Source: Embleya hyalina (lineage in GTDB: Bacteria; Actinomycetota; Actinomycetes; Streptomycetales; Streptomycetaceae). Taken from it: 64,000 bases of DNA. Shown here in pieces: positions 1 to 64,000 of this stretch. Where the stretch lies: contig NZ_BIFH01000054.1 of the NCBI RefSeq assembly GCF_003967355.1, positions 1 through 64,000 on the forward strand. The letters are read 5' to 3'. A program made the translations under genes and the position numbers. Below the pieces are notes generated by a model. The model was not told the DNA's origin. It did no database searches and saw only the letters and a list, made by a program, of their open reading frames with translations. How positions within the stretch are numbered: the first letter of the stretch is position 1; every line of letters starts with the position of its first letter.

Positions 1-150
1 GTGGGTCGGATGGCCCGGAGCGAAGCGGAGGGACAGCCGGCCCCGAGCGAGGGGCCGCTTTTCTGCGGAGGAGCGAAGCGGGGGAGCAGAAAAGTGGTGC
101 CTCGCGAGCCGGCGCGGAGCGCCCAACAAGAAGCAACGCCGCCGACACGA

Positions 151-310
151 TTTCGGTCGGGTGTGTTGCTGCGGTTCCGGTTCGGGTCGGGTGTGTTGCT
201 GCGGTTCCGGTTCGGGTCGGGTGTGTTGCTGCGGTTCCGGTTCGGGTCGGGTGTGTTGTTGCGGTTCCGGTTCGGGTCGGGTGTGTTGCTGCGGTTCCGC
301 CCCGGGTCGG
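151..310. repeat. 30-bp tandem repeat, five units plus a partial sixth
   Basis: Five head-to-tail 30-bp units (starts near 151, 181, 211, 241, 271) built on TTCGGGTCGGGTGTGTTGCT plus GCGGTTCCGG, and a degenerate 10-base sixth. Units 2, 3 and 5 are almost identical; unit 4 has one C-to-T change and unit 1 differs at its first bases. Because 30 is divisible by 3 the array reads open in several frames, but the resulting Arg/Phe/Gly/Val peptide looks like a repeat artefact rather than a protein. Positions 1-150 and 311-454 show no gene; an inverted repeat CTTTTCTGC/GCAGAAAAG lies around 59-94. Confidence 0.9.
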
Positions 311-454
311 CTCTGATCCCGCGAATCCGACCTCCGCTCCACGCCATGCCCGTCGCTGCGCGTGGGTGTCTTCTCGACGTGGCGGGGTTCGGGGTCGACG
401 GGTGCGGGTTGCCCGGGGCGATCGGGCTCGCCGCGTACCCGCCGGCTACCGCCG

Positions 455-1807
455 CTACCGCACGCGTTTGACCAGCAGGGCCAGCAAGGCCCCCAGGAGC
501 GAGATGGCGGCGGCGAAGGCGAACAGGCCCTTGTAGCCGAAGTCCAGGTCGTCGACCAGGAAGGGGGCCAGGAACGGGGCGGCGATCTGGGGGCCGGCGT
601 TGGCTATGTTGATCAGGCCCATGTCCTTGCCGACGTCCTGGGGGCGGGGGAGTACCTGGGTGATCAGGGCCATGTCGACGGCCATGTACATGCCGAAGAA
701 CAGGCCGTTGGCGACCTGGAAGGCGATCATGCCGTCCTCGGTGGCCCAGATCATCGGGATCGCCAGGGACAGGGCCGCGCCGGCGCCGGAGGCGATCACG
801 AACGGCTTGACGCGGCCGACGCGGTCCACGATCGGGCCGATCACCACCGCCGCGACGATGGTCACCACCGCGTTGATCACCGTCAGGGTGCCCAGCTTGG
901 AGACGACCTCGCCCTGCGGGATCTTCACGTACATCAGCAGGATGAAGAAGTTGAACTGCAGCACCACCATGTACCCGAGCATCACGCCCAGGCGCGAGAG
1001 CAGGGCGATGAAGAAGTCGGCGTGCTCCCGCGGCGAGACCCAGAACCCCTTGACGAAGGCGACGAACGCGAACGGCTCGCGCGCCAGGTCCTTGGTGGAG
1101 CGGTCGGGGCTGACGATCACGAAGATCAGCGCGGCGGCCACCAGGATCGCGGCGATCAGGTAGAAGCCCTTGGCCCCGCCGTCGGACGGGTCGGCGAACC
1201 GGCCGTCGAAGCCGCCGATCCGCGCGTCGATCCCGATCATGCTCAGGTCGACGCCGGCCAGCAGCAGCGAGGCCACGATCGTGCCCACGGGGATGCCGAG
1301 GCCGATCATCGCGGAGAACCGGCCGTACTTGCTCGCCGGCACCCGGTCCGGCATGACCGCGGTCACCGCGGCCTGGTAGCCGTTCATGACGAACTGGATG
1401 AGGCCCCAGGTCAGCCCCACCACCGCGATCGAGTTCGCGTTGGCCTGGAAGCACAGCGCGGCGGCGCCGACGAGCGCGCAGAACAGGATGAAGGGCGAGC
1501 GCCGGCCGAATCGCGAGCGGGTGATGTCGGAGAGTTTGCCGAACAGCGGATTGCCGACCGTGGCGAACAGCGCGCCCCAGAAGATCGGCCACTTCAGCGC
1601 TTCCTGGTCGGGCACGCCCTTGATGTGGATGACCTGGATCGGGAGCAGGTACACCCCCACGCCCAGCCACAGCATGTAGAGCGCGATGTTGGCGACGGGC
1701 AACGTCGCGTAGAGCGGAGCGACCTTGTACCCGGTGTTCTCGGGGTCCGCGACGGACACCGGTGCCGGCGACGAGGAGCCGGGCTCCTCTGTGGTGGTCG
1801 AACTCAT
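455..1807 (-). CDS. MFS transporter, SLC45/GPH-like (probable sugar carrier)
   Basis: A 450-residue polytopic membrane protein with about 12 hydrophobic segments after a Ser/Thr/Pro-rich N-terminus. The cytoplasmic loop after the second helix carries RSRFGRRSPFI, the Arg-rich loop typical of SLC45/GPH-type sugar:cation carriers within the major facilitator superfamily. It lies divergently from a LacI-family regulator with a palindrome in the shared spacer, which suggests sugar-responsive control. The substrate cannot be deduced. The start is the first ATG after the spacer; no strong Shine-Dalgarno precedes it, so the start is less certain than the family. Confidence 0.85.
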   Translation of the reverse strand: MSSTTTEEPGSSSPAPVSVADPENTGYKVAPLYATLPVANIALYMLWLGVGVYLLPIQVIHIKGVPDQEALKWPIFWGALFATVGNPLFGKLSDITRSRFGRRSPFILFCALVGAAALCFQANANSIAVVGLTWGLIQFVMNGYQAAVTAVMPDRVPASKYGRFSAMIGLGIPVGTIVASLLLAGVDLSMIGIDARIGGFDGRFADPSDGGAKGFYLIAAILVAAALIFVIVSPDRSTKDLAREPFAFVAFVKGFWVSPREHADFFIALLSRLGVMLGYMVVLQFNFFILLMYVKIPQGEVVSKLGTLTVINAVVTIVAAVVIGPIVDRVGRVKPFVIASGAGAALSLAIPMIWATEDGMIAFQVANGLFFGMYMAVDMALITQVLPRPQDVGKDMGLINIANAGPQIAAPFLAPFLVDDLDFGYKGLFAFAAAISLLGALLALLVKRVR

Positions 1808-1957
1808 GTGGACCGTCCGATGGAGGGGATTCGAAACCCTCCCTGCACGGAGGTCCCGAATCGTTTGACGTGGTGTTGGGACCGGAGCCTAGGTGACACG
1901 AATAAGCAGGGGAATGGGTCCACAACGTGAAATCAGCCCGACTGGATAACGATTTGA

Positions 1958-1976
1958 TCGTTCAAGGCTTGAACGA
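1958..1976. promoter_or_regulatory. 19-bp perfect palindrome, candidate LacI-family operator
   Basis: TCGTTCAAG-G-CTTGAACGA is a perfect odd-centred palindrome in the roughly 400-bp spacer between the MFS carrier and the divergent LacI-family gene. Size and position fit an operator for that regulator. The same spacer (1808-2216) holds three shorter palindromes: CGCTGCGCAGCG at 1981-1992, TCACT-GCG-AGTGA at 1998-2010 and GACACGTGTC at 2024-2033. No other gene is visible in the spacer. Confidence 0.55.
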
Positions 1977-2216
1977 AGTGCGCTGCGCAGCGAATCGTCA
2001 CTGCGAGTGATCTTGTAACGACCGACACGTGTCAGTAGCGCATTCGAGCGATTACGGCCAAGGTTGTGCCGGCTAACCAAGCGGTAACGGATCGCGCGTC
2101 CCCGTGATCCGGTGGTCATCGGTTGCGCGCGGGCCGGCCCCGCGCGCGGGTGCGGTAGGGGGTGTCGTCGAGATGACGAGCACGAAGTCGGTCACTTGCC
2201 GCCCGGGGGGTCGCGG

Positions 2217-3233
2217 ATGAGCGTGCCGGAGGCGGGGGCCAAGCCCCCCACCAGTTCGGACGTCGCCCGACTCGCCGGCGTCTCCAGGTCCACCGTGAGC
2301 TACGTGCTCAACTCGCCGCCCGGGGTCCGGGTCAGCGCGCAGACCCGGGAGCGGGTGATGCTCGCCGTGCGCGAACTGGGCTACGCGCCCAGCGCGCCCG
2401 CCCGATCACTGCGCTCGGGCAACAGCGACGTGGTGCTCTTCCCGCTGCCGCTGCAACCCATGGGCCAACTCCTCGAGGCGTTCATCGACGAACTCACCGA
2501 GGCGCTGAACCGGCACGAGTTGAGCCTGCTCATCCACGCCGACCGCACCTCGCGCGGCGCGGACGCGGCCCGCCAGTGGGCCGCGCTGCGCCCGCTCGCG
2601 GTGATGGCGGAATCGAATCGGCTCACCGGAGGCGCGGTCGACGTACTCAAGCGGGCGGGGGTGCGGGCGATCTTCGCGTGGGGGCGCGAGGAGCACCCGG
2701 ACGTGCCCACCGCGATCTTCGACAACCGCGACACCGGCCGCGTCGCGGTGCGCCACCTCATCGACCGCGGCCACCGCCGGCTGGCCTGCCTGGTCCCGTC
2801 CGGGCCGTTGGCCTTCCTCGGCGAGGAGCGCTGGGCGGGCGCCCAGGCCGCCGCCGAGGACGCGGGTGTGTCGCTGCGCCGGGTGGACGTGGGCTACGTG
2901 CGCGAGGACGTGCTGGCGATCGTGCGCCAATGGCAGCGCGAGAGCGAGCCGCCCACCGCGGTCTTCGCCGGCAACGACGACTTCGCCCTGATGATCATCT
3001 CGGCGCTGCGCGAGTGCGGCTGGTCGGTGCCCGACGACATGGCCGTGGTCGGCGCCGACGACCTGCCGTTCTGCGACCTGGTCTGGCCGCGGCTGACCAG
3101 CGTCTCGATGCACACCCGGACGATGGGCTCCGGCGCCTCGGACGCGATCACCACGCTGATCCGGGGTCGCGACTACCGGCCCGGCGGGCGCATGGTCGTG
3201 CACCCGCGCGTGGTGGTCCGCGAATCCGGCTGA
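2217..3233 (+). CDS. LacI-family transcriptional regulator
   Basis: 338 residues. The N-terminal LacI helix-turn-helix is seen at about residues 14-60 (SSDVARLAGVSRSTVSYVLN, followed by the hinge segment ending in ARSLRSG). A periplasmic-binding-protein-like sensor domain follows, with the usual late motif VVGADDLPFCD. The ATG at 2217 begins just before the HTH and follows a G-rich stretch; upstream in-frame starts would add about 35 unrelated residues. It is probably the repressor of the divergent MFS gene and of itself; the effector is unknown. Confidence 0.9.
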   Translation: MSVPEAGAKPPTSSDVARLAGVSRSTVSYVLNSPPGVRVSAQTRERVMLAVRELGYAPSAPARSLRSGNSDVVLFPLPLQPMGQLLEAFIDELTEALNRHELSLLIHADRTSRGADAARQWAALRPLAVMAESNRLTGGAVDVLKRAGVRAIFAWGREEHPDVPTAIFDNRDTGRVAVRHLIDRGHRRLACLVPSGPLAFLGEERWAGAQAAAEDAGVSLRRVDVGYVREDVLAIVRQWQRESEPPTAVFAGNDDFALMIISALRECGWSVPDDMAVVGADDLPFCDLVWPRLTSVSMHTRTMGSGASDAITTLIRGRDYRPGGRMVVHPRVVVRESG

Positions 3234-3256
3234 GGCCGCCGAGCGTACATAAGGTG

Positions 3257-3290
3257 AAGGGTCCCGGAGCCGATCGGCTCCGGGACCCTT
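3257..3290. terminator. bidirectional terminator hairpin
   Basis: A perfect 34-base inverted repeat (each arm AAGGGTCCCGGAGCCGA or its complement) sits between the convergent LacI gene and bldD. It lacks a long U tract, as is common in high-GC actinobacteria. Confidence 0.8.
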
Positions 3291-3344
3291 CGGGTTCCCG
3301 CAAGGTTTTCCGTCTCGGCGAAGTCACGCTCCGCCGTCACGCCG

Positions 3345-3848
3345 TCACGCGTTGCTCTGGTGCTCCACGGCCCGACGCGCCTCCGGGTTGAGCACGCCCC
3401 ACCCGATCAGCTGCTCGGTCAGCACGCTCGGCGACTGGTCGTAGATCACGGCCAGGGTGCGCAGGTCGTCCTGGCGGATCGACAACACCTTGCCGTTGTA
3501 GTCGCCGCGCTGGCTCTGGATGGTCGCCGCGTAGCGCTGCAGCGGGCCGGCCTGGTCCGACGGGACCGTCTGCAGCCGCTCCAGGTCGAGCACCAGGCGC
3601 GGCGGCGGCTCGGCGGCGCCGTTCGGAGTGCCGCCGGGCAGCAGCTCCTGCACCGGGACGCCGTAGAAGTCGGCGAGCTCGGCGAGGCGCTGCACGGTTA
3701 CCGCACGGTCGCCGCGTTCGTACGAACCGACGACGACGGCCTTCCAGCGGCCCTGGGACTTCTCCTCGACGCCGTGCAGGGACAGGCCCTGCTGGGTCCG
3801 GATCGCGCGGAGCTTCGCCCCGAGCTGCTTGGCGTAGTCGCTGGACAT
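3345..3848 (-). CDS. bldD: BldD, c-di-GMP-responsive developmental repressor
   Basis: 167 residues, the usual BldD length. The N-terminal HTH_XRE DNA-binding domain covers about residues 7-70. The C-terminal domain has the complete c-di-GMP signature RGD-X8-RQDD at residues 114-128 (RGD 114-116, RQDD 125-128). Known role in Streptomyces: BldD bound to tetrameric c-di-GMP represses sporulation genes during vegetative growth. The conserved signature predicts the same ligand control here. The long upstream region (3849-4198) is consistent with a developmental promoter, and BldD is autoregulatory in S. coelicolor. Confidence 0.97.
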   Translation of the reverse strand: MSSDYAKQLGAKLRAIRTQQGLSLHGVEEKSQGRWKAVVVGSYERGDRAVTVQRLAELADFYGVPVQELLPGGTPNGAAEPPPRLVLDLERLQTVPSDQAGPLQRYAATIQSQRGDYNGKVLSIRQDDLRTLAVIYDQSPSVLTEQLIGWGVLNPEARRAVEHQSNA

Positions 3849-4198
3849 CTCGCTCCCAAAACAGGTGACTGACCGTGAAGGTCCACCGGTGGTTGGCCGA
3901 ACCGATGGGGTGGCTACCTCCGGGCCGGCTTTCTGTACCTCGAACTCTCCCCGAAGCTGCGAGGTTCGGCACGTCGCGACTGTCGCGTTTGGCCCGGTGG
4001 TGACTCATTGTGAGGTTACGCAGAGTAATTTGCGTCCGTCAAGCCGAACGGCCTACAAAGCCGGATTCATGCAGGTGAGAGGCACCTTTACGCGAGCTTC
4101 CACGGCATATGCCCCGGCTCGATCCGCCGGTCCGGGCGGCCGAAAGACTGATGATGGTGGCTGATACTGTGAGGGACGTACCCCGGCGTCCTTTAAAG
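3849..4198. other. bldD/pyrR divergent intergenic region
   Basis: No gene is visible in these 350 bases. It must hold the bldD promoter (minus strand) and the pyr operon promoter (plus strand). A GGTGACTCATTGTGAG element at 3999-4014 carries half-sites resembling BldD boxes (TCACC-type); this is a weak visual match only. Confidence 0.4.
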
Positions 4199-4870
<672 letters not shown>

Positions 4871-4873
4871 CCA

Positions 4874-5908
4874 GTGAAGCGCCACCTGATCTCGGCCGCG
4901 GACCTCACCCGCGACGACGCCATCCTGATCCTCGACACGGCCGAAGAACTCGCGCACATCGCCGAGCGGCCGATCAAGAAGCTGCCGACGCTGCGCGGCC
5001 GCACCGTGGTCAACCTGTTCTTCGAGGACTCCACCCGCACCCGGATCTCCTTCGAGGCCGCCGCCAAACGGCTGTCCGCCGACGTGATCAACTTCTCCGC
5101 CAAGGGCTCCTCGGTCTCCAAGGGCGAATCGCTCAAGGACACCGCGCTGACCCTGCAGGCGATGGGCGCCGACGCGGTGGTCATCCGCCACCACGCCTCC
5201 GGCGCGCCGCACCGCCTGGCCGGCTCCGGCTGGCTGCGCGGCTCGGTGGTCAACGCCGGCGACGGCACCCACGAGCACCCCACCCAGGCCCTGCTCGACG
5301 CGTTCACCATGCGCCGCAGGCTGGCCGGCGGCCGGGGCGACCTCGAAGGCCGCCGGATCACCCTCGTGGGCGACGTCCTGCACAGCCGCGTGGCCCGCTC
5401 CAACGTGCTCCTGCTCGCCACCCTCGGCGCCGAGGTCACCCTCGTCGCGCCGCCCACGCTGCTCCCGATCGGCGTGGAGACCTGGCCCTGCACGGTGTCC
5501 TACGACCTGGACGCGCCGCTGCCCAAGTCCGACGCGGTGATGATGCTGCGCGTGCAACGCGAGCGGATGAACGCCGCGTTCTTCCCCACCGAGCGCGAAT
5601 ACTCCCGCCGCTACGGCCTGGACCTGCGCCGCATGGCGATGCTCCCCGAGCACGCCATCGTGATGCACCCCGGCCCGATGAACCGCGGCATGGAGATCGC
5701 CGCCGACGTCGCCGACTCGACCCGCTCGACCATCGTCGAGCAGGTCACCAACGGCGTCAGCGTGCGCATGGCGGTCCTGTACCTGCTCCTGGGCGGCAAC
5801 GAACCGGCCCAGAGCACCCCCGGCGGCGTCACCGCGAACACCCCCAGCACCCCCGGCGCGGCGACCGCGTCGAACGGCCGCACCGGCACCGAGGAGATCG
5901 CCCAGTGA
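4874..5908 (+). CDS. pyrB: Aspartate carbamoyltransferase catalytic subunit
   Basis: 344 residues. It joins carbamoyl phosphate and aspartate, the committed step of UMP synthesis. The carbamoyl-phosphate site [13 protein letters not shown] is at about residues 50-62 and [11 protein letters not shown] at about 136-146. No pyrI regulatory subunit is present, as usual in actinobacteria. The last ~40 residues are a Pro/Thr/Ala-rich tail beyond the catalytic fold. The gene starts three bases after pyrR and its stop overlaps the pyrC GTG. Confidence 0.97.
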
Positions 5909-7191
5909 GCACCTACCTGATCAAGGACGCCAGGATCCTCGGCGGCGACGCGCAGGACGTGCTCATCCGCGACGGCCTGATCGCCGGGATCGGCGCCGGC
6001 CTCGCCGCCGAGGACGCCACCGTCGTCGAAGCCGCCGGGCAGATCCTCCTGCCGGGCCTGGTCGACCTGCACACCCACCTGCGCGAGCCCGGTCGCGAGG
6101 ACGCCGAGACGGTGGCCACCGGCGCGAACGCCGCGGCCCTCGGCGGCTTCACCGCGGTGCACGCGATGGCCAACACCGACCCCGTCGCGGACACCGCCGG
6201 CACCGTCGAGCAGGTCTGGCGGCTCGGCCAGGAGAGCGGTCGTTGCGACGTGCACCCGGTCGGCGCGGTCACCGTCGGCCTGGCGGGCAAGCGCCTGGCC
6301 GAACTCGGCGCGATGGCCGACTCCGCCGCCCGCGTGCGGGTGTTCTCCGACGACGGCAAGTGCGTCGACGACGCGGTCATCATGCGCCGCGCGCTGGAGT
6401 ACGTGAAGGCGTTCGACGGCGTGGTCGCCCAGCACGCGCAGGAGCCCCGGCTGACCGAGGGCGCCCAGATGAACGAGGGCACCGTCTCCGGCGAACTGGG
6501 CCTGCGCGGCTGGCCCGCCGTCGCCGAGGAGTCGATCATCGCCCGCGACGTGCTGCTCACCGCGCACGTCGGCTCGCGCCTGCACGTGTGCCACGTCTCC
6601 ACCGCCGGTTCCGTGGAGATCCTGCGCTGGGCCAAGTCCAAGGGCTGGAACGTCACCGCCGAGGTCACCCCCCACCACCTGCTGCTCACCGACGAACTCG
6701 TGCGCAGCTACGACCCGGTCTACAAGGTCAACCCGCCGCTGCGCACCGCCGCCGACGTCGCCGCGCTGCGCGAGGCCCTCGCCGACGGCACGATCGACGC
6801 GGTCGCCACCGACCACGCCCCGCACCCCGGCGAGGACAAGGACTGCGAGTGGGCGGTCGCCGCGATGGGCATGCTCGGCCTGGAGACGGCGCTGTCGATC
6901 GTGCAGGAGACCATGGTCGACACCGGCCTGCTCGACTGGGCGGGCGTGGCCGACCGCATGTCCACCCGCCCCGCCGACATCGGCCGGCTCGACGGACACG
7001 GCCGCCCGATCGCCGTCGGCGAGCCCGCCAACCTGGTGCTGGTCGACCCGGGCGCACGGCGTACGGTCGAACCGTCCGAACTCGCCTCGCGCAGCCGTAA
7101 CACCCCCTACGCCGGTCTGGTCCTGCCCGGCAGGGTGGTCGCCACGTTCCTGCGCGGCGTACCCACGGTGATCGACGGGAAGCTCGCGTGA
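5905..7191 (+). CDS. pyrC: Dihydroorotase
   Basis: 428 residues, multifunctional (class I) dihydroorotase, cyclising carbamoyl-aspartate to dihydroorotate. The metal-binding [10 protein letters not shown] near residue 50 and the catalytic-Asp motif ATDHAPHP near residue 305 are intact. The GTG start lies in a 4-base GTGA overlap with the pyrB stop, implying translational coupling; the next gene starts in another GTGA overlap. Confidence 0.97.
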
Positions 7192-7811
7192 CCTCAGGCA
7201 ACGCCCACCACGACCTGCTGCTGCTCGCCGCCGACCGCAAGTCGGCGGAGGTGACGGACTGGGGCGGTCGCATCCTCTGGATCGGCATCTGCCTCGTCTT
7301 CGTACTCGGCGTCTACCTGCTGATGTGGCGCGCCTGGAAGAAGCGCGGTCAACGCCAGGCCGCGCTGCCCGAGCCGCACACCGCGCCCGAGTCCGGCGCC
7401 GCGCCGCTGCTGCCGCCGCTGGTCGGCCGCTACTTCGGCAGCACCACGGCCGGCGACTGGCTGGACCGGGTGGTCGCGCACGGCCTGGGCACCCGCAGCC
7501 CGGTCGAGCTGACCCTGCGCGCCGACGGCCTGGTGGTCGAGCGACCCGCCGCGACCGACTTCTTCGTCCCCGCCGCCGCGCTCACCGGTGTACGGCACGA
7601 GAAGGGCATCGCCGGGAAGGTGCTGCCCGAGGGCGGCCTGCTGGTGATCACCTGGACGCACGGCGACACCACGCTCGACTCGGGTTTTCGCGGCGACCAC
7701 CCCGACGACCACGACGTGTGGATCGAGACCATCACCCGGCTGATCGCCGGGGATCCGCCGGCGACCGCCGGCGCGGCTGTAATGAACCACCAGGAAGGAT
7801 CGGTCACGTGA
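7188..7811 (+). CDS. Membrane-anchored protein embedded in the pyr operon
   Basis: 207 residues. One transmembrane helix at about residues 28-46 ([19 protein letters not shown]), a basic cytoplasmic edge, then a soluble domain of about 120 residues rich in beta-type sequence (possibly PH-like). The same slot between pyrC and carA holds such a protein in other streptomycetes, from memory. It overlaps both neighbours by 4 bases (GTGA), so it is translated with the biosynthetic genes. No catalytic motif is evident. Membrane tethering or regulation of the pathway is speculation. Confidence 0.85.
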
Positions 7812-8942
7812 CCGCAATGACCGGACGGGCCACGACGCCTGCGGTGCTCGTCCTCGAGGACGGACGCACATTCCGCGGCAGCGCCTACGGCGCGGTGGGG
7901 GAGACGTTCGGCGAGGCGGTGTTCTCCACCGGCATGTCGGGCTACCAGGAGACCCTGACCGACCCCTCGTACCACCGCCAGGTCGTGGTGATGACCGCCC
8001 CGCACGTCGGCAACACCGGCGTCAACGACGAGGACCCCGAGTCGTCCCGCATCCAGGTCTCCGGCTACGTCGTCCGCGACCCCGCCCGGGTGCCCTCCAA
8101 CCACCGCTCGCGCCGCTCGCTCGACGACGAACTGGTGCGCTACGGCGTGGTCGGCATCAGCGGTGTCGACACCCGCGCGCTGACCCGCCACCTGCGCGAG
8201 CGCGGCGCGATGCGGGTCGGCATCTTCTCCGGCGACGCCGCGCACGCCGACGAGGCCGCGCTGCTCGAACGGGTGCGCACCAGCCCCGAGATGGCCGGCG
8301 CCGACCTCGCCGAACAGGTCAGCACCGACGCCGCCTACGTGGTCCCCGCGATCGGCGCCAAGCGCTTCACCGTCGCCGCGCTCGACCTGGGCATCAAGGG
8401 CATGACCCCGCACCGGATGGCCGAGCGCGGCATCGAGGTGCACGTGCTGCCCGCGACCGCCACGCTGGAGGAGGTCAACGCCGTCGCCCCCGACGGGGTG
8501 TTCTTCTCCAACGGCCCCGGCGACCCGGCCACCGCGACCCACCAGATCGAGCTGCTGCGCGCCGTGCTGGACCAGGGCACCCCGTTCTTCGGGATCTGCT
8601 TCGGCAACCAGCTGTTCGGACGCGCGCTCGGCTTCGGCACCTACAAGCTCAAGTACGGCCACCGCGGCATCAACCAGCCCGTGCAGGACCGCACGACCGG
8701 CAAGGTCGAGATCACCGCGCACAACCACGGCTTCGCCGTGGACGCGCCGCTGGACGCCGTCTCGGACACCCCCTACGGGCGCGCCGAGGTCAGCCACGTG
8801 TGCCTCAACGACGACGTGGTCGAGGGTCTGCGGCTGCTCGACCGGCCCGCGTTCAGCGTGCAGTACCACCCGGAGGCGGCGGCCGGACCGCACGACTCCG
8901 CCTACCTGTTCGACCGTTTCGTCACGCTGATGGAGACCAAGA

Positions 8943-8950
<8 letters not shown>
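7808..8950 (+). CDS. carA: Carbamoyl-phosphate synthase small (glutaminase) subunit
   Basis: 380 residues. It hydrolyses glutamine and passes ammonia to CarB. The class-I amidotransferase nucleophile is in [15 protein letters not shown], the actinobacterial variant of GICLGHQ; the later catalytic His-Pro-Glu is seen in QYHPEA near the C-terminus. GTG 7808 is chosen because AGGAAGGA lies 8 bases upstream and it makes a GTGA overlap; ATG 7817 would be 17 bases away. Confidence 0.96.
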
Positions 8951-12254
<3,304 letters not shown>

Positions 12255-12262
12255 CGACACCG

Positions 12263-13114
12263 ATGGCACTTCCCCTGCAGGTGCAGGCGGAGATCGTCGG
12301 CCGCGAACCCGCGGGCGCGTACCACCGCCTGGTGCTGCGCGCCCCCGGGATCGCCGCCCGCGTCGAACCCGGTCACTTCGTCGCCGTGGCGATCGGCGGC
12401 GTGGACTCGGCGATGTTGCTGCGCCGCGCGTTCTCCATCCACCGCGCCGACCCGGCCGCCGAGACCATCGAGGTGGTCTTCGCCGAGGCCGGGCGCGGCA
12501 CCCGCGAATTGGCCCGCCTGCGGGTGGGCGACAGCGTGAATGTGGTCGCGCCGCTGGGCACGCCGTTCCCGCTGCCGGCCGAGCCGGTCAGCGCGGTGAT
12601 GGTGGCCGGCGGCTACGGCAGCGCGCCGATGTTCGCGCTCGCCGAGCGGATCGTCGCCGACGGCGGCTCGGTCGCCTTCGTGCTCGGCGCGGCGACCGCG
12701 CAGCGGCTGTACGGCGTGGACCAGGCGCAGGCGATCACCGAGGACGTGGTGGTCACCACCGACGACGGCTCGGAGGGTGTGCGCGGCTTCGTCACCGGGC
12801 CGCTGCCCGAGGTGCTGACCGCCGTGGAGGCCGACGTCGTCTACGCGTGCGGGCCGATGGGCATGCTGCGCGCGGTCACCGAGGTGGCGAGCGCGCACGA
12901 CGCCCGCGTGTTCACCGCGGTCGAGGAATCGATGGCGTGCGGCGTCGGGGTATGCATGACGTGCGTGCTCCCGGTGGTCGGCGACGACGGCGTCAGCCGG
13001 TTCGTCCGCTCGTGTGTGGACGGCCCGTGCTTCGACGGCACCAAGGTGCGCTGGGACGACGCCGGCACGATTCCGGCGGACATCGAGGGCGCAGCGGCGA
13101 TGGGAGCGCACTGA
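12263..13114 (+). CDS. pyrK: Dihydroorotate dehydrogenase B electron-transfer subunit (PyrK/PyrDII)
   Basis: 283 residues. A ferredoxin-reductase-like FAD/NAD module (RRAFSI flavin motif; CGPMGML nucleotide motif) is followed by a [2Fe-2S] cluster segment, ACGVGVCMTC plus two further cysteines about 20 residues later. It links PyrD to NAD+, defining a class 1B dihydroorotate dehydrogenase. The stop overlaps the pyrD ATG by one base (TGATG). Confidence 0.94.
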   Translation: MALPLQVQAEIVGREPAGAYHRLVLRAPGIAARVEPGHFVAVAIGGVDSAMLLRRAFSIHRADPAAETIEVVFAEAGRGTRELARLRVGDSVNVVAPLGTPFPLPAEPVSAVMVAGGYGSAPMFALAERIVADGGSVAFVLGAATAQRLYGVDQAQAITEDVVVTTDDGSEGVRGFVTGPLPEVLTAVEADVVYACGPMGMLRAVTEVASAHDARVFTAVEESMACGVGVCMTCVLPVVGDDGVSRFVRSCVDGPCFDGTKVRWDDAGTIPADIEGAAAMGAH

Positions 13115-14151
13115 TGACCGACGGCTACGGCGGTTTCGCCGACAATTTCGCCGACAACGAGGACGCGGGCGACTTCGACGACGCGCCGCCGTCCACGATC
13201 ATGCTGCCGGGCGGCGGGATCGACCTGGCCACCCGGATCGGCTCCACGCTGCTGCCGAACCCGGTGACCACGGCCTCGGGCTGCGCCGGGTACGGCAAGG
13301 AGTTGGCCAAGTTCTTCGAGCCGGCCGCGATCGGCGCGGTGGTCACCAAGACGATCATGCCGTACCCGCGTTCGGGTCGGGCCACCCCGCGGATGGCCGA
13401 GACGCCGTCCGGGATGCTCAACTCGATCGGCCTCCAGGGCCCCGGGATCGACGCCTTCGTCGAGCGCGACCTGCCCTGGCTGGCGGCGCGCGGCGGGCGC
13501 ACGATCGTGTCCATCGCGGGCGGGCACGTGGACGACTTCGTGGCGCTGGCCGAGCGGCTCAAGGGCGCGCCCGGCGTGGTCGGCATCGAGGCCAACATCT
13601 CGTGCCCGAACGTGGCCAACCGCGGCCAGGTGTTCGCCTGCAACCCGGCCACGTCCTACGACGTGATCCGGGCGGTCCGCGACGTGGCGGACCCGCAGGT
13701 GCCGGTGCTCGCCAAGCTCTCGCCGGACGTGACGTCGATCGTGGACATCGCCCGGGCGTGTGTCGAGGCGGGCGCCGACGGTCTGTCGATGATCAACACG
13801 CTCCTGGGCATGGCGATCGACCCGGACACGATGAAGCCGGTGCTCGCGGGCATCACCGGCGGGCTCTCCGGCCCGGCGGTGCGGCCGGTCGCGGTGCGCT
13901 GCGTCTACCAGGTGCACGCGGCGATGCTGGACGGGCAGATGGCGCAGGTGCCGATCGTCGGCATGGGCGGCATCCGGACCGGCCTGGACGCGCTGGAGTT
14001 CGTCCTGGCCGGCGCGGCGGCCGTGTCGGTGGGCACGGTGATCTTCAACGATCCGTCCTCGCCGGTGCGGATCCTGGACGAATTGCGGGCGGCGCTGATC
14101 GCCCGCGGTTTCGGATCGCTGGAGGCGGCGATCGGGTACGCGCACCGCTGA
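13114..14151 (+). CDS. pyrD: Dihydroorotate dehydrogenase B catalytic subunit
   Basis: 345 residues, FMN TIM-barrel enzyme oxidising dihydroorotate to orotate. The NISCPN motif with the class-1 catalytic cysteine and the late phosphate-binding VGMGGI segment are present. An acidic ~30-residue N-terminal extension precedes the usual start of the fold. The ATG lies in a TGATG junction with pyrK, its predicted partner. Confidence 0.95.
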   Translation: MTDGYGGFADNFADNEDAGDFDDAPPSTIMLPGGGIDLATRIGSTLLPNPVTTASGCAGYGKELAKFFEPAAIGAVVTKTIMPYPRSGRATPRMAETPSGMLNSIGLQGPGIDAFVERDLPWLAARGGRTIVSIAGGHVDDFVALAERLKGAPGVVGIEANISCPNVANRGQVFACNPATSYDVIRAVRDVADPQVPVLAKLSPDVTSIVDIARACVEAGADGLSMINTLLGMAIDPDTMKPVLAGITGGLSGPAVRPVAVRCVYQVHAAMLDGQMAQVPIVGMGGIRTGLDALEFVLAGAAAVSVGTVIFNDPSSPVRILDELRAALIARGFGSLEAAIGYAHR

Positions 14152-14262
14152 GCGCGCGACGTGGGTGAGGGCGATGCCGGTACGGACGGGGTTCGTGCCG
14201 GCATCGCCGTGTCCGGGCCCGTGGGCGGACGAATTTTCGATGTCGAGGAGAGTGGGATTCCG

Positions 14263-14958
14263 ATGAGCAACCTCGCACCCGTGGCGGTGGCCCTGGACGC
14301 CCCGGACCTGGACCGCGCGCTCGCGTGGGCCAAGGCCGCGGGCCCGTACGTGAGCACGGTCAAGGTCGGCCTGGAGGTCTTCCTGCGGGACGGCGCGGAC
14401 GCGGTCTCGGGCGCCCGGGAGGCCAGCGGCGGCCGGGACGTGTTCCTGGACCTGAAGCTGCACGACATCCCGAACACGGTGGCGGGCGCGGTGCGTTCGG
14501 TGGCCCGGTTGGCGCCGACCTACCTGACGGTGCACGCGAGCGGCGGGACGGCGATGATCCGGGCCGCGGCGGACGCGGCGCCCGAGGTGAACATCGTCGC
14601 GGTGACGGTGCTGACCTCGATGGCCGAGGCCGACCTGGCCGCGGTCGGGCTGGCCGGTCCCTCGATCGAGGCGGCCCGGCGGCTGGCGGGACTGGCGGTC
14701 GCGGCGGGCGCCCGGGCGATCGTGTGCTCGCCCCGCGAGGTGGCGGCGGTGCGGGCCGAGGTGGGGCCCGGCATCGTGCTGATCACTCCGGGCGTACGGC
14801 CGGCCGGGGCGGCGCTCGGCGACCAGAGTCGGGTGGCCACGCCGGAGCGGGCGTTGGCGGACGGTGCGGACCTGCTGGTGATCGGGCGGCCGATCACCGG
14901 CGCGGCGGACGTCGCCGAGGCGGCGCGCACGATCGCGGCGGGGCTGGCCGCACGATAG
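14263..14958 (+). CDS. pyrF: Orotidine-5'-phosphate decarboxylase
   Basis: 231 residues, the longer actinobacterial form. The catalytic Lys/Asp cluster is in DVFLDLKLHDIPNTV at about residues 64-78 and the phosphate loop near the C-terminus (LVIGRPIT). ATG 14263 is preceded by GAGGAG; an upstream in-frame GTG at 14161 would add 34 unlikely residues. The ~110-base gap after pyrD is the largest inside the operon, so pyrF may have a separate promoter. It completes the path to UMP. Confidence 0.95.
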   Translation: MSNLAPVAVALDAPDLDRALAWAKAAGPYVSTVKVGLEVFLRDGADAVSGAREASGGRDVFLDLKLHDIPNTVAGAVRSVARLAPTYLTVHASGGTAMIRAAADAAPEVNIVAVTVLTSMAEADLAAVGLAGPSIEAARRLAGLAVAAGARAIVCSPREVAAVRAEVGPGIVLITPGVRPAGAALGDQSRVATPERALADGADLLVIGRPITGAADVAEAARTIAAGLAAR

Positions 14959-15749
14959 CGGGTGGCGGGGGCGGCGGAGACCGACCCCGTTCGTCCCGCT
15001 TGTCGCGCTCGCCGCCCACTACCGGCGCCCGGTGGACGTGGCGCGAACGTGGGATGGCTCGCGGATGCCACTGGGGCGGCCGTGTGGAGCCGGACCGGCC
15101 CTCCGGGCTCCGGGGGGCCGAGTGCGGTCGCCGGGCGCCCCGAGGGCCGTCCCGGGCGGCTGTGGCGGCCGATCGTGCCGGCGTCGACGCGGAGCACCCC
15201 CACATCGACGCCCACCGGTTCGCGCCGACCGGCTCCCGCCCTCCACACCGACCGTGCCGACGACTCCCTCCGCGTCGATCGTGTCGACGGGCTCCTTCCG
15301 TGCCGGCCGTGCCGCCCGGTTCGGTCCCGCGTGGGCCGGGTTGGTGCGCGCCCTCCGTGCCGGCCGTGCCGCCCGCTCGGTTCGCGCAGGCCGGGTCGGT
15401 CCGCCTCGTTCGTGCGGGCCGGGTCGGTTCGCTTCCTCCGTGCCGAGCGGTCGGACGGCACCGTCGCGCAAGAGCGTTGGGAGGGAGTACGGAGGCGCGG
15501 ATGTGCCCCCCGACCGCCCCGAATTCGTCCGACGCTCCGTCAGGTTCGGGTTTTGGTGCAGGTAGCCGGGCTTTTCCCATCGATTCGGGCGACGCAGACC
15601 GATTCGCCGACTAGGCTCCCTCGTGAGCCGGCCCGGTGGAGTGTCGCGCGTTGCCGCGGACGCTCTGACCAGCTAGGTTCCACTGTTTGTTGGTGGCCGT
15701 CCGAGCCGGGCGGCCTTGAGGATCGCAACGAAGTCCGAGGTGACACGGC
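14959..15749. other. Long non-coding stretch upstream of mihF
   Basis: About 790 bases without a convincing gene. It contains imperfect GC-rich direct repeats; CCGTGCCGGCCGTGCCGCCCG occurs twice, near 15298-15318 and 15355-15375, with degenerate copies around them. Several open frames here have repeat-driven Arg/Pro composition and were not called. The mihF promoter should lie near the right-hand end. Confidence 0.5.
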
Positions 15750-16073
15750 GTGGCTCTCCCACCCCTGACCCCCGAAGAACGCGCGGATGCGCTCGCCAAA
15801 GCCGCTGCGGCTCGGCGGGAGCGCGCCGAGGTGAAGAACCGGCTCAAGAACTCCGGTGCTTCGCTCAGCGACGTCATCAAGGAGGGCAAGGACAATCCGG
15901 TCGTGGGCAAGATGAAGGTCTCCGCCCTCCTGGAATCCCTCCCCGGCGTCGGCAAGGTGCGCGCCAAGCAGCTCATGGAGAAGCTGAACATTTCCGAGAC
16001 CCGGCGCGTCCGCGGTCTCGGCACGAACCAGATCGCAGCACTCGAACGGGAATTCGGTGGCTCCGCGTCCTGA
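15750..16073 (+). CDS. mihF: Actinobacterial integration host factor (mIHF/sIHF)
   Basis: 107 residues, rich in Lys/Arg/Ala. A helical N-terminus precedes a helix-hairpin-helix DNA-binding segment ([16 protein letters not shown], about residues 65-80). This is the nucleoid-associated protein first found as the mycobacteriophage L5 integration factor and conserved in Streptomyces. The GTG start is preceded by a GAGG-type RBS. It sits directly before gmk, the conserved actinobacterial order, and overlaps it by 17 bases. Confidence 0.95.
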
Positions 16074-16659
16074 CGCGGGCGCCGGCAACGATCCCCGTAC
16101 CGTGCACGGCACCCGTCGACTCATCGTGCTCTCCGGCCCCTCCGGGGTCGGCAAGAGCACGGTGGTCGCCGACCTGCGCCGCCGTCACCCCGAGGTTTGG
16201 CTGTCTGTGTCCGCGACCACACGTAGACCCCGTCCCGGGGAAACCGACGGTGTGGAGTACCACTTCACCGACGGCGATCAGTTCGACAAACTGGTCGCCT
16301 CGGATGAATTGCTCGAATGGGCCGAATTCGCCGGGAACCGTTATGGAACCCCGCGACAGCCCGTGCTCGAACGGCTTGACGCCGATGTTCCGACCCTGCT
16401 GGAAATCGACCTGCAGGGCGCCCGGCAGGTGCGGCAGGCGATGCCCGAGGCACGCCTGGTGTTCCTCGCCCCGCCCTCGTGGGACGAACTGGTCCGCCGT
16501 CTGGTGGGCCGGGGGACCGAATCCCCCGAGGTCATCGAGCGGCGCCTGGCCGCCGCGAAGGTCGAGCTGGCCGCGGAATCCGAATTCGACATGACACTGG
16601 TCAACACGTCCGTCGAAGACGTCGTACGCGAACTGCTAGCCTTGATGAACGTATCTTGA
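16057..16659 (+). CDS. gmk: Guanylate kinase
   Basis: 200 residues. It phosphorylates GMP to GDP. The P-loop [11 protein letters not shown] is at about residues 25-35 and the GMP-binding region [11 protein letters not shown] follows. The GTG start lies within the end of mihF, so the two are translationally coupled. The N-terminal ~20 residues are extra to the core fold. Confidence 0.97.
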
Positions 16660-16663
16660 TCGT

Positions 16664-16708
16664 TCGGGCTGCCCGGCAGTAGTCGCCAGACGGCACCAGG
16701 CAGCCCGA
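16664..16708 (+). terminator. Inverted repeat between gmk and rpoZ
   Basis: TCGGGCTGCC (16664-16673) and GGCAGCCCGA (16699-16708) form a perfect 10-bp stem with a 25-base loop, just after the gmk stop. It could partially terminate transcription between gmk and rpoZ or stabilise processed ends. Confidence 0.5.
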
Positions 16709-16750
16709 CTTTCACCCACAGCTTTCACAGCTTTTCGAAGGGCCCCTGCC

Positions 16751-17014
16751 TTGTCAGCTTCTTCCACCGCACCCGAGGGCATCATCAACCCGCCCATCGA
16801 CGAGCTTCTGGAGGCGACCGACTCCAAGTACAGCCTCGTCATCTACGCGGCGAAGCGTGCTCGGCAGATCAACGCCTACTACTCGCAGCTCGGCGAGGGC
16901 CTGCTGGAATACGTGGGTCCGCTCGTCGACACGCACGTGCACGAGAAGCCGCTGTCGATCGCGCTTCGCGAGATCAACTCGGGCATGCTGACCGCCGAGC
17001 CCATCGAGGGCTGA
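16751..17014 (+). CDS. rpoZ: RNA polymerase omega subunit
   Basis: 87 residues, typical of actinobacterial omega. The core segment with [18 protein letters not shown] around residues 27-44 matches the family. The start is TTG, supported by GAAGGG 8 bases upstream and by the family N-terminus; no in-frame ATG or GTG lies in the right place. Omega assists assembly of RNA polymerase. Confidence 0.95.
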
Positions 17015-17026
17015 GCGCGTCACGCG

Positions 17027-17073
17027 ACGCATCGCCGAGGGCTCGACGGGAAACCGTCGGGCCCTCGGTGCGT
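17027..17073 (+). terminator. rpoZ terminator hairpin
   Basis: A 15-bp stem with one wobble pair, capped by a GAAA tetraloop (CCGAGGGCTCGACGG/CCGTCGGGCCCTCGG), extended by an outer ACGCA/TGCGT pairing, 12 bases after the rpoZ stop. Confidence 0.8.
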
Positions 17074-17181
17074 TCGGACACATGCGCGGGTGGTTGGGGC
17101 CCGACACGCGCGACGCCCGATCCGGCGGCCGGCGACGTGCGCCGGCGCGGTATCGACCGATTCGGAGGGTGGGGGACGAGG

Positions 17182-18240
17182 GTGGACCCGATCGAGAGCG
17201 GCGCGTCGACGCCGAAACCGAGTCCGCGGCGGTTGGCGGTGGACACCCTCCTGGACGCACCTCTGGCCCGCGCCGGCGATCGGGCCCGGGAGTTGCGCGA
17301 GGCCGGCTTCGACGGGGTCTTCACCTTCGAGGGCCCCAACGACGTCTTCCTGCCCCTGGTGCCCGCCGCCGCGGCGGGCGTGGACATCATGACCAACATC
17401 GCGGTGGCCTTCCCGCGCAGCCCGACCCACCTCGCGCACACCGCGTACGACCTGCACCTGGCCTCGCACGGCCGCTTCCGGCTCGGCCTGGGCACCCAGA
17501 TCAAGGCGCACATCGAACGCCGCTACGGCGCCAAGTGGTCTCGCCCGGCGGCCCGGATGGCCGAGACGCTGCGCGCGGTGCGGGCGGTGCTCACCTGCTG
17601 GCAGCGGGAGACGCCGTTGGACTTCCACGGCGAGTTCTTCGACCTGACCCTGATGCCGCCGACGCTGCGCCCCGGGCCGAACCCGTACGGACTGCCGCCG
17701 CTGCTCGCGGGCGGGGTGGGTCGGCGCATGGTCACCACGGTCGCCGAGCACGCCGACGGGCTGCTCGTGCACCCGCTCAACACCGACCTGTTCGTGCGCG
17801 GCCCGCTCACGGACGCGGTGCACGACGGCCTGGTGCTGTCGCAGCGCACCCGCGAGCGGTTCTCGGTGATGCTCGACGTGATCGTCGCCGCCGGGCGCAC
17901 CGAGGAGGAGATGCGCGCCGCGATCAAGGGCGCGCGGGCGATGGTCGCGTTCTACGCCTCCACGCCCGCCTATCGGCCGGTGCTCGACGTCGAGGGATAC
18001 GGGGCGCTCCAGGTCGAACTGCACGCGCTGATCCGGGCCGGCCGCTGGTCGGACATCCCGCACGCGATCGACGACACGCTGCTGAGCCGGGTGGTGGCGA
18101 TCGGCGAACCCAAGGACGTCGCGGCCGAACTGGCCTCGCGCGCCCACGGGGTCGCCGATCGACTGGGCTTCTATCTGCCCTACCGGGCGGACCCGGCGTG
18201 TGTGGCGGAGGTCCTGGACGAACTGCGGGCCCGGACCTGA
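17182..18240 (+). CDS. LLM-class F420-dependent oxidoreductase homologue
   Basis: 352 residues with the luciferase-like monooxygenase TIM-barrel pattern: a front-barrel FDGVFTFEGPNDVF segment, GRFRLGLGTQI at about residues 100-110 and LLAGGVG at about 175. These match the F420-using subgroup annotated in actinobacteria (TIGR03617-like). The substrate is unknown. GTG 17182 is preceded by a GGAGGG/GACGAGG stretch; an earlier in-frame start at 17068 would overlap the rpoZ terminator. It is probably transcribed alone. Confidence 0.85.
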   Translation: MDPIESGASTPKPSPRRLAVDTLLDAPLARAGDRARELREAGFDGVFTFEGPNDVFLPLVPAAAAGVDIMTNIAVAFPRSPTHLAHTAYDLHLASHGRFRLGLGTQIKAHIERRYGAKWSRPAARMAETLRAVRAVLTCWQRETPLDFHGEFFDLTLMPPTLRPGPNPYGLPPLLAGGVGRRMVTTVAEHADGLLVHPLNTDLFVRGPLTDAVHDGLVLSQRTRERFSVMLDVIVAAGRTEEEMRAAIKGARAMVAFYASTPAYRPVLDVEGYGALQVELHALIRAGRWSDIPHAIDDTLLSRVVAIGEPKDVAAELASRAHGVADRLGFYLPYRADPACVAEVLDELRART

Positions 18241-18258
18241 GCCGCGCCGGAGCCGGTC

Positions 18259-21200
18259 CTACCGCAGCCGACCCACCGCGCGGCGCAGCCGCTTGAGGTC
18301 ACGGACCCGGCGCTCGTAGCCCGCGCCGACCACGATCAGCACCAACCCCGCCGTGCCGAGGATCGCCCAGCGCGGCACCGCGTCGTACACCGGCGCCAGC
18401 CGCGGCACCAGGTGCACCGGGCCGATGATCGCGAGCACCGCCGCGCCCAGGGACAGCGGCGCCCGGAGCCGGAATCGGGCGCCGACCAGGAGTGTGCCGA
18501 TCGCGGCGATCCCGAGCAGGCTCGGCCGGAGCGGCTCGCCCCGGCCCACCGCGAGCGGCAACGACGGCAGCAGCAACACCACCAGCGGAGCACCGTAGGC
18601 CGCCCACGACCCGGTGTCCGGGTTCGCCCGCCGCCGGCGCGACCCCTCGACCAGCAGGGCGAGGCCGAGCGGCACGGTGTACGCCTCCGGGTGGGGCACG
18701 TCGAACAGGGCGAGCCGGACCCAGTAGGCGACGAACAGCAGCGGCACCGCGGCGATTCGGGCCGGCGGGCGCAGCGGCCCGGCCGGGGTGGTCGACGCGG
18801 TGAGGCCGGCCCCGGCCAGGACGAGCCAGATCTGCTCGGGGGCCGCGAACAGGGTCGCGGCGCCGGCGGCGCACCCGGCCGCGGCGGCGGCGATCGGGAC
18901 GGCCGGGCCGAGGCGGGGCAGGCGGGCGCCGGCGAGGTACAGGAGCATCGCCGTGCCGGCCGCGGCCAGGACGGTCGCGGTGTTCGACGCGTTGAGCCGG
19001 TACAGCGTGGCCGGCACCGTCGCGGTGAAGAGTACGACGGCGGCGGGCGGCCAGGCGCGCCGCAGCGCCGGGTGGCCGAACCGCGCGCCGCACAGGGTCG
19101 CCGCCGTCGCGACGGCCAACGCGACGGGCGAGGTCGGCGCGCCCGTCGGGAGCGCGACGAGCAGGGTCGTGCCCGCCGCGGCCTCGACGGCGAGGACGAT
19201 CGGGGACGGGCAGGCGAGGGGGCCGGCGAGCACGGCGGCGAGCGGGAACAGCAGGGCGGCGGCGAGCACGGCGGCGAGTGCGACGACGGTTCGCTCCGCG
19301 CCGAAGGCGGCCGCGCCGGCCGCGCTCGCGCCGACCCAGCACAGCGCGGCGACCGCGGCCCACGCGGGCCGCGCCGGCGGCCGGTCGCGGAGCGCGCCCA
19401 CCAGGCACGCCGCCAGGCCCGCCGCGAGCGTGCCGGCCAACGGGCCCGGGGCGCGGGCCGCGACCAGGCCGCCGACGGCCCAGCCGACGCCGCCGACCAG
19501 GGTCAGCGCCCGGGTGGTCCGCGCGGTGGGCCGCAGCGCCACCGCGATCAGCGTGACCAGGGCGCCGAGCAGTGCGGGGGCGAGCGCGATCAGCGTGGTC
19601 CGGGCGCCCGCGTGCTGGGTCGCCATCGCCACGTCGGACAGGGCGAGGGCGAGCGCGGATCCGGCCGCGAGCGGACGGACGAGCGGGCGCGGGGGGACAC
19701 GCGGGACGAGGGCGGGGCCGGGGTCGGGGGAGGTCCGGGCGCCGGCGGGCGCGACATATGGATCTGCCTGTGGTCGTTTGTCGAAGTCGACCCCTGCTTG
19801 GGATGGTTCATCCGAGTTGTTCGCGTTGCTCGTCGGCGTGGAATCCGCCGGCGCCGGTGCCGCGTTCGGCCCGGTCGCGAGGCGTCCCGGTGACAGGACG
19901 GCGACCAGCGTGAGGCCGGCGGCGCCCACGGCCCAGACCACGATCGACGTCTGCCAGTACGCGGTCGCCCACACGAGGGCGAGCACGCCGTGGCCCAGGG
20001 CGAGGAGCGGCGACCACGGCAGCACACGCCCCGAGCAGGCCCACCCGATCGCGGCCGCCGTGTGCCAGCCGAGTGCCGCCCACAGCGGCAGGTCCAGCGC
20101 CGGCGGCACGACGGCGAGCAGCGCCCCGACCGCGATCGCGCCGATCACGCGGGTCGCGGTCGGACCGGGCCGGCCACGCAGGAGGGTCGACGCGGTGAAG
20201 GCGGTCGACGCCGCCAGGGGCAGCAGCGCGAGCGGGGCCGCGCCGAAGTTCCAGCCGGCCGCGCCGGACAGGAGCGCGTCCCGGGCGTGCGCGTCGACCG
20301 GGTACAGGGTCCAGGGCCGGCCGAGCCAGGACAGCGGGCCGAACAGGGCCACCAGCGGCGCCGCGATCACCCAGAACGCCGGCACCACGGTGAGCGGCAC
20401 GAGCACCGCGAGCGGCCCGGCCCGAAACTCGCGCGGCACCGCGAACAGCGGCGCCATCGCGACCAGGACCACCGCGAGCAGCACCACGCCCACCCACGCG
20501 ACCGGGGTGTCCGACCCGCCCGACTCGTCCCGCCCCGGCAGCGACGCGAGCAGCAGCACGGCCGCCGCCAATGCGCCCGCCATCGCGCTCCCCGACGCCA
20601 GGTGCCGCACCACGGGCGCCTCGCGCAGCACGTACGCGATCCCGCCAGCGAGCGCGGCCAGTGCCAGCATGGTGCCCGCCGGCGCCCCGCCGGGACCCTC
20701 GGCCAGGGTCAGCCCGACCGCGGCCAGCCAGTAGCACAGCACCCCGACCTCCGCCACGATCCGCAACCCGCGCGCGGCGTCGGAGAAGGTCCGGCGCAGC
20801 AGCGCGACATCGACCGCGGCCTGCGCCCCGAGCCCGAGCGCCAGGGGCAGCAGCGACCCGCGTCCCACCCCGAACCAGGCGATCACCAGCGGCAGCGGCC
20901 CCTGCAACAGCAGCGCGGCGGAGATCCGCAACGCCCGCAGCGGCGCGACCAGCGAGCCGAGCGCCGCCGCGCCGCCGACCGCGAGCAGGGTGCCGGCCGA
21001 GACGAGCAGCGCGTCCCCGCCGCGCAGACCCGCGAGGTCGGCGGTCCACGCCGCGTACCCGTCGAGCAGTCCCATCGCCACCGTCAGCGCGGCCATCGCC
21101 TCGGCGGTGGCGGGCAGTTCGCGCTGTTCGGCGAGCCCGGTGCCGGCGGCGGCCAGGACCAGTGCCAGCGCCATCACCAGCGCGCGGCCCGCCGTCCCGG

Positions 21201-21684
21201 TGTGGTTCCAGGTGACCGCCACGAACACCAGCGCGGCCAGCACCACGAGCAGCACACCGGAGCCCAGCACGATCCGGGCGACCCGACGACGCCCGACCTC
21301 GGCACTCTCCCGGACCCGGCCGAAGGGCGTGGGCGCGGGTGCCGGGGCGGCGGCGGGCGACGCGGGCGCCGGGGCGGGCGTCGGAGTGCGCGGGGCCGGG
21401 AGCGCCGGGGTCGGCGCGAAGGCCGTCGGCGCGCCCGCCGGTGTCGACCTCGACGGCGCCGACGTGTCCGCCGGCCGTCGTGCCTCCGCGCGCATCCGGG
21501 TCAGCAGGCCCTCGCGTTGGCGCAGGAGTCGTGCGGCCGACACGCTGATCCGCCACAGGTGGTCGGCGGCCGGTCCGGTGAGCAGGATCGCGCACTGCCG
21601 GCAGCGCTCGGTGCGCGGCTCGTCCAGGTGCGACGCGCAGCCGGGACACCGTGTCGGGTCGTCCAGGACCTGTTCGTTCAGCAT
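18259..21684 (-). CDS. Giant polytopic membrane protein with N-terminal zinc ribbon (SCO7613 C-terminal-domain type)
   Basis: 1141 residues. It begins with a cysteine motif (CPGCASHLDE and CRQC, residues about 14-34), likely a treble-clef/zinc ribbon, followed by a Pro/Ala-rich linker to about residue 125. After that come some 30 or more hydrophobic segments, interrupted by a hydrophilic Asn/Ser/Pro-rich loop near the middle. The layout matches large actinobacterial proteins annotated as SCO7613 C-terminal-domain membrane proteins; I recognise the type but no function is established. ATG 21684 is preceded on its strand by GGGGGAG. It is convergent with the oxidoreductase and divergent from coaBC. 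Confidence 0.75.
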   Translation of the reverse strand: MLNEQVLDDPTRCPGCASHLDEPRTERCRQCAILLTGPAADHLWRISVSAARLLRQREGLLTRMRAEARRPADTSAPSRSTPAGAPTAFAPTPALPAPRTPTPAPAPASPAAAPAPAPTPFGRVRESAEVGRRRVARIVLGSGVLLVVLAALVFVAVTWNHTGTAGRALVMALALVLAAAGTGLAEQRELPATAEAMAALTVAMGLLDGYAAWTADLAGLRGGDALLVSAGTLLAVGGAAALGSLVAPLRALRISAALLLQGPLPLVIAWFGVGRGSLLPLALGLGAQAAVDVALLRRTFSDAARGLRIVAEVGVLCYWLAAVGLTLAEGPGGAPAGTMLALAALAGGIAYVLREAPVVRHLASGSAMAGALAAAVLLLASLPGRDESGGSDTPVAWVGVVLLAVVLVAMAPLFAVPREFRAGPLAVLVPLTVVPAFWVIAAPLVALFGPLSWLGRPWTLYPVDAHARDALLSGAAGWNFGAAPLALLPLAASTAFTASTLLRGRPGPTATRVIGAIAVGALLAVVPPALDLPLWAALGWHTAAAIGWACSGRVLPWSPLLALGHGVLALVWATAYWQTSIVVWAVGAAGLTLVAVLSPGRLATGPNAAPAPADSTPTSNANNSDEPSQAGVDFDKRPQADPYVAPAGARTSPDPGPALVPRVPPRPLVRPLAAGSALALALSDVAMATQHAGARTTLIALAPALLGALVTLIAVALRPTARTTRALTLVGGVGWAVGGLVAARAPGPLAGTLAAGLAACLVGALRDRPPARPAWAAVAALCWVGASAAGAAAFGAERTVVALAAVLAAALLFPLAAVLAGPLACPSPIVLAVEAAAGTTLLVALPTGAPTSPVALAVATAATLCGARFGHPALRRAWPPAAVVLFTATVPATLYRLNASNTATVLAAAGTAMLLYLAGARLPRLGPAVPIAAAAAGCAAGAATLFAAPEQIWLVLAGAGLTASTTPAGPLRPPARIAAVPLLFVAYWVRLALFDVPHPEAYTVPLGLALLVEGSRRRRANPDTGSWAAYGAPLVVLLLPSLPLAVGRGEPLRPSLLGIAAIGTLLVGARFRLRAPLSLGAAVLAIIGPVHLVPRLAPVYDAVPRWAILGTAGLVLIVVGAGYERRVRDLKRLRRAVGRLR

Positions 21685-21891
21685 CGACGTCGTCTCCCCC
21701 GATGGGTTCGTGGCCACCGATGCTGACAGCGGATTCCCGGCGGGACATCCGCACTCGTACTCAGATCCCGCCCGGCGTTTCGGCCGCAACACCGGCCCGC
21801 GCGAGGCGAGATCGGGCCGTCCCGGGCCGTGACGTAGGCTCGCGGTGCCGGTCGCACCCGGGCCGGCCGCGTCGGAGGAGCAGGAGCAGCG

Positions 21892-23100
21892 ATGAGTAGC
21901 GGACCCCGACCCCGCGTCGTCCTCGGCGTCGCCGGCGGCATCGCCGCCTACAAGGCGTGCGAGCTCCTGCGCCGGTTGACCGAGTCGGGCCACGAGGTCC
22001 GGGTCGTGCCGACCGAGTCCGCGCTGCACTTCGTCGGCGCGGCCACCTGGTCGGCGCTGTCCGGGCAGCCGGTGGCCACCGGGGTCTGGGACGCGGTGCA
22101 CGAGGTCCCGCACGTACGGATCGGCCAGAGCGCCGACGTCGTCGTGGTCGCGCCCGCCACCGCCGACCTGCTCGCCAAGGCCGCCCACGGGCTGGCCGAC
22201 GACCTGCTCACCAACACGCTGCTCACCGCGCGATGTCCGGTGGTGTTCGCGCCCGCGATGCACACCGAGATGTGGGAGCACCCGGCCACCGTCGACAACG
22301 TCGCGACGCTGCGCCGGCGCGGGGCGATCGTGATCGAGCCCGCGGTGGGCCGGTTGACCGGCAGGGACACCGGCAAGGGCCGGCTGCCCGACCCGGAACA
22401 GATCTTCCAGGTGGTCCGGCGCGCCCTGGCCCGCGGCGTCACCGCGCCCGACCTGGTCGGGCGGCACGTGGTGGTCAGCGCCGGCGGCACCCGCGAACCG
22501 CTGGACCCGGTCCGCTTCCTCGGCAACCGCTCCTCCGGCAAGCAGGGGTACGCGCTGGCCCGCACCGCGATCGCCCGCGGCGCGCGGGTCACCCTGATCG
22601 AGGCCAACACCGGCCTGCCGGACCCGGCGGGCGCCGACGTGGTGCACGTGGGCACCGCCGTGGATCTGCGCGAGGCCGTGGTCAAGGCGGCCGAGGACGC
22701 CGACTGCGTGGTGATGGCCGCGGCCGTCGCCGACTTCCGCCCGGCGAACCGTGTGGGCGGCAAGATCAAGAAGACCGACGCGGAGCCGGAGCCGATCGCG
22801 CTGGTGAAGAATCCAGACATCCTCGCCGAGATCTCCCGGGACCGGGCCCGGTCCGGCCAGGTGGTGGTCGGCTTCGCCGCGGAGACCGACGACGTACTCG
22901 CCAACGGGCGCGCCAAGCTCGCGCGCAAGGGTTGCGATCTGCTCGTGGTCAACCGGGTGGGCGAGGAGTTGACCTTCGGTACGGATGTCAACGAGGCGGT
23001 CGTCCTGGCCGCGGACGGTACGGAGACACCCGTTCCGCACGGCCCGAAGGAGGACTTGGCGGACGTCGTCTGGGATCTCGTGGTGTCCCGTTTCAGCTGA
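21892..23100 (+). CDS. coaBC: Bifunctional phosphopantothenoylcysteine decarboxylase / synthase
   Basis: 402 residues, both coenzyme A steps in one chain. The N-terminal CoaC flavoprotein (GVAGGIAAYKACEL; PAMHTEMWEH) ends at about residue 185. The CoaB ligase follows, with VSAGGTREPLDPVR, NRSSGKQG and the KKTDAEPEPIALVKNPDIL region. Genome position next to metK is the conserved actinobacterial order. Confidence 0.97.
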   Translation: MSSGPRPRVVLGVAGGIAAYKACELLRRLTESGHEVRVVPTESALHFVGAATWSALSGQPVATGVWDAVHEVPHVRIGQSADVVVVAPATADLLAKAAHGLADDLLTNTLLTARCPVVFAPAMHTEMWEHPATVDNVATLRRRGAIVIEPAVGRLTGRDTGKGRLPDPEQIFQVVRRALARGVTAPDLVGRHVVVSAGGTREPLDPVRFLGNRSSGKQGYALARTAIARGARVTLIEANTGLPDPAGADVVHVGTAVDLREAVVKAAEDADCVVMAAAVADFRPANRVGGKIKKTDAEPEPIALVKNPDILAEISRDRARSGQVVVGFAAETDDVLANGRAKLARKGCDLLVVNRVGEELTFGTDVNEAVVLAADGTETPVPHGPKEDLADVVWDLVVSRFS

Positions 23101-23335
23101 TTCGTCGGTTGATCCCTACGCTTGATGGCTGCAATTTGACACAAAGTGAGCAACGCCACGCCCATCTTCTCGGGGGGCACCCCGCCCGCTCGCGGGTGTC
23201 GGGGGGATAAACTCGACCCCAGCATTTCGGTGGACCCGTCCGTTCCTTCCCGTCCGTGCCGTTCCGGTGCGGACTCGTCGGGATGGTCGGGCCCACTTGT
23301 CAGAGCCAGCAGCCGCTGCAACCCCAGGGAGCGAT

Positions 23336-24529
23336 GTGTCCCGCCGCCTGTTCACCTCTGAGTCCGTGACCGAAGGTCACCCGGACAAGATCGCCGACCA
23401 GATCAGCGATTCCATCCTGGACGCTCTCCTCAAGGAAGACCCCAAGAGTCGGGTCGCCGTCGAGACGCTGATCACCACCGGTCAGGTGCATGTGGCCGGA
23501 GAGGTCACGACCCAGGGCTACGCCGACATCCCCACGATCGTGCGCGAGCGCGTTCTGGAGATCGGCTACGACAGCTCGAAGAAGGGCTTCGACGGCGCCT
23601 CCTGTGGTGTCTCGGTGTCCATCGGCGCGCAGTCGGCCGACATCGCCCAAGGCGTCGACACGGCCTACGAGAACCGGGTCGACGGCGACGAGGACGAGCT
23701 GGACCGCCAGGGTGCGGGCGACCAGGGCCTGATGTTCGGCTACGCGTGCGACGACACGCCCGAGCTGATGCCGCTGCCGATCACGCTCGCCCACCGGCTG
23801 GCCAAGCGCCTGGCCGAGGTGCGGAAGAACGGGACCATCCCCTACCTGCGCCCCGACGGCAAGACCCAGGTCACCATCGAGTACGAGGGCGACCGTCCGA
23901 TCCGCCTGGACACGGTCGTGGTCTCCTCGCAGCACGCGGCCGACATCGACCTGGACTCGCTGCTGGCGCCGGACATCCGCGAATACGTGGTCGAGCCGGA
24001 GCTGACCGGCCTGGGCATCGAGACCGAGGGCTACCGGCTCCTGGTCAACCCGACGGGCCGGTTCGAGATCGGTGGCCCGATGGGTGACGCGGGCCTGACC
24101 GGCCGCAAGATCATCATCGACACCTACGGCGGCATGGCCCGCCACGGCGGCGGCGCGTTCTCCGGCAAGGACCCGTCGAAGGTGGACCGTTCCGCCGCGT
24201 ACGCGATGCGCTGGGTGGCCAAGAACGTGGTGGCCGCCGGGCTGGCGCGCCGCTGCGAGGTGCAGGTCGCGTACGCGATCGGCAAGGCCGCACCGGTCGG
24301 CCTGTTCGTGGAGACCTTCGGCACCGAGGCGGTGCCGGTGGAGACCATTCAGGCCGCCGTCGGCACGGTGTTCGACCTGCGCCCGGCCGCGATCATCCGC
24401 GACCTGGACCTGCTCCGCCCGATCTACGCCCAGACCGCGGCCTACGGCCACTTCGGCCGCGACCTCCCGGACTTCACCTGGGAGCGGACCGACCGCGTGG
24501 ACGCGCTCAAGGCCGCCGCGGGTCTCTGA
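23336..24529 (+). CDS. metK: S-adenosylmethionine synthetase
   Basis: 397 residues. It makes SAM from ATP and methionine. Signature [12 protein letters not shown] near the N-terminus, [12 protein letters not shown] at about residue 123 and [16 protein letters not shown] at about 265 are all intact. The GTG start at 23336 follows AGGGAG; an out-of-frame ATG overlaps it. The 235-base leader contains TTGACA near 23137 and a GC-rich hairpin but no recognisable SAM riboswitch. In S. coelicolor priA follows metK; here it does not. Confidence 0.98.
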
Positions 24530-24547
24530 GCCCGAGGTTTTCGCACA

Positions 24548-24601
24548 CGCCGCCGGCCGCGACACCGACCCTTCCGGGGGTCGGCGTCGCGGCCGGCGGC
24601 G
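24548..24601 (+). terminator. metK terminator
   Basis: Very long GC stem just after the metK stop: CGCCGCCGGCCGCGAC and CCGACCC on the left pair with GGGTCGG and GTCGCGGCCGGCGGCG on the right, interrupted by one A/C mismatch, with a short TTCC-containing loop. Confidence 0.85.
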
Positions 24602-24789
24602 TTCGTGCGGTCGGCGGCGGTGGGCGGGCGCGACAGGAGGGACGCGCCGACGAGCGCCGCCGCGTACACCGGGAGCGGCCCGCGTTGAGCAGGCCGGTGC
24701 TTGCCGGGTTCGCCGAGCGGTCGACCCGGGCGGGGGCTGTCGGCGGACGAGGACCGCCGTGCGCTCGCGCCGAGGCCCGACCCGGTGGG

Positions 24790-25020
24790 TCAGGCGGCCT
24801 GGGCGGCGCGGCGCAGGCGGGTCATCAGGTGGGTGCGGTCGGCGTTGGTGATCATCGCCGGATGGGCGTGCAGGGCCGCGACCGCGTCGTGGGCCGCGGC
24901 CCACAGACGGGCGAGCTCGTGTTCGGACACCTGCCCCGCGGATCGGGCGATCGCCTCGTAGGCGGCGTCACGGGCGCGTTGCAGGTCGATCAGGTCCGCC
25001 GGAATGGGCTGTTCGGACAT
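24790..25020 (-). CDS. Small helical protein of unknown function
   Basis: 76 residues, almost entirely amphipathic helix by composition (LIDLQRARDAAYEAIARS; ELARLWAAAHDAVAALHAHP). No cysteine, signal or membrane segment. It lies 74 bases after the Ntn-hydrolase gene on the same strand and may be co-transcribed with it. Codon usage is consistent with a real gene, but the RBS is weak. Confidence 0.6.
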   Translation of the reverse strand: MSEQPIPADLIDLQRARDAAYEAIARSAGQVSEHELARLWAAAHDAVAALHAHPAMITNADRTHLMTRLRRAAQAA

Positions 25021-25094
25021 GGCAAGAGCTTACGAGAGTCCACGTAAACACAGGGTTAGCTCCGGATTGCGGCGGACCCCACGGAAGATCGTCC

Positions 25095-25622
25095 TCAGAT
25101 GGCCTCGTGCTCCCGGCCGGTGGATTGTTGCGGATGGCGCGGTATGCGGAACTCCGTCACCGGCGGCATGCAGAAGATGGTCAGGTCGCACGCGACGCCG
25201 ACCGCCTGCGTGGGCGTGTGGCCCAGATGCAGCGCGGCTCGGGCGTACTCCCACCCCGAGCCGATTGCGCCGTAGTCGTAGTAGAAGACGTCGAAATCGC
25301 TGCCGGTCTCGAAGAGCTTGCCGTCGAAGGCGAACAGGAACTCCGACTTGGGCTCGAAGCTGGAGAGCTTGCGCTTGCCCCACTCGACGAACTCGGCGTA
25401 GAACTCCAGGACGTCGCGCTCCTCGGCGGACGCCGGAGTGTGCGTGTCCAGGAACAGGCGCATCAGATTGATGTCGCGCAGCAGCCCGGCGCCGCCGAAG
25501 ATCAGGTTCTCGCCGATCTTGTACAGCTTGGTGCCCTCGGTCTTGGCCTGACCCCAGGTCACCTGGGAGTCGGCGGCCACGACGATCGATTCGTCGATGA
25601 TCTTCCCGGCCACGACACTCAT
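25095..25622 (-). CDS. Stand-alone Ntn hydrolase of the HslV/proteasome beta type with N-terminal Ser
   Basis: 175 residues. The N-terminus MSVVAGKI...VVAADSQVTWG aligns with HslV/proteasome beta subunits. Removal of Met would expose Ser1 in place of the usual Thr1; Asp17 and a Lys near 31 match the catalytic triad. The later AIGSGWEYARAAL and ACDLTIFC segments match the HslV GSGG...A...IY region. No hslU ATPase or proteasome genes are adjacent, so it may be a self-compartmentalised peptidase or an amidohydrolase. ATG 25622 is chosen because it places Ser at position 2; a TTG one codon upstream is the alternative. Confidence 0.75.
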   Translation of the reverse strand: MSVVAGKIIDESIVVAADSQVTWGQAKTEGTKLYKIGENLIFGGAGLLRDINLMRLFLDTHTPASAEERDVLEFYAEFVEWGKRKLSSFEPKSEFLFAFDGKLFETGSDFDVFYYDYGAIGSGWEYARAALHLGHTPTQAVGVACDLTIFCMPPVTEFRIPRHPQQSTGREHEAI

Positions 25623-25687
25623 CAACGCCCCCCGTTCGTACGGCTGATCCGGACCCGAACGTGCCGGTTCAGGATCGCAGAGGGGCG

Positions 25688-25722
25688 GCCCTCGGCGCAG
25701 GTGTTCGGCTCGCGCCGAGGGC
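25688..25722 (-). terminator. Terminator downstream of the deiodinase-like gene
   Basis: GCCCTCGGCGC (25688-25698) pairs perfectly with GCGCCGAGGGC (25712-25722), a 13-base loop between, 35 bases past the stop of the minus-strand flavoprotein gene. Confidence 0.75.
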
Positions 25723-25757
25723 TCCCGGGGATGGTTGGGACCCGATCGCGCCGGCGG

Positions 25758-26420
25758 TCAGAGGCGGACCAGGACCTGGTCCAGCGGCTTGCGGTGGATG
25801 TCGGGGACTCGGGCGTCCTCGGCCGGGTAGCCGACCGGGACGACCACCGCGGCGCGCTCCTCCGGCGGGCGGTCGCACACCTCGTTGAGGAAGCGCATCG
25901 GGCTCGGCGTATGGGTCAGCGTGGCCAGCCCGGCCTGGTGCAGCGAGGCGAGCAGCAGGCCGACGGCGATGCCGACCGACTCCTTCGTGTAGTAAGGGCG
26001 CGGGGAGTCGGGTCCCTTGTGCACCTCGAACACCACGATCACCGCCGGCGCGTCCTCCAGGAACGGCTTGTGCCAGTCGGTGCCGATCGGGGCGAGCGCC
26101 GCCAACCACTCCTCGGACGCGCGATGTGCGTAGAACTCGCGCTCCTCCTGCTCGGCGGCCTCGCGCAGCCGACGCTTGCGCTCGGGATCGGTGAGCACGA
26201 CGAAGCGCCAGGGCTGGACGTTCGCGCCGCTGGGCGCGGTGCCGGCGGTACGGATCGCCCATTCGATCACGTTGTCCGGGATCGGTCGGGACGAGAAGTC
26301 GCGGACGGTTCGACGCTCGGCCATCACGTCGTGGAAGGCACGGCTGCGGGCTTCCGCCTCGTGAGCGGGGACGCCTCGGTGCCGGTGCGGAACCGTGGGG
26401 TATGTGGGTTCATCGACCAT
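25758..26420 (-). CDS. Nitroreductase-family flavoprotein resembling iodotyrosine deiodinase
   Basis: 220 residues. The FMN-binding pattern RRTVRDFS and RTAGTAPSGANVQPW (57-71) and the C-terminal VPVGYPAEDARVPD...RKPLDQ segment closely resemble mammalian iodotyrosine deiodinase rather than classical nitroreductases. The three residues that bind the amino-acid zwitterion in human IYD (E157, Y161, K182) appear at the same spacing as E93, Y97 and K118. This predicts reductive dehalogenation or binding of a halotyrosine-like substrate. Start: ATG 26420 with no clear RBS, so the N-terminal ~20 residues are uncertain. Confidence 0.8.
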   Translation of the reverse strand: MVDEPTYPTVPHRHRGVPAHEAEARSRAFHDVMAERRTVRDFSSRPIPDNVIEWAIRTAGTAPSGANVQPWRFVVLTDPERKRRLREAAEQEEREFYAHRASEEWLAALAPIGTDWHKPFLEDAPAVIVVFEVHKGPDSPRPYYTKESVGIAVGLLLASLHQAGLATLTHTPSPMRFLNEVCDRPPEERAAVVVPVGYPAEDARVPDIHRKPLDQVLVRL

Positions 26421-26509
26421 GGCGCACAGCACAGCACGGCAGGGGGGTGCGGTGGAAGCCCCGTCTCGGATCGTCTCGGATCGTCTCGGGTTCGGGTGGC
26501 CCCGCCCGG

Positions 26510-26788
26510 TCAGGCCGGTCCGTGATCGCTCAGCGAGACGGTCGGCGTGGCGGCGACGGTGCGGGTGACGCGGAACTGCCGGCCGGTGCTCGCGACGGTC
26601 ACCACGGAGCCCGCCCAGGCCTCGGTCACCCGTCGGGACAGGTCGGCCTCGGTGATGCCCGCGTGCAGCAGGTCGGCGCGCAGCGCTCGGGCCGCCGACT
26701 CCCGGGTCCCGGTGTGCAGGGTCCGCCAATCGTCGCGGTTCGTCTCGCGTGTCTGCGCCTCGTGCATCCCGTTCGCCGTCTCGTGCAT
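26510..26788 (-). CDS. Hypothetical small protein
   Basis: 92 residues; no family recognised. The N-terminal half is polar and Thr/Glu/Arg-rich, followed by a helix (ESAARALRADLLHAGITEADL) and a beta-rich C-terminus (VVTVASTGRQFRVTRTVAA). ATG 26788 is preceded by GGGAGGGAG at good spacing, a strong reason to accept the gene. It lies upstream of the deiodinase-like gene on the same strand. Confidence 0.6.
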   Translation of the reverse strand: MHETANGMHEAQTRETNRDDWRTLHTGTRESAARALRADLLHAGITEADLSRRVTEAWAGSVVTVASTGRQFRVTRTVAATPTVSLSDHGPA

Positions 26789-26923
26789 CGTGTCGCTCCC
26801 TCCCCGGCCGTGCAGGACCGGGCCTTCCATCCCTGACCCCCTGGACCACCCTGCGCCGGCGGTCAAAGATCGTCCAAATCCGTCAGGAAAAATCAGCCTC
26901 AGGCATGAGACGGGTGAAGCCGC

Positions 26924-27443
26924 CTACTTCGTTGGAACGAGCGCCCGGGTGGGTCGCGAGCCATGGATTCGCGGCCCGTCTCCAACCGGTCGGGCGGGTT
27001 GGGCTCGGCAGTCGGCGCCGACCGGGACATGGGCCCTGGTCCGGAGACCGCGCGAGCGCACGATCAGGGTGACGCAGCCGGGGCGGTCGACGCGGAAACC
27101 GCTGGCGAAGGCGAACCAGGTCGGCTCGTCCGTGCCGTCGGCGCAGTTCGGGACGCGGATCGCGCCGGCGGCCGGTCTCCGGGGCGACGTCGCCCAGGAG
27201 CACGGTGTGGCCGGCGGGTGGTGCGGTCGGGGTGGAGATCCGGTCCGCGCGGTCGACGGTCACCGGCGGATCGGGCCGGACGTCGGCGACTCGTGTGGGC
27301 TCCGGATCGCGGGCATTCCCGGTGGCCCCGGGACCGGACGCGGGCGCGGATCCGGTCCCGCCGCCGGTGTCGCGGCCGGTCGCGGACAGGAGCAGGCAGC
27401 CCAGGGCGGCCGCGATGCGTACCCGGCTCGTCGGCACGGGCAC
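26924..27443 (-). pseudogene. Frameshifted secreted/lipoprotein-like gene
   Basis: Reading from GTG 27443 (or 27437), one frame gives a signal-like RIAAALGCLLLSATG, a Gly/Ser/Pro linker and the segment ending HTVLLGDVAPETG. Coding character then jumps to the adjacent frame: AGAIRVPNCADG, EPTWFAFASGFRVD, RPGCVTLIVRSRG, ending at a TAG at 26924-26926. Deleting one C from the GGCCGCCGGCG tract near 27178 joins the two parts. The position where a lipobox cysteine might be expected reads Arg (ATGRD). Either a decayed gene or a sequencing error; family unknown. Confidence 0.5.
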
Positions 27444-27577
27444 ATGCTGCCAGGTGGGGGCGTCGCCGGACCGCCCCGAATGAACCGGCGGGCACTGGGC
27501 ACCGTCTCTCGGATCGCCGGGGACAGGGTTGTGTCCCGGGCACGCGGGCACGAGCACATCAGGGAAGGTGGCAGGCC

Positions 27578-28006
27578 ATGAGCGACGACACGTGGGACCC
27601 GGTCGAGGATTCCCCGGACACTCCCGGCGACGACGGCGTCCTCGGCCCCGAGGACACGCTGTCCACCGACGACCTGTCGTACGACCCGCTCGACACCGGG
27701 ATCGTGCCGCCCGACCGCTGGTCGGCGGCGGAGCGGTACGGCAATACGCCGGAGGAGTCCCGACGCGGCGAATCGCTCGACCAGTTGCTGGCCGAGGAGG
27801 AGCCGGACGTCGCCGACGACGACGCGGTCTCGGACGAGTGGGAGGGCGGCCCCGATCCCAGGGCGGGCCGGCTGGTCGCGACGGACGAGGGCGTGCACGA
27901 GGACACCGAATCGGAGGCGATCGCCCACGATGTCGGCATCGACGGCGGCGCGGCCGGGGCCGAGGAGGCGGCGATGCACATCATCCCGGAGGAAGAGGTC
28001 CCGTAG
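27578..28006 (+). CDS. DUF5709-type acidic protein
   Basis: 142 residues, strongly acidic and disordered-looking. It contains the DPLDTGIVPPDRWS segment (about residues 39-52) that marks the actinobacterial DUF5709 proteins. No enzymatic motif. ATG 27578 follows GGGAAGG. Role unknown; related proteins are sporadically annotated in spore-forming actinomycetes. Confidence 0.8.
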   Translation: MSDDTWDPVEDSPDTPGDDGVLGPEDTLSTDDLSYDPLDTGIVPPDRWSAAERYGNTPEESRRGESLDQLLAEEEPDVADDDAVSDEWEGGPDPRAGRLVATDEGVHEDTESEAIAHDVGIDGGAAGAEEAAMHIIPEEEVP

Positions 28007-28245
28007 GGCCGCCGGCGGGCACGCGGGAAGCCGGTCGATGGGCCGCGGGTGGGCGGGACCCCCGGGGCCGATGGTGGAGCGGCGCGCGGATGGTGCGGGT
28101 GTGGTGTGGGCCCAGGGTGGATGCGCCTGATGGAGGCGTGGGCCCGGACGCGCGTGCTCGGTGTGGCGCGGGCTCGGGATCGCGTGGTGTGGACTCGGGT
28201 TCGGGTGCTGCTCGGTGTGGTGGTCGGCCCGGGCGTCCCCGTGGG

Positions 28246-31008
28246 TCAGTGGGCGTCCGGGGGGAGTAGGCGGGTCGCGGCGGTCGGGTCGGGTGGTGGG
28301 GGGTCGGTGGGGCGGGGTGGGATTCGCGCCGCGGTCAGGGCCGTGGGTGGGGTTTCGTCGAGTCCGGGGTCGAAGGTTGTTCGGGCGAGGGCCGCGGACG
28401 CGGGTGGTGGCTCGGTGGGGTGGTCCGCGGCCGGGGTGGGCTCCGGAGGGGTGCCCAGGATCGACGCGGGGGCGGGTTCGGGGCCGGTGAGCGGACGCCC
28501 GTCGAGCAGGTCCAGGGTCGCGGCCAGGCTGGCGGCGGCGGCTCGGGCGGCGCCGGCGGCGACCGGGTCGCCGGTGTGCGCGGCGAGGTCGGCGAGTTCG
28601 CGTTCGGCCTCGGGGCGGTCGGCGATCAGGGTGTGACGCAGGTCGGTGAGCGGTCCGGCGATCCAGGACTCGGCCTCCGCCTCGGTCTCCACCACCCGTC
28701 GCATCGCGTCCACCCAGCGGCCGACCGTGCCCAGCGACTCGCGGGCGTATTCCAGCAGTCGTCGGCGGGCCGGGCCCTCCAGGCGATGGCCCTTGCCGTT
28801 GCGGAACTCCTCGTCGATCGCGGACAGCCGGTTCTCCAGCTCGTGATGCTTGGTGAGCCGGCGCAACGTCTCGGCGACCTCCTCCAGATCGCGCCGGTCG
28901 TTGCCGCCCGCGAGCCGCAACATGCGACCGAGCAGGCCGTCCTCGGGACGCCACCACAGCTGGGCGATCGAGGTCGCGCGCGGGAAGCGCAGGTGGCGCG
29001 GATGCAGCAGGGCCTCGGCGGCGTCGGCGGCGCAGGTCGCGGCGCCCTCCTCGGCCTCGGCCAGGGCGGCCAGGGCGCCGAGGTTGCGCGAGCCGCCGAG
29101 CAGGCCCTGGGCGGAGCCGGTGGCGATGTGTCGGGCCAGGGTGGCCACGGCGGGCAGGTCGCTCAGGCCGGCGGCGGCCTCCTGGAGCAGGCCGTACGTG
29201 CTGTGCCCACACAACACGGCGGCGCGGGCGGCGGCGGCCACGGTCAGCAGCTGGGTCGCGCGGTCGTGGCCGGGCGAGCGCATCGCCATCTCGTCGAGTT
29301 CGTCGCGTAGCGACATCGCGAGCGCGCCCGTGTCCGAACGCGCGCCGTCGGCGAGGGCGAGGGCACGCAGCGCGGAGAGGCGTTCCGGATCGTCGACGGC
29401 ATGGGCGTGCGCCGAGGCGTAGTCGCCGCGACCGATCAACTCGCCGAGCAGGGCGACGGATTCGGGGTCCGGGCCGGTCGGGGGTGGTGGGTCCGCGGGG
29501 TCGTTCCGGCCGGCGGCTCCCGGTCGGCCGGTCCGCTCGGTCTGTCCGTCCCGCTCGGCCCGCTCGGTCCGTGCCGTCGTGTCGTTCGCGTCGGTGCCCG
29601 ATGTGGCCTTCTCGTCCTCGTCCCGCTCGACCGGCTCGACCCGGTCCTCGCGGGTGCCTTCCGTTTCGGGCGACGCGATTTCGGCCGCCGCCGGGGCTTC
29701 CGGCGGCTCTTCGGTGTCGGCGGCCGGCTCGGCCAGGGGTTCGGGAGCGTGCGACGGCGCGGCCTCGGTCGTGGTCTCGGCCTCGGTGTTCGGGGCGGGG
29801 GCCGATGTCCGGTGCCAGGACAACCGGCCGCGCAACGCGGCGTTGACGATGGTCGGGTCGGGCAGGTGGGGGCGGACCGTTTCGGCCAGTTCGTCCACGC
29901 CGTCGTCCCGGTCCGCCGCGATCGCGTCGATCAGCGCGCCGAGGTCGGCCAGGGCGCACACGCGGCGTCGGTCGTCCGGTGTCCAGTTCTCGTGACGCTC
30001 GCTCAGGTCGGCGGCCAGCTCGCGGAGTTCGTTGATCGCCGGCTCGTGCGCGGGTGGGCCGGCCAGGTGCCGGAAGCGGTCCACGTCGGCGAGTTCGCGC
30101 GCGTGTACGGCGGCCTCGTGCGCGGTGATCGTGGCGGCCAGGCCCGGTCGATCCTCGGGCAGGGTGTCCGGCTCGGCGCCGACCAGTGCGCCGACCGCCT
30201 CGCGGGCCTCGGTCACCGCCGGGCCCACGTGTGTGAGCATCGTCAGGTCGGCGTCCTCCGGGGCCCGGCCGGCCGCGACGGCGGCGGTGATCGAGTCGGC
30301 GGCGGCCCGGGCCCGGCCGAGCGCGTCGTCGAGCGAGCGCAGCGGGGACGGGGGTTCCTCGCCGCCGCACAAACGGTTGCGGCAGAAGTCCTCGAACCGA
30401 CGGCAGGCGGCCACGATGTCGGTGATCACGTCGGCGGGCCAACCGGGCAGCGCGAGATCGGCCTCGGTGAGGGCGAGACGCAGCAGCGCGGCGGCCTGGC
30501 AGCTGAAGCCCCAGTCGGCGAGCGCGGTGAGCCGGACCAGGTCGGGGGTGAACCCCGAGGTCTTCAGGCTCTCCAGGATCTCGCCGTCCAGGGCGCCCGA
30601 GTCGGTGTCGAGCGTCGCGGGCAGCAACACCCGCAGCACGGGCAGCGTGACGACCTGGGCGGTGTAGCCGCGTACGCTCGCGGTCTGCTTGCGCAGCCGC
30701 TTGAGAGCGTGTTCCGCGATCGCGGGGGTGGGGCGCCGGGCGGGCGGCACCCGCAGGGCACGCAGGGTGTCGGTACGGGTGGGGTTCGGCAACCGCCACA
30801 GGGCGTCGGCGAGGACGTCGGGGGCGATTGCCGCCAGACAGTCGACGAGTGGGTCGCCGAGGCGGGCGAGTTGTACGGCGACCGCCGACTTTTCCCGGGC
30901 TATCTCCTGTTGATCGTGGTCCGGATGGTCCAGGAAGGGCTGCAGTTCACCCGACGAGGTCGCCCACCACAACCAGTCGACGCTGCGGGACCGGGGTTGA
31001 CGCACCAT
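28246..31008 (-). CDS. Large protein of unknown function (920 residues)
   Basis: No family recognised. The N-terminal ~460 residues are helix-rich (SVDWLWWATSSGEL start; repeated Leu/Ala helices) with a Cys pair region CRNRLCGG. Residues about 460-600 form a highly acidic, Glu/Thr/Pro-rich disordered linker. A second helical domain follows to about 840, and the C-terminus is Pro/Thr-rich. No P-loop, protease or nuclease motif is visible. ATG 31008 has GGGAGG 6 bases upstream. It is divergent from the metal ATPase and shares the spacer with the CsoR-like site; the ~240 bases downstream hold no gene. Confidence 0.7.
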   Translation of the reverse strand: MVRQPRSRSVDWLWWATSSGELQPFLDHPDHDQQEIAREKSAVAVQLARLGDPLVDCLAAIAPDVLADALWRLPNPTRTDTLRALRVPPARRPTPAIAEHALKRLRKQTASVRGYTAQVVTLPVLRVLLPATLDTDSGALDGEILESLKTSGFTPDLVRLTALADWGFSCQAAALLRLALTEADLALPGWPADVITDIVAACRRFEDFCRNRLCGGEEPPSPLRSLDDALGRARAAADSITAAVAAGRAPEDADLTMLTHVGPAVTEAREAVGALVGAEPDTLPEDRPGLAATITAHEAAVHARELADVDRFRHLAGPPAHEPAINELRELAADLSERHENWTPDDRRRVCALADLGALIDAIAADRDDGVDELAETVRPHLPDPTIVNAALRGRLSWHRTSAPAPNTEAETTTEAAPSHAPEPLAEPAADTEEPPEAPAAAEIASPETEGTREDRVEPVERDEDEKATSGTDANDTTARTERAERDGQTERTGRPGAAGRNDPADPPPPTGPDPESVALLGELIGRGDYASAHAHAVDDPERLSALRALALADGARSDTGALAMSLRDELDEMAMRSPGHDRATQLLTVAAAARAAVLCGHSTYGLLQEAAAGLSDLPAVATLARHIATGSAQGLLGGSRNLGALAALAEAEEGAATCAADAAEALLHPRHLRFPRATSIAQLWWRPEDGLLGRMLRLAGGNDRRDLEEVAETLRRLTKHHELENRLSAIDEEFRNGKGHRLEGPARRRLLEYARESLGTVGRWVDAMRRVVETEAEAESWIAGPLTDLRHTLIADRPEAERELADLAAHTGDPVAAGAARAAAASLAATLDLLDGRPLTGPEPAPASILGTPPEPTPAADHPTEPPPASAALARTTFDPGLDETPPTALTAARIPPRPTDPPPPDPTAATRLLPPDAH

Positions 31009-31118
31009 TTTGGCCTCCCGGGGGAGAGGGGCTGGTCTCTGGTTATACCGCCGTGGGCTCGAGATGCGGACGGTTCTGTCGGAATCACAAGGAATCAGCG
31101 CGGGTCGGTCGGCGCCAT

Positions 31119-31139
31119 ATATACCCCTGGGTGGTATAT
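31119..31139. promoter_or_regulatory. Candidate CsoR-type copper operator
   Basis: ATATACC-CCTGGGT-GGTATAT, perfect 7-bp arms around a C/G-rich centre. This is the TACCC...GGGTA-like pseudo-palindrome recognised by copper-sensing CsoR repressors in actinobacteria. It lies 44 bases upstream of the chosen ATPase start, in the spacer shared with the divergent 920-residue gene. No csoR gene is in the window, so a regulator would act in trans. Confidence 0.65.
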
Positions 31140-31182
31140 GTGACGGATGGGCGGCGGACGAGGAGCCGAGGAAAGGGAACAG

Positions 31183-33336
31183 ATGGAGCGCGGGCGGATC
31201 GACCGGGACGAGCGTGCGGGACGAGACGGGGATCCGAGCGACGCGGAACTCGCCGACGGGGAAAGCCGGTTGGGGCACGGCGTGGATGGCGGGCACGCCG
31301 AGCACGCCGGGCACGAAGGGCACGAAGGGCACGATGGGCGAGCGGGCCACGCGGGGCACTCCGGTCACGCCGAGATGTTTCGGCGGAAGTTTCTGCTGAG
31401 TCTGCTGCTTTCCCTTCCGGTGCTCGTGTTGAGCCCGATGCTCGCGGACGTACTCGGCTACCACGAGCCCTCGTTCGCCGGATCCTCCTGGATTCCGCCG
31501 CTGCTCGGCTCCGTCGTGTTCGGTTACGGCGGATGGCCGTTCCTTGCCGGTGCCCGTGACGAACTGGCCGCGCGGCAGCCGGGGATGATGACCCTGATCG
31601 CGATGGCGATCACCGTCGCGTTCGGTGCGTCCTGGGCCTCCACCTTGGAGATCGCCTCGCACGACCTGGACTTCTGGTGGGAACTGGTCCTGCTGGTCGA
31701 CATCATGCTGCTCGGCCACTGGCTGGAGATGCGGGCCCTCGGCGCCGCTTCCGGAGCCCTGGACGCGCTGGCCGCACTGCTCCCCGACGAAGCGGAACGG
31801 CTGGGCCCGGATGGGGAGTTCGAGCGTGTCCCGGCGGTCGAGCTGGAGATCGGCGACACCGTGCTCGTACGTTCCGGCGGGCGCGTACCGGCGGACGGGA
31901 CGATCGCCGAGGGCGCCGCCGAGTTCGACGAGTCGATGATCACCGGCGAGTCCCGTCCGGTGTCGCGCGGGACGCGGGACGCCGTGGTCGCGGGCACGGT
32001 GGCGATGGACAGCGCGGTACGGGTCACCGTGACCGCGATCGGTGAGGGCACCCAACTGGCCGGGATCCGGCGCATGGTCGCCGAGGCGCAACAATCCCGG
32101 TCCCGCGCCCAGGCGTTGGCCGATCGGGCGGCGGCACTGCTGTTCTACTACGCGGCGGGGGCGGCCGTACTGACCCTGCTCGCCTGGTCGTTGCTCGGCG
32201 AGGGCGGAACGGCGATCGAGCGCACGGTCACCGTCCTGGTGATCGCCTGTCCGCACGCGCTCGGCCTGGCCATCCCGCTGGTGATCGCGATCTCCACCGA
32301 ACTCTCGGCGCGGCAGGGCATCCTGATCAAGGACCGGATCGCGCTGGAGCGAATGCGCGACGTCGACGTGGTGCTGTTCGACAAGACCGGCACCCTCACG
32401 CGTGGCGCGCCGGCGGTGACCGGCGTCGTCGCGGCGCCCGGATGGCACGAATCGAAGGTGCTGCCGCTCGCCGGCGCCGCCGAACGGGACAGCGAACATC
32501 CGCTCGCCCGGGCGATCGTACGGGCCGCCGAGGAATACGAACGGCCGAAAGCCGCGAGCGGGTTCCGGTCGATGACCGGGCGCGGGGTCGAGGCGGACGT
32601 GGACGGGGTCCGGGTGCGGGTCGGCGGGCCGGCACTGCTGCGGGAGACGGGCGTTCGCGTGCCCGACGAGGTGACGGCGACCACCGACGAGTGGGTCGGG
32701 CGCGGCGCGGCGGTGTTGTACGTGTCGGCGGACGACGAGGTCGTCGGGGCGTTGGCCCTGGAGGACGAGATCAGGCCCGAATCCCTGGACGCGGTACGGG
32801 AGTTGCATGCGGCCGGGGTGCGGGTGGGGATGCTCACCGGGGACGCGCGCCAGGTGGCCGCGTGGGTGGGCCGGGATCTCGCGGTGGACGAGGTCTTCGC
32901 CGAGGTGCTGCCCGGCGACAAGGACGCCAAGGTGGCCGAACTCCAGTCCCGGGGCCTGCGGGTGGCCATGGTCGGCGACGGTGTCAACGACGCCCCGGCG
33001 CTGGCCCGGGCCGACGTCGGCATCGCGATCGGTGCGGGCACCGACGTCGCGGTGCGGTCGGCGGGCGTGGTGCTGGCCTCCGACGACCCCCGCGCGGTGC
33101 TCGGCGTACGCCGATTGTCCACCGCCGTCTACCGCAAGATGCGGCAGAACCTGGTCTGGGCGGCCGGCTACAACATCGTCACCGTCCCGCTCGCCGCCGG
33201 CGTGCTGGCCCGGGCGGGCGTGGTGCTGCCGATGGAGGTCGGGGCAATCCTGATGAGTCTGTCCACGGTCGTGGTCGCCCTCAACGCCCAGTTGTTGCGC
33301 CGGTTGGATCTGCGCCCGGAGGCGTTGGAGGAGTGA
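31183..33336 (+). CDS. CPH-type heavy-metal P1B ATPase (CopB-like) with His-rich N-terminus
   Basis: 717 residues. The His/Gly/Glu-rich N-terminal metal-binding segment (about residues 33-65, HAEHAGHEGHEGHDG) replaces the CxxC domains of CopA. The intramembrane motif is CPH (VIACPHALGLA), the phosphorylation site DKTGTLT, the hinge MVGDGVNDAPAL and the actuator TGES are present. CPH ATPases such as CopB export copper. ATG 31183 is preferred for its AAAGGGA RBS; ATG 31147 would add 12 residues. The upstream CsoR-like palindrome supports copper control. Confidence 0.92.
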   Translation: MERGRIDRDERAGRDGDPSDAELADGESRLGHGVDGGHAEHAGHEGHEGHDGRAGHAGHSGHAEMFRRKFLLSLLLSLPVLVLSPMLADVLGYHEPSFAGSSWIPPLLGSVVFGYGGWPFLAGARDELAARQPGMMTLIAMAITVAFGASWASTLEIASHDLDFWWELVLLVDIMLLGHWLEMRALGAASGALDALAALLPDEAERLGPDGEFERVPAVELEIGDTVLVRSGGRVPADGTIAEGAAEFDESMITGESRPVSRGTRDAVVAGTVAMDSAVRVTVTAIGEGTQLAGIRRMVAEAQQSRSRAQALADRAAALLFYYAAGAAVLTLLAWSLLGEGGTAIERTVTVLVIACPHALGLAIPLVIAISTELSARQGILIKDRIALERMRDVDVVLFDKTGTLTRGAPAVTGVVAAPGWHESKVLPLAGAAERDSEHPLARAIVRAAEEYERPKAASGFRSMTGRGVEADVDGVRVRVGGPALLRETGVRVPDEVTATTDEWVGRGAAVLYVSADDEVVGALALEDEIRPESLDAVRELHAAGVRVGMLTGDARQVAAWVGRDLAVDEVFAEVLPGDKDAKVAELQSRGLRVAMVGDGVNDAPALARADVGIAIGAGTDVAVRSAGVVLASDDPRAVLGVRRLSTAVYRKMRQNLVWAAGYNIVTVPLAAGVLARAGVVLPMEVGAILMSLSTVVVALNAQLLRRLDLRPEALEE

Positions 33337-33407
33337 GTCCACGGCCCGTGGGGCGTGGCCGTTCCGGTCGGAGGATCGGCTCGGGATCACGACGCTAGGC
33401 TTTTGGC

Positions 33408-34418
33408 GTGATCGGCGATGGCGATGGCGGCGGCGACGCGGCGCAGTGGCGGGCGACGCGGGCGTGGGTCGAGCGGGTGTTGCCGGCCGGCGAGCGGGTC
33501 GTGGCGGCCGAGCGGTTGATCGGTGGGTGGTCGTCGGTGATGCGGCGGCTGCGGGTGGTCGGCGACGACGGGGAACGGGCCCTGGTACTGCGGTCGTTCG
33601 TGAAACCGTTCTATCTCCCGCACGCCGAGCAGCTGTTGGCTCGGGAGGCGGCGATCCTCGCGCTGCTCGCCGACGGCGACACCGGGGTGGACGTCCCGGC
33701 GGCACGCCTGTTGGCGGTGGACGCGCGCGGCGCGTACTGCGACCATCCGTCCCTGCTGATGTCGCTGCTCCCGGGCGGGATTCGGCTGGGCGAGGACGGC
33801 GTGGCGGTGCGGATCGGGCTGCTCGCCCGGCAGTTGGTGGCCATCCACGCGATGCCGGTCACCGAGGACACCCGGCCCCGGGACTATCAGGCCTGGACCG
33901 CGCCGGAGCGGGTGGGCGTGCCGGCCCCGACCGGCCGGGCCGAGGTCTGGCGTCGGGCGGTGGAGCTGATCCGGCGGGAACCGCCCGCGTACCGGGGATG
34001 TTTCCTGCACCGCGACTTCCATCCGGGCAATGTGCTGTTCGTCGGGCACGGCGCCGACGTGCGGATCTCCGGCGTGGTCGACTGGGTCGAGACCTCATGG
34101 GGACCGGCCGATCTGGACGTGGCGCACTGCTCGACCGCGCTGGCCCTGCTGCACGGGCCCGCCGTCGGGATGTCCTTCCCCACCGCCTACGTCGCGGCCG
34201 GCGGTCGGCTCGCCGACGATCCGGCGGACCACCTGTACTGGCGGCTGCTCGACGCGCTCGCGTTCGCCCCGGACGCGGAGAAGGTGGCGGTGCCGTGGCG
34301 GGAGGCGGGTCGGGCGGACCTGACATCCGACCTGTCGGGTGCCCGGCTGGAGGAGTATCTCGCCCTGCTGCTCGAACGGTTCGACCACCGGCTCCGGCCG
34401 GAGCGAACGATTCCGTAG
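33408..34418 (+). CDS. APH-family phosphotransferase
   Basis: 336 residues. Kinase-like fold of the aminoglycoside/choline kinase superfamily: catalytic loop FLHRDFHPGNVLF (Brenner motif) at about residues 203-215 and the metal-binding VVDWVETSWGPADLD about 15 residues later. The substrate is unknown. Many such actinobacterial genes are not antibiotic-resistance genes, so no resistance phenotype is claimed. GTG start with weak RBS. Confidence 0.85.
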   Translation: MIGDGDGGGDAAQWRATRAWVERVLPAGERVVAAERLIGGWSSVMRRLRVVGDDGERALVLRSFVKPFYLPHAEQLLAREAAILALLADGDTGVDVPAARLLAVDARGAYCDHPSLLMSLLPGGIRLGEDGVAVRIGLLARQLVAIHAMPVTEDTRPRDYQAWTAPERVGVPAPTGRAEVWRRAVELIRREPPAYRGCFLHRDFHPGNVLFVGHGADVRISGVVDWVETSWGPADLDVAHCSTALALLHGPAVGMSFPTAYVAAGGRLADDPADHLYWRLLDALAFAPDAEKVAVPWREAGRADLTSDLSGARLEEYLALLLERFDHRLRPERTIP

Positions 34419-34481
34419 GCCGTACCATCCGTCTGTCGCCATGGAGTCGGCGCGGGTCGCCGGGGCTTTTCGGGGGAGTGG

Positions 34482-35177
34482 ATGAGGTCTGCGGTCGGTG
34501 TCGCGCGAGGAGCCGTGTTCGGGATACGGGGACGGCACGGTTCGGTGGCGCTGCGCAAGCCGCCGGACGACGCCTGGCGGGGCCCGGCGCTGGGGACGCG
34601 GCGGGATCCCGGTCGGCACGACACCTTCGAGGACCTGCTGTACATCGACGACACCCGGCCGGACGGGGGCCGGCGGCACAAGGACTGGCGGCACCTGACG
34701 TTGTGGGCCGACCCCGGGCGCGAGTCGGCCGCGATCACGGTCGAGACCGAGTCGGCCGACGACACCGGGGCCGTCTACCGCATCCTCGGCCCGGCGGGCG
34801 AGCCGTTGGGGCGGGTCGGCCGACGCCGCGGGAGCGTGCTGCCCCCGCGGCGGACCTCGTGGCATGTCGAACTGCCGGACGGGGGAGCGCTGTACGCGGT
34901 CAAGGGCGAGGTCGTCGGCTGGTGCTGGTGGTGGTTGTTCTCACCGGTGTGGGCGGTGATGGCGGCGGCCATCCTGTTCGGCGGCGAGTTTCCCCGGATG
35001 CCGATCAAGACCCGGTGGACGCGCGGCGGAGCGGATGTGTTCCGTTTCTTCGACGACGACTTCGAGAACCGGTACCGGGTCGAGGTCGACTGGCCGGACG
35101 TACGGGTCCTGTACGGCCTGGCCGCGCTGCATCACGCCCACCCGACTCCGCTGAACTCGCACACCCGGGGCGATTGA
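34482..35177 (+). CDS. Hypothetical single-span membrane protein
   Basis: 231 residues, family not recognised. A basic N-terminus precedes a soluble region with acidic patches. A single tryptophan-rich transmembrane helix lies around residues 145-168 (WCWWWLFSPVWAVMAAAILF), and a 60-residue C-terminal domain follows. ATG 34482 follows GGGGGAG. It stands between the phosphotransferase and the convergent dehydrogenase. Confidence 0.7.
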   Translation: MRSAVGVARGAVFGIRGRHGSVALRKPPDDAWRGPALGTRRDPGRHDTFEDLLYIDDTRPDGGRRHKDWRHLTLWADPGRESAAITVETESADDTGAVYRILGPAGEPLGRVGRRRGSVLPPRRTSWHVELPDGGALYAVKGEVVGWCWWWLFSPVWAVMAAAILFGGEFPRMPIKTRWTRGGADVFRFFDDDFENRYRVEVDWPDVRVLYGLAALHHAHPTPLNSHTRGD

Positions 35178-35190
35178 GCCGCGGGCGTAC

Positions 35191-36282
35191 TCAGCCGCAG
35201 GCCACCCACGCGCCGCCCCGCGCGGCGGAGGCGCGGATCGCGTCGAGGACACGTTGGCCGGCCACGCCGTCGGCGAAGTCGGCGGGACGCGGGTGGTCGG
35301 GGATCGGGTCGCCGGCGATCAGCGCGGCGAAGGTGGCGGCCAGGCGGGCGTAGGGCGCGCGGTCGATGCCCATCGAGTGCAGCAGGTCGTACGCGGTGTG
35401 TATCAGGTCGGACGGCGGCGCGATCGGGTCCGGGTTGGCCAGGTCCTCGGGGATGTCCACCCGGCGGTCGCCGGCCGCGTCGCCGAGCCACACGTCGTCG
35501 AACTCGACCCAGGCCGTGCCGTGCGTGCCCGCCACGCGCGTGGTCATCAGCGGCGGACCGTAGACCCCGGCCGAACTCTGCAGCGAGCCCTCCACCCCGG
35601 TCACCGTGCGAAAGCGCACGTTGAAGGTGTCCTCCGCACTCTGCCCCGGCCGATCCGCGACCAGCGGCAGGCCGGCGCTGACTCCCTCGAACTCGCCCAG
35701 CGTGTGCCGGATCTGGTCGATCCAGTGTGAGGCGTGCGCGCCGAGCCAGCCGCCGCCGTCCTCGGCCCGGCCCCACCACGCGGGCACCTCGGCCGCCGGT
35801 CCGGTCAGTACCGGAATGTGCAACAGCCAGGTGCCGAGCCGGGGTTCGCCGATCGCGCCGGCGGCGATCAGCCGGGCGAGCAGCGCCTGGGCGGACTGCC
35901 AGCGGAACTCGGTGCCCAACAGGTGCACCACGCCCGCCTGTTCGGCGGCGGCCAGCATCCGGGCCGCCTCGGCCGCGTCGCTCGCGAACGGCTTCTCGCA
36001 GACCACGTGCTTGCCGGCCGCGATCGCGGCGAGCACGATCTCGGCGTGGGTGTGCGGGGGCGTGGCCACGCTCACCGCGTCCACGCCGTCGAGGGCGAGC
36101 GCCGCGTCGAGGTCGGTGAGGGCGTGCGGGACGCCGAAGCGTTCGGCGCGCTCGGCGGTGCGGGCGGGGTCCCGGCCGACGAGGGCGCGTACCTCGAAGC
36201 CCGCGTCCCGGAAGGCCGGCAGGTGGGTGAGGCACCCGAATCCGGTCCCGACGATCGCCACACCCAGCTTTTCCCGCGTCAT
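35191..36282 (-). CDS. Gfo/Idh/MocA-family NAD(P)-dependent oxidoreductase
   Basis: 363 residues. An N-terminal Rossmann domain with [17 protein letters not shown] (residues 8-24) and the CEKPFAS motif (about residue 93, with the family's catalytic Lys) precede the C-terminal alpha/beta domain, which includes [11 protein letters not shown]. The substrate is probably a sugar or polyol derivative; not deducible further. ATG start with AAGGAGAG at ideal spacing. Monocistronic by position. Confidence 0.9.
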
Positions 36283-36428
36283 GACGTCGCTCTCCTTGTT
36301 CTGGGCCGACGGGCCGACATGCCGACGGGCCGTGGGTCGGGCCGAAACGGGGGCCTACGGTAAGGGAAGCTGTCCAACTTCGCCATCGTGGTGCCGTGTG
36401 ACGAAGCGCATCCGGCGGGTGGGGGTGA

Positions 36429-36893
36429 TCAGCCGGGTCGGTACGCCGACACGTCCTCGGTGGTCAGGCGTACCCGGGTCGGCCGGTCGTCGGTCGACCC
36501 GGCGGCGGGCGGGCTCAGCGACAACCCGAGCCGCTCGCGCTCCGCCGCCCCGGGCAGCGCGGCCTCGATCTCGTCGGCCGGATACCCGAACAGGTCCGCG
36601 TCCCGCCACACCACCGGGTCCGTCGTCGTGCCCGGCAGCCGCTCGAAGGCGATCGTGCGGCAGCCGTGTTCGGAGCCGGTCACGTCCACGCGCAGGGGGC
36701 CCAGGGAGCCGCCGAAGCTCCAGAAGCTCCGGTGTCCGTCGTCGTGGTGGCGGGTGCCGGCGCAGGACCAATAGGCGCGTACGTCCAGGACCGTGGACAA
36801 CGTCCACTGGGCCCGCTGCTCGCTCGTCCCGAACCGCAACACGCCGGCGCCGCGCGGCAACACCACGCCCACGCCCGGCAGTAGTTCGAACAC
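36429..36893 (-). CDS. Hypothetical protein
   Basis: 154 residues from GTG 36893, family not recognised. It opens FELLPGVGVVLPRGAGVLRFG, continues with a Trp/His-rich stretch (YWSCAGTRHHDDGHRSFW) and reads as a compact beta-rich fold. RBS is weak, so the start is provisional. Divergent from the thioesterase gene. Confidence 0.6.
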   Translation of the reverse strand: MFELLPGVGVVLPRGAGVLRFGTSEQRAQWTLSTVLDVRAYWSCAGTRHHDDGHRSFWSFGGSLGPLRVDVTGSEHGCRTIAFERLPGTTTDPVVWRDADLFGYPADEIEAALPGAAERERLGLSLSPPAAGSTDDRPTRVRLTTEDVSAYRPG

Positions 36894-36986
36894 GTCCCGA
36901 TTGTGCCCCAGGGCGCACGTCGGCGGGCGGGCCGACTCTGATATCGATGGTCGGGCATCCGGCTCCGAACGAACGGTGGTAGCGCC

Positions 36987-37439
36987 ATGACCGACACCCC
37001 CGACGGCCCCTCGACCGGCCCCCTCGGGCTCGACTTCGCCGAGACGGTGCTCGCGGCCCAGCCCTTCAGCCGGCTCGTCGGCGCCCGGGTGACCGTGTTC
37101 GGCGCCGGGCGGGCCACCCTCGAGGTGGACGTGCGGGACGAACTCCGGCAGCAGAACGGCTACTTGCACGGCGGCGTGCTGGCGTATGCGGCGGACAACT
37201 CGATCACGTTCGCCGCGGGCAGCACGCTGGGCGCGGCGGTGCTGACCGGCAGCGTCCAGGTCCAGTACCTGCGGCCGGCGCAGGGGGTGTCGCTGCGGGC
37301 GGAGGCACACGTCGTGCACGCCGGGCGGCGGCAGGCGGTGTGCGATTGCACGCTGATCATGTGTGCGGAGGACGGTACCGAGACGGTTTGTGCGATCGGT
37401 CGCGGCACGGTGCTCGTGGTGAACGGCGGGTCGGCCTGA
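36987..37439 (+). CDS. PaaI-type hotdog thioesterase
   Basis: 150 residues, the hotdog-fold length. The conserved helix start QNGYLHGGVLAYAADNS (about residues 52-68) carries the HGG motif of PaaI-type acyl-CoA thioesterases. Placed upstream of an aryl-CoA ligase and a PaaX-like regulator, it probably hydrolyses stalled aromatic acyl-CoA intermediates; this role is inferred from context. Confidence 0.87.
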   Translation: MTDTPDGPSTGPLGLDFAETVLAAQPFSRLVGARVTVFGAGRATLEVDVRDELRQQNGYLHGGVLAYAADNSITFAAGSTLGAAVLTGSVQVQYLRPAQGVSLRAEAHVVHAGRRQAVCDCTLIMCAEDGTETVCAIGRGTVLVVNGGSA

Positions 37440-37592
37440 GGGTGGGGCGGGTGGCCGCGTGGTCGGGCGGTCGGGTGGTGTGCCGAGTCGGCCTCGGGGC
37501 GTCGAGGGCGGGTGTGCCGAGGGGATGCCATCCCGTGTGGGTGTCGCGTACCGTTGACTGTCGTCACGATGACAACAGGATGAGGTGCCCTC

Positions 37593-39245
37593 ATGCAGCT
37601 CCGTCCCTCCGCGCACGTCGACACGTTCTCCCGGGACCGGCTGCCGCCCGTCGAGCAGTGGCCCGAACTGGTCTTCGACGTGCCGGAGGTGCGCTATCCC
37701 GACCGGCTCAACTGCGCCGTGGCCCTGCTCGACGACACCATCGCCCGACACGGGGCCGAGCGGCGGTGCCTGGTCACCGTGACGGAGAGCTGGACGTACG
37801 GCGACCTGCTCACCCGCGCGAACCAGATCGCCCATGTCCTGACCGAGGACCTGGGTGTGCTGCCCGGTCACCGGATCCTCCTGCGTGGCCCCAACAACCC
37901 CTGGCTGGTCGCGAGTTGGTTCGGCGCGTTGAAGGCCGGCGCGGTCGTGGTGACCACCATGCCGCTGCTGCGCGCGCACGAACTCGACACCATCCACCGG
38001 ATCGCCCGACCCGTCGTCGCCCTGTGCGACCACCGCTTCACCGCCGAACTGGAGGCCGCCGACACCCCCGGACTGCGTGTGGTCGACTACGGCGGGGCGG
38101 GCGAGGGCACGTTGGCCGCCCGCTGCGCCGCGAAGAGCACCGTGTTCGAGGCGGTCGACACCGCGTGCGACGACGTGGCGCTGATCGCGTTCACGTCCGG
38201 GACGACCGGGCGGCCCAAGGCGACGATGCACTTCCATCGGGACGTACTGGCGATCGCCGACACGTTCTCCGCGTACGTGCTGCGGCCCGAGCCGACCGAC
38301 CTGTTCACCGGGACGCCGCCGCTCGGCTTCACCTTCGGGCTCGGTGGGCTGGTGGTGTTCCCCCTGCGGGTGGGCGCGGCCACGCTGCTCCTGGAGCGGG
38401 CGACGCCGGAGGAACTGGCGGCCGTGGTGGCCGAGCGGCGGGTCACCGTGTTGTTCACCGCGCCCACCGCGTATCGGGCCATCCTCGGCGCGGGGCTCGT
38501 CGACCTGCTCGCGGGCGTGCGGCGGTGCGTGTCGGCGGGGGAGGCGTTGCCGGTCGGGGTCTGGCGGGCGTACCACGACGCGATCGGGACGCGGATCATC
38601 GACGGGATCGGCGCCACCGAACTGCTGCACGTGTTCGTCTCGGCCGCGGACGATGCGATCCGGCCCGGGGCGACCGGGCTGCCGGTACCGGGTTTTCGGG
38701 CCGTGGTGCTCGGGCCGGACGGCTCGCCGGTGCCGGACGGGACGCCGGGGCGGCTGGCGGTGAAGGGGCCGACCGGGTGTCGCTATCTCGATGACGTTCG
38801 GCAGGCCGACTATGTGTGCGATGGGTGGAACATCACCGGTGATACGTATGTGCGGGATGGAGACGGCTACTTCTGGTACCAGGCGCGTAGTGACGACATG
38901 ATCGTGTCGTCCGGGTACAACATCGCCGGTCCCGAGGTCGAGGCGGTGCTCGGTACGCATCCGGACGTCGCGGAGTGCGGGGTGGTCGGGGCGCCGGATG
39001 TGCGGCGGGGGCTGGTGGTCAAGGCGTATGTGGTGCTGCACCCCGGGGTGAGTCCGGACGAGGCGACGGCGCGGGCGTTGCAGGGGTTCGTGAAGCGGAC
39101 GATGGCGCCGTACAAGTACCCGCGTCTGGTCGAGTTCGTGGACGAGTTGCCGCGTACGAACACCGGCAAGCTGCGGCGTGCGGAGTTGCGGCGGCGCGCG
39201 GCCGAGGGCACGCCGGTCGCCGGGGCGGGGCCGGCGCCCGGATAG
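37593..39245 (+). CDS. Benzoate/2-aminobenzoate-type acid-CoA ligase
   Basis: 550 residues, ANL superfamily. The AMP-binding core FTSGTTGRPKATMHFH is at about residues 202-217; later GATELLHVF, YLWY-type YFWYQARSDDMIVSSGYNI and the catalytic lysine near the C-terminus (RTNTGKLRR) are present. The QARSDD...GYNI hinge and general sequence recall benzoate-CoA and anthranilate-CoA ligases. ATG start with GGATGAGGTG upstream. It is followed by a PaaX-like regulator, suggesting use in aromatic-acid degradation. Confidence 0.88.
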   Translation: MQLRPSAHVDTFSRDRLPPVEQWPELVFDVPEVRYPDRLNCAVALLDDTIARHGAERRCLVTVTESWTYGDLLTRANQIAHVLTEDLGVLPGHRILLRGPNNPWLVASWFGALKAGAVVVTTMPLLRAHELDTIHRIARPVVALCDHRFTAELEAADTPGLRVVDYGGAGEGTLAARCAAKSTVFEAVDTACDDVALIAFTSGTTGRPKATMHFHRDVLAIADTFSAYVLRPEPTDLFTGTPPLGFTFGLGGLVVFPLRVGAATLLLERATPEELAAVVAERRVTVLFTAPTAYRAILGAGLVDLLAGVRRCVSAGEALPVGVWRAYHDAIGTRIIDGIGATELLHVFVSAADDAIRPGATGLPVPGFRAVVLGPDGSPVPDGTPGRLAVKGPTGCRYLDDVRQADYVCDGWNITGDTYVRDGDGYFWYQARSDDMIVSSGYNIAGPEVEAVLGTHPDVAECGVVGAPDVRRGLVVKAYVVLHPGVSPDEATARALQGFVKRTMAPYKYPRLVEFVDELPRTNTGKLRRAELRRRAAEGTPVAGAGPAPG

Positions 39246-39282
39246 GATCACCGCCGAACCAGACTCCGCGAGGAAGGCGACC

Positions 39283-40092
39283 ATGGCGGAGACCTCGGCC
39301 CGGCCCAGCTCCCTGATCAACACCGTGTACGGCGCGTTCGTGCGCGGGCTCGGCGGGTGGATCTCGATCGCCGACCTGATCGTGCTGATGGGCGAACTCG
39401 GCGTGGACGCACCGGCGGTGCGGTCGGCGATCTCGCGGCTGAAGAAGCGCGGCACGCTCATCCAGGAGCGGCGGGAGGGGACCGGCTATCGGCTGAGTCC
39501 GGCGATGGAGTCGATCTTCGACGAGGGCGATCGGCGGATCTTCGGCAATCTGGAGCCGGCGCGGCTCTCGGACGGGTGGGTGCTGGCGATCTTCTCGGTG
39601 CCGGAGTCGGAGCGGGCCCATCGGCACCAGTTGCGGTCGCGGTTGACGTGGCTGGGGTTCGGCAATGTGTCGCCAGGGGTGTGGATCGCGCCGGCGCGCT
39701 TGTTGGAGGACGCCCGGCGGACGCTGGAGCGGGTCGAACTGGCGGACTACGTACACCTGTTCACGGGGGATGCGGCCAGTGCGGTGCGGCTCGGCGAGGC
39801 CGTCGGGGAGTGGTGGGACTTCGAGGCGATCGAGGAGCAGTACGCGCTGTTCACGGACGCGTATGGGCCGGTCGCGGCGGAGCTCGGGGGGCGGGCGGTG
39901 ATTTCGCCGGGGGAGGCGTTTCGGGCGTATGTGCCGATGCTCACCCAGTGGCGGCGGTTGCCGTATCTCGATCCGGGGTTGCCGGCCGAGTTGTTGCCGG
40001 CGGACTGGAACGCGGTGGGGGCGCGGAAGGTGTTCCTGGCCCTGCACTCGCTCCTGGCGGAGGGGGCGGGGATTCACGTACGCGACGTATAG
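39283..40092 (+). CDS. PaaX-family transcriptional regulator
   Basis: 269 residues. An N-terminal winged helix (VRSAISRLKKRGTLIQERREG, split around residues 46-66), a central Cas2-like ferredoxin fold (WVLAIFSVPESERAHRHQLR) and the PaaX C-terminal domain. Characterised PaaX proteins repress aromatic degradation and respond to the aryl-CoA. Here the adjacent ligase would make such an effector. ATG with AGGAAGG at good spacing, 37 bases after the ligase. Confidence 0.9.
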   Translation: MAETSARPSSLINTVYGAFVRGLGGWISIADLIVLMGELGVDAPAVRSAISRLKKRGTLIQERREGTGYRLSPAMESIFDEGDRRIFGNLEPARLSDGWVLAIFSVPESERAHRHQLRSRLTWLGFGNVSPGVWIAPARLLEDARRTLERVELADYVHLFTGDAASAVRLGEAVGEWWDFEAIEEQYALFTDAYGPVAAELGGRAVISPGEAFRAYVPMLTQWRRLPYLDPGLPAELLPADWNAVGARKVFLALHSLLAEGAGIHVRDV

Positions 40093-40097
40093 CGCTT

Positions 40098-40406
40098 GGC
40101 CTCAGGCGCCGGCCGGGCTGTTCGGCCTCAGGCGCCGGCCGGGCTGTTCGGCCTCAGGCGCCGGCCGGGCTGTTCGGCCTCAGGCGCCGGCCGGGCTGTT
40201 CGGCCTCAGGCGCCGGCCGGGCTGTTCGGCCTCAGGCGCCGGCCGGGCTGTTCGGCCTCAGGCGCCGGCCGGGCTGTTCGGCCTCAAGCGCCGGCCGGGC
40301 TGTTCGGCCTCAAGCGCCGGCCGGGCTGTTCGGCCTCAAGCGCCGGCCGGGCTGTTCGGCCTCAAGCGCCGGCCGGGCTGTTCGGCCTCAAGCGCCGGCC
40401 GGGCTG
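40098..40406. repeat. 26-bp tandem array, twelve units
   Basis: Eleven complete 26-base units and a partial twelfth of GGCCTCAGGCGCCGGCCGGG plus CTGTTC, perfectly in phase. Units 1-7 read CTCAGG, units 8-12 CTCAAG, so the array grew by block duplication of two variants. The unit resembles the dispersed GC-rich repeat (GGCTG/GCCGG/CTTGAGG type) seen after many streptomycete genes. It fills the gap between the convergent PaaX and esterase genes and each unit can form GGCGCCGGCC-centred hairpins. Confidence 0.95.
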
Positions 40407-40409
40407 AGT

Positions 40410-41504
40410 TTAGGCCATGGTTTTGGTCAGCCAGCGGAAGACGTCGGGGACCATTCGGCGCCAGACGTCCGTGCCGTGGCCGCCGCCGGAGATTTCGGCG
40501 ACTGTTATGGCTGTGGGGGGTTTGGTGGCGGCTTTGAGGGCTTGGGCGTCGCCGAAGCCGTCGCCCTTTTCGCCGGCCATGTAGAGGGCGACCTTCGGGG
40601 GCTGTTGGGCGTTTTTGAGGATGGTCAGGGGGTTGGCGGAGACTCGGAGGGCCGGGTCCTTGGCCGTGACCGAGTCGGACTCGCCCTTGGGGTCGTTGTA
40701 GCCGGACAGGCTGACCGCGGCGCCGTAGCGGTCCGGGTGGAGCAGGGCCATCCGGGTGGCGCAGTGGGCGCCGGCGGAGTAGCCCGCGATCGCCCAGTGC
40801 TTGGGGTCGGACTCGGCGCGGAAGTTGTCGATCACCATGCGCCGCACGTCGCCCGAGATCCAGGTGTCGGCGTTGGCCTTGCCCGGGACGTCCGCGCAGC
40901 CGGTGTCCTCCTGGCCCGCGAGCAGCTTGGTGCGCGGCGAGACCAGGATGAACGGGGCCACCTCGCCCTTGGCCATCATGCTCTTGAGCTGCTTGTTGAC
41001 GTCCAGCGTGCCGAACCAGGCCTTGGCCGAACCCGGGTAGCCGGGCAGCAGTTCGACGACCGGGAACTTCTTGTCCGCGAACGCCGGGTCCTTGTACTGC
41101 GGCGGCAGCCACACGTAGACCTCGGCCTCGACCCCCGACTGCGGGCCCTTGAGGTTGGTTTCCTGGACGCCCTCGCCCATCTTGCCGTCACCGGCCGGTT
41201 CGAACTTGGTGAGCAGCTTCTGCTCGGGCGCCGGCGGCGGGGCGGGCTCGCGCGCCTCGACCACGTGGCTGCCGCCCGTGCCGAGGAAGTCGTCCCACGT
41301 GTCGTAGAGGCTGTTCGCGTTGTTGACCATCACGAACACCATCAGGATGGCCGTGAACTGGCAGGTGACCAGCATGAACAGCCGAGCGACGATTTTCACC
41401 GGCTTGGGGCCGGGGATGTGGTTCCACGCGAACAACGCCAGCACCACGGCCGCTGTCGCCAGCACGATGGTCGTTATGTAGAAGGGGGTACCGGTCAGAC
41501 TCAC
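40410..41504 (-). CDS. Membrane-anchored antigen-85/esterase-like alpha/beta hydrolase
   Basis: 364 residues. Two N-terminal transmembrane helices (about residues 8-27 and 38-60) anchor an extracellular alpha/beta-hydrolase of the esterase D/antigen 85 family. The nucleophile is in AGYSAGAHCA (GxSxG), with a catalytic Asp/Glu region and the terminal His in GGGHGTDVW. Substrate unknown; actinomycetes without mycolates use such proteins for other esters. GTG 41504 with GGAAGAC. It lies 40 bases downstream of a related gene. Confidence 0.82.
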   Translation of the reverse strand: MSLTGTPFYITTIVLATAAVVLALFAWNHIPGPKPVKIVARLFMLVTCQFTAILMVFVMVNNANSLYDTWDDFLGTGGSHVVEAREPAPPPAPEQKLLTKFEPAGDGKMGEGVQETNLKGPQSGVEAEVYVWLPPQYKDPAFADKKFPVVELLPGYPGSAKAWFGTLDVNKQLKSMMAKGEVAPFILVSPRTKLLAGQEDTGCADVPGKANADTWISGDVRRMVIDNFRAESDPKHWAIAGYSAGAHCATRMALLHPDRYGAAVSLSGYNDPKGESDSVTAKDPALRVSANPLTILKNAQQPPKVALYMAGEKGDGFGDAQALKAATKPPTAITVAEISGGGHGTDVWRRMVPDVFRWLTKTMA

Positions 41505-41544
41505 TGTCGTCTTCCAGGGTGATTCAGCGACGATCCGGACACGG

Positions 41545-42573
41545 TCAGTCGGCGATGGGTGGGGACATGTGCCGGCCGAGCCAGCCGAGGAGGTCGGGGA
41601 TCATCTTCTTGAAGTGCGAAGTGAGATGCCTGCCACCGGGCTGCTCGTAGTACTCGATGCGAACGGGTGCCGCCGCCTTGGCGACGAAGGCCTTGACCAG
41701 GCGTACCTCGGCCGCGTCCCCGCCGCCCGCGGTCGCGAGCACGTCGATGTTCGCCTTGCCTTCCGCGATCATCCGATCGGGGCTGTTGGCCAGCCGCTCC
41801 GCCTCGTAGCCCTTCCACAGCGGGCTGTCCGGGTTGAAGTAGCCGTCGATCGGCACCGCGACCTTGAACCGATCGGGGTGCTGGAGGGCGAGTTTCACGC
41901 TGCAGAACGCGCCCGTGGAGGCGCCCATCAGGCCCCAGCCCGCCGGGTCGCGCAGGGTGCGGAAGTTGGCCTTGACCAGGTCGGGGATGTCCTGTGACAT
42001 CCACGTGCCCATCTTCGGTTGGCCGGGGATGTCGCTGCACTCCAGGCTGCGCTTCTCGTCCTTCTCCAGGTTCTGCACCGGCATCACCATGATGAAGGGG
42101 TGCGTCTTGCCCGACCTGGCCTCGGCCACGGCCATCTGTTGGATCGGCAGTTGGTTGTCGGTCCAGGTGTTGTAGCCGTTGCTCTGCCCGCCGGCGTAGA
42201 GCGTGAGGACGGGGAAGCCGTGCTTGGCGAAGGCCGGGTCGTGGTACTCCGGCGGCAGCCACACCCACACCTTGCCGGTGACGCCCGACTTGGGGCCGGT
42301 GTAGCTGGTCATCATGATCGGCCCGACGGGGGTGGTCGTCGCCGTGGTGAAGTTCGTCGCGGGCCCGGCCGGCATGACGACCTTGCCGGGGGCGGCGGGC
42401 TTCGCGGGCGGGCCGGACGACTGGCCGCCGGACTGTCGGGGCGCGGCGGTGCTCTTGGCGTGGTCGACCGTGGAGTCGCCGGACGAGGAGCCGCACGCGA
42501 CCGCGGTCACCGCGAGCAGTACGGCGCCGAGCAGCGCCGTCGCGCGAGGACGGCGTGCGGAAAGGGGGTTCAA
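41545..42573 (-). CDS. Lipoprotein antigen-85/esterase-like hydrolase
   Basis: 342 residues from TTG 42573, chosen because GGAG lies about 10 bases upstream and it begins the export signal (RRPRATALLGAVLLAVTAVAC). The signal ends in a lipobox-like AVAC, followed by a Ser/Gly/Pro linker. The alpha/beta-hydrolase domain has nucleophile motif MGASTGAFCS and terminal GGRHLTSHF. It is a paralogue of the next gene, sharing the VWLPPxYxDPAFA motif. An upstream start at 42675 is possible but less likely. Confidence 0.75.
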   Translation of the reverse strand: MNPLSARRPRATALLGAVLLAVTAVACGSSSGDSTVDHAKSTAAPRQSGGQSSGPPAKPAAPGKVVMPAGPATNFTTATTTPVGPIMMTSYTGPKSGVTGKVWVWLPPEYHDPAFAKHGFPVLTLYAGGQSNGYNTWTDNQLPIQQMAVAEARSGKTHPFIMVMPVQNLEKDEKRSLECSDIPGQPKMGTWMSQDIPDLVKANFRTLRDPAGWGLMGASTGAFCSVKLALQHPDRFKVAVPIDGYFNPDSPLWKGYEAERLANSPDRMIAEGKANIDVLATAGGGDAAEVRLVKAFVAKAAAPVRIEYYEQPGGRHLTSHFKKMIPDLLGWLGRHMSPPIAD

Positions 42574-42815
42574 GGGAAGAGCTCCGACAGGCGTCAGGGG
42601 GGTGCTGTTGACAAAAACGACCTTAACCGGGCGGCGAAACGGTGATCGGGCTGCTCTGTAACAGCCGTCCATCAATCGGCGGGACGTAAACAGTGTTTTC
42701 GTGATTTCACCGTGACCGGATCACCCCTTCGGCGGACGTCGGAGTGACTTTCCGAAGTGGCGCGGGTACCGGCGGAGATCCTGCCTTCGCAGTTTCCCGC
42801 CGACAGGAGCCGCGC

Positions 42816-43451
42816 TTGTCCGTCACCGCACCGGTCCCGCGACCCCCCTCCTCGAACTCGTCGAACTCCTCGAACTCCTCGAAACCGGATCGCCGGTTGT
42901 GGCCACGCCCGACGCGGGGGTCGCACGGGCTGCGGGCCACGCTGGTCGTCGCCGTCGTGATGGTGGTCCTGATCGCGGTTCCCTACCTGCTCAACCGCTC
43001 CGTGGTCGGCGCCGCGCCGGTGCGGGCCGGGCAGGTGGTCACGCTGGGTACGTTCCGGTACCAACCCGCGCTCGGCTGGCAGGTCGACCGGGGCGCGTCC
43101 CAGGCCGATCTGGTCAGCGTGCTGGTCAAGGGGGCGACCACGTATCGGCTGACCCCGCTGGGTCGGCAGTCCTCGACGGCGGGCGCGTTCCGGGCCGCGG
43201 CGCGCCGCTACGCGGCCACCGGGCGCGGGCGGGTGGGCGGCGACCCCGCCGCGGTGACCACCGCGCGCGGCCTCACCGGCCTGGTCGCGCCGATCACCGG
43301 ACACACCGTGGCCGGCACGCTGACCGTCCTGGTCGCCGGCGGCCAGGGACTGGGCGTGTCGCTCACCGCCCGGCACACCGCGCCGCTGACCGCCGCGATC
43401 GCCGACGACGTGGTGACCATGCTCGACTCGGTGGAGGTGGCCGCCTCGTGA
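42816..43451 (+). CDS. Hypothetical membrane-anchored protein upstream of a PrsW protease
   Basis: 211 residues from TTG 42816, which has CAGGAG 7 bases upstream. A Pro/Asn/Ser linker encoded by a TCGAACTCC microrepeat (SSNSSNSSNSSK) leads to a transmembrane helix (LRATLVVAVVMVVLIAVPYLL) and a ~150-residue extracytoplasmic domain. Its stop overlaps the PrsW start by 4 bases, so it may be a partner or substrate of that protease; this is inference. An upstream GTG at 42744 is the alternative start. Confidence 0.7.
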   Translation: MSVTAPVPRPPSSNSSNSSNSSKPDRRLWPRPTRGSHGLRATLVVAVVMVVLIAVPYLLNRSVVGAAPVRAGQVVTLGTFRYQPALGWQVDRGASQADLVSVLVKGATTYRLTPLGRQSSTAGAFRAAARRYAATGRGRVGGDPAAVTTARGLTGLVAPITGHTVAGTLTVLVAGGQGLGVSLTARHTAPLTAAIADDVVTMLDSVEVAAS

Positions 43452-44701
43452 GTGTGGCTCCGCTGACCGACCGTCGCGGTCGCCGGGACGCGGGCGGCAT
43501 CGTGCAGCCCGCGCGCGCGGCGTTCTGGCTCTATCCGATCGTGCTCGCGCTCGGCGCGGCGAGCGTGGTGCCCAACTTCGTCCGGCTGTCCTCGGCGGCT
43601 CCGTCGGGTGCGCTGGTGCTGAGTGTGGTGATCAACACGCTGTGGCTGATCCCGGCGCTCGCGGTGATCACCCACCTCGACCTGTTCGAGCGCGAGCCGC
43701 TGTCGTTCTGTGTGGCGGCGGTGTTGTGGGGCGGCCTGGTGGCGACCGGGTTCGCGCTGGTGGCCAACGACAACCTGCTCAGCTATCTGGCCAAGCTGGA
43801 TCCGGAGTTCTCCACCGACTGGGGCGCCTCGATCTCCGCGCCGATCGTCGAGGAGACGCTGAAACTGCTCGGCGTGGTGACGTTGATCCTGATCAACCGC
43901 CGGGTCTTCGAGAGCGTGCTCGACGGCTTCGTGATCGGCGCGCTGGTCGGCCTGGGCTTCCAGGTCGTGGAGAACATCCTGTACGGGCTGAACGCGGCGA
44001 TCCAGTCCGGCGAGATCTGGACCGGCGGCGTCGTGGCCAGCTTCTTCGTCCGGGCCGTCGTCAACGGGCTGTGGAGCCACGCCGCGTTCACCGCGATGAC
44101 CGGCGCGGGCGTGGCGTACGTGCTGGTCGGTGTGCGTCGGCCGTTGCCGGTGCGACTCGCCGCCGCGATCGCGCTGTACGTGGTCGCCTGGGGCCTGCAC
44201 TTCGTGAACAATTCGCCGCTCGCGGAGATCGTGCTGCGGCGCACCGACTGGTATCTGACCATCGTGCAGATCGTGCTCAACGGCCTGGTCGCGCTGGCCG
44301 TCGCGAGCTATGTCTACCGGCTCGCGGCCCGGCAGGAGTTCCGGCGGTTCGCCCGCGCGGTGGGCGACGAGCCGGAGCTGCTGCCGCTGCGCGAGTTGGC
44401 CGCGCTGGCCTCGAACAAGACCCGGAAGGACGCGGTGGAGGCGGCCCGACGCGAGCACGGGCGCAAGGCGGCCCGGGCGCGCAGTCGGCTCCAGCGCGCG
44501 CAACTGGGCTTCGGGGTGGCGCTGTCCCGGTCCGCCGACCCGGTCCACGATCCCGGGGTGGCGCGCTGGCACCGGCGGATCGACCGGGCCCGGGCCCAGG
44601 TGGTGGCCGCCGACGCGGATCCGCCGCCGCACGCCCCGACCGGGCGGGCGAAGCCCCGACCCGAGACACCTCCGGGACCGGAGGTACCGGAGGTGCCGTA
44701 G
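43448..44701 (+). CDS. PrsW-family intramembrane protease
   Basis: 417 residues, about eight transmembrane helices. The family motifs are in order: EETLKLLG (EExxK), GFQVVENILY (FxxxEN), a His in SHAAFTAMTG and HFVNNS (HxxxN). PrsW in Bacillus clips an anti-sigma factor; the actinobacterial target is unknown. The ~100-residue C-terminus is cytoplasmic, Arg/Ala-rich and helical. GTG start lies within the stop of the preceding gene (GTGA). Confidence 0.88.
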   Translation: MSVAPLTDRRGRRDAGGIVQPARAAFWLYPIVLALGAASVVPNFVRLSSAAPSGALVLSVVINTLWLIPALAVITHLDLFEREPLSFCVAAVLWGGLVATGFALVANDNLLSYLAKLDPEFSTDWGASISAPIVEETLKLLGVVTLILINRRVFESVLDGFVIGALVGLGFQVVENILYGLNAAIQSGEIWTGGVVASFFVRAVVNGLWSHAAFTAMTGAGVAYVLVGVRRPLPVRLAAAIALYVVAWGLHFVNNSPLAEIVLRRTDWYLTIVQIVLNGLVALAVASYVYRLAARQEFRRFARAVGDEPELLPLRELAALASNKTRKDAVEAARREHGRKAARARSRLQRAQLGFGVALSRSADPVHDPGVARWHRRIDRARAQVVAADADPPPHAPTGRAKPRPETPPGPEVPEVP

Positions 44702-44723
44702 GTCGTGGCGCCGAGGCCCGCGG

Positions 44724-44945
44724 TCACCGGCAGGTGCGCGGGTCCGGGGCGCCGGCGGTGTCGGTCCGTCGGGGTTGTTCGTCCCTCGGTGTCCACTCGG
44801 CCTCTTCGAGGTCGGCGAGCGCGTTCTCGCGCAGCAGATCCGGGGGTGCGGTGCCGATGTCGCGTCGGCCGAGCGAGCGCACCACCAGGAGCACGGTCAG
44901 GCCGAGCAGACACGCGGACACGGCGAGTACGACGAGTCCGTCCAT
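44724..44945 (-). CDS. Small single-span membrane protein
   Basis: 73 residues. One N-terminal transmembrane helix (LVVLAVSACLLGLTVLLVV), then a short charged cytoplasmic tail (LLRENALADLEEAEW). A strong RBS, GGGAGGAG, precedes the ATG at 44945, which supports a real small gene. Function unknown. Confidence 0.65.
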   Translation of the reverse strand: MDGLVVLAVSACLLGLTVLLVVRSLGRRDIGTAPPDLLRENALADLEEAEWTPRDEQPRRTDTAGAPDPRTCR

Positions 44946-45104
44946 GGTGCTCCTCCCTACCTACCCGTAGGGCGGTTGCCATCGGGCAGCCACCATGAGG
45001 CAGTTGCTCTCCATGGTCCCGTGTGAAGCGGACAATGTGAACCGACCGGAGATGAATAGCGGGCGTCGGATCACCCGGCCCGCGGCACCGGCGAGAATGT
45101 CCGC

Positions 45105-45890
45105 ATGCGCGCACACCTCGAAGCCATGGACCGCAATCTCGCCGAGCACGCGTGCCACCTGCACCGGGTCACCCCGGGGATGCGCGTGTTCGAGGACGAC
45201 GAGGTGATCGTCGCGGACAGCGGCCTGGGCCACGACACGTACAACATCGTCGCGGGCACGCGCGCGAGCGCCGAGACGCTGGGGGCGGTCGTCGAACGTA
45301 CGGTCCGCCGGGTCGCCGCGACCGGGCGGCCGTTCTCGTGGTGGGTCACCCAGGGGTCGCGGCCGGTGGACCTGGCCGAGCGGTTGCCGGCGTACGGGCT
45401 CCCGGTCGGCGAGCGCGAGGTGGCGATGTGGGCGACGTTGTCCCCGAGCGCGCCCGGCGTGGCGCAGCGGCCGGCGGGGCTGCGGATCGAACCGGTGCGC
45501 ACGCGTGCGGGGTTGCTGGACTATGCGACGGTGCTCGCGTCGTTGTGGACGCCGGCCGTCCCGGAGGTGGTGCGCTTCGCCGAGCTGACCGCCGACGCGG
45601 CCCTGCTCTCCGCCGCGCGCTACCTGGTGGGCTACGTGGACGATCGTCCGGTGGCCACCGCCGAGGTGTTCCTGCACGCCGGCGTCGCGGGCGTGTACAA
45701 CATCGCGACCGTGGCCGCCGAGCGCCGGCGCGGCTACGGCGCGGCGCTGACCCGGGCCGCGCTCGACACGGCGATCGCGGAGGGGCACTCGGTCGCGGTG
45801 CTCCAGGCCTCGGCGGAAGGCGAGCCCGTGTACCGGAAATCGGGCTTTCGGGTACTCGGGCCCGTCACCGAGCATGCGATCGTCACGTGA
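45105..45890 (+). CDS. GNAT-family N-acetyltransferase
   Basis: 261 residues. The C-terminal half holds the acetyl-CoA motif [21 protein letters not shown] (Q/RxxGxG/A as RRRGYGAAL), then SVAVLQAS and [10 protein letters not shown], typical of GNAT motif B. The N-terminal half is a degenerate second GNAT-like domain. Substrate unknown. ATG 45105 used; ATG 45126 is possible. Confidence 0.85.
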
Positions 45891-45995
45891 ACCCCCGGTG
45901 GTGGGAGCTTCCGCCGCCGTGAACCGCCGGCCGAACCCGGTGGCGGAGGTCGCCCCGTGCCCTCCGACACGGTCACGGCTTCCCGCCGCCGGGCG

Positions 45996-46913
45996 CTACG
46001 CGAGCAGTTCCGGGTGCAGTGCCTCGACCATCCGGCGCATGCCGTCCTTCCAGTGCACGGTGGTGCGGCCGGTGATGGCGTGCATCGCGGTCAGGTCGAG
46101 GGTGACCGAGTCGATCGTCTCGCTCGTGGCATTGAACTCGGGCTGCACGCCGGTGAGTTCGGCCAGATAACCGCACCACTCCTCGATGCTCACCGGGTCG
46201 CTGCCACCCCAGTTGACGGTGGTCACCTCGGGAGTCGCCGCCGCGAACAGCGCGGGCAGGGTGCCGGCGATGTCGTCGACGTGGATCGGGTGGTAGATGC
46301 TGGGCGTGTTCGAGTGCACGTCGACCGGCACGCCGCCGAGCATCATCTCCAGGTGGATACCGGGCCAGCCGCCGTTGTCCCCGTACGGCACGGACAGGCG
46401 CGCGATCGTGGTCGGCAGCGCGAATCGGCGGGCGCCCCAGCGCGCGGCCCCCTCGGCGGCGATCTTGCAGATGCTGTACGTCTCCAGGAACGACCAGACC
46501 CGGTGGTTGTCGCCGAGCGCCGCGTGCTCGGCCAACTCCTTGTGGCCGGCGGGCTGGTAGACGGCGGTGGACGAGCAGTGCAGGAAGGCACGGGCCGCCC
46601 GGTGATGCTCCATCAGCGACAGTACGCCGCCGGCGTTCGCGTCCAGGTCCAGATTCCAGTCGCCGTTCTTGGCCACCGCGAAGTTGACCACGTAGTCGGC
46701 GTCGGCGGGCAGGGCGGCGACGTCGCCGGCGGCCAGGTCGATCCGCACGCAGGTGACGCCCGCGGCCTCCAGGCGGGCTCGGGCCTCGTCGTCCTGGAAG
46801 CGGGCGGCGCCGTAGACCTCGTTGTCGCGCGCGAGGATCCCGGCGACGGGTTCGGCGACCTGGCCGGTGACGCCGGTGACGACGATCTTGGCGCCGCTGA
46901 GGGGGGTTGCCAT
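45996..46913 (-). CDS. NAD-dependent epimerase/dehydratase-like extended SDR
   Basis: 305 residues. Rossmann motif TGVTGQVAEPV at about residues 13-23 (a TGxxGxx form), active-site Ser-Thr in HCSSTAVYQP and YSICK as the catalytic YxxxK. Reaction and substrate are not deducible. ATG 46913 is preceded by GGAG. A long GC-rich leader separates it from the divergent zinc-ribbon protein gene. Confidence 0.87.
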   Translation of the reverse strand: MATPLSGAKIVVTGVTGQVAEPVAGILARDNEVYGAARFQDDEARARLEAAGVTCVRIDLAAGDVAALPADADYVVNFAVAKNGDWNLDLDANAGGVLSLMEHHRAARAFLHCSSTAVYQPAGHKELAEHAALGDNHRVWSFLETYSICKIAAEGAARWGARRFALPTTIARLSVPYGDNGGWPGIHLEMMLGGVPVDVHSNTPSIYHPIHVDDIAGTLPALFAAATPEVTTVNWGGSDPVSIEEWCGYLAELTGVQPEFNATSETIDSVTLDLTAMHAITGRTTVHWKDGMRRMVEALHPELLA

Positions 46914-47254
46914 GGGGACTCCGTTGTCGTGTCTGGTGTTTCGTGTCCCGCGGCCGGCCGCTCGCCGAGCGCCGTACGGCCGGGAAACCCGGTCCGGCCG
47001 GGGCCGTGGGGGCGGTCGGGGCGGGCGTGGCGGCACGTTAGTGCAGGTTGCGATCAGGTGGAAGGGAGAGGAAGCGGGGAAAGGGGAGCGGGAAGGGCCC
47101 GGCGGGTGGGAAGGGAACCGGTGGGGAACGGGTCCGGAACCGTGCGGGAACGGCCGAGGGAACGAGGGCCTTCCCTTATCCGGGGGTGGATGCGGAACGG
47201 AGATGGTCGATCGGCCGTCTCTGCGGACGGGGGGATCGACTTTCGGGGGCAGCG

Positions 47255-47821
47255 ATGAGTGCAACGGGGCACTGCCGACTGTGCGGGACCGAGGTTCCGG
47301 ACGAGCGTCACGGGTACTGCGAAGGGCCGCTGTGCGGAGCCGATCTGGCCGGCCAGCGGGTGGGCGATCCGGGGGTCGCCGTGCAGGTCGGGTTCGAGCG
47401 CGCCCGGGTGGCGGCTCGGCCCGGGGAGGTGGTCGAGGCACGACTGTTGGTGCGCAATCGGGGCCGGCGGGCCGAGCGCTTCCGGATCCGGGTGTTCGAC
47501 ACGGAACGGGTCGCGGTCACCGAGCCGGAGCCGGGCGCGCCGATCGGGCCGGGGGCCGAGGTGGTGTGGACGGTTCGGTATCGGGTCCCGCGCGACCCGG
47601 GCCCGTTGGCCGCCGGGCCGGCCGCGGCGGGGCCGGGTGGGGCCGCCGACGCGGCGTCCGGGCTGTACTACGCGGCGGTGCGGGCCGAGGCGGTGCGGGA
47701 CGCGCGCGTGGGCGCGGCGGCGGTGCTCGACGTACGGATCCGCGGCGAGACCGATGGCGCGGGTCGGATTCGGGCGATTCGTGCGCCGATCCCGCGGTGG
47801 CCGGCAACATGTCCGGAATGA
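47255..47821 (+). CDS. Zinc-ribbon protein with Ig/CARDB-like domain
   Basis: 188 residues. The N-terminus has CRLCGT and CEGPLCG, a four-cysteine metal-binding cluster over residues 8-27. The rest (VAVQVGFERARVAARPGEVV, LLVRNRGRRAERFRI) has the alternating pattern of an Ig-like/CARDB fold. No function known. The stop overlaps the next gene's ATG (ATGA). Confidence 0.6.
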   Translation: MSATGHCRLCGTEVPDERHGYCEGPLCGADLAGQRVGDPGVAVQVGFERARVAARPGEVVEARLLVRNRGRRAERFRIRVFDTERVAVTEPEPGAPIGPGAEVVWTVRYRVPRDPGPLAAGPAAAGPGGAADAASGLYYAAVRAEAVRDARVGAAAVLDVRIRGETDGAGRIRAIRAPIPRWPATCPE

Positions 47822-48282
47822 AGGCATCGCTGTCGTTCACGTGGACCCTGTCGGGTGCCGGTTGGGCCGACTGCGTCATCGCGGACGCGAACGCGGAGGC
47901 GCAGATGCTCGTCTCGTACGTCACCCCCGCGCCCGAGGAGTTGATCGGCGCGGTGACCCGGCTCGCACTCGGCGAATCGGGTGACCACAAGGTGATGTTC
48001 GAGGCCGAGCCGAACGGCTTTCTGTGGCACCTGAGTCCGGACGGGGACGCGGTCGAGATCCGGATCGTCGAATACCCCGACACCTCGCGGCGCTCGCGAC
48101 CCGGCGCGGTGCTCTGGGAGGCGCGGCACCCGATCGAGGTGGTGGCCCGCTGCGTGCTGCGCGGCTTCGATCGGGTGGACGCCGATCGTGGCGAGGACGG
48201 GTGGTACGCGGACTGGAAACGGCCTTTCCCGCGTCGGGAACTGGAGCAACTGCGCCGGGCGCGGGAGAAGTCGCGCGCGTGA
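47818..48282 (+). CDS. Hypothetical protein
   Basis: 154 residues, family not recognised. It starts MKASLSFTWTLSGAGWADCV and includes HKVMFEAEPNGFLWHLS and a final basic helix (RRELEQLRRAREKSRA). ATG 47818 forms an ATGA overlap with the preceding gene; ATG 47809 is a near alternative. Probably a two-gene unit with the zinc-ribbon protein. Confidence 0.65.
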   Translation: MKASLSFTWTLSGAGWADCVIADANAEAQMLVSYVTPAPEELIGAVTRLALGESGDHKVMFEAEPNGFLWHLSPDGDAVEIRIVEYPDTSRRSRPGAVLWEARHPIEVVARCVLRGFDRVDADRGEDGWYADWKRPFPRRELEQLRRAREKSRA

Positions 48283-48284
48283 AC

Positions 48285-48320
48285 GCACGTCCGCGCGCCC
48301 GGGTGGGCGCGCGGACGTGC
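48285..48320. terminator. Perfect 16-bp hairpin after the hypothetical gene
   Basis: GCACGTCCGCGCGCCC-GGGT-GGGCGCGCGGACGTGC, three bases after the plus-strand stop. One of two adjacent hairpins between convergent genes. Confidence 0.85.
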
Positions 48321-48331
48321 GGTGGATCGGG

Positions 48332-48368
48332 CCGTGCCGGGCGGCGCGTCGTGCGACGCCCGGCACGG
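48332..48368. terminator. 12-bp hairpin ending the Ro60 gene
   Basis: CCGTGCCGGGCG pairs with CGCCCGGCACGG around a 13-base loop, ending two bases from the Ro60 stop codon, so it probably serves the minus-strand transcript. Confidence 0.75.
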
Positions 48369-48369
48369 T

Positions 48370-50007
48370 TCAGGCCGCGGTGCCGGCCGTCGCCTCCCAC
48401 GGCCAGCGTGCGTCCCGGCCCGCCTCCAGGAGCGAGACCATGGTGAACGCGGCGTCGGTCAGGCCGCCGAAGGTGTGCCGGTTGCGGCTGCCCGACGGGG
48501 CGTGCCCGGCCTGGTAGCCGGCCAGGTTCCAGGTGTACAGCGGAATGTTCGCCGGGACGGACCCGGTCACCTCCCGGGTGTCGTGCCCGGCCTGCTCGTC
48601 GGTGACGATCAGCACCCGGTCGTGCGCCCGATACTCCCGACGCAGCGCCAGAGCGGTGTCGGTACCGCCGCCCAGGAAGTAGCCGTCCTGCTTCCAACGG
48701 TCCAGCGAGCGCAGCAACGACTCGCCGCGACGCATCGGGTAGGTCTTCGTGTGTGCGCCGGGCTTGTCCTCCCAGTACCGCCGGGTGCTCGAGAAGGACA
48801 CCACGTCGGCGTACCCGCATCGCTGACCGATCGCGATGCCGAACAGTGCCGCCGCGTCCCAGCGCATCAGCGTGCCGTCCCGGGAGAAGCCCGACTCCAT
48901 GCTGGAACTGGTGTCCACCAGGATCAGCGTCCGCCCGGGCAACTTCGGCACGTTCGCCAGCGCGTGACCGAGCGCCCGCTCCAGCGGGTACGCCCAGCGC
49001 AGCGACGGCGCGGCACGGTGCGCGGACAGGAACCGGAACGGCAACTGCCGCGAACGCGCCACCTCTTCGGGATCCGCCAGCCTGGCCGCGACCCGCGCGG
49101 CGAGGACGTCGTCGACACCGGCCTCGTCGAAGTTGCGCAGGTTGCGCAGCAGCGCCATGTAGCCCATCGACGGAATCACCGCCGACCACGCCGCCGCGTC
49201 CATCGGCCCCTGGAGCCAACCCGCCAGCGCCTCCCAGGTGATGCCGGCGGCCCGCAGCCGCTCGGCCGCGTCGGGAGCGCGCAGCAGCGCCGCGCGCTCG
49301 GCCGCGGGCACGGCCATCAGCTCGGCGCGCGCGGTGAGCACCGGGTCCGACGCGGGCGGTGTCGCCGTGTCGGGGTGGTGCCGGCGATCGAGCGCGTAGC
49401 CGAACAGCGCGCCCTGCCACGGCTTGTCCGCCGCCGGGCGCGGGTGGGTCAGGTTGAGCACGTCGGCGAAGCGGTAGCCCTTGCTCGCGGTGTCGTACTT
49501 GAGCAGCGCGGGTGAGGTGTACAGCCGGCGCACGGCGTCCTCGATGCCGCGCTTGATCGGCTTGGGAATGGCCCGCCCGTACCGCGAAGTCCAGTAGCCC
49601 AGCAGCTCGCCGGGCTCGTCGGCGCGGCGCAACACCGCGTCCACCGCCCGGCGGGACAGCCCCGGCAGCCCGAACTCCAGGCGGGCGCGCGTCATTTCGG
49701 CGGCACCGACGATGGCGGCGGTACGCATGTAGGCGTCCCGGCGCAGCCAGGTGAGCAGGCCGAGCAGCCATTCGCCGTCGTACACCGCCAGTTCGTGGAC
49801 GAGCTGGGTGAACCGGTCGTCGCGGGTGCCGCCGCTCTCGTAGAACGTGTCGGTGCCGACGAAGTTCGCCACCGCGAGCAGGAACAACTCACTGCGCGCG
49901 TCGCGGGTGTAGCCGGTGCCGCCCTGGTGGGTGACGGTCTTCGGGCCCGTGCTGCGCACCGGCGAGACGAGGGCCGGACGGCTTCGGGGCAGGTTGAATC
50001 GAGACAT
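48370..50007 (-). CDS. rsr: Ro60 orthologue (TROVE domain + vWA), RNA-binding
   Basis: 545 residues. The N-terminal TROVE HEAT-repeat ring spans about residues 10-355; the C-terminal von Willebrand A domain has a full MIDAS (DTSSS 365-369, Thr in GGGTDT ~450, VTDE ~469). Bacterial Ro (Rsr) binds Y RNAs and, with PNPase, helps mature or degrade structured RNAs under stress (known from Deinococcus and Salmonella). Here the region directly upstream, on the same strand, folds as a tRNA-like Y RNA. ATG 50007 is preceded by GGGGGAT. No rtcB/rtcA is adjacent. Confidence 0.95.
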   Translation of the reverse strand: MSRFNLPRSRPALVSPVRSTGPKTVTHQGGTGYTRDARSELFLLAVANFVGTDTFYESGGTRDDRFTQLVHELAVYDGEWLLGLLTWLRRDAYMRTAAIVGAAEMTRARLEFGLPGLSRRAVDAVLRRADEPGELLGYWTSRYGRAIPKPIKRGIEDAVRRLYTSPALLKYDTASKGYRFADVLNLTHPRPAADKPWQGALFGYALDRRHHPDTATPPASDPVLTARAELMAVPAAERAALLRAPDAAERLRAAGITWEALAGWLQGPMDAAAWSAVIPSMGYMALLRNLRNFDEAGVDDVLAARVAARLADPEEVARSRQLPFRFLSAHRAAPSLRWAYPLERALGHALANVPKLPGRTLILVDTSSSMESGFSRDGTLMRWDAAALFGIAIGQRCGYADVVSFSSTRRYWEDKPGAHTKTYPMRRGESLLRSLDRWKQDGYFLGGGTDTALALRREYRAHDRVLIVTDEQAGHDTREVTGSVPANIPLYTWNLAGYQAGHAPSGSRNRHTFGGLTDAAFTMVSLLEAGRDARWPWEATAGTAA

Positions 50008-50038
50008 GGTGATCCCCCGTGGAACGTGGGGGAGGTGG

Positions 50039-50189
50039 CAACGTCGAGGTGCCCGAGATCGAGGCGATCGGGCTTCAAGGCGCTCTACCGCTGAGCTACC
50101 GCCGGCGAACCGGCGACCGGGACTCGAACCCGGGACCACCCCAACAAAAGGAAGAATTCCCGGTCTGCGCACCGGGCACCCCGACGTTG
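50039..50189 (-). ncRNA. Y RNA (YrlA-like) with circularly permuted tRNA mimic
   Basis: On the minus strand, CAACGTCGGGGTGCCCG (50189-50173) pairs over 17 bp, one G-U wobble, with CGGGCACCTCGACGTTG (50055-50039). Inside, in order: a small CCCGG/CCGGG hairpin; T-arm CCGGG-TTCGAGT-CCCGG (50133-50117); acceptor-like TCGCCGG-TTCG-CCGGCGG (50116-50099), 7 bp; TA at the 8/9 position; D-arm GCTC-AGCGGTA-GAGC (50096-50082). This is tRNA order permuted, with the terminal helix replacing the anticodon arm: the known YrlA architecture. It ends 31 bases before the Ro60 ATG. RNA ends are approximate. Confidence 0.88.
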
Positions 50190-50487
50190 ATCCTCCCGAG
50201 ATCGAGATGACGCGCGGCGGTGGGACCAGGTCCCACTTCTGGGAAGGAAGTAGCCGCTCGTCCGCGCACCGGGAGGTGCGTTGCTTCGTGTTCGAAGCCT
50301 AGGGGCGCGGTACGGGTGGGCGACATCCATTTTTCGCGGCGGTGCGGAGGCGTCCCGTATGGGATTCCCGGTCTCGGGTGGGCGACCGTGTGGGTGGTGC
50401 GACGCTTGGGTGTATGAGCGTTTCCGCCGATCCGTGCGCCGCCGGCCGCACGATCCACCCCGACGGCCGGTGGTCGCGGGTGCGGGG

Positions 50488-50736
50488 GTGAGCTACGGCG
50501 TGGAGTACCACGTCGAGGCGGAGGCGATCCGGCGTACGCTCCCGGCCGCCGCGCGGCGGGCCTGGGCGGAGTTGGAGCGGCGGCTGCGGCACGACCCGTG
50601 GACCGCGGGCGCGCGGATGAGCGGCGGGTTGCGCGACACCCTGGAGGCGGCCTTCGCGGCACACGGGTTCGCGACGTACATCGTGCAGGAGAACCGGGTG
50701 ATGGTGAGCGTGATCAACCTGGTGTGGATCGGCTGA
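50488..50736 (+). CDS. Small RelE/ParE-like protein
   Basis: 82 residues from GTG 50488. The order helix (EAEAIRRTLPAAARRAWAEL) - helix - strands (FATYIVQENRVMVSVINLVW) recalls RelE/ParE ribonuclease or gyrase toxins, but no catalytic residues can be assigned and no antitoxin gene is beside it. The start is provisional; RBS is weak. It is divergent from the Y RNA/Ro60 unit. Confidence 0.45.
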   Translation: MSYGVEYHVEAEAIRRTLPAAARRAWAELERRLRHDPWTAGARMSGGLRDTLEAAFAAHGFATYIVQENRVMVSVINLVWIG

Positions 50737-50900
50737 GGCGGCGGGGTTCGGCCGGCGCGGGTTGGTACGCCCGGGTCGGGGACGGCGTCGACGAGGCATT
50801 CGTGGAGGGTTGGGAGGGCTGTTCGGGACGTGGGGGCTGGTGTCATATCGTCTGGAAAACGGTGATCGTGATGGCGGTGGGACCGGACGGGAGACAGCGG

Positions 50901-51791
50901 ATGATCACGGAGCAGGGATTGGTGGCCGAACGGTTCGAGGAGAACCGGGCGCATCTGCGGGCGGTGGCCTATCGCATGCTCGGTTCGCTCAGCGAGGCCG
51001 AGGACGCCGTGCAGGAGACGTGGCTGCGGCTGGATCGTTCCGACGTCTCCGGCGTGGAGAACCTGGCGGGTTGGCTGACCACGGTGGTCGGCCGGGTGTG
51101 TCTCGACATGCTGCGCTCGCGCAAGTCCCGACGCGAGGACGAGTGGGACACGCACGTCCCGGACCCGATCGTGACCGATGCGGACGGGGCCGACCCCGAG
51201 CGGTCGGCGGTGCTCGCCGACTCGGTCGGGTTGGCCATGCTGGTCGTACTGGACACGTTGCCGCCCGCCGAGCGGCTCGCGTTCGTGTTGCACGACATGT
51301 TCGCGATGCCGTTCGACGACATCGCGCCGATCGTGGACAGGTCCGCCGCCGCGACGCGCCAGCTCGCCAGCCGGGCCCGCCGTCGGGTCCAAGGCGCGGC
51401 GCCCAAGCCCGATCTGCCGCGCCAGCGCCGGGTGGTGGACGCGTTTCTCGCGGCGTCGCGCGGCGGCGACTTCCAGGCCCTGCTCGATCTGCTCGACCCC
51501 GACGTGCTGCTGCGCGCCGACACCGGGGACGGCGCGCTCGGAGTGTCGCAACTCGTCCGCGGCGCCCGCGCGGTGGTCGCCCAGGCGCTCTCCTTCGCCC
51601 GGATGGCGCAGTACGCGCGGCCGGTGCTGGTCAACGGCGCCCCGGGGCTCTTCACCGCGCCGAAGGGCCGGCCGATGGGGGTCATGGACTTCACGATCGT
51701 GGGCGACAGGATCGTCGAGATCAACATCCTCGCGGACCCGCGGCGCCTGGAGCGTCCGGAGCTTCGGGACCTGGGGTCGCCGTCGGAGTAG
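50901..51791 (+). CDS. ECF sigma factor with SnoaL-like C-terminal extension (SigJ/ECF41-like)
   Basis: 296 residues. Sigma region 2 (LRAVAYRMLGSLSEAEDAVQ, LAGWLTTVVGRVCLDMLRSR) and region 4 (LPPAERLAFVLHDMF, ATRQLASRARRRV) are followed by a ~110-residue SnoaL-like domain with an NGAPGLF motif. That arrangement defines ECF41-type factors, in which the C-terminal domain replaces an anti-sigma factor. ATG 50901 is chosen for GGGAGA 8 bases upstream; ATG 50871 would add 10 residues. Confidence 0.87.
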   Translation: MITEQGLVAERFEENRAHLRAVAYRMLGSLSEAEDAVQETWLRLDRSDVSGVENLAGWLTTVVGRVCLDMLRSRKSRREDEWDTHVPDPIVTDADGADPERSAVLADSVGLAMLVVLDTLPPAERLAFVLHDMFAMPFDDIAPIVDRSAAATRQLASRARRRVQGAAPKPDLPRQRRVVDAFLAASRGGDFQALLDLLDPDVLLRADTGDGALGVSQLVRGARAVVAQALSFARMAQYARPVLVNGAPGLFTAPKGRPMGVMDFTIVGDRIVEINILADPRRLERPELRDLGSPSE

Positions 51792-51911
51792 TCGCCGGAG
51801 CGGGGGGTGGGTCGATCCCGGGTGAGCGAACGGGGCGCCCGGGGTCGACGCGGTGCGCTTCGGGGCGCCGTCCCGCGTTCGGCGTCCGGGCCGGCTGCGG
51901 GATCCGGCCGT

Positions 51912-52610
51912 CTATCCCTGTCGTGGTGGGCGGGACAGGCCCGTGCCGCCCGGGGCGATCAGGCCGCTCTCGTAGGCGAAGACGACCGCCTGGGCCCGAT
52001 CGCGGAGGTCCAGTTTGTCGAGGATGCGGCTGACATGCGTTTTGACGGTCTGCTCGGCGAGAAAGAGGTGGGCCGCGATCTCGCCGTTGGAACGCCCCTG
52101 CGCGACCAGTCCCAGCACCTCGGTCTCGCGCGGCGTGAGCTTGCCCAGGCGGGTCGAACTCGGCCGGGTGATCGGGCGGTTGCGGGCGAAGTCCTCGATC
52201 AGCCGACGGGTGATCGAGGGCGCCAGGAGCGCGTCGCCGGCGGCGACGATGCGCACCGCCGCGATCAGGTCGGCCGGGGACGCGTCCTTGAGCAGAAAAC
52301 CGCTGGCGCCCGCGCGCAGCGCCTCGTACACGTAGTCGTCGATGTCGAACGTGGTCAGCATGAGCACCCTCGGCAGCGGGTCGGACCCGCCCGGCGCGCC
52401 CAGGAGTTCGCGGGTCGCGGCCAGACCGTCCAGGACCGGCATGCGCACGTCCATCAACACCACGTCGGGCCGCGTCTCGCGGGTCAGCCGGATCGCCTCG
52501 CGCCCGTCGGCCGCCTCGCCGACCACCTCCAGGTCCGGCTGCGCCGCGAGCAACGCGGCGAAGCCGGCGCGGATCATCGACTGGTCGTCGGCGATCAATA
52601 CGGTGGTCAT
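51912..52610 (-). CDS. NarL/LuxR-family response regulator
   Basis: 232 residues. Receiver domain with acidic pocket IADDQ, phospho-acceptor Asp in VVLMDVRMP (~residue 54), then Thr and Lys (LTTF, LLKDAS). The C-terminal LuxR helix-turn-helix is at about residues 160-220 (LTPRETEVLGLVAQGRSNGEIA). Its start overlaps the histidine kinase stop by 4 bases (ATGA), so the two are translationally coupled. Confidence 0.94.
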   Translation of the reverse strand: MTTVLIADDQSMIRAGFAALLAAQPDLEVVGEAADGREAIRLTRETRPDVVLMDVRMPVLDGLAATRELLGAPGGSDPLPRVLMLTTFDIDDYVYEALRAGASGFLLKDASPADLIAAVRIVAAGDALLAPSITRRLIEDFARNRPITRPSSTRLGKLTPRETEVLGLVAQGRSNGEIAAHLFLAEQTVKTHVSRILDKLDLRDRAQAVVFAYESGLIAPGGTGLSRPPRQG

Positions 52611-53935
52611 GCCACTCCAGGGGTTGACGGGGCCGAGCCGGCGGCGGCCGGCGGCAGGGGAAGTACGGCGGCGACGCGGAAGCCGCCGTCGGGTAGCGAC
52701 TCGGTACGCAACTCCCCGGCCAGCATGGCGACTCGCTCGCGCATGCCGATCAGACCCTGGCCGCCGACCCCCGGCCCCCGGCCCGAGTCGGTCTCGGCGG
52801 AGGCGGGTTCGACGGGCCGACCGCCGTGTGTGGGCGCGGAGTTGCGGACGTCGATGCGCAGCGCCGAGGCGTCGCCGGACAGGGTCACCCGTACCGCGGC
52901 GCCGGGCGCGTGCCGGACCACGTTGCTCAGCGATTCCTGGACCAGGCGGTACGCGGACAGTTGTACGCCCACCGGGACCCGGTCCGGCGCGGGCACGGTG
53001 TCCGTGATGGACAGGTGCGCGTCCAGGCCGGCACGGTGCGCGGTCTCGATCAGCACGGGCAGGTCGGCCAGGCCGGGTTGCGGGCTGTGCTCCGCTCCGG
53101 CGGCGCCGTCTCCCGTGCCGGTGTCCGCGTCCTGGCGCAGGACGTGCAGCAGTCGGCGCATCTCGGTGAGCGAGCGACGCGCCTCGGCGGCGATCGTGCC
53201 GAACTCGTCGACGGCGGCGGGTGGCAGGTCGGCGATCCGGTAGGGCGCGCTGTCCGCCTGCACGGTGATCACCGACATGTGGTGGGCGACCACGTCGTGC
53301 AACTCGCGGGCGATGCGGGCGCGTTCCTCCAGGAGGGCGCGTCGGGCGTGTTCGGCCCGGCCGATCTCCTCGACCAGGACCAGTCGGCGCTGCGCGTCGC
53401 CGCGACTGCCGATCGCCTCGGCGGTGAGCGGGGCCAGGGCGGACAGGATCGAGATCGGCAGCAGTTCCTCGGCGCGGATCGGGCCGCGCGTCGCGGCGAG
53501 CAGGACGCCCGACGCGAGCAGGGCCAGCCACAGTACGAGGAGCACCCGGCGCGGGGCCCGCAGGGCGACCACGGTGAGCACCACGACCAGGGAGAACACC
53601 GACGTCACCGGCCACGGCCACGGCTCGGCGGAGGACACCGGGTGGGCGGGTACGGCGGTGGCGATCGCCGCGGCCAGGGCCAACCACCAGGCCGGCAGCG
53701 GGCGATACAGGCACAGCAGGACCGGGACGGCGCGGGCGATCGCGGCGATCGTCGTCCCGGCGGCGCCCAGGTCGTAGTGCTGGTGGAGGTCGAGCCACCC
53801 CACGACCGTGATCACGAGGGCGGCCAGGGTCAGCACCCGCACGGTACGGCGCGTGGGCGGGAGCGGGGCCACCGAGGAGGGCGACACCGCCTCGCGCAGC
53901 GCGGACCGGATCGTCGCCGGCCGAACGATCTTCAC
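52607..53935 (-). CDS. HisKA_3 sensor histidine kinase
   Basis: 442 residues from GTG 53935. About five N-terminal membrane helices precede the HisKA_3 dimerisation segment with the phospho-His in ARIARELHDVVAHHMSVI, and a HATPase domain with YRLVQESLSNVVRHA (N box) and GRGPGVGGQGLIGMRERV (G box). Partner of the downstream response regulator. An in-frame ATG at 54013 is the alternative start; neither has a strong RBS. Confidence 0.9.
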   Translation of the reverse strand: MKIVRPATIRSALREAVSPSSVAPLPPTRRTVRVLTLAALVITVVGWLDLHQHYDLGAAGTTIAAIARAVPVLLCLYRPLPAWWLALAAAIATAVPAHPVSSAEPWPWPVTSVFSLVVVLTVVALRAPRRVLLVLWLALLASGVLLAATRGPIRAEELLPISILSALAPLTAEAIGSRGDAQRRLVLVEEIGRAEHARRALLEERARIARELHDVVAHHMSVITVQADSAPYRIADLPPAAVDEFGTIAAEARRSLTEMRRLLHVLRQDADTGTGDGAAGAEHSPQPGLADLPVLIETAHRAGLDAHLSITDTVPAPDRVPVGVQLSAYRLVQESLSNVVRHAPGAAVRVTLSGDASALRIDVRNSAPTHGGRPVEPASAETDSGRGPGVGGQGLIGMRERVAMLAGELRTESLPDGGFRVAAVLPLPPAAAGSAPSTPGVA

Positions 53936-54088
53936 GGTTGGTGATGGTATGCCGGGAACTGGTGGTCGGTGGGACGGAGCGGGGGTCGAGCCGGCTTCGA
54001 GGGTCTTGTGCATGGTGGCGTCCGGGGGTCGGCGCGGGGATGCGGCCGGGTGGGGGGTGGCGTGGGTCCGGGTCGGGTTTCGGTGGGG

Positions 54089-54676
54089 TCAGGCTCCGTC
54101 TTCGCTGCGGAAGGTGCGACGTGCACCGGCTGCCCGGAGGTTGGTCAGGCCCTGGATCAGGCACAGGCAGACGGCGAAGAAGGCGAGGGCGCCGATCGTG
54201 TGCACGGCCCAGACGCCGGCCAGGGTCGGGCCGCCCCACGCGTCGTGATAATCGGTGTGGCCGTACCAGATCGGGTAGGTCAGGTTGCGGATCGTGTTGC
54301 CGTAGGCGTACGCGGCCAGGACCAGCGTCGGTACGCCGAGCGCCGTGTCGAGGATGGCGTGGCGGAGGATCCGGACGGCGCCCGGGGCGGCGGCCCGATC
54401 GTTCGTGGCGCCGATGTGGTGGTCGCCGCCGGTGCGCGGGGCCAGGAATCGGCGGGCCGCGGCGAGTTGCAGGCGCCCGGCGCGGGACGAACGGCCGCCG
54501 AGCGTCAGGACGATGCCGATCAGGCCGAGCGGCAACGCGAGGAACGCGTACGCGGAGCGCCGGGCGGCCTCGGACACCGACGCCGGCGCGAACCGGCGCG
54601 GCGGGCGACGGGCCCGGGTCGGGGTCGAGGCGGCCGGCGGGGTGCCGGAGGCGGGGCGGCTGGCGGTGGATGCCAT
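54089..54676 (-). CDS. Membrane sensor-domain protein of the two-component operon
   Basis: 195 residues. A Pro/Thr/Arg-rich N-terminus is followed by about three or four hydrophobic segments (FLALPLGLIGIVLTLGG; GVPTLVLAAYAYG; VHTIGALAFFAVCLCLIQG). It resembles the actinobacterial 'Sensor' domain normally fused to or encoded beside such kinases. It precedes the kinase by ~150 bases on the same strand and may supply signal input. The function is inferred from context. Confidence 0.65.
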   Translation of the reverse strand: MASTASRPASGTPPAASTPTRARRPPRRFAPASVSEAARRSAYAFLALPLGLIGIVLTLGGRSSRAGRLQLAAARRFLAPRTGGDHHIGATNDRAAAPGAVRILRHAILDTALGVPTLVLAAYAYGNTIRNLTYPIWYGHTDYHDAWGGPTLAGVWAVHTIGALAFFAVCLCLIQGLTNLRAAGARRTFRSEDGA

Positions 54677-54996
54677 GGCGGGTCCTTGGGGTGGGTACCG
54701 GGAGCCGGGCACGAGGAGTTCGGCGGGCCGGGGCGTACCGGTTCGTCGCCGGTGGGCGCTCGGTCGGCGCCGTGGACTCCACGCTAGGAGGCGGGCCGCC
54801 GGTGGGCATCACACTGCGGCGCCAACCCGGGAGTGATACCGGGGTAGGGGGTCGACGGCCGGCCGCGATGGGTGCGGGTCGCCATGCGGGCGTCGGTCCG
54901 GCGGCACCGGCCCGTGACCTCGGACGCCTCTCCCGTACCGTCCGGTGAACACGTTGGTAGGTTGATCGGTGTAGTCGATCATCAGGGGGATGAGAC

Positions 54997-55944
54997 ATGA
55001 CCGGACGCGTGCGACCACGTTTGCGGCGGGGGCTGGGTACGGCGGTCGGCGGCGCGGTGCTGCTGCTGGTGACCGCCGCATGCGGGAACGGGTCGGGCTT
55101 CGGCGATCGGGGCCTGGGCGAGGAGGCGCCGAGCGGGGGCGGGGGCGGCGGCAAGGCCTACGCCGGAGCCGCGGCGGCGGTCTTCGCCGCGGTGGACAAG
55201 GTGCACGGCACCGAATCGGTCGCGATCACGGTGCAGCAGAAGTTGCCCGGCGGCCAGGGCTCGAACGCGCAGGGCGCGATCAAGTTCGGTGACGCGGGCG
55301 GGCTGCGGATGACCATGTCGATGCCGCAGGGCGTCGTCCCGGGCATGCCGGCGAAGATCGAGACGCTGGTGACGCCGACGGCGATGTACATGAACATGGG
55401 CCAGGCGCTCGCCGCCGACACCGGCGGCAAGTCCTGGCTCAAGATGGACTTCACCGCCCTGGGCTCGATGGACAAGACCGGTGCCCTCGCGGCGGTGGGC
55501 GAACTGCTGAACAAGGGCCTCGGCCAGCAGGACCCCACCAGTCAACTCTCGTTGCTCAAGGGGTCCGGCGACATCGCCGAGGTCGGCAGGGAGGACCTGG
55601 CCGGTCGGCCGACCGTGCACTACAAGGGCACGGTCGACATGGCCAAGGCCGGCCAACTCGGCGCGGAAGCACTCGGGTTGAGCGCCAAGACCCTGGAAAG
55701 CCTGCGCGCCGCGAACGAGGCGATCGGAGCCACGTCGTCGACCATCGAGGTGTGGATCGACGCCAAGACCGACCTCCCGGTCCGGCAGTCGGTGCGCACG
55801 CCGACCAAGGTCGGCGAGGTGGGCAGCACGGTGGACTACCGGGACTGGGGAACCAGGGTCGACGTGACGCCGCCCCCGGCGAGCGCGACGGTGGACTTCC
55901 GGGAACTCGTCGACAAGGAGCGGGGCGGGGCCGAGGCGGCCTGA
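54997..55944 (+). CDS. Lipoprotein (LppX/LprG-like or DUF-type)
   Basis: 315 residues. A signal peptide (GTAVGGAVLLLVTAACG) ends in the lipobox TAAC, then a Gly-rich linker. The mature domain, with a long strand pattern and motifs such as YMNMGQALAADTGGKSW and VHYKGTVDMAKAG, recalls the LppX/LprAFG-type beta-structured lipoproteins of actinobacteria. Substrate (possibly a lipid) is unknown. RBS AGGGGG upstream. Confidence 0.8.
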   Translation: MTGRVRPRLRRGLGTAVGGAVLLLVTAACGNGSGFGDRGLGEEAPSGGGGGGKAYAGAAAAVFAAVDKVHGTESVAITVQQKLPGGQGSNAQGAIKFGDAGGLRMTMSMPQGVVPGMPAKIETLVTPTAMYMNMGQALAADTGGKSWLKMDFTALGSMDKTGALAAVGELLNKGLGQQDPTSQLSLLKGSGDIAEVGREDLAGRPTVHYKGTVDMAKAGQLGAEALGLSAKTLESLRAANEAIGATSSTIEVWIDAKTDLPVRQSVRTPTKVGEVGSTVDYRDWGTRVDVTPPPASATVDFRELVDKERGGAEAA

Positions 55945-56266
55945 CCCGGGACCGGGTGTCGTAGCGGACGAGCGTGGCCGTCGGGTCGGGTGACCCGGCG
56001 GCCGCGGCGGGTTTCGGCCTGGGGCCGATACCGCAAGAGTGGGTGACCCGCCGAGATCGAGGCGGCAGCGGAGACCGGGACTCGAGGCCCCGTACATTTC
56101 ACCGCCCTTGCGGGCTCCATGGAGTATCCGCGACCTGCGCACCGGGGGTCGGGCGAAACCGTAGCGCGCGAGGGCGGTTCGGCGCGCGGATTATCCGGCG
56201 GGGCGTGCCCGGGCCCGATGCGTAGGGGCCGACACGGCGGCCCCTACGGCCGGTCCTCGCCGAAGG
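55945..56266. other. Intergenic region with Y-RNA-like sequence blocks
   Basis: No gene. Between 56053 and 56146 three blocks recur in the same order and strand as in the Y RNA locus: GAGATCGAGGCG (56053), ACCGGGACTCGA (56074) and CTGCGCACCGGG (56135). On the minus strand hairpins GCCC-GCAA-GGGC and CGGG/CCCG (T-arm-like, loop GCCTCGAGT) can form. It lacks the D-arm and acceptor stem, so it is not called as an RNA. Confidence 0.35.
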
Positions 56267-56422
56267 TCAGGAGGAGTGCGCGCGGGTCTCGGCGTCCTTC
56301 TTCGCGTAGTGCTCGCGCTCGCGCCGATCCGCGCGCAGGATGCCCCGGATCACGAACGTGAAGCCGACCGCGACCGCGAGGAAAGGGGTGAGTTCGGCGA
56401 AAGCGCCGAGTGCGTCCAACAC
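56267..56422 (-). CDS. Small single-span membrane protein
   Basis: 51 residues from GTG 56422, preceded by GGGAG 6 bases upstream. A hydrophobic helix (LTPFLAVAVGFTFVIRGIL) leads to a charged Arg/Glu/Lys-rich tail (RADRREREHYAKKDAETR). Function unknown. Confidence 0.6.
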   Translation of the reverse strand: MLDALGAFAELTPFLAVAVGFTFVIRGILRADRREREHYAKKDAETRAHSS

Positions 56423-56645
56423 GATGACTCCCAAGGGTGGTGCAGCCGGCCGACCGCGCCCTCGGCAGTACCGAGGGCACGAACCGGAGACGGCTCGCTC
56501 CGCCGTTCGTCGTCCGAGCGGCGGGACAACCCTACCGCCCGCCCCCGCGTCAACCACCGGCGACCGTGTACCTCGGACGGAGGACCCGGTCCGGCGCTCG
56601 GGCCGCGGCTACCGGGCGGGCCACGATCGTGATTGACTCGCCGGC

Positions 56646-56933
56646 GTGTCGCTCGACCTCATCGTTGTCTACACGTCGCGGCTCGACGCGTGCCACGAGT
56701 TCTACGCGTCGCTCGGCCTGACCCTGGTCCGCGAGCGGCACGGCAGCGGTCCCGAGCACTACGCCGCGACCCTCGCCGACGGCACCGTGGTGGAGCTGTA
56801 TCCGGCGCGCCCGGACCGGTTGACCGGCTATCTGCGGCTCGGCCTCGTATTGGCCGCCGACTCGCCGCTCCCGAGGGGGCGCCATCTGTTGACCGACCCC
56901 GACGGGCGGAGCGTGGACGTACGCGTGGGGTGA
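56646..56933 (+). CDS. VOC/glyoxalase-superfamily protein
   Basis: 95 residues. Begins LDLIVVYTSRLDACHEFYASLGLTLVRERH, the strand-helix pattern of vicinal-oxygen-chelate modules, and has EHYAATLADGTVVELYP and LLTDPDGRSVDV. At 95 residues it is a short form. GTG start. Substrate unknown. Confidence 0.7.
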   Translation: MSLDLIVVYTSRLDACHEFYASLGLTLVRERHGSGPEHYAATLADGTVVELYPARPDRLTGYLRLGLVLAADSPLPRGRHLLTDPDGRSVDVRVG

Positions 56934-56943
56934 GTCGACGGGG

Positions 56944-57378
56944 TCAGCGGGGGCCGCCGGTGGCCTCGGCGAAGCGGCGCAGGTCCTCGACGTGCGCACC
57001 CCAGCCGTCGCGGTGGGCGGCGGCCAGGTTCGCCCCGTCGGGCAGGCGGCTCCAGCCGGTCTCGCGGACCCGGAGCTGGGTGCCGGGGCGGGCCCTGGTC
57101 AGCTCGATGGTCACCGTCGTGGACACGGCCCAGTCGTCGTCGGCCCAGGTGAAGCGCAACAGCCGACAGGGGTCGAGCGTCTCGACCCGCCCGGTGGTCA
57201 GCCGCGCCTCGCCGTCGGCCCCGCTCCAGCGCTCCGAGAGCCGGCCGTTCACCCGTGCGTCCAGGTCGAGATAGCTCCACCACATGGCACGCGTGTCCGG
57301 GTCCACGAGGGCATGCCACACGGCCTCGGTGGGCGCGGCGATCACGACACTGACCTCGACGAGCGGTTCACGGACCAT
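56944..57378 (-). CDS. SRPBCC/AHSA1-family protein
   Basis: 144 residues. START-like fold pattern: VEVSVVIAAPTEAVWHALVDP, MWWSYLDLD, RLLRFTWADDDW, TVTIELTRARPGTQLRV. Conserved in actinobacteria as an activator-of-Hsp90-homologue-like domain; no specific function. ATG 57378; a GTG 30 bases upstream is possible. Confidence 0.8.
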   Translation of the reverse strand: MVREPLVEVSVVIAAPTEAVWHALVDPDTRAMWWSYLDLDARVNGRLSERWSGADGEARLTTGRVETLDPCRLLRFTWADDDWAVSTTVTIELTRARPGTQLRVRETGWSRLPDGANLAAAHRDGWGAHVEDLRRFAEATGGPR

Positions 57379-57753
57379 GAACCAACCGTAGATCTCACGA
57401 ACACCCACGTCAGCCCACGAACGGTCCGCTGAAGGTCAAGACTGCACCACCCCCGCGCGCCCCCGCGCGCCCCCGGGAGGGAGCCGACTCCGGCGCGCGC
57501 GGAGAAGGGAGGCGCGGAGGACGATCGGGCCGGCCGGGGCGAGCGAAGCCGGCCCGCCCTGGGTCGGCGCGGGATGTCCGTGCGGTTGTGCCGCGTCCCG
57601 GAGGTACCGGGGGTGGAACGACCTTTGTTCGTGTGGCGGCATCGTGGGCGCGGGGATCCCGGGGATTGTCGATTGGGGACCTTCCCGGATGGGGAACGCA
57701 CAGCACAGGACACGTGCGTACCCCGCGTCACCGGCCCTCGGGAGGATCCGCCC
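57379..57753. other. Intergenic region without a gene
   Basis: 375 bases. Contains a CCCCGCGCGC decamer tandemly repeated at 57451-57470 and a long GC-rich stretch. It must hold the promoter of the EboA-like gene; nothing else is supported. Confidence 0.5.
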
Positions 57754-58179
57754 ATGCCGCACCCGCCGATCGCAGATCTGCGAAGCGCGTTCACCGCCTC
57801 CGCCAAACCCGGCAGCCAGGACTGGCCCAGCCTCGCCGACTTCACCGTGTTCGCCGCCGCCGGGCGCACCTGCGGCCGGGCCCCGCTGATCGGTCTGCCC
57901 GGCTGGACCTGCGACGACGCCGCGCGGGTCCTGGCCCTGGCCGAACTGGCGGCGCGTACGCCCCACCACGATCTGTCCGCACACCTGCGCACCCTGTACT
58001 GGCGCGGCGACGCGCACGAACGCCGGGCCGTGCTGCGCGCGTTGCCCTACCTCGGGGTCACCGGGCACGACCCGGCACTGGCCACCTCCCTGGTCGCCGA
58101 CGCCCTCCGCACCGGTGACCCCCACCTGATCGCGGCGGCCCGCTTCGCGGGGACGGAGGACGTCACCGAGCCCGGATAG
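57754..58179 (+). CDS. EboA-domain protein, short form
   Basis: 141 residues. The sequence FTVFAAAGRTCGRAPL, WTCDDAARVLALAELA and RRAVLRALPYLGV...ADALRTGDPHL matches actinobacterial EboA domains. Those are about 230 residues; this one stops directly after the ADALRT helix, so the usual C-terminal helices are missing. The remaining eboB-F genes are absent here. ATG 57754 with GGGAGGAT at ideal spacing. Confidence 0.7.
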   Translation: MPHPPIADLRSAFTASAKPGSQDWPSLADFTVFAAAGRTCGRAPLIGLPGWTCDDAARVLALAELAARTPHHDLSAHLRTLYWRGDAHERRAVLRALPYLGVTGHDPALATSLVADALRTGDPHLIAAARFAGTEDVTEPG

Positions 58180-58243
58180 CCGGCGGCGTTGCCCGACCCG
58201 GCCCGGTGTGGTCGCCCGGGTCGGGGCGGGCGCGGGACGCCGC

Positions 58244-58576
58244 CTACCATCCGCCGTGCCGCCGGGCGTGGAGTTCGGCCGCCGCGTGCCACCAGCGCGG
58301 CGGCGACGCACCGGTGACCTCGGCGGACGGCTGATCGGGATGCAGGCCGAGCCGGCGCAGCGCCTCGGGAGGTACGCGGATGACGTACCAGCACTGCCGA
58401 CCACCGTCGGGATCGGCGCCGCACACCAGCCCGATGTGGATCTCCTCGTCGGCGAAGGGCATCCAGTCGATGCCGCGTTCACGCAGTCAAGCGCGCACGG
58501 CCGCCGCCGGTCGGAGGCAGCCCCGCAGGTTCCGATACACCGTGATCGTCAACCACCCGTCACCAGGTCTCTCCAT
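58244..58576 (-). pseudogene. Small gene with an internal in-frame TGA
   Basis: From ATG 58576 the frame reads MERPGDGWLTITVYRNLRG...AAAVRA, then TGA at 58487-58489, and continues in the same frame as LRERGIDWMPFADEEIHIGL...WYVIRVPPEALRRLGLH to a normal stop at 58244 (about 110 codons). Coding character is continuous across the TGA. The neighbouring residues (VRA-stop-LRERG) would fit a Trp codon, so a TGG-to-TGA change is likely. No selenocysteine element is evident. The downstream part alone could be translated from ATG 58462 (72 residues). Confidence 0.55.
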
Positions 58577-58793
58577 GGTGACGATGATGCCGGCCGGTCC
58601 GGGGGAGCGTCCCGAATCCGGCCGCATCGGCGATCGAGCGGATCCGCGCGCCGGCCGGCTCGGGCGGCGAACTCGTCGTGCGCGGTCGCGAACACGGGTC
58701 CGACCGGACCCGTACGTGTGGCGGCTGCCGGGGTGGTGGGGCGCGGTAGATTCGATCGGATTCGATCACGAACCGATGGGTGAGGGAGTACGC

Positions 58794-59372
58794 ATGGCCT
58801 CGATCCACCGCACCACCATGACGCCCGGAAAACTGGAACTGCTCGCCGACTGGCTGCCCCGGCAGGGTTGGTACGCGGGCGGGGCCGAAGCGCCGGAGCC
58901 GATCAGGGCCGGCGGATTCCGGCTGGACGACCCGGCGGGCGAGGTCGGGATCGAGTTCATGATCGTGGTGGACGCCGGCGGCCCGGAGCCGGTCGCGTAT
59001 CTCGTGCCCATGGCCTATCGCGGCGCGGCGCCGGCCGACGCCCCCGACGACGCGCTGATCGGTACCTCCGAGCATGGCGTGCTCGGTACCCGGTGGATCT
59101 ACGACGGCCTGCGGGACCCGGTGGTGATGGGGCAGTTGCACGCGGTCCTGCGCGGCGAGGCGACGCCCCAGAGCCAGAGCGAGAGCGACACCCCGGACCC
59201 GACCGTGACGGTGCACGGCGGCGGCGCGGCCGGTGTGCTCGACGTTCGGGTGAACCGGGTCCTGCGACCCGTCGAGGCCGAGGACGGGCCGTCGGGCAGC
59301 CTGGTCGCCGGCTGGACCCGGCCGGACGGGACGGCCGTGCGGGGAGTGCTCGCGACCTTCGCGTCGCGGTAG
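58794..59372 (+). CDS. Maltokinase N-terminal cap-like domain protein
   Basis: 192 residues. It opens ASIHRTTMTPGKLELLADWL and contains FRLDDPAGEVGIEFMIVVDA, YLVPMAYRGA and LIGTSEHGVLG, matching stand-alone actinobacterial proteins related to the N-terminal cap of maltokinase (Pep2/Mak). There is no kinase domain. ATG 58794 with GAGGGAG. Direct repeats of TTCGATC lie just upstream. Confidence 0.8.
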   Translation: MASIHRTTMTPGKLELLADWLPRQGWYAGGAEAPEPIRAGGFRLDDPAGEVGIEFMIVVDAGGPEPVAYLVPMAYRGAAPADAPDDALIGTSEHGVLGTRWIYDGLRDPVVMGQLHAVLRGEATPQSQSESDTPDPTVTVHGGGAAGVLDVRVNRVLRPVEAEDGPSGSLVAGWTRPDGTAVRGVLATFASR

Positions 59373-59498
59373 CCGCGCGCCGAGCCCGGCGCGCGGCACG
59401 GGACGATTGGCCCACGGCGTGCGACCACGAGGTGCGGCGGCACCGACCCGGTCGGTGCCGCCGAATCGGGTCGGTACCGCCGCACCGGCGGCCGGTGC

Positions 59499-61724
59499 CT
59501 ACGGGGAAAGCTCGGCCAGGGAGTCCGACCACGCCGCGCACAGATCGTCCGCCAACCCGGCCGGGAGACACGTGTCGACCAGCGCCGTGATGTGCATCGT
59601 GTCGTCGAAGGAGCCCAGGAAGACGCCGATCGGGGCGCTCCGCGGCACCCCGCCGAGAGGGATCGCGTCGAACACGGGGGAGCCGCGGAAGGCGTACGAG
59701 TGGCGGGGCCAGTGGTGCACGGAGCCGGCGGCCAGGTCGATCTGCCAGGGGGACACGGCGGTACGGAAGCCCCAACGGTCGACGGGCGGGGCCTTGTCCT
59801 CGGCGACCAGGTGCAGGCGACGGATCGGGTCGGCCTGATCGCACGGCAGGCGTACCCGGGCCGGCCGGGCGTGGTTGCCCGGCTCCGGCGCGCCCAACGT
59901 GCCGGACGGGGACGGCACCAGCGCCCAGACCGGCCGCACGCCGCGCCGCCACGGTACGCCCGGGCAGGTGCGCAGCGCGCCCGCGAGCGCGGCGAGGAAG
60001 ACGTCGTGCGGGCCGACCCCGCGACCGTGCCGCGACGCCGCGTGCAGGCGTTCCGGATCCAGGTCCAGCCAGGCCATCCGCCGCGTGCCGGTCGCCCCAC
60101 GGGTCGCGAACGGCCGGGTGGACGGCGGCGACAGGCGGCGCACGTGGCCGCGGACGCCGAGCACGGCGGGCCCGAGCGGGGTCACCGCCGCCGCCTCGAT
60201 CGGCTCCACCCCGAACAGCCGCCGGGCCACCTCGACCACCGACGCGTCGTCGAGCAGCGCGTGGTGCGCCTTGAACACCACCGCCCACTCGTCGCCCGCG
60301 TAGCCGTGCACGAGCCGCGCCTCCCACGCCGGACGGTCCCGGGGCAGCCGATCCGCCAACGACGCGTCGACCGCCGCGCCCAGCCGTCCCGGGCCGACCG
60401 GATACACGTGCACATGCCGATCCGGGTGCACCGGCCCGCGCCGCCGATGCGTGCCGTCGGAGCGGTAGGCCAGGACCGGCACCCGCCACAACCGGGCCGC
60501 CACCGCCTGACGCAGGTCCGCCACGGTCGGCGCCAGGCCGCGAAAGCGCAGTACGGCGCCGAGTTCGACCGATCCGGCCCGGTCGCCCCGCCCGGGATCG
60601 CGATACGCCCGCTCCAACGCGGTGTCGCGCCGCCCGCCGCGCCCCGGCCGGACACAGTCCACCAGGTAGTCCCGATCCACCGCGGTCGCCGACCTCGGCT
60701 CGCCGAGCAACGCCCGTACCCCCGAGTCGTCATAGCCCCGACGGTGCGTCAGATACGGCGTGCACGCCGCGTGCGCCTCCGCGAGCCGTTCCACGCCGGT
60801 CGGCCGCGCGGGCGGCTCGTCGACGAACCGCAGGCGCACCGGCAGGAATTCGGCCAGCACCTCGCGGACCACCTCGACCGGGACGTCGTGCGGATGCCGT
60901 ACGTGGTAGGTGTCCACCCCGCCGGAGCCGGTCAGATCGGCCAACCGGGTCATCACCCGCGCCGCCTCGTGCACCGGCATGAAGTTGAGCCGGCCGTCCG
61001 GCGCCGCCGGTAACCGCAACACCGGCCGCATCCGCCCCGGCAGCCGCGCCGCCCAGCCGAACGCCGCACACCCGCCGGTCGCCTCGGCTCGCTCCACCAC
61101 GTGCCGCAGCGAGTTCGCCGGCACCCCGGGACGATCCGAGACCAGCGTGGTCGGCCGCAGGATCAACGCCGAACGCCCCAGCCGCGCCGCCCAGTCCCGG
61201 ACCAGCGTCTCCGCCTCGTACTGGGCCCGCTCGTAGTCGTTCTCGAAACCCGCCGAGTCGTCGGCCGGTTGCTCCTTGATCGTGCCGTCGCGACGGGCAC
61301 CCGCGACGTAGGCGGTGCCGATGTGCAACACGCGCGGTCGCCGCCGACCCGCCTCGGCCAACTGGAGGAGGTGGCGGGTGCCTTCGACCGTGTCGCGCCG
61401 CAACTCCGCCGGCGCGGCGTCGGGTCGGCGGTCGCCCGCGCAGTGCCAGATCACGTCGATCGAGTCGGCCAACGAGGTGAACTCGGGCCCGGCCAGGCCC
61501 AGTCGCGGCAACGTCGGATCGGTTTCGACGATCCGCAGCCGCTCGGGCAGTCGCCGTACCAACTCGTCGGGAGCGGCGGTGACTTCCAGAAACGCCCGGA
61601 TCCGGTCGAGGGCGCCGCGCGAACCCGCGTAGGACAGGACGGTGATCGTACGGTGGCGGTCCAGCAGTTCGCGGAGCAGATGGAGACCGAGGAATCCGGT
61701 GGCTCCGGTGATGGCGACGCGCAT
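59499..61724 (-). CDS. Fusion of thioester-reductase-like SDR and wax-ester synthase/DGAT-like acyltransferase
   Basis: 741 residues. The N-terminal extended SDR has TGATGFLGLHLL (residues 6-17), GTAYVAG (136-142) and YERAQYEAE (164-172), where the usual catalytic Lys (YxxxK) is Gln168. The C-terminal ~370 residues resemble WS/DGAT acyltransferases: HHALLDD at 487-493 in place of HHxxxDG, the GPHDVFLAALAGAL helix and a DUF1298-like end. The pairing suggests acyl-CoA reduction plus ester synthesis, but the missing Lys and the Gly-to-Asp change raise doubt about activity. ATG 61724. Confidence 0.8.
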   Translation of the reverse strand: MRVAITGATGFLGLHLLRELLDRHRTITVLSYAGSRGALDRIRAFLEVTAAPDELVRRLPERLRIVETDPTLPRLGLAGPEFTSLADSIDVIWHCAGDRRPDAAPAELRRDTVEGTRHLLQLAEAGRRRPRVLHIGTAYVAGARRDGTIKEQPADDSAGFENDYERAQYEAETLVRDWAARLGRSALILRPTTLVSDRPGVPANSLRHVVERAEATGGCAAFGWAARLPGRMRPVLRLPAAPDGRLNFMPVHEAARVMTRLADLTGSGGVDTYHVRHPHDVPVEVVREVLAEFLPVRLRFVDEPPARPTGVERLAEAHAACTPYLTHRRGYDDSGVRALLGEPRSATAVDRDYLVDCVRPGRGGRRDTALERAYRDPGRGDRAGSVELGAVLRFRGLAPTVADLRQAVAARLWRVPVLAYRSDGTHRRRGPVHPDRHVHVYPVGPGRLGAAVDASLADRLPRDRPAWEARLVHGYAGDEWAVVFKAHHALLDDASVVEVARRLFGVEPIEAAAVTPLGPAVLGVRGHVRRLSPPSTRPFATRGATGTRRMAWLDLDPERLHAASRHGRGVGPHDVFLAALAGALRTCPGVPWRRGVRPVWALVPSPSGTLGAPEPGNHARPARVRLPCDQADPIRRLHLVAEDKAPPVDRWGFRTAVSPWQIDLAAGSVHHWPRHSYAFRGSPVFDAIPLGGVPRSAPIGVFLGSFDDTMHITALVDTCLPAGLADDLCAAWSDSLAELSP

Positions 61725-62240
61725 GGCTCAGCCAACTCCTTGCAGGTGTTCACAAGCGGCCTGACGGGACGTCACGTCGACGGTCTCGACGCGCGGCGAG
61801 TCGGGCCCGATGGCGCGCTGCGCCGGGGCATGCGTGGTCAATGTCTTCCCTGGGACGAGTGGGTTTCGTCAGGACGCTAGTCGCCGTACGACCATCACCC
61901 ACGCGGTATTGGGCCAACCGATGCCGGTGTCACCCGATCGGGTTCACGATCGGCGGGATGGAGCGCTCGACGACGCGACGGCCGGTCGCCGGGCGGTCCG
62001 GGGCGGGGCCGTCGCGTCCCGTGTCCGGTTGCCTCGGTCGGGTGGCCGGTCCGGTGCCGCTCCGGCCGAGGTGCCGGCCGGAAACCAACGATTGTGCCCT
62101 GCCCGGTGGGTTGGCGCCCCCGAAAGAAGCTTTCTTGACTGTTCGCGCCCGGTGGCGCGGTCGTCGGGTACTACGGTCTGAAGCGAGACGAGGGCCCCGG
62201 GCCCGGCCCGGGACGCGTCACGACCAGGGGGCATACGCAG
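61725..62240. other. Intergenic region without a gene
   Basis: 516 bases between divergent genes; no convincing reading frame. It contains a locally AT-richer patch around 62125-62140 (GAAAGAAGCTTTCTTG), possibly part of a promoter for the MEDS-STAS gene. Confidence 0.45.
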
Positions 62241-63149
62241 ATGGACACTTCCCAGGCCGGGGCCACGGTGGCTGCGGTGGGAGCGATGGAGTACGGCAGC
62301 CATTGCTGTTTCGTGTCGGCCGACGAGGACGTCACGCGGCTCGCGGTGCACAGCTACATCAGGGACGGGCTGTCCGCCGAGGACCGGGTGTTGTGCCTGC
62401 TCGGCAGGCGCGACCGGGCCTGGCTGATGAGTGCTCTGTCCGAAGGACCCACCCGACCCGACGACCGCGAGGCCGACGGCTCGCTCGTGGTCGTCGATGT
62501 CGGCCGAACGCCGTTATGGGACGGCGAGTTCACGCCCGAGGGGATGGCCGAGACGTTCTTCGCGGCGGTGGATCAGGCACTCGCCGACGGCTTTCGCGGC
62601 CTGCGCGTATGCGGCGACATGACCTGGGGTCGGGCCGGCGGCGTCGAACACGCGGACCTGCTCGAATTCGAACGCCTCGCCGGCCTCGGCCTGCCGAGTC
62701 GCCGGGCGATGGGCATTTGCCTGTACGATCCGCGCGAGTTCAGTTCGGTACAGATCGACGCCCAGGAACGGCTGCACCCGCTCGTCGCCGGCACCGGCCG
62801 CGCGCGTCCGCCCACGCTCCAGGTCACCGACACCACCAAGGGGTTGCGCCTGGTCGGCGAGGCCGACGTGGGTACCCGGGACCTGCTGGAGGACGCGCTG
62901 CGGCGCGCGATGGCCCACTCGGGCCGGGACCTGGTCGTCGACCTGTCCGCGCTGGAGTTCGCCGACCTCGGCACGATGGAATCGTTGTATCGGGCCGCCA
63001 CCGCCCTCGGCCCGGACCGGCACCTGGTCCTGCGCGCCGCGGGTCCGGCGGTCCGCAAGGTGGTCGACCTGCTCGGGTGGAGCGGGGCCGGCGGCCTGAT
63101 CGTGGACGAGGACCGACCTTCCGGGGAGTGTAGTGGGGGAGCGCAGTGA
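62241..63149 (+). CDS. MEDS-STAS sensory/anti-anti-sigma-like protein
   Basis: 302 residues. The N-terminal MEDS (DcmR-type) sensory domain begins HCCFVSADEDVTRLAVHSYI and contains RVCGDMTWG. The C-terminal STAS domain (about residues 200-290) has LVVDLSALEFADLGTMESLY; the phosphorylatable Ser/Thr site appears as Thr/Met after the conserved Gly. The stop overlaps the next gene (GTGA), an RsbW-like protein, suggesting a partner-switching pair. Confidence 0.85.
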   Translation: MDTSQAGATVAAVGAMEYGSHCCFVSADEDVTRLAVHSYIRDGLSAEDRVLCLLGRRDRAWLMSALSEGPTRPDDREADGSLVVVDVGRTPLWDGEFTPEGMAETFFAAVDQALADGFRGLRVCGDMTWGRAGGVEHADLLEFERLAGLGLPSRRAMGICLYDPREFSSVQIDAQERLHPLVAGTGRARPPTLQVTDTTKGLRLVGEADVGTRDLLEDALRRAMAHSGRDLVVDLSALEFADLGTMESLYRAATALGPDRHLVLRAAGPAVRKVVDLLGWSGAGGLIVDEDRPSGECSGGAQ

Positions 63150-63673
63150 CCGGCCCGAACCGTGATCGCGCCCACGCCCGCGCGCGGATCGGTGCCGGAC
63201 CGGTGGAGGTACTGCCGTTCGGCGCGTCCGACCTGTGCCTGGTCCGCGCCGTGGTGCGCCGGCACGCCGACGCCGTCGGCCTGGGCGACGACCGCCCCGA
63301 CTGCCTGGTGCTCGCGGTACACGAGATCGCCGCGTGCGCCGTCACCCCGGACTCCCGGCCCGCGCTGCTGCGTTGTGTGCCCGGGGCGGGCCGGGTGGTC
63401 TGCGAGATCCACGCGGCCGGTGACGAAGGGGGCGGGGCGAACGGCGGCCGTGCCGAGGGTGGTTGCCGTCGACGCGCGTTTCCTCGGCTGACCGACAAGC
63501 AGGAGACGCCGGGACGCGGACTGTGGATAGCGCGGGCGCTGTGCGACGAGGTCGAGGTGGCGGAGTGCGCCGAGGGCGTGGTGGTGCGGATGACGATGCA
63601 TCTGACCGGGTCGACGGGGGTGGTCCCGACCGAGCTTGCCGGGCGCTCGGAGACGGAGGGTGAGCTGCGCTGA
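63146..63673 (+). CDS. RsbW-like HATPase_c_2 protein with altered N box
   Basis: 175 residues. N-terminal LCLVRAVVRRHADAVGL, the N-box region VLAVHEIAACAVTP (residues 56-67) and G box GRGLWIARALCDEVEV. The N-box Asn that holds Mg-ATP in anti-sigma kinases is Cys64, so kinase activity is doubtful; it could still bind a sigma factor or STAS protein. A Gly/Glu/Arg-rich insertion sits between the N and G boxes. Coupled to the MEDS-STAS gene by a GTGA overlap. Confidence 0.8.
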   Translation: MTGPNRDRAHARARIGAGPVEVLPFGASDLCLVRAVVRRHADAVGLGDDRPDCLVLAVHEIAACAVTPDSRPALLRCVPGAGRVVCEIHAAGDEGGGANGGRAEGGCRRRAFPRLTDKQETPGRGLWIARALCDEVEVAECAEGVVVRMTMHLTGSTGVVPTELAGRSETEGELR

Positions 63674-63785
63674 TCGGGCCGCCGCCGGGTGCCGTCGGCT
63701 GCCGTCGTGAACGACCGTGACTCGTGCAGGGGTTCCCGGTCGCAAACGGCTTGGCCCGCGCCGTGGGGTGTGACACGGTCGGCCG

Positions 63786-64000
63786 ATGATCGACGAACAC
63801 GCGTGCGTGCGGGCGGTGGCGTCGGGGGCCGCGGCGCGCTTCGGGCCGGAGCGGGCGGCGATCTTCGACGCGGTACGGGCCGATCGGGACGGCTCGACGG
63901 CCCGCCTGCTGCTGGGTCTTGCCGACACGGGCCCGGTGGACGCCCGCCTGCGGGCGATCGAACTGCTGCGTGATCTGGTGCTTTTCGGGCAGACCTGGCC
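63786..64000 (+). CDS. Hypothetical protein, truncated by the window end
   Basis: First 71 codons only. From ATG 63786 the reading MIDEHACVRAVASGAAARFG...LRAIELLRDLVLFGQTW remains open to the last base. Helix-rich; no family recognised; weak RBS. Confidence 0.5.
   Translation, partial: MIDEHACVRAVASGAAARFGPERAAIFDAVRADRDGSTARLLLGLADTGPVDARLRAIELLRDLVLFGQTW

What the first reader, a model, noticed from the sequence alone, without database searches (positions are those of the whole stretch)
50039..50189. Circularly permuted tRNA mimic (Y RNA) directly upstream of the Ro60 gene
The minus strand can fold into a 17-bp closing helix (one G-U) that encloses a T-arm (loop TTCGAGT), a 7-bp acceptor-like stem capped by UUCG, a UA in the 8/9 slot and a 4-bp D-arm. 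These are in reversed tRNA order. This is the layout of YrlA-type Y RNAs, and the gene is 31 bases before the Ro60 ATG on the same strand. Seen: helices, order, linkage. Known: YrlA mimics tRNA and binds Ro via its terminal helix. Inferred: it is expressed and bound by this Ro60. The acceptor arm is closed, so it could not be aminoacylated.
Basis: partly seen in the sequence, partly recalled or inferred. Interest (0 to 1): 0.92.

Follow-up and report, generated by a model that had tools for sequence, protein, structure and literature searches.

The report
tRNA-mimicking Y RNA beside Ro60 gene
The stretch is a small non-coding RNA gene of a known kind (a bacterial Y RNA that imitates part of a tRNA), sitting just before the gene for its likely partner protein Ro60; around it we found two more Y RNA genes with the same stem but different heads, which suggests one protein served by several interchangeable RNA adaptors.

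Summary
A covariance model built without the window's genus finds it at 108.5 bits (E 7e-21). In 135 distinct relatives 96.3% of pair cells pair (shuffled 72.7%); 27 of 32 pairs show compensatory changes. It is a YrlA-type Y RNA: a new member of a known kind, below the cut-off of Rfam RF02553, as in all 101 family genomes searched.

(2) Of the 150 best family hits listed, 134 lie upstream of Ro60; 14 lie clearly elsewhere, all 14 (or their array) behind a -10-like hexamer, so this is not merely a Ro60 mRNA leader. (3) A third Y RNA in the window (56152-56044) shares the core but has a kink-turn-like cap, also seen in other genera. Expression and Ro60 binding are untested.

The parts
50039..50189 (-). 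Y3: Y RNA with permuted tRNA mimic (the given finding)
   Evidence: R1 126.3 bits (R1 contains it), leave-genus-out R3 108.5 bits over 50183-50045
50173..50189 (-). closing helix a, 5' strand (pairs with 50055-50039)
   Evidence: 17 bp, one G-U; inner pairs covary in relatives; the outer six pairs are also in L003, other relatives vary
50039..50055 (-). closing helix a, 3' strand
50166..50171 (-). internal loop of the stem, 5' side (UGCGCA), probable Ro60 contact
   Evidence: GGUGCG columns 94-100% in A3 and A4; binding itself inferred
50058..50065 (-). internal loop of the stem, 3' side (GCCUCGAU), probable Ro60 contact
   Evidence: GAU columns: G 94-100%, A 83-92%, U 65-89% in A3 and A4
50159..50165 (-). 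helix b, 5' strand (pairs with 50072-50066, one C-A mismatch)
   Evidence: (helices 2 and 3)
50066..50072 (-). helix b, 3' strand
50117..50133 (-). T-arm mimic, 5-bp stem, loop UUCGAGU
   Evidence: (helix 4, 99.8% of cells paired)
50099..50116 (-). acceptor-like 7-bp stem with UUCG cap
   Evidence: (helix 5, all 7 pairs with double changes)
50082..50096 (-). D-arm mimic, 4-bp stem, loop AGCGGUA
   Evidence: (helix 6, 99.0% of cells paired)
50192..50279 (-). Y2: second Y RNA, same stem core, no tRNA mimic
   Evidence: R2 69.6 bits, E 6.7e-13 in the window (R2 contains this sequence); own fold z -2.55; counterparts upstream of Ro60 in relatives
50296..50301 (-). -10-like hexamer TAGGCT, starting 22 nt before Y2
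   Evidence: TANNNT at -26..-6 in 85 of 110 clusters; no sigma-70-type promoter found by the simple scan; function inferred
48370..50007 (-). Ro60 / TROVE-domain protein gene
   Evidence: PF05731 E 5e-15; two solved TROVE-domain proteins match at E 9e-27
56044..56152 (-). third Y RNA, stand-alone, cap UGGA-GCCC-GCAA-GGGC-GGU-GAA plus degenerate T-arm-like hairpin
   Evidence: R2 35.5 bits E 1.3e-5, R3 34.1 bits E 1.5e-5, neither model contains it; counterparts L321, L322 at 35.5 and 34.9 bits; cap
56158..56163 (-). -10-like hexamer TACGGT before the third Y RNA
   Evidence: function inferred

Best explanation
50189-50039 (minus) is a YrlA-type bacterial Y RNA. Shown: the stem (helix a, conserved internal loop, helix b) and the permuted T-arm/acceptor/D-arm cap, both kept by compensatory change; linkage to Ro60; a second, mimic-less Y RNA directly before it; a conserved -10-like motif before the first RNA of such clusters; stand-alone copies elsewhere. 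Inferred: the array is transcribed from the promoter before Y2, possibly together with ro60, and cut into separate RNAs. The stem binds the outside of the Ro60 ring and gates it, while the cap sticks out as an adaptor. The tRNA-like cap is recognised by proteins that recognise tRNA elbows, or by a nuclease such as PNPase, so that Ro60 is steered to particular structured RNAs. The mimic-less Y2 would be a plain gate, and the third RNA would recruit a different partner. With the acceptor stem closed by UUCG it should not be aminoacylated as a tRNA. That it is a Y RNA that binds this Ro60 is about 0.88 likely; the specific PNPase tether about 0.35.
For: Leave-genus-out model 108.5 bits, E 7.3e-21. 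135 distinct relatives: 96.3% of 4141 cells paired versus 72.7% shuffled; 27 of 32 pairs with changes on both sides; slid controls 34-50%. 134 of the 150 listed best R1 hits in 200 family genomes lie within 2.5 kb upstream of and on the same strand as Ro60. R2 and Ro60 co-occur: 111 genomes with both, 2 R2 only, 13 Ro60 only, 74 neither; of the 13, nine have an R1 hit at E <= 1e-11 and the other four (G015, G093, G176, G202) only partial Ro60 matches. T-loop TTCRA in 129, D-loop CA..GG..A in 128, both in 125 of 135. Two Deinococcus plasmid relatives score 70.3 and 65.6 bits with R3. The human Y1 stem strands (GGCTGGTCCGAAGGTAGTG and CACTACTGCACTTGACTAGTC, seen in PMC3928194) have a like loop; the best-looking phage RNA that I picked (GGTGCGAAGGTAGCG in L041) agrees with GGTCCGAAGGTAGTG at 13 of 15 bases.
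Against: No expression or binding data. The score for the Rfam YrlA family is below its cut-off (37.2 versus 69). The vertebrate-type bulged C was not identified; here a U is bulged on the 3' strand. The window copy can form a competing hairpin over its own internal loop (CCCGGUGCGCAGACCGGG, 50176-50159). PMC4726728 calls bacterial Y RNAs not homologous to vertebrate ones. The alignments A3 and A4 were fitted to the structure, which favours the pair counts; the two outermost modelled pairs of helix a are unpaired in 35 and 43 of 135.
Confidence: 0.85

Rival explanations
1. A cis-acting leader of the ro60 mRNA: the structure controls translation or stability of ro60 (for example autoregulation by Ro60 binding) rather than acting as a free RNA.
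For: It ends 31 nt before the ATG, and the simple scan shows no terminator-like site between them; a quarter of the 134 Ro-linked R1 hits end within 52 nt of Ro60.
Against: 14 of the 150 best hits lie away from Ro60, alone or in arrays without Ro60 behind them, each with a -10-like hexamer before the RNA or its array; in 9 of 10 Catenulispora-like genomes the best mimic RNA is away from Ro60. Arrays put two or more such RNAs before one gene. The two roles do not exclude each other.
Confidence: 0.08
2. A tRNA pseudogene or a tandem-tRNA artefact that only looks permuted.
For: ARAGORN calls a tRNA-Gln at 50175-50109; tandem tRNA genes score about 41-43 bits with RF02553 and 34-40 bits with R3.
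Against: The tRNA calls at this RNA in three congeners are Gln, Ser and Ile, so no anticodon is kept; the window RNA scores 108.5 bits; its stem core, as conserved as the T-loop, is absent from the tandem tRNAs, which give at most 13.0 bits with R2.
Confidence: 0.02
3. A decoy: the mimic occupies a tRNA-cutting nuclease (of a phage or of a toxin system) and thereby protects tRNAs, with Ro60 only stabilising it.
For: Six actinophages examined carry Ro60-like genes with several Y RNA matches each, four of them with tRNA genes close by; PMC7790460 raises competitive inhibition of an anticodon nuclease as a possibility for YrlA (passage read).
Against: The mimic has no anticodon arm, the usual target; mimic-less RNAs share the array.
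Confidence: 0.07

Closest known systems
YrlA / bacterial Y RNA (Salmonella, M. smegmatis; Rfam RF02553)
   Same: 90-150 nt, basal stem from the two ends, tRNA-like domain with T, acceptor and D arms (PMC8394870), gene with Ro60/Rsr, a second Y RNA gene in the same operon in Salmonella (rsr-yrlBA-rtcBA, PMC7790460).
   Different: Scores below the Rfam cut-off; the Rfam model begins at helix b and lacks helix a and the internal loop; no RtcB neighbour (the one RtcB hit lies on another contig).
Deinococcus Y RNAs (RYPER complex)
   Same: In D. gobiensis and D. taeanensis plasmids a mimic-bearing RNA (R3 70.3 and 65.6 bits) and, by eye and with weak R2 support (23.0 and 16.9 bits), a mimic-less one lie before the TROVE gene.
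   Different: Their core reads about GGUGAAG..CGGUUCCUUC instead of GGUGCGCAGG..CGGUUACUUC.
Vertebrate Y RNAs (hY1)
   Same: Stem, short loop with U-C/G-C-G facing CUUGA, stem (sequence seen in PMC3928194).
   Different: Cap unrelated; a review calls the bacterial ones not homologous (PMC4726728).

Membership tests
YrlA-type bacterial Y RNA (as a class) | gene close to a Ro60/TROVE gene | tested here: met
   31 nt upstream, PF05731 E 5e-15
YrlA-type bacterial Y RNA (as a class) | basal stem formed by the 5' and 3' ends | tested here: met
   17 bp; 9 of 10 modelled pairs of helix a with double changes in relatives. The true ends of the RNA are not mapped.
YrlA-type bacterial Y RNA (as a class) | tRNA-like domain with T, acceptor and D arms in permuted order | tested here: met
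YrlA-type bacterial Y RNA (as a class) | Ro60-binding site with bulged C and opposing bulge (vertebrate definition) | tested here: inconclusive
   conserved internal loop present; the bulged base in the paired model is a U on the 3' strand
YrlA-type bacterial Y RNA (as a class) | bound and stabilised by Ro60 in the cell | not testable with these tools
   needs pull-down and deletion
YrlA-type bacterial Y RNA (as a class) | carries tRNA modifications (D, pseudouridine) | not testable with these tools
   described for YrlA in PMC8394870 (passage read)
Rfam RF02553 | score at or above the gathering cut-off of 69 bits | tested here: not met
   37.2 bits; 0 of 101 family genomes over the cut-off
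rsr-yrlBA-rtcBA RNA repair operon | RtcB gene in the same operon | tested here: not met
   only RtcB hit is on contig C30; the window is on C54
kink-turn (cap of the third Y RNA) | GA before the inner stem, three-base loop then GA after it (consensus recalled) | tested here: inconclusive
   sequence pattern in 11 of 11 chosen RNAs, drawn up after looking at them; the three-dimensional fold was not tested

The most novel reading that the evidence does not exclude
Ro60 of Streptomycetaceae is served by a set of Y RNAs with one conserved stem core and exchangeable caps, encoded in arrays before ro60 and as stand-alone genes: a permuted tRNA mimic, a plain cap, and a kink-turn-like cap (UGGA-hairpin-NNU-GAA) that my paper searches did not find described. 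The same cap appears on RNAs with different closing helices. The window holds one RNA of each kind (50189-50039, 50279-50192, 56152-56044), so that one ring protein may be switched between partners by choice of RNA.
Probability: 0.5. Interest if true: 0.68.

Novelty: new member of a known kind. Interest (0 to 1): 0.47.

Why it matters
What the tRNA-like cap of bacterial Y RNAs is for is, as far as I know, still open. Here nature offers the experiment: the same array carries a Y RNA with the mimic and one without, and other loci carry copies with a third type of cap, in soil actinobacteria many of whose relatives are tractable. The models made here also recover Y RNAs that lie below Rfam's cut-off throughout the part of this family that was searched.

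Tried and rejected
Rfam YrlA at the gathering cut-off gave nothing in the window. R1 matches in 181 of 200 genomes at E <= 0.01 are not all Y RNAs. Of ten loci fetched at RF02553 matches, eight from genomes without Ro60 and two (G002, G006) with it, nine are tandem tRNA genes (L332-L337, L339-L341: tRNA-Asn or tRNA-Ala by anticodon as I read it) and one is the L032-type locus. R3 gives such tandem genes 34-40 bits; the weak R1 hits are presumed to be of this kind. So the R1/R3 scores of the third Y RNA (34-35 bits) are not used alone; R2, which holds no tRNA-like part, gives it 35.5 bits and the tandem tRNA loci at most 13.0. The idea of a near-universal second permuted tRNA-like RNA in the family was dropped; only L032 and L338 were confirmed as such.

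A count of caps labelled some short RNAs as having a T-loop because UACUUCAA fits the pattern; it is not used. The exact pattern GGAGCCCGNAAGGGCGGTGAA is in 5 of 200 genomes. The looser pattern for the kink-turn-like cap (70 of 200 genomes) is mostly chance: the reversed control also hits many genomes. By eye 24 genomes have a hit with the Y core; I read the cap in full in 17, and one of the rest (G061) is inside a mimic RNA. Among the rows of A3 and A4 the cap is rare: 1 of 137 and 1 of 99, the same locus L181.

Of the 16 R1 hits classed as far from Ro60, one (G061) lies just beyond the 2.5-kb limit before Ro60 and one (G169) at a contig end; these two are not counted as orphans.

Chen 2014 (RNA), Wang 2018 (Structure; first with a wrong DOI) and Sim and Wolin 2018 are not held; what they report beyond the cited passages of others is recalled. 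Paper searches listed no work on Y RNAs of Streptomyces or on a kink-turn cap; apart (26 of 26 listed) only the top 5-20 rows of each were seen, and most subscription papers are not in that library. The main text of a Streptomyces RNA-seq paper (PMC3765725) holds none of the words Y RNA, TROVE, tRNA-like, Ro60 or Ro RNA.

Full report
What was checked. The minus strand from 50189 to 50039 was read and folded. MFE is -80.5 kcal/mol, z -4.15, none of 200 shuffles as good; without the outer 6 bp the 139-nt core reaches only z -1.80 (12 of 200). The downstream gene is a TROVE/Ro60 gene (PF05731 E 5e-15), start 50007.

Is it a Y RNA? Rfam at its cut-off finds nothing in the window. Without the cut-off RF02553 YrlA matches 50140-50079 at 37.2 bits, E 1.3e-6, but only the tRNA-like part. 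In several relatives the match runs over the full model, at up to 56.2 bits. No genome of 101 in the family passes the cut-off.

Relatives. Ro60 was found in 26 of 61 genomes, the own one included. Upstream regions read by eye show up to four tandem RNAs (L008) with one shared core: helix a, GGUGCGCAGG.., helix b, UACUUC, cap, then helix b', (C)UUGAUCUC, helix a'. Helix a differs between positions in an array (GUCCAG/CUGGAC; CCUCCCG/CGGGAGG; GUGCCC/GGGCAC). In the window the second RNA of this kind lies at 50279-50192, two bases before the given RNA, and has no tRNA mimic.

Models and covariation. From 17 mimic-bearing and 22 mimic-less RNAs models R1 and R2 were built; both contain the window's RNAs. 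A third, R3, leaves out the window's genus; it finds the given RNA at 108.5 bits, E 7.3e-21. R1 matches from 91 sources gave alignment A3 (137 rows, 135 distinct): 96.3% of cells paired versus 72.7% shuffled, 27 of 32 pairs with changes on both sides, slid controls 34-50%. R2 matches from 94 sources gave A4 (99 rows, 96 distinct): 98.3% versus 88.5%, 11 of 15 pairs; A4 includes mimic-bearing RNAs too. Both alignments were fitted to the structure. The T-loop and D-loop signatures occur together in 125 of 135. The stem core and the T-loop are the most conserved parts: GGUGCG 94-100% in A3 and A4, while the next A is 96% in A3 but 63% in A4.

Distribution and linkage. In 200 family genomes R2 is found in 113 and Ro60 in 124; both in 111, R2 only in 2, Ro60 only in 13, neither in 74. 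Nine of the 13 have a strong R1 hit; the other four have only partial Ro60 matches. Of the 150 best R1 hits listed (more were not listed), 134 lie upstream of Ro60 on its strand within 2.5 kb. Of the other 16 one is just beyond that limit and one at a contig end; the remaining 14 were fetched. L112 and L118 are arrays without Ro60 behind them, L119 is followed by the remains of a second RNA, and the others look single. A TANNNT hexamer lies close before the RNA or its array in all 14 (12, L115 and L118). Over all clusters it starts 26 to 6 nt before the first RNA in 85 of 110, against 3 and 1 of 110 in two control stretches. In ten genomes of a related family (Catenulispora-like by named relatives with equal scores, L020/L188; inference) each holds a mimic RNA at E <= 2.1e-15, and in nine of ten the best one is on another contig than, or far from, Ro60; several assemblies are fragmented. 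Clusters in the loci examined hold 1, 2, 3, 4 or 5 RNAs in 45, 38, 27, 2 and 1 cases; these loci were chosen for having Y RNAs. Yinghuangia seranimata L193 is identical over the Y RNAs to the unnamed L024.

Outside the family. Six phages of Streptomyces (3), Gordonia (2) and Arthrobacter (1) with Ro60-like genes have several Y RNA matches each, some weak, mostly before that gene. Two Deinococcus plasmids carry a mimic-bearing RNA and, by eye, a mimic-less one before the TROVE gene.

A third Y RNA. R2 and R3 both find 56152-56044 (35.5 bits, E 1.3e-5; 34.1 bits, E 1.5e-5); it is in neither model. It has the core, its own -10-like hexamer, and a cap UGGA-GCCC-GCAA-GGGC-GGU-GAA followed by a degenerate T-arm-like hairpin. 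Its fold alone is weak evidence (z -1.20, 25 of 200 shuffles as good). The nearest genomes keep it (86% and 78% identity; R2 35.5 and 34.9 bits). Of ten R2 hits away from Ro60 that I chose (94-113 nt, one of 74), eight have the same cap plan, six of these with other stem sequences; with the window and two congeners of identical cap that is 11 of 11 RNAs with UGGA, an uninterrupted 4-8-bp stem, NNU and GAA, a pattern drawn up after looking at them. The pattern occurs 6 times in 1.8 Mb of other loci, and four of these six are again in Y RNA cores (L171, L181, L206, L219). In A3 and A4 the cap is rare (1 of 137, 1 of 99). The resemblance to a kink-turn rests on a recalled consensus.

How it most likely works. 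By analogy with Deinococcus and Salmonella (PMC8394870, PMC4726728, PMC7790460; passages read), the stem sits on the outside of the Ro60 ring and the cap recruits or imitates. That Y3 binds this Ro60 is inferred from linkage and from the conserved core; what the cap contacts is unknown.

Known or new. The given RNA is a new member of a known kind. Chen 2014 (content recalled; its title was seen in reference lists) reported likely Y RNAs near Ro60 in many bacteria and phages. The stand-alone genes and the kink-turn-like cap were not found in print in the searches listed under tried and rejected, which cover only openly licensed papers and mostly their top rows.

Noticed in passing
window 56152-56044 (-): A third, stand-alone Y RNA with a kink-turn-like cap and a degenerate T-arm-like hairpin, kept in two congeners and, by cap, seen in other genera.
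   Followed up: yes
L032 1319-1620 (own genome, contig C24) and L338 (G002): Two permuted tRNA-like units behind a DUF7873 gene (PF25283 E 1.9e-119), without the Y core; the first has ACCA in the loop that closes its acceptor-like stem and, by eye, a possible anticodon stem (GCGGG/CCCGC). RF02553 gives 38.7 and 23.4 bits, R2 nothing. It could be a circularly permuted tRNA gene.
   Followed up: partly
L332-L337, L339-L341: Tandem tRNA genes score about 41-43 bits with Rfam YrlA because the T-arm of one and the D-arm of the next imitate a permuted tRNA: a source of false YrlA calls below the cut-off.
   Followed up: yes
L112, L118: Y RNA arrays with no Ro60 match behind them, in genomes that have Ro60 elsewhere.
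   Followed up: partly
L040 1204-1275, L038 1274-1347: An annotated tRNA-Arg of Gordonia phage VanLee and a tRNA-Ser of Streptomyces phage LuckySocke lie inside Y RNA matches and contain the UACUUC core: probably misannotated Y RNAs.
   Followed up: partly
window 50176-50159 (-): In the window and L003 the 5' part of Y3 can close into CCCGGUGCGCAGACCGGG, hiding the internal loop; most aligned relatives lack the partner bases.
   Followed up: no
L202 4358-4447: A MAG filed as Lachnospiraceae holds the exact Y core pattern, weakly scored by R2 (21.7 bits, E 0.053); possibly misbinned or mobile DNA.
   Followed up: no
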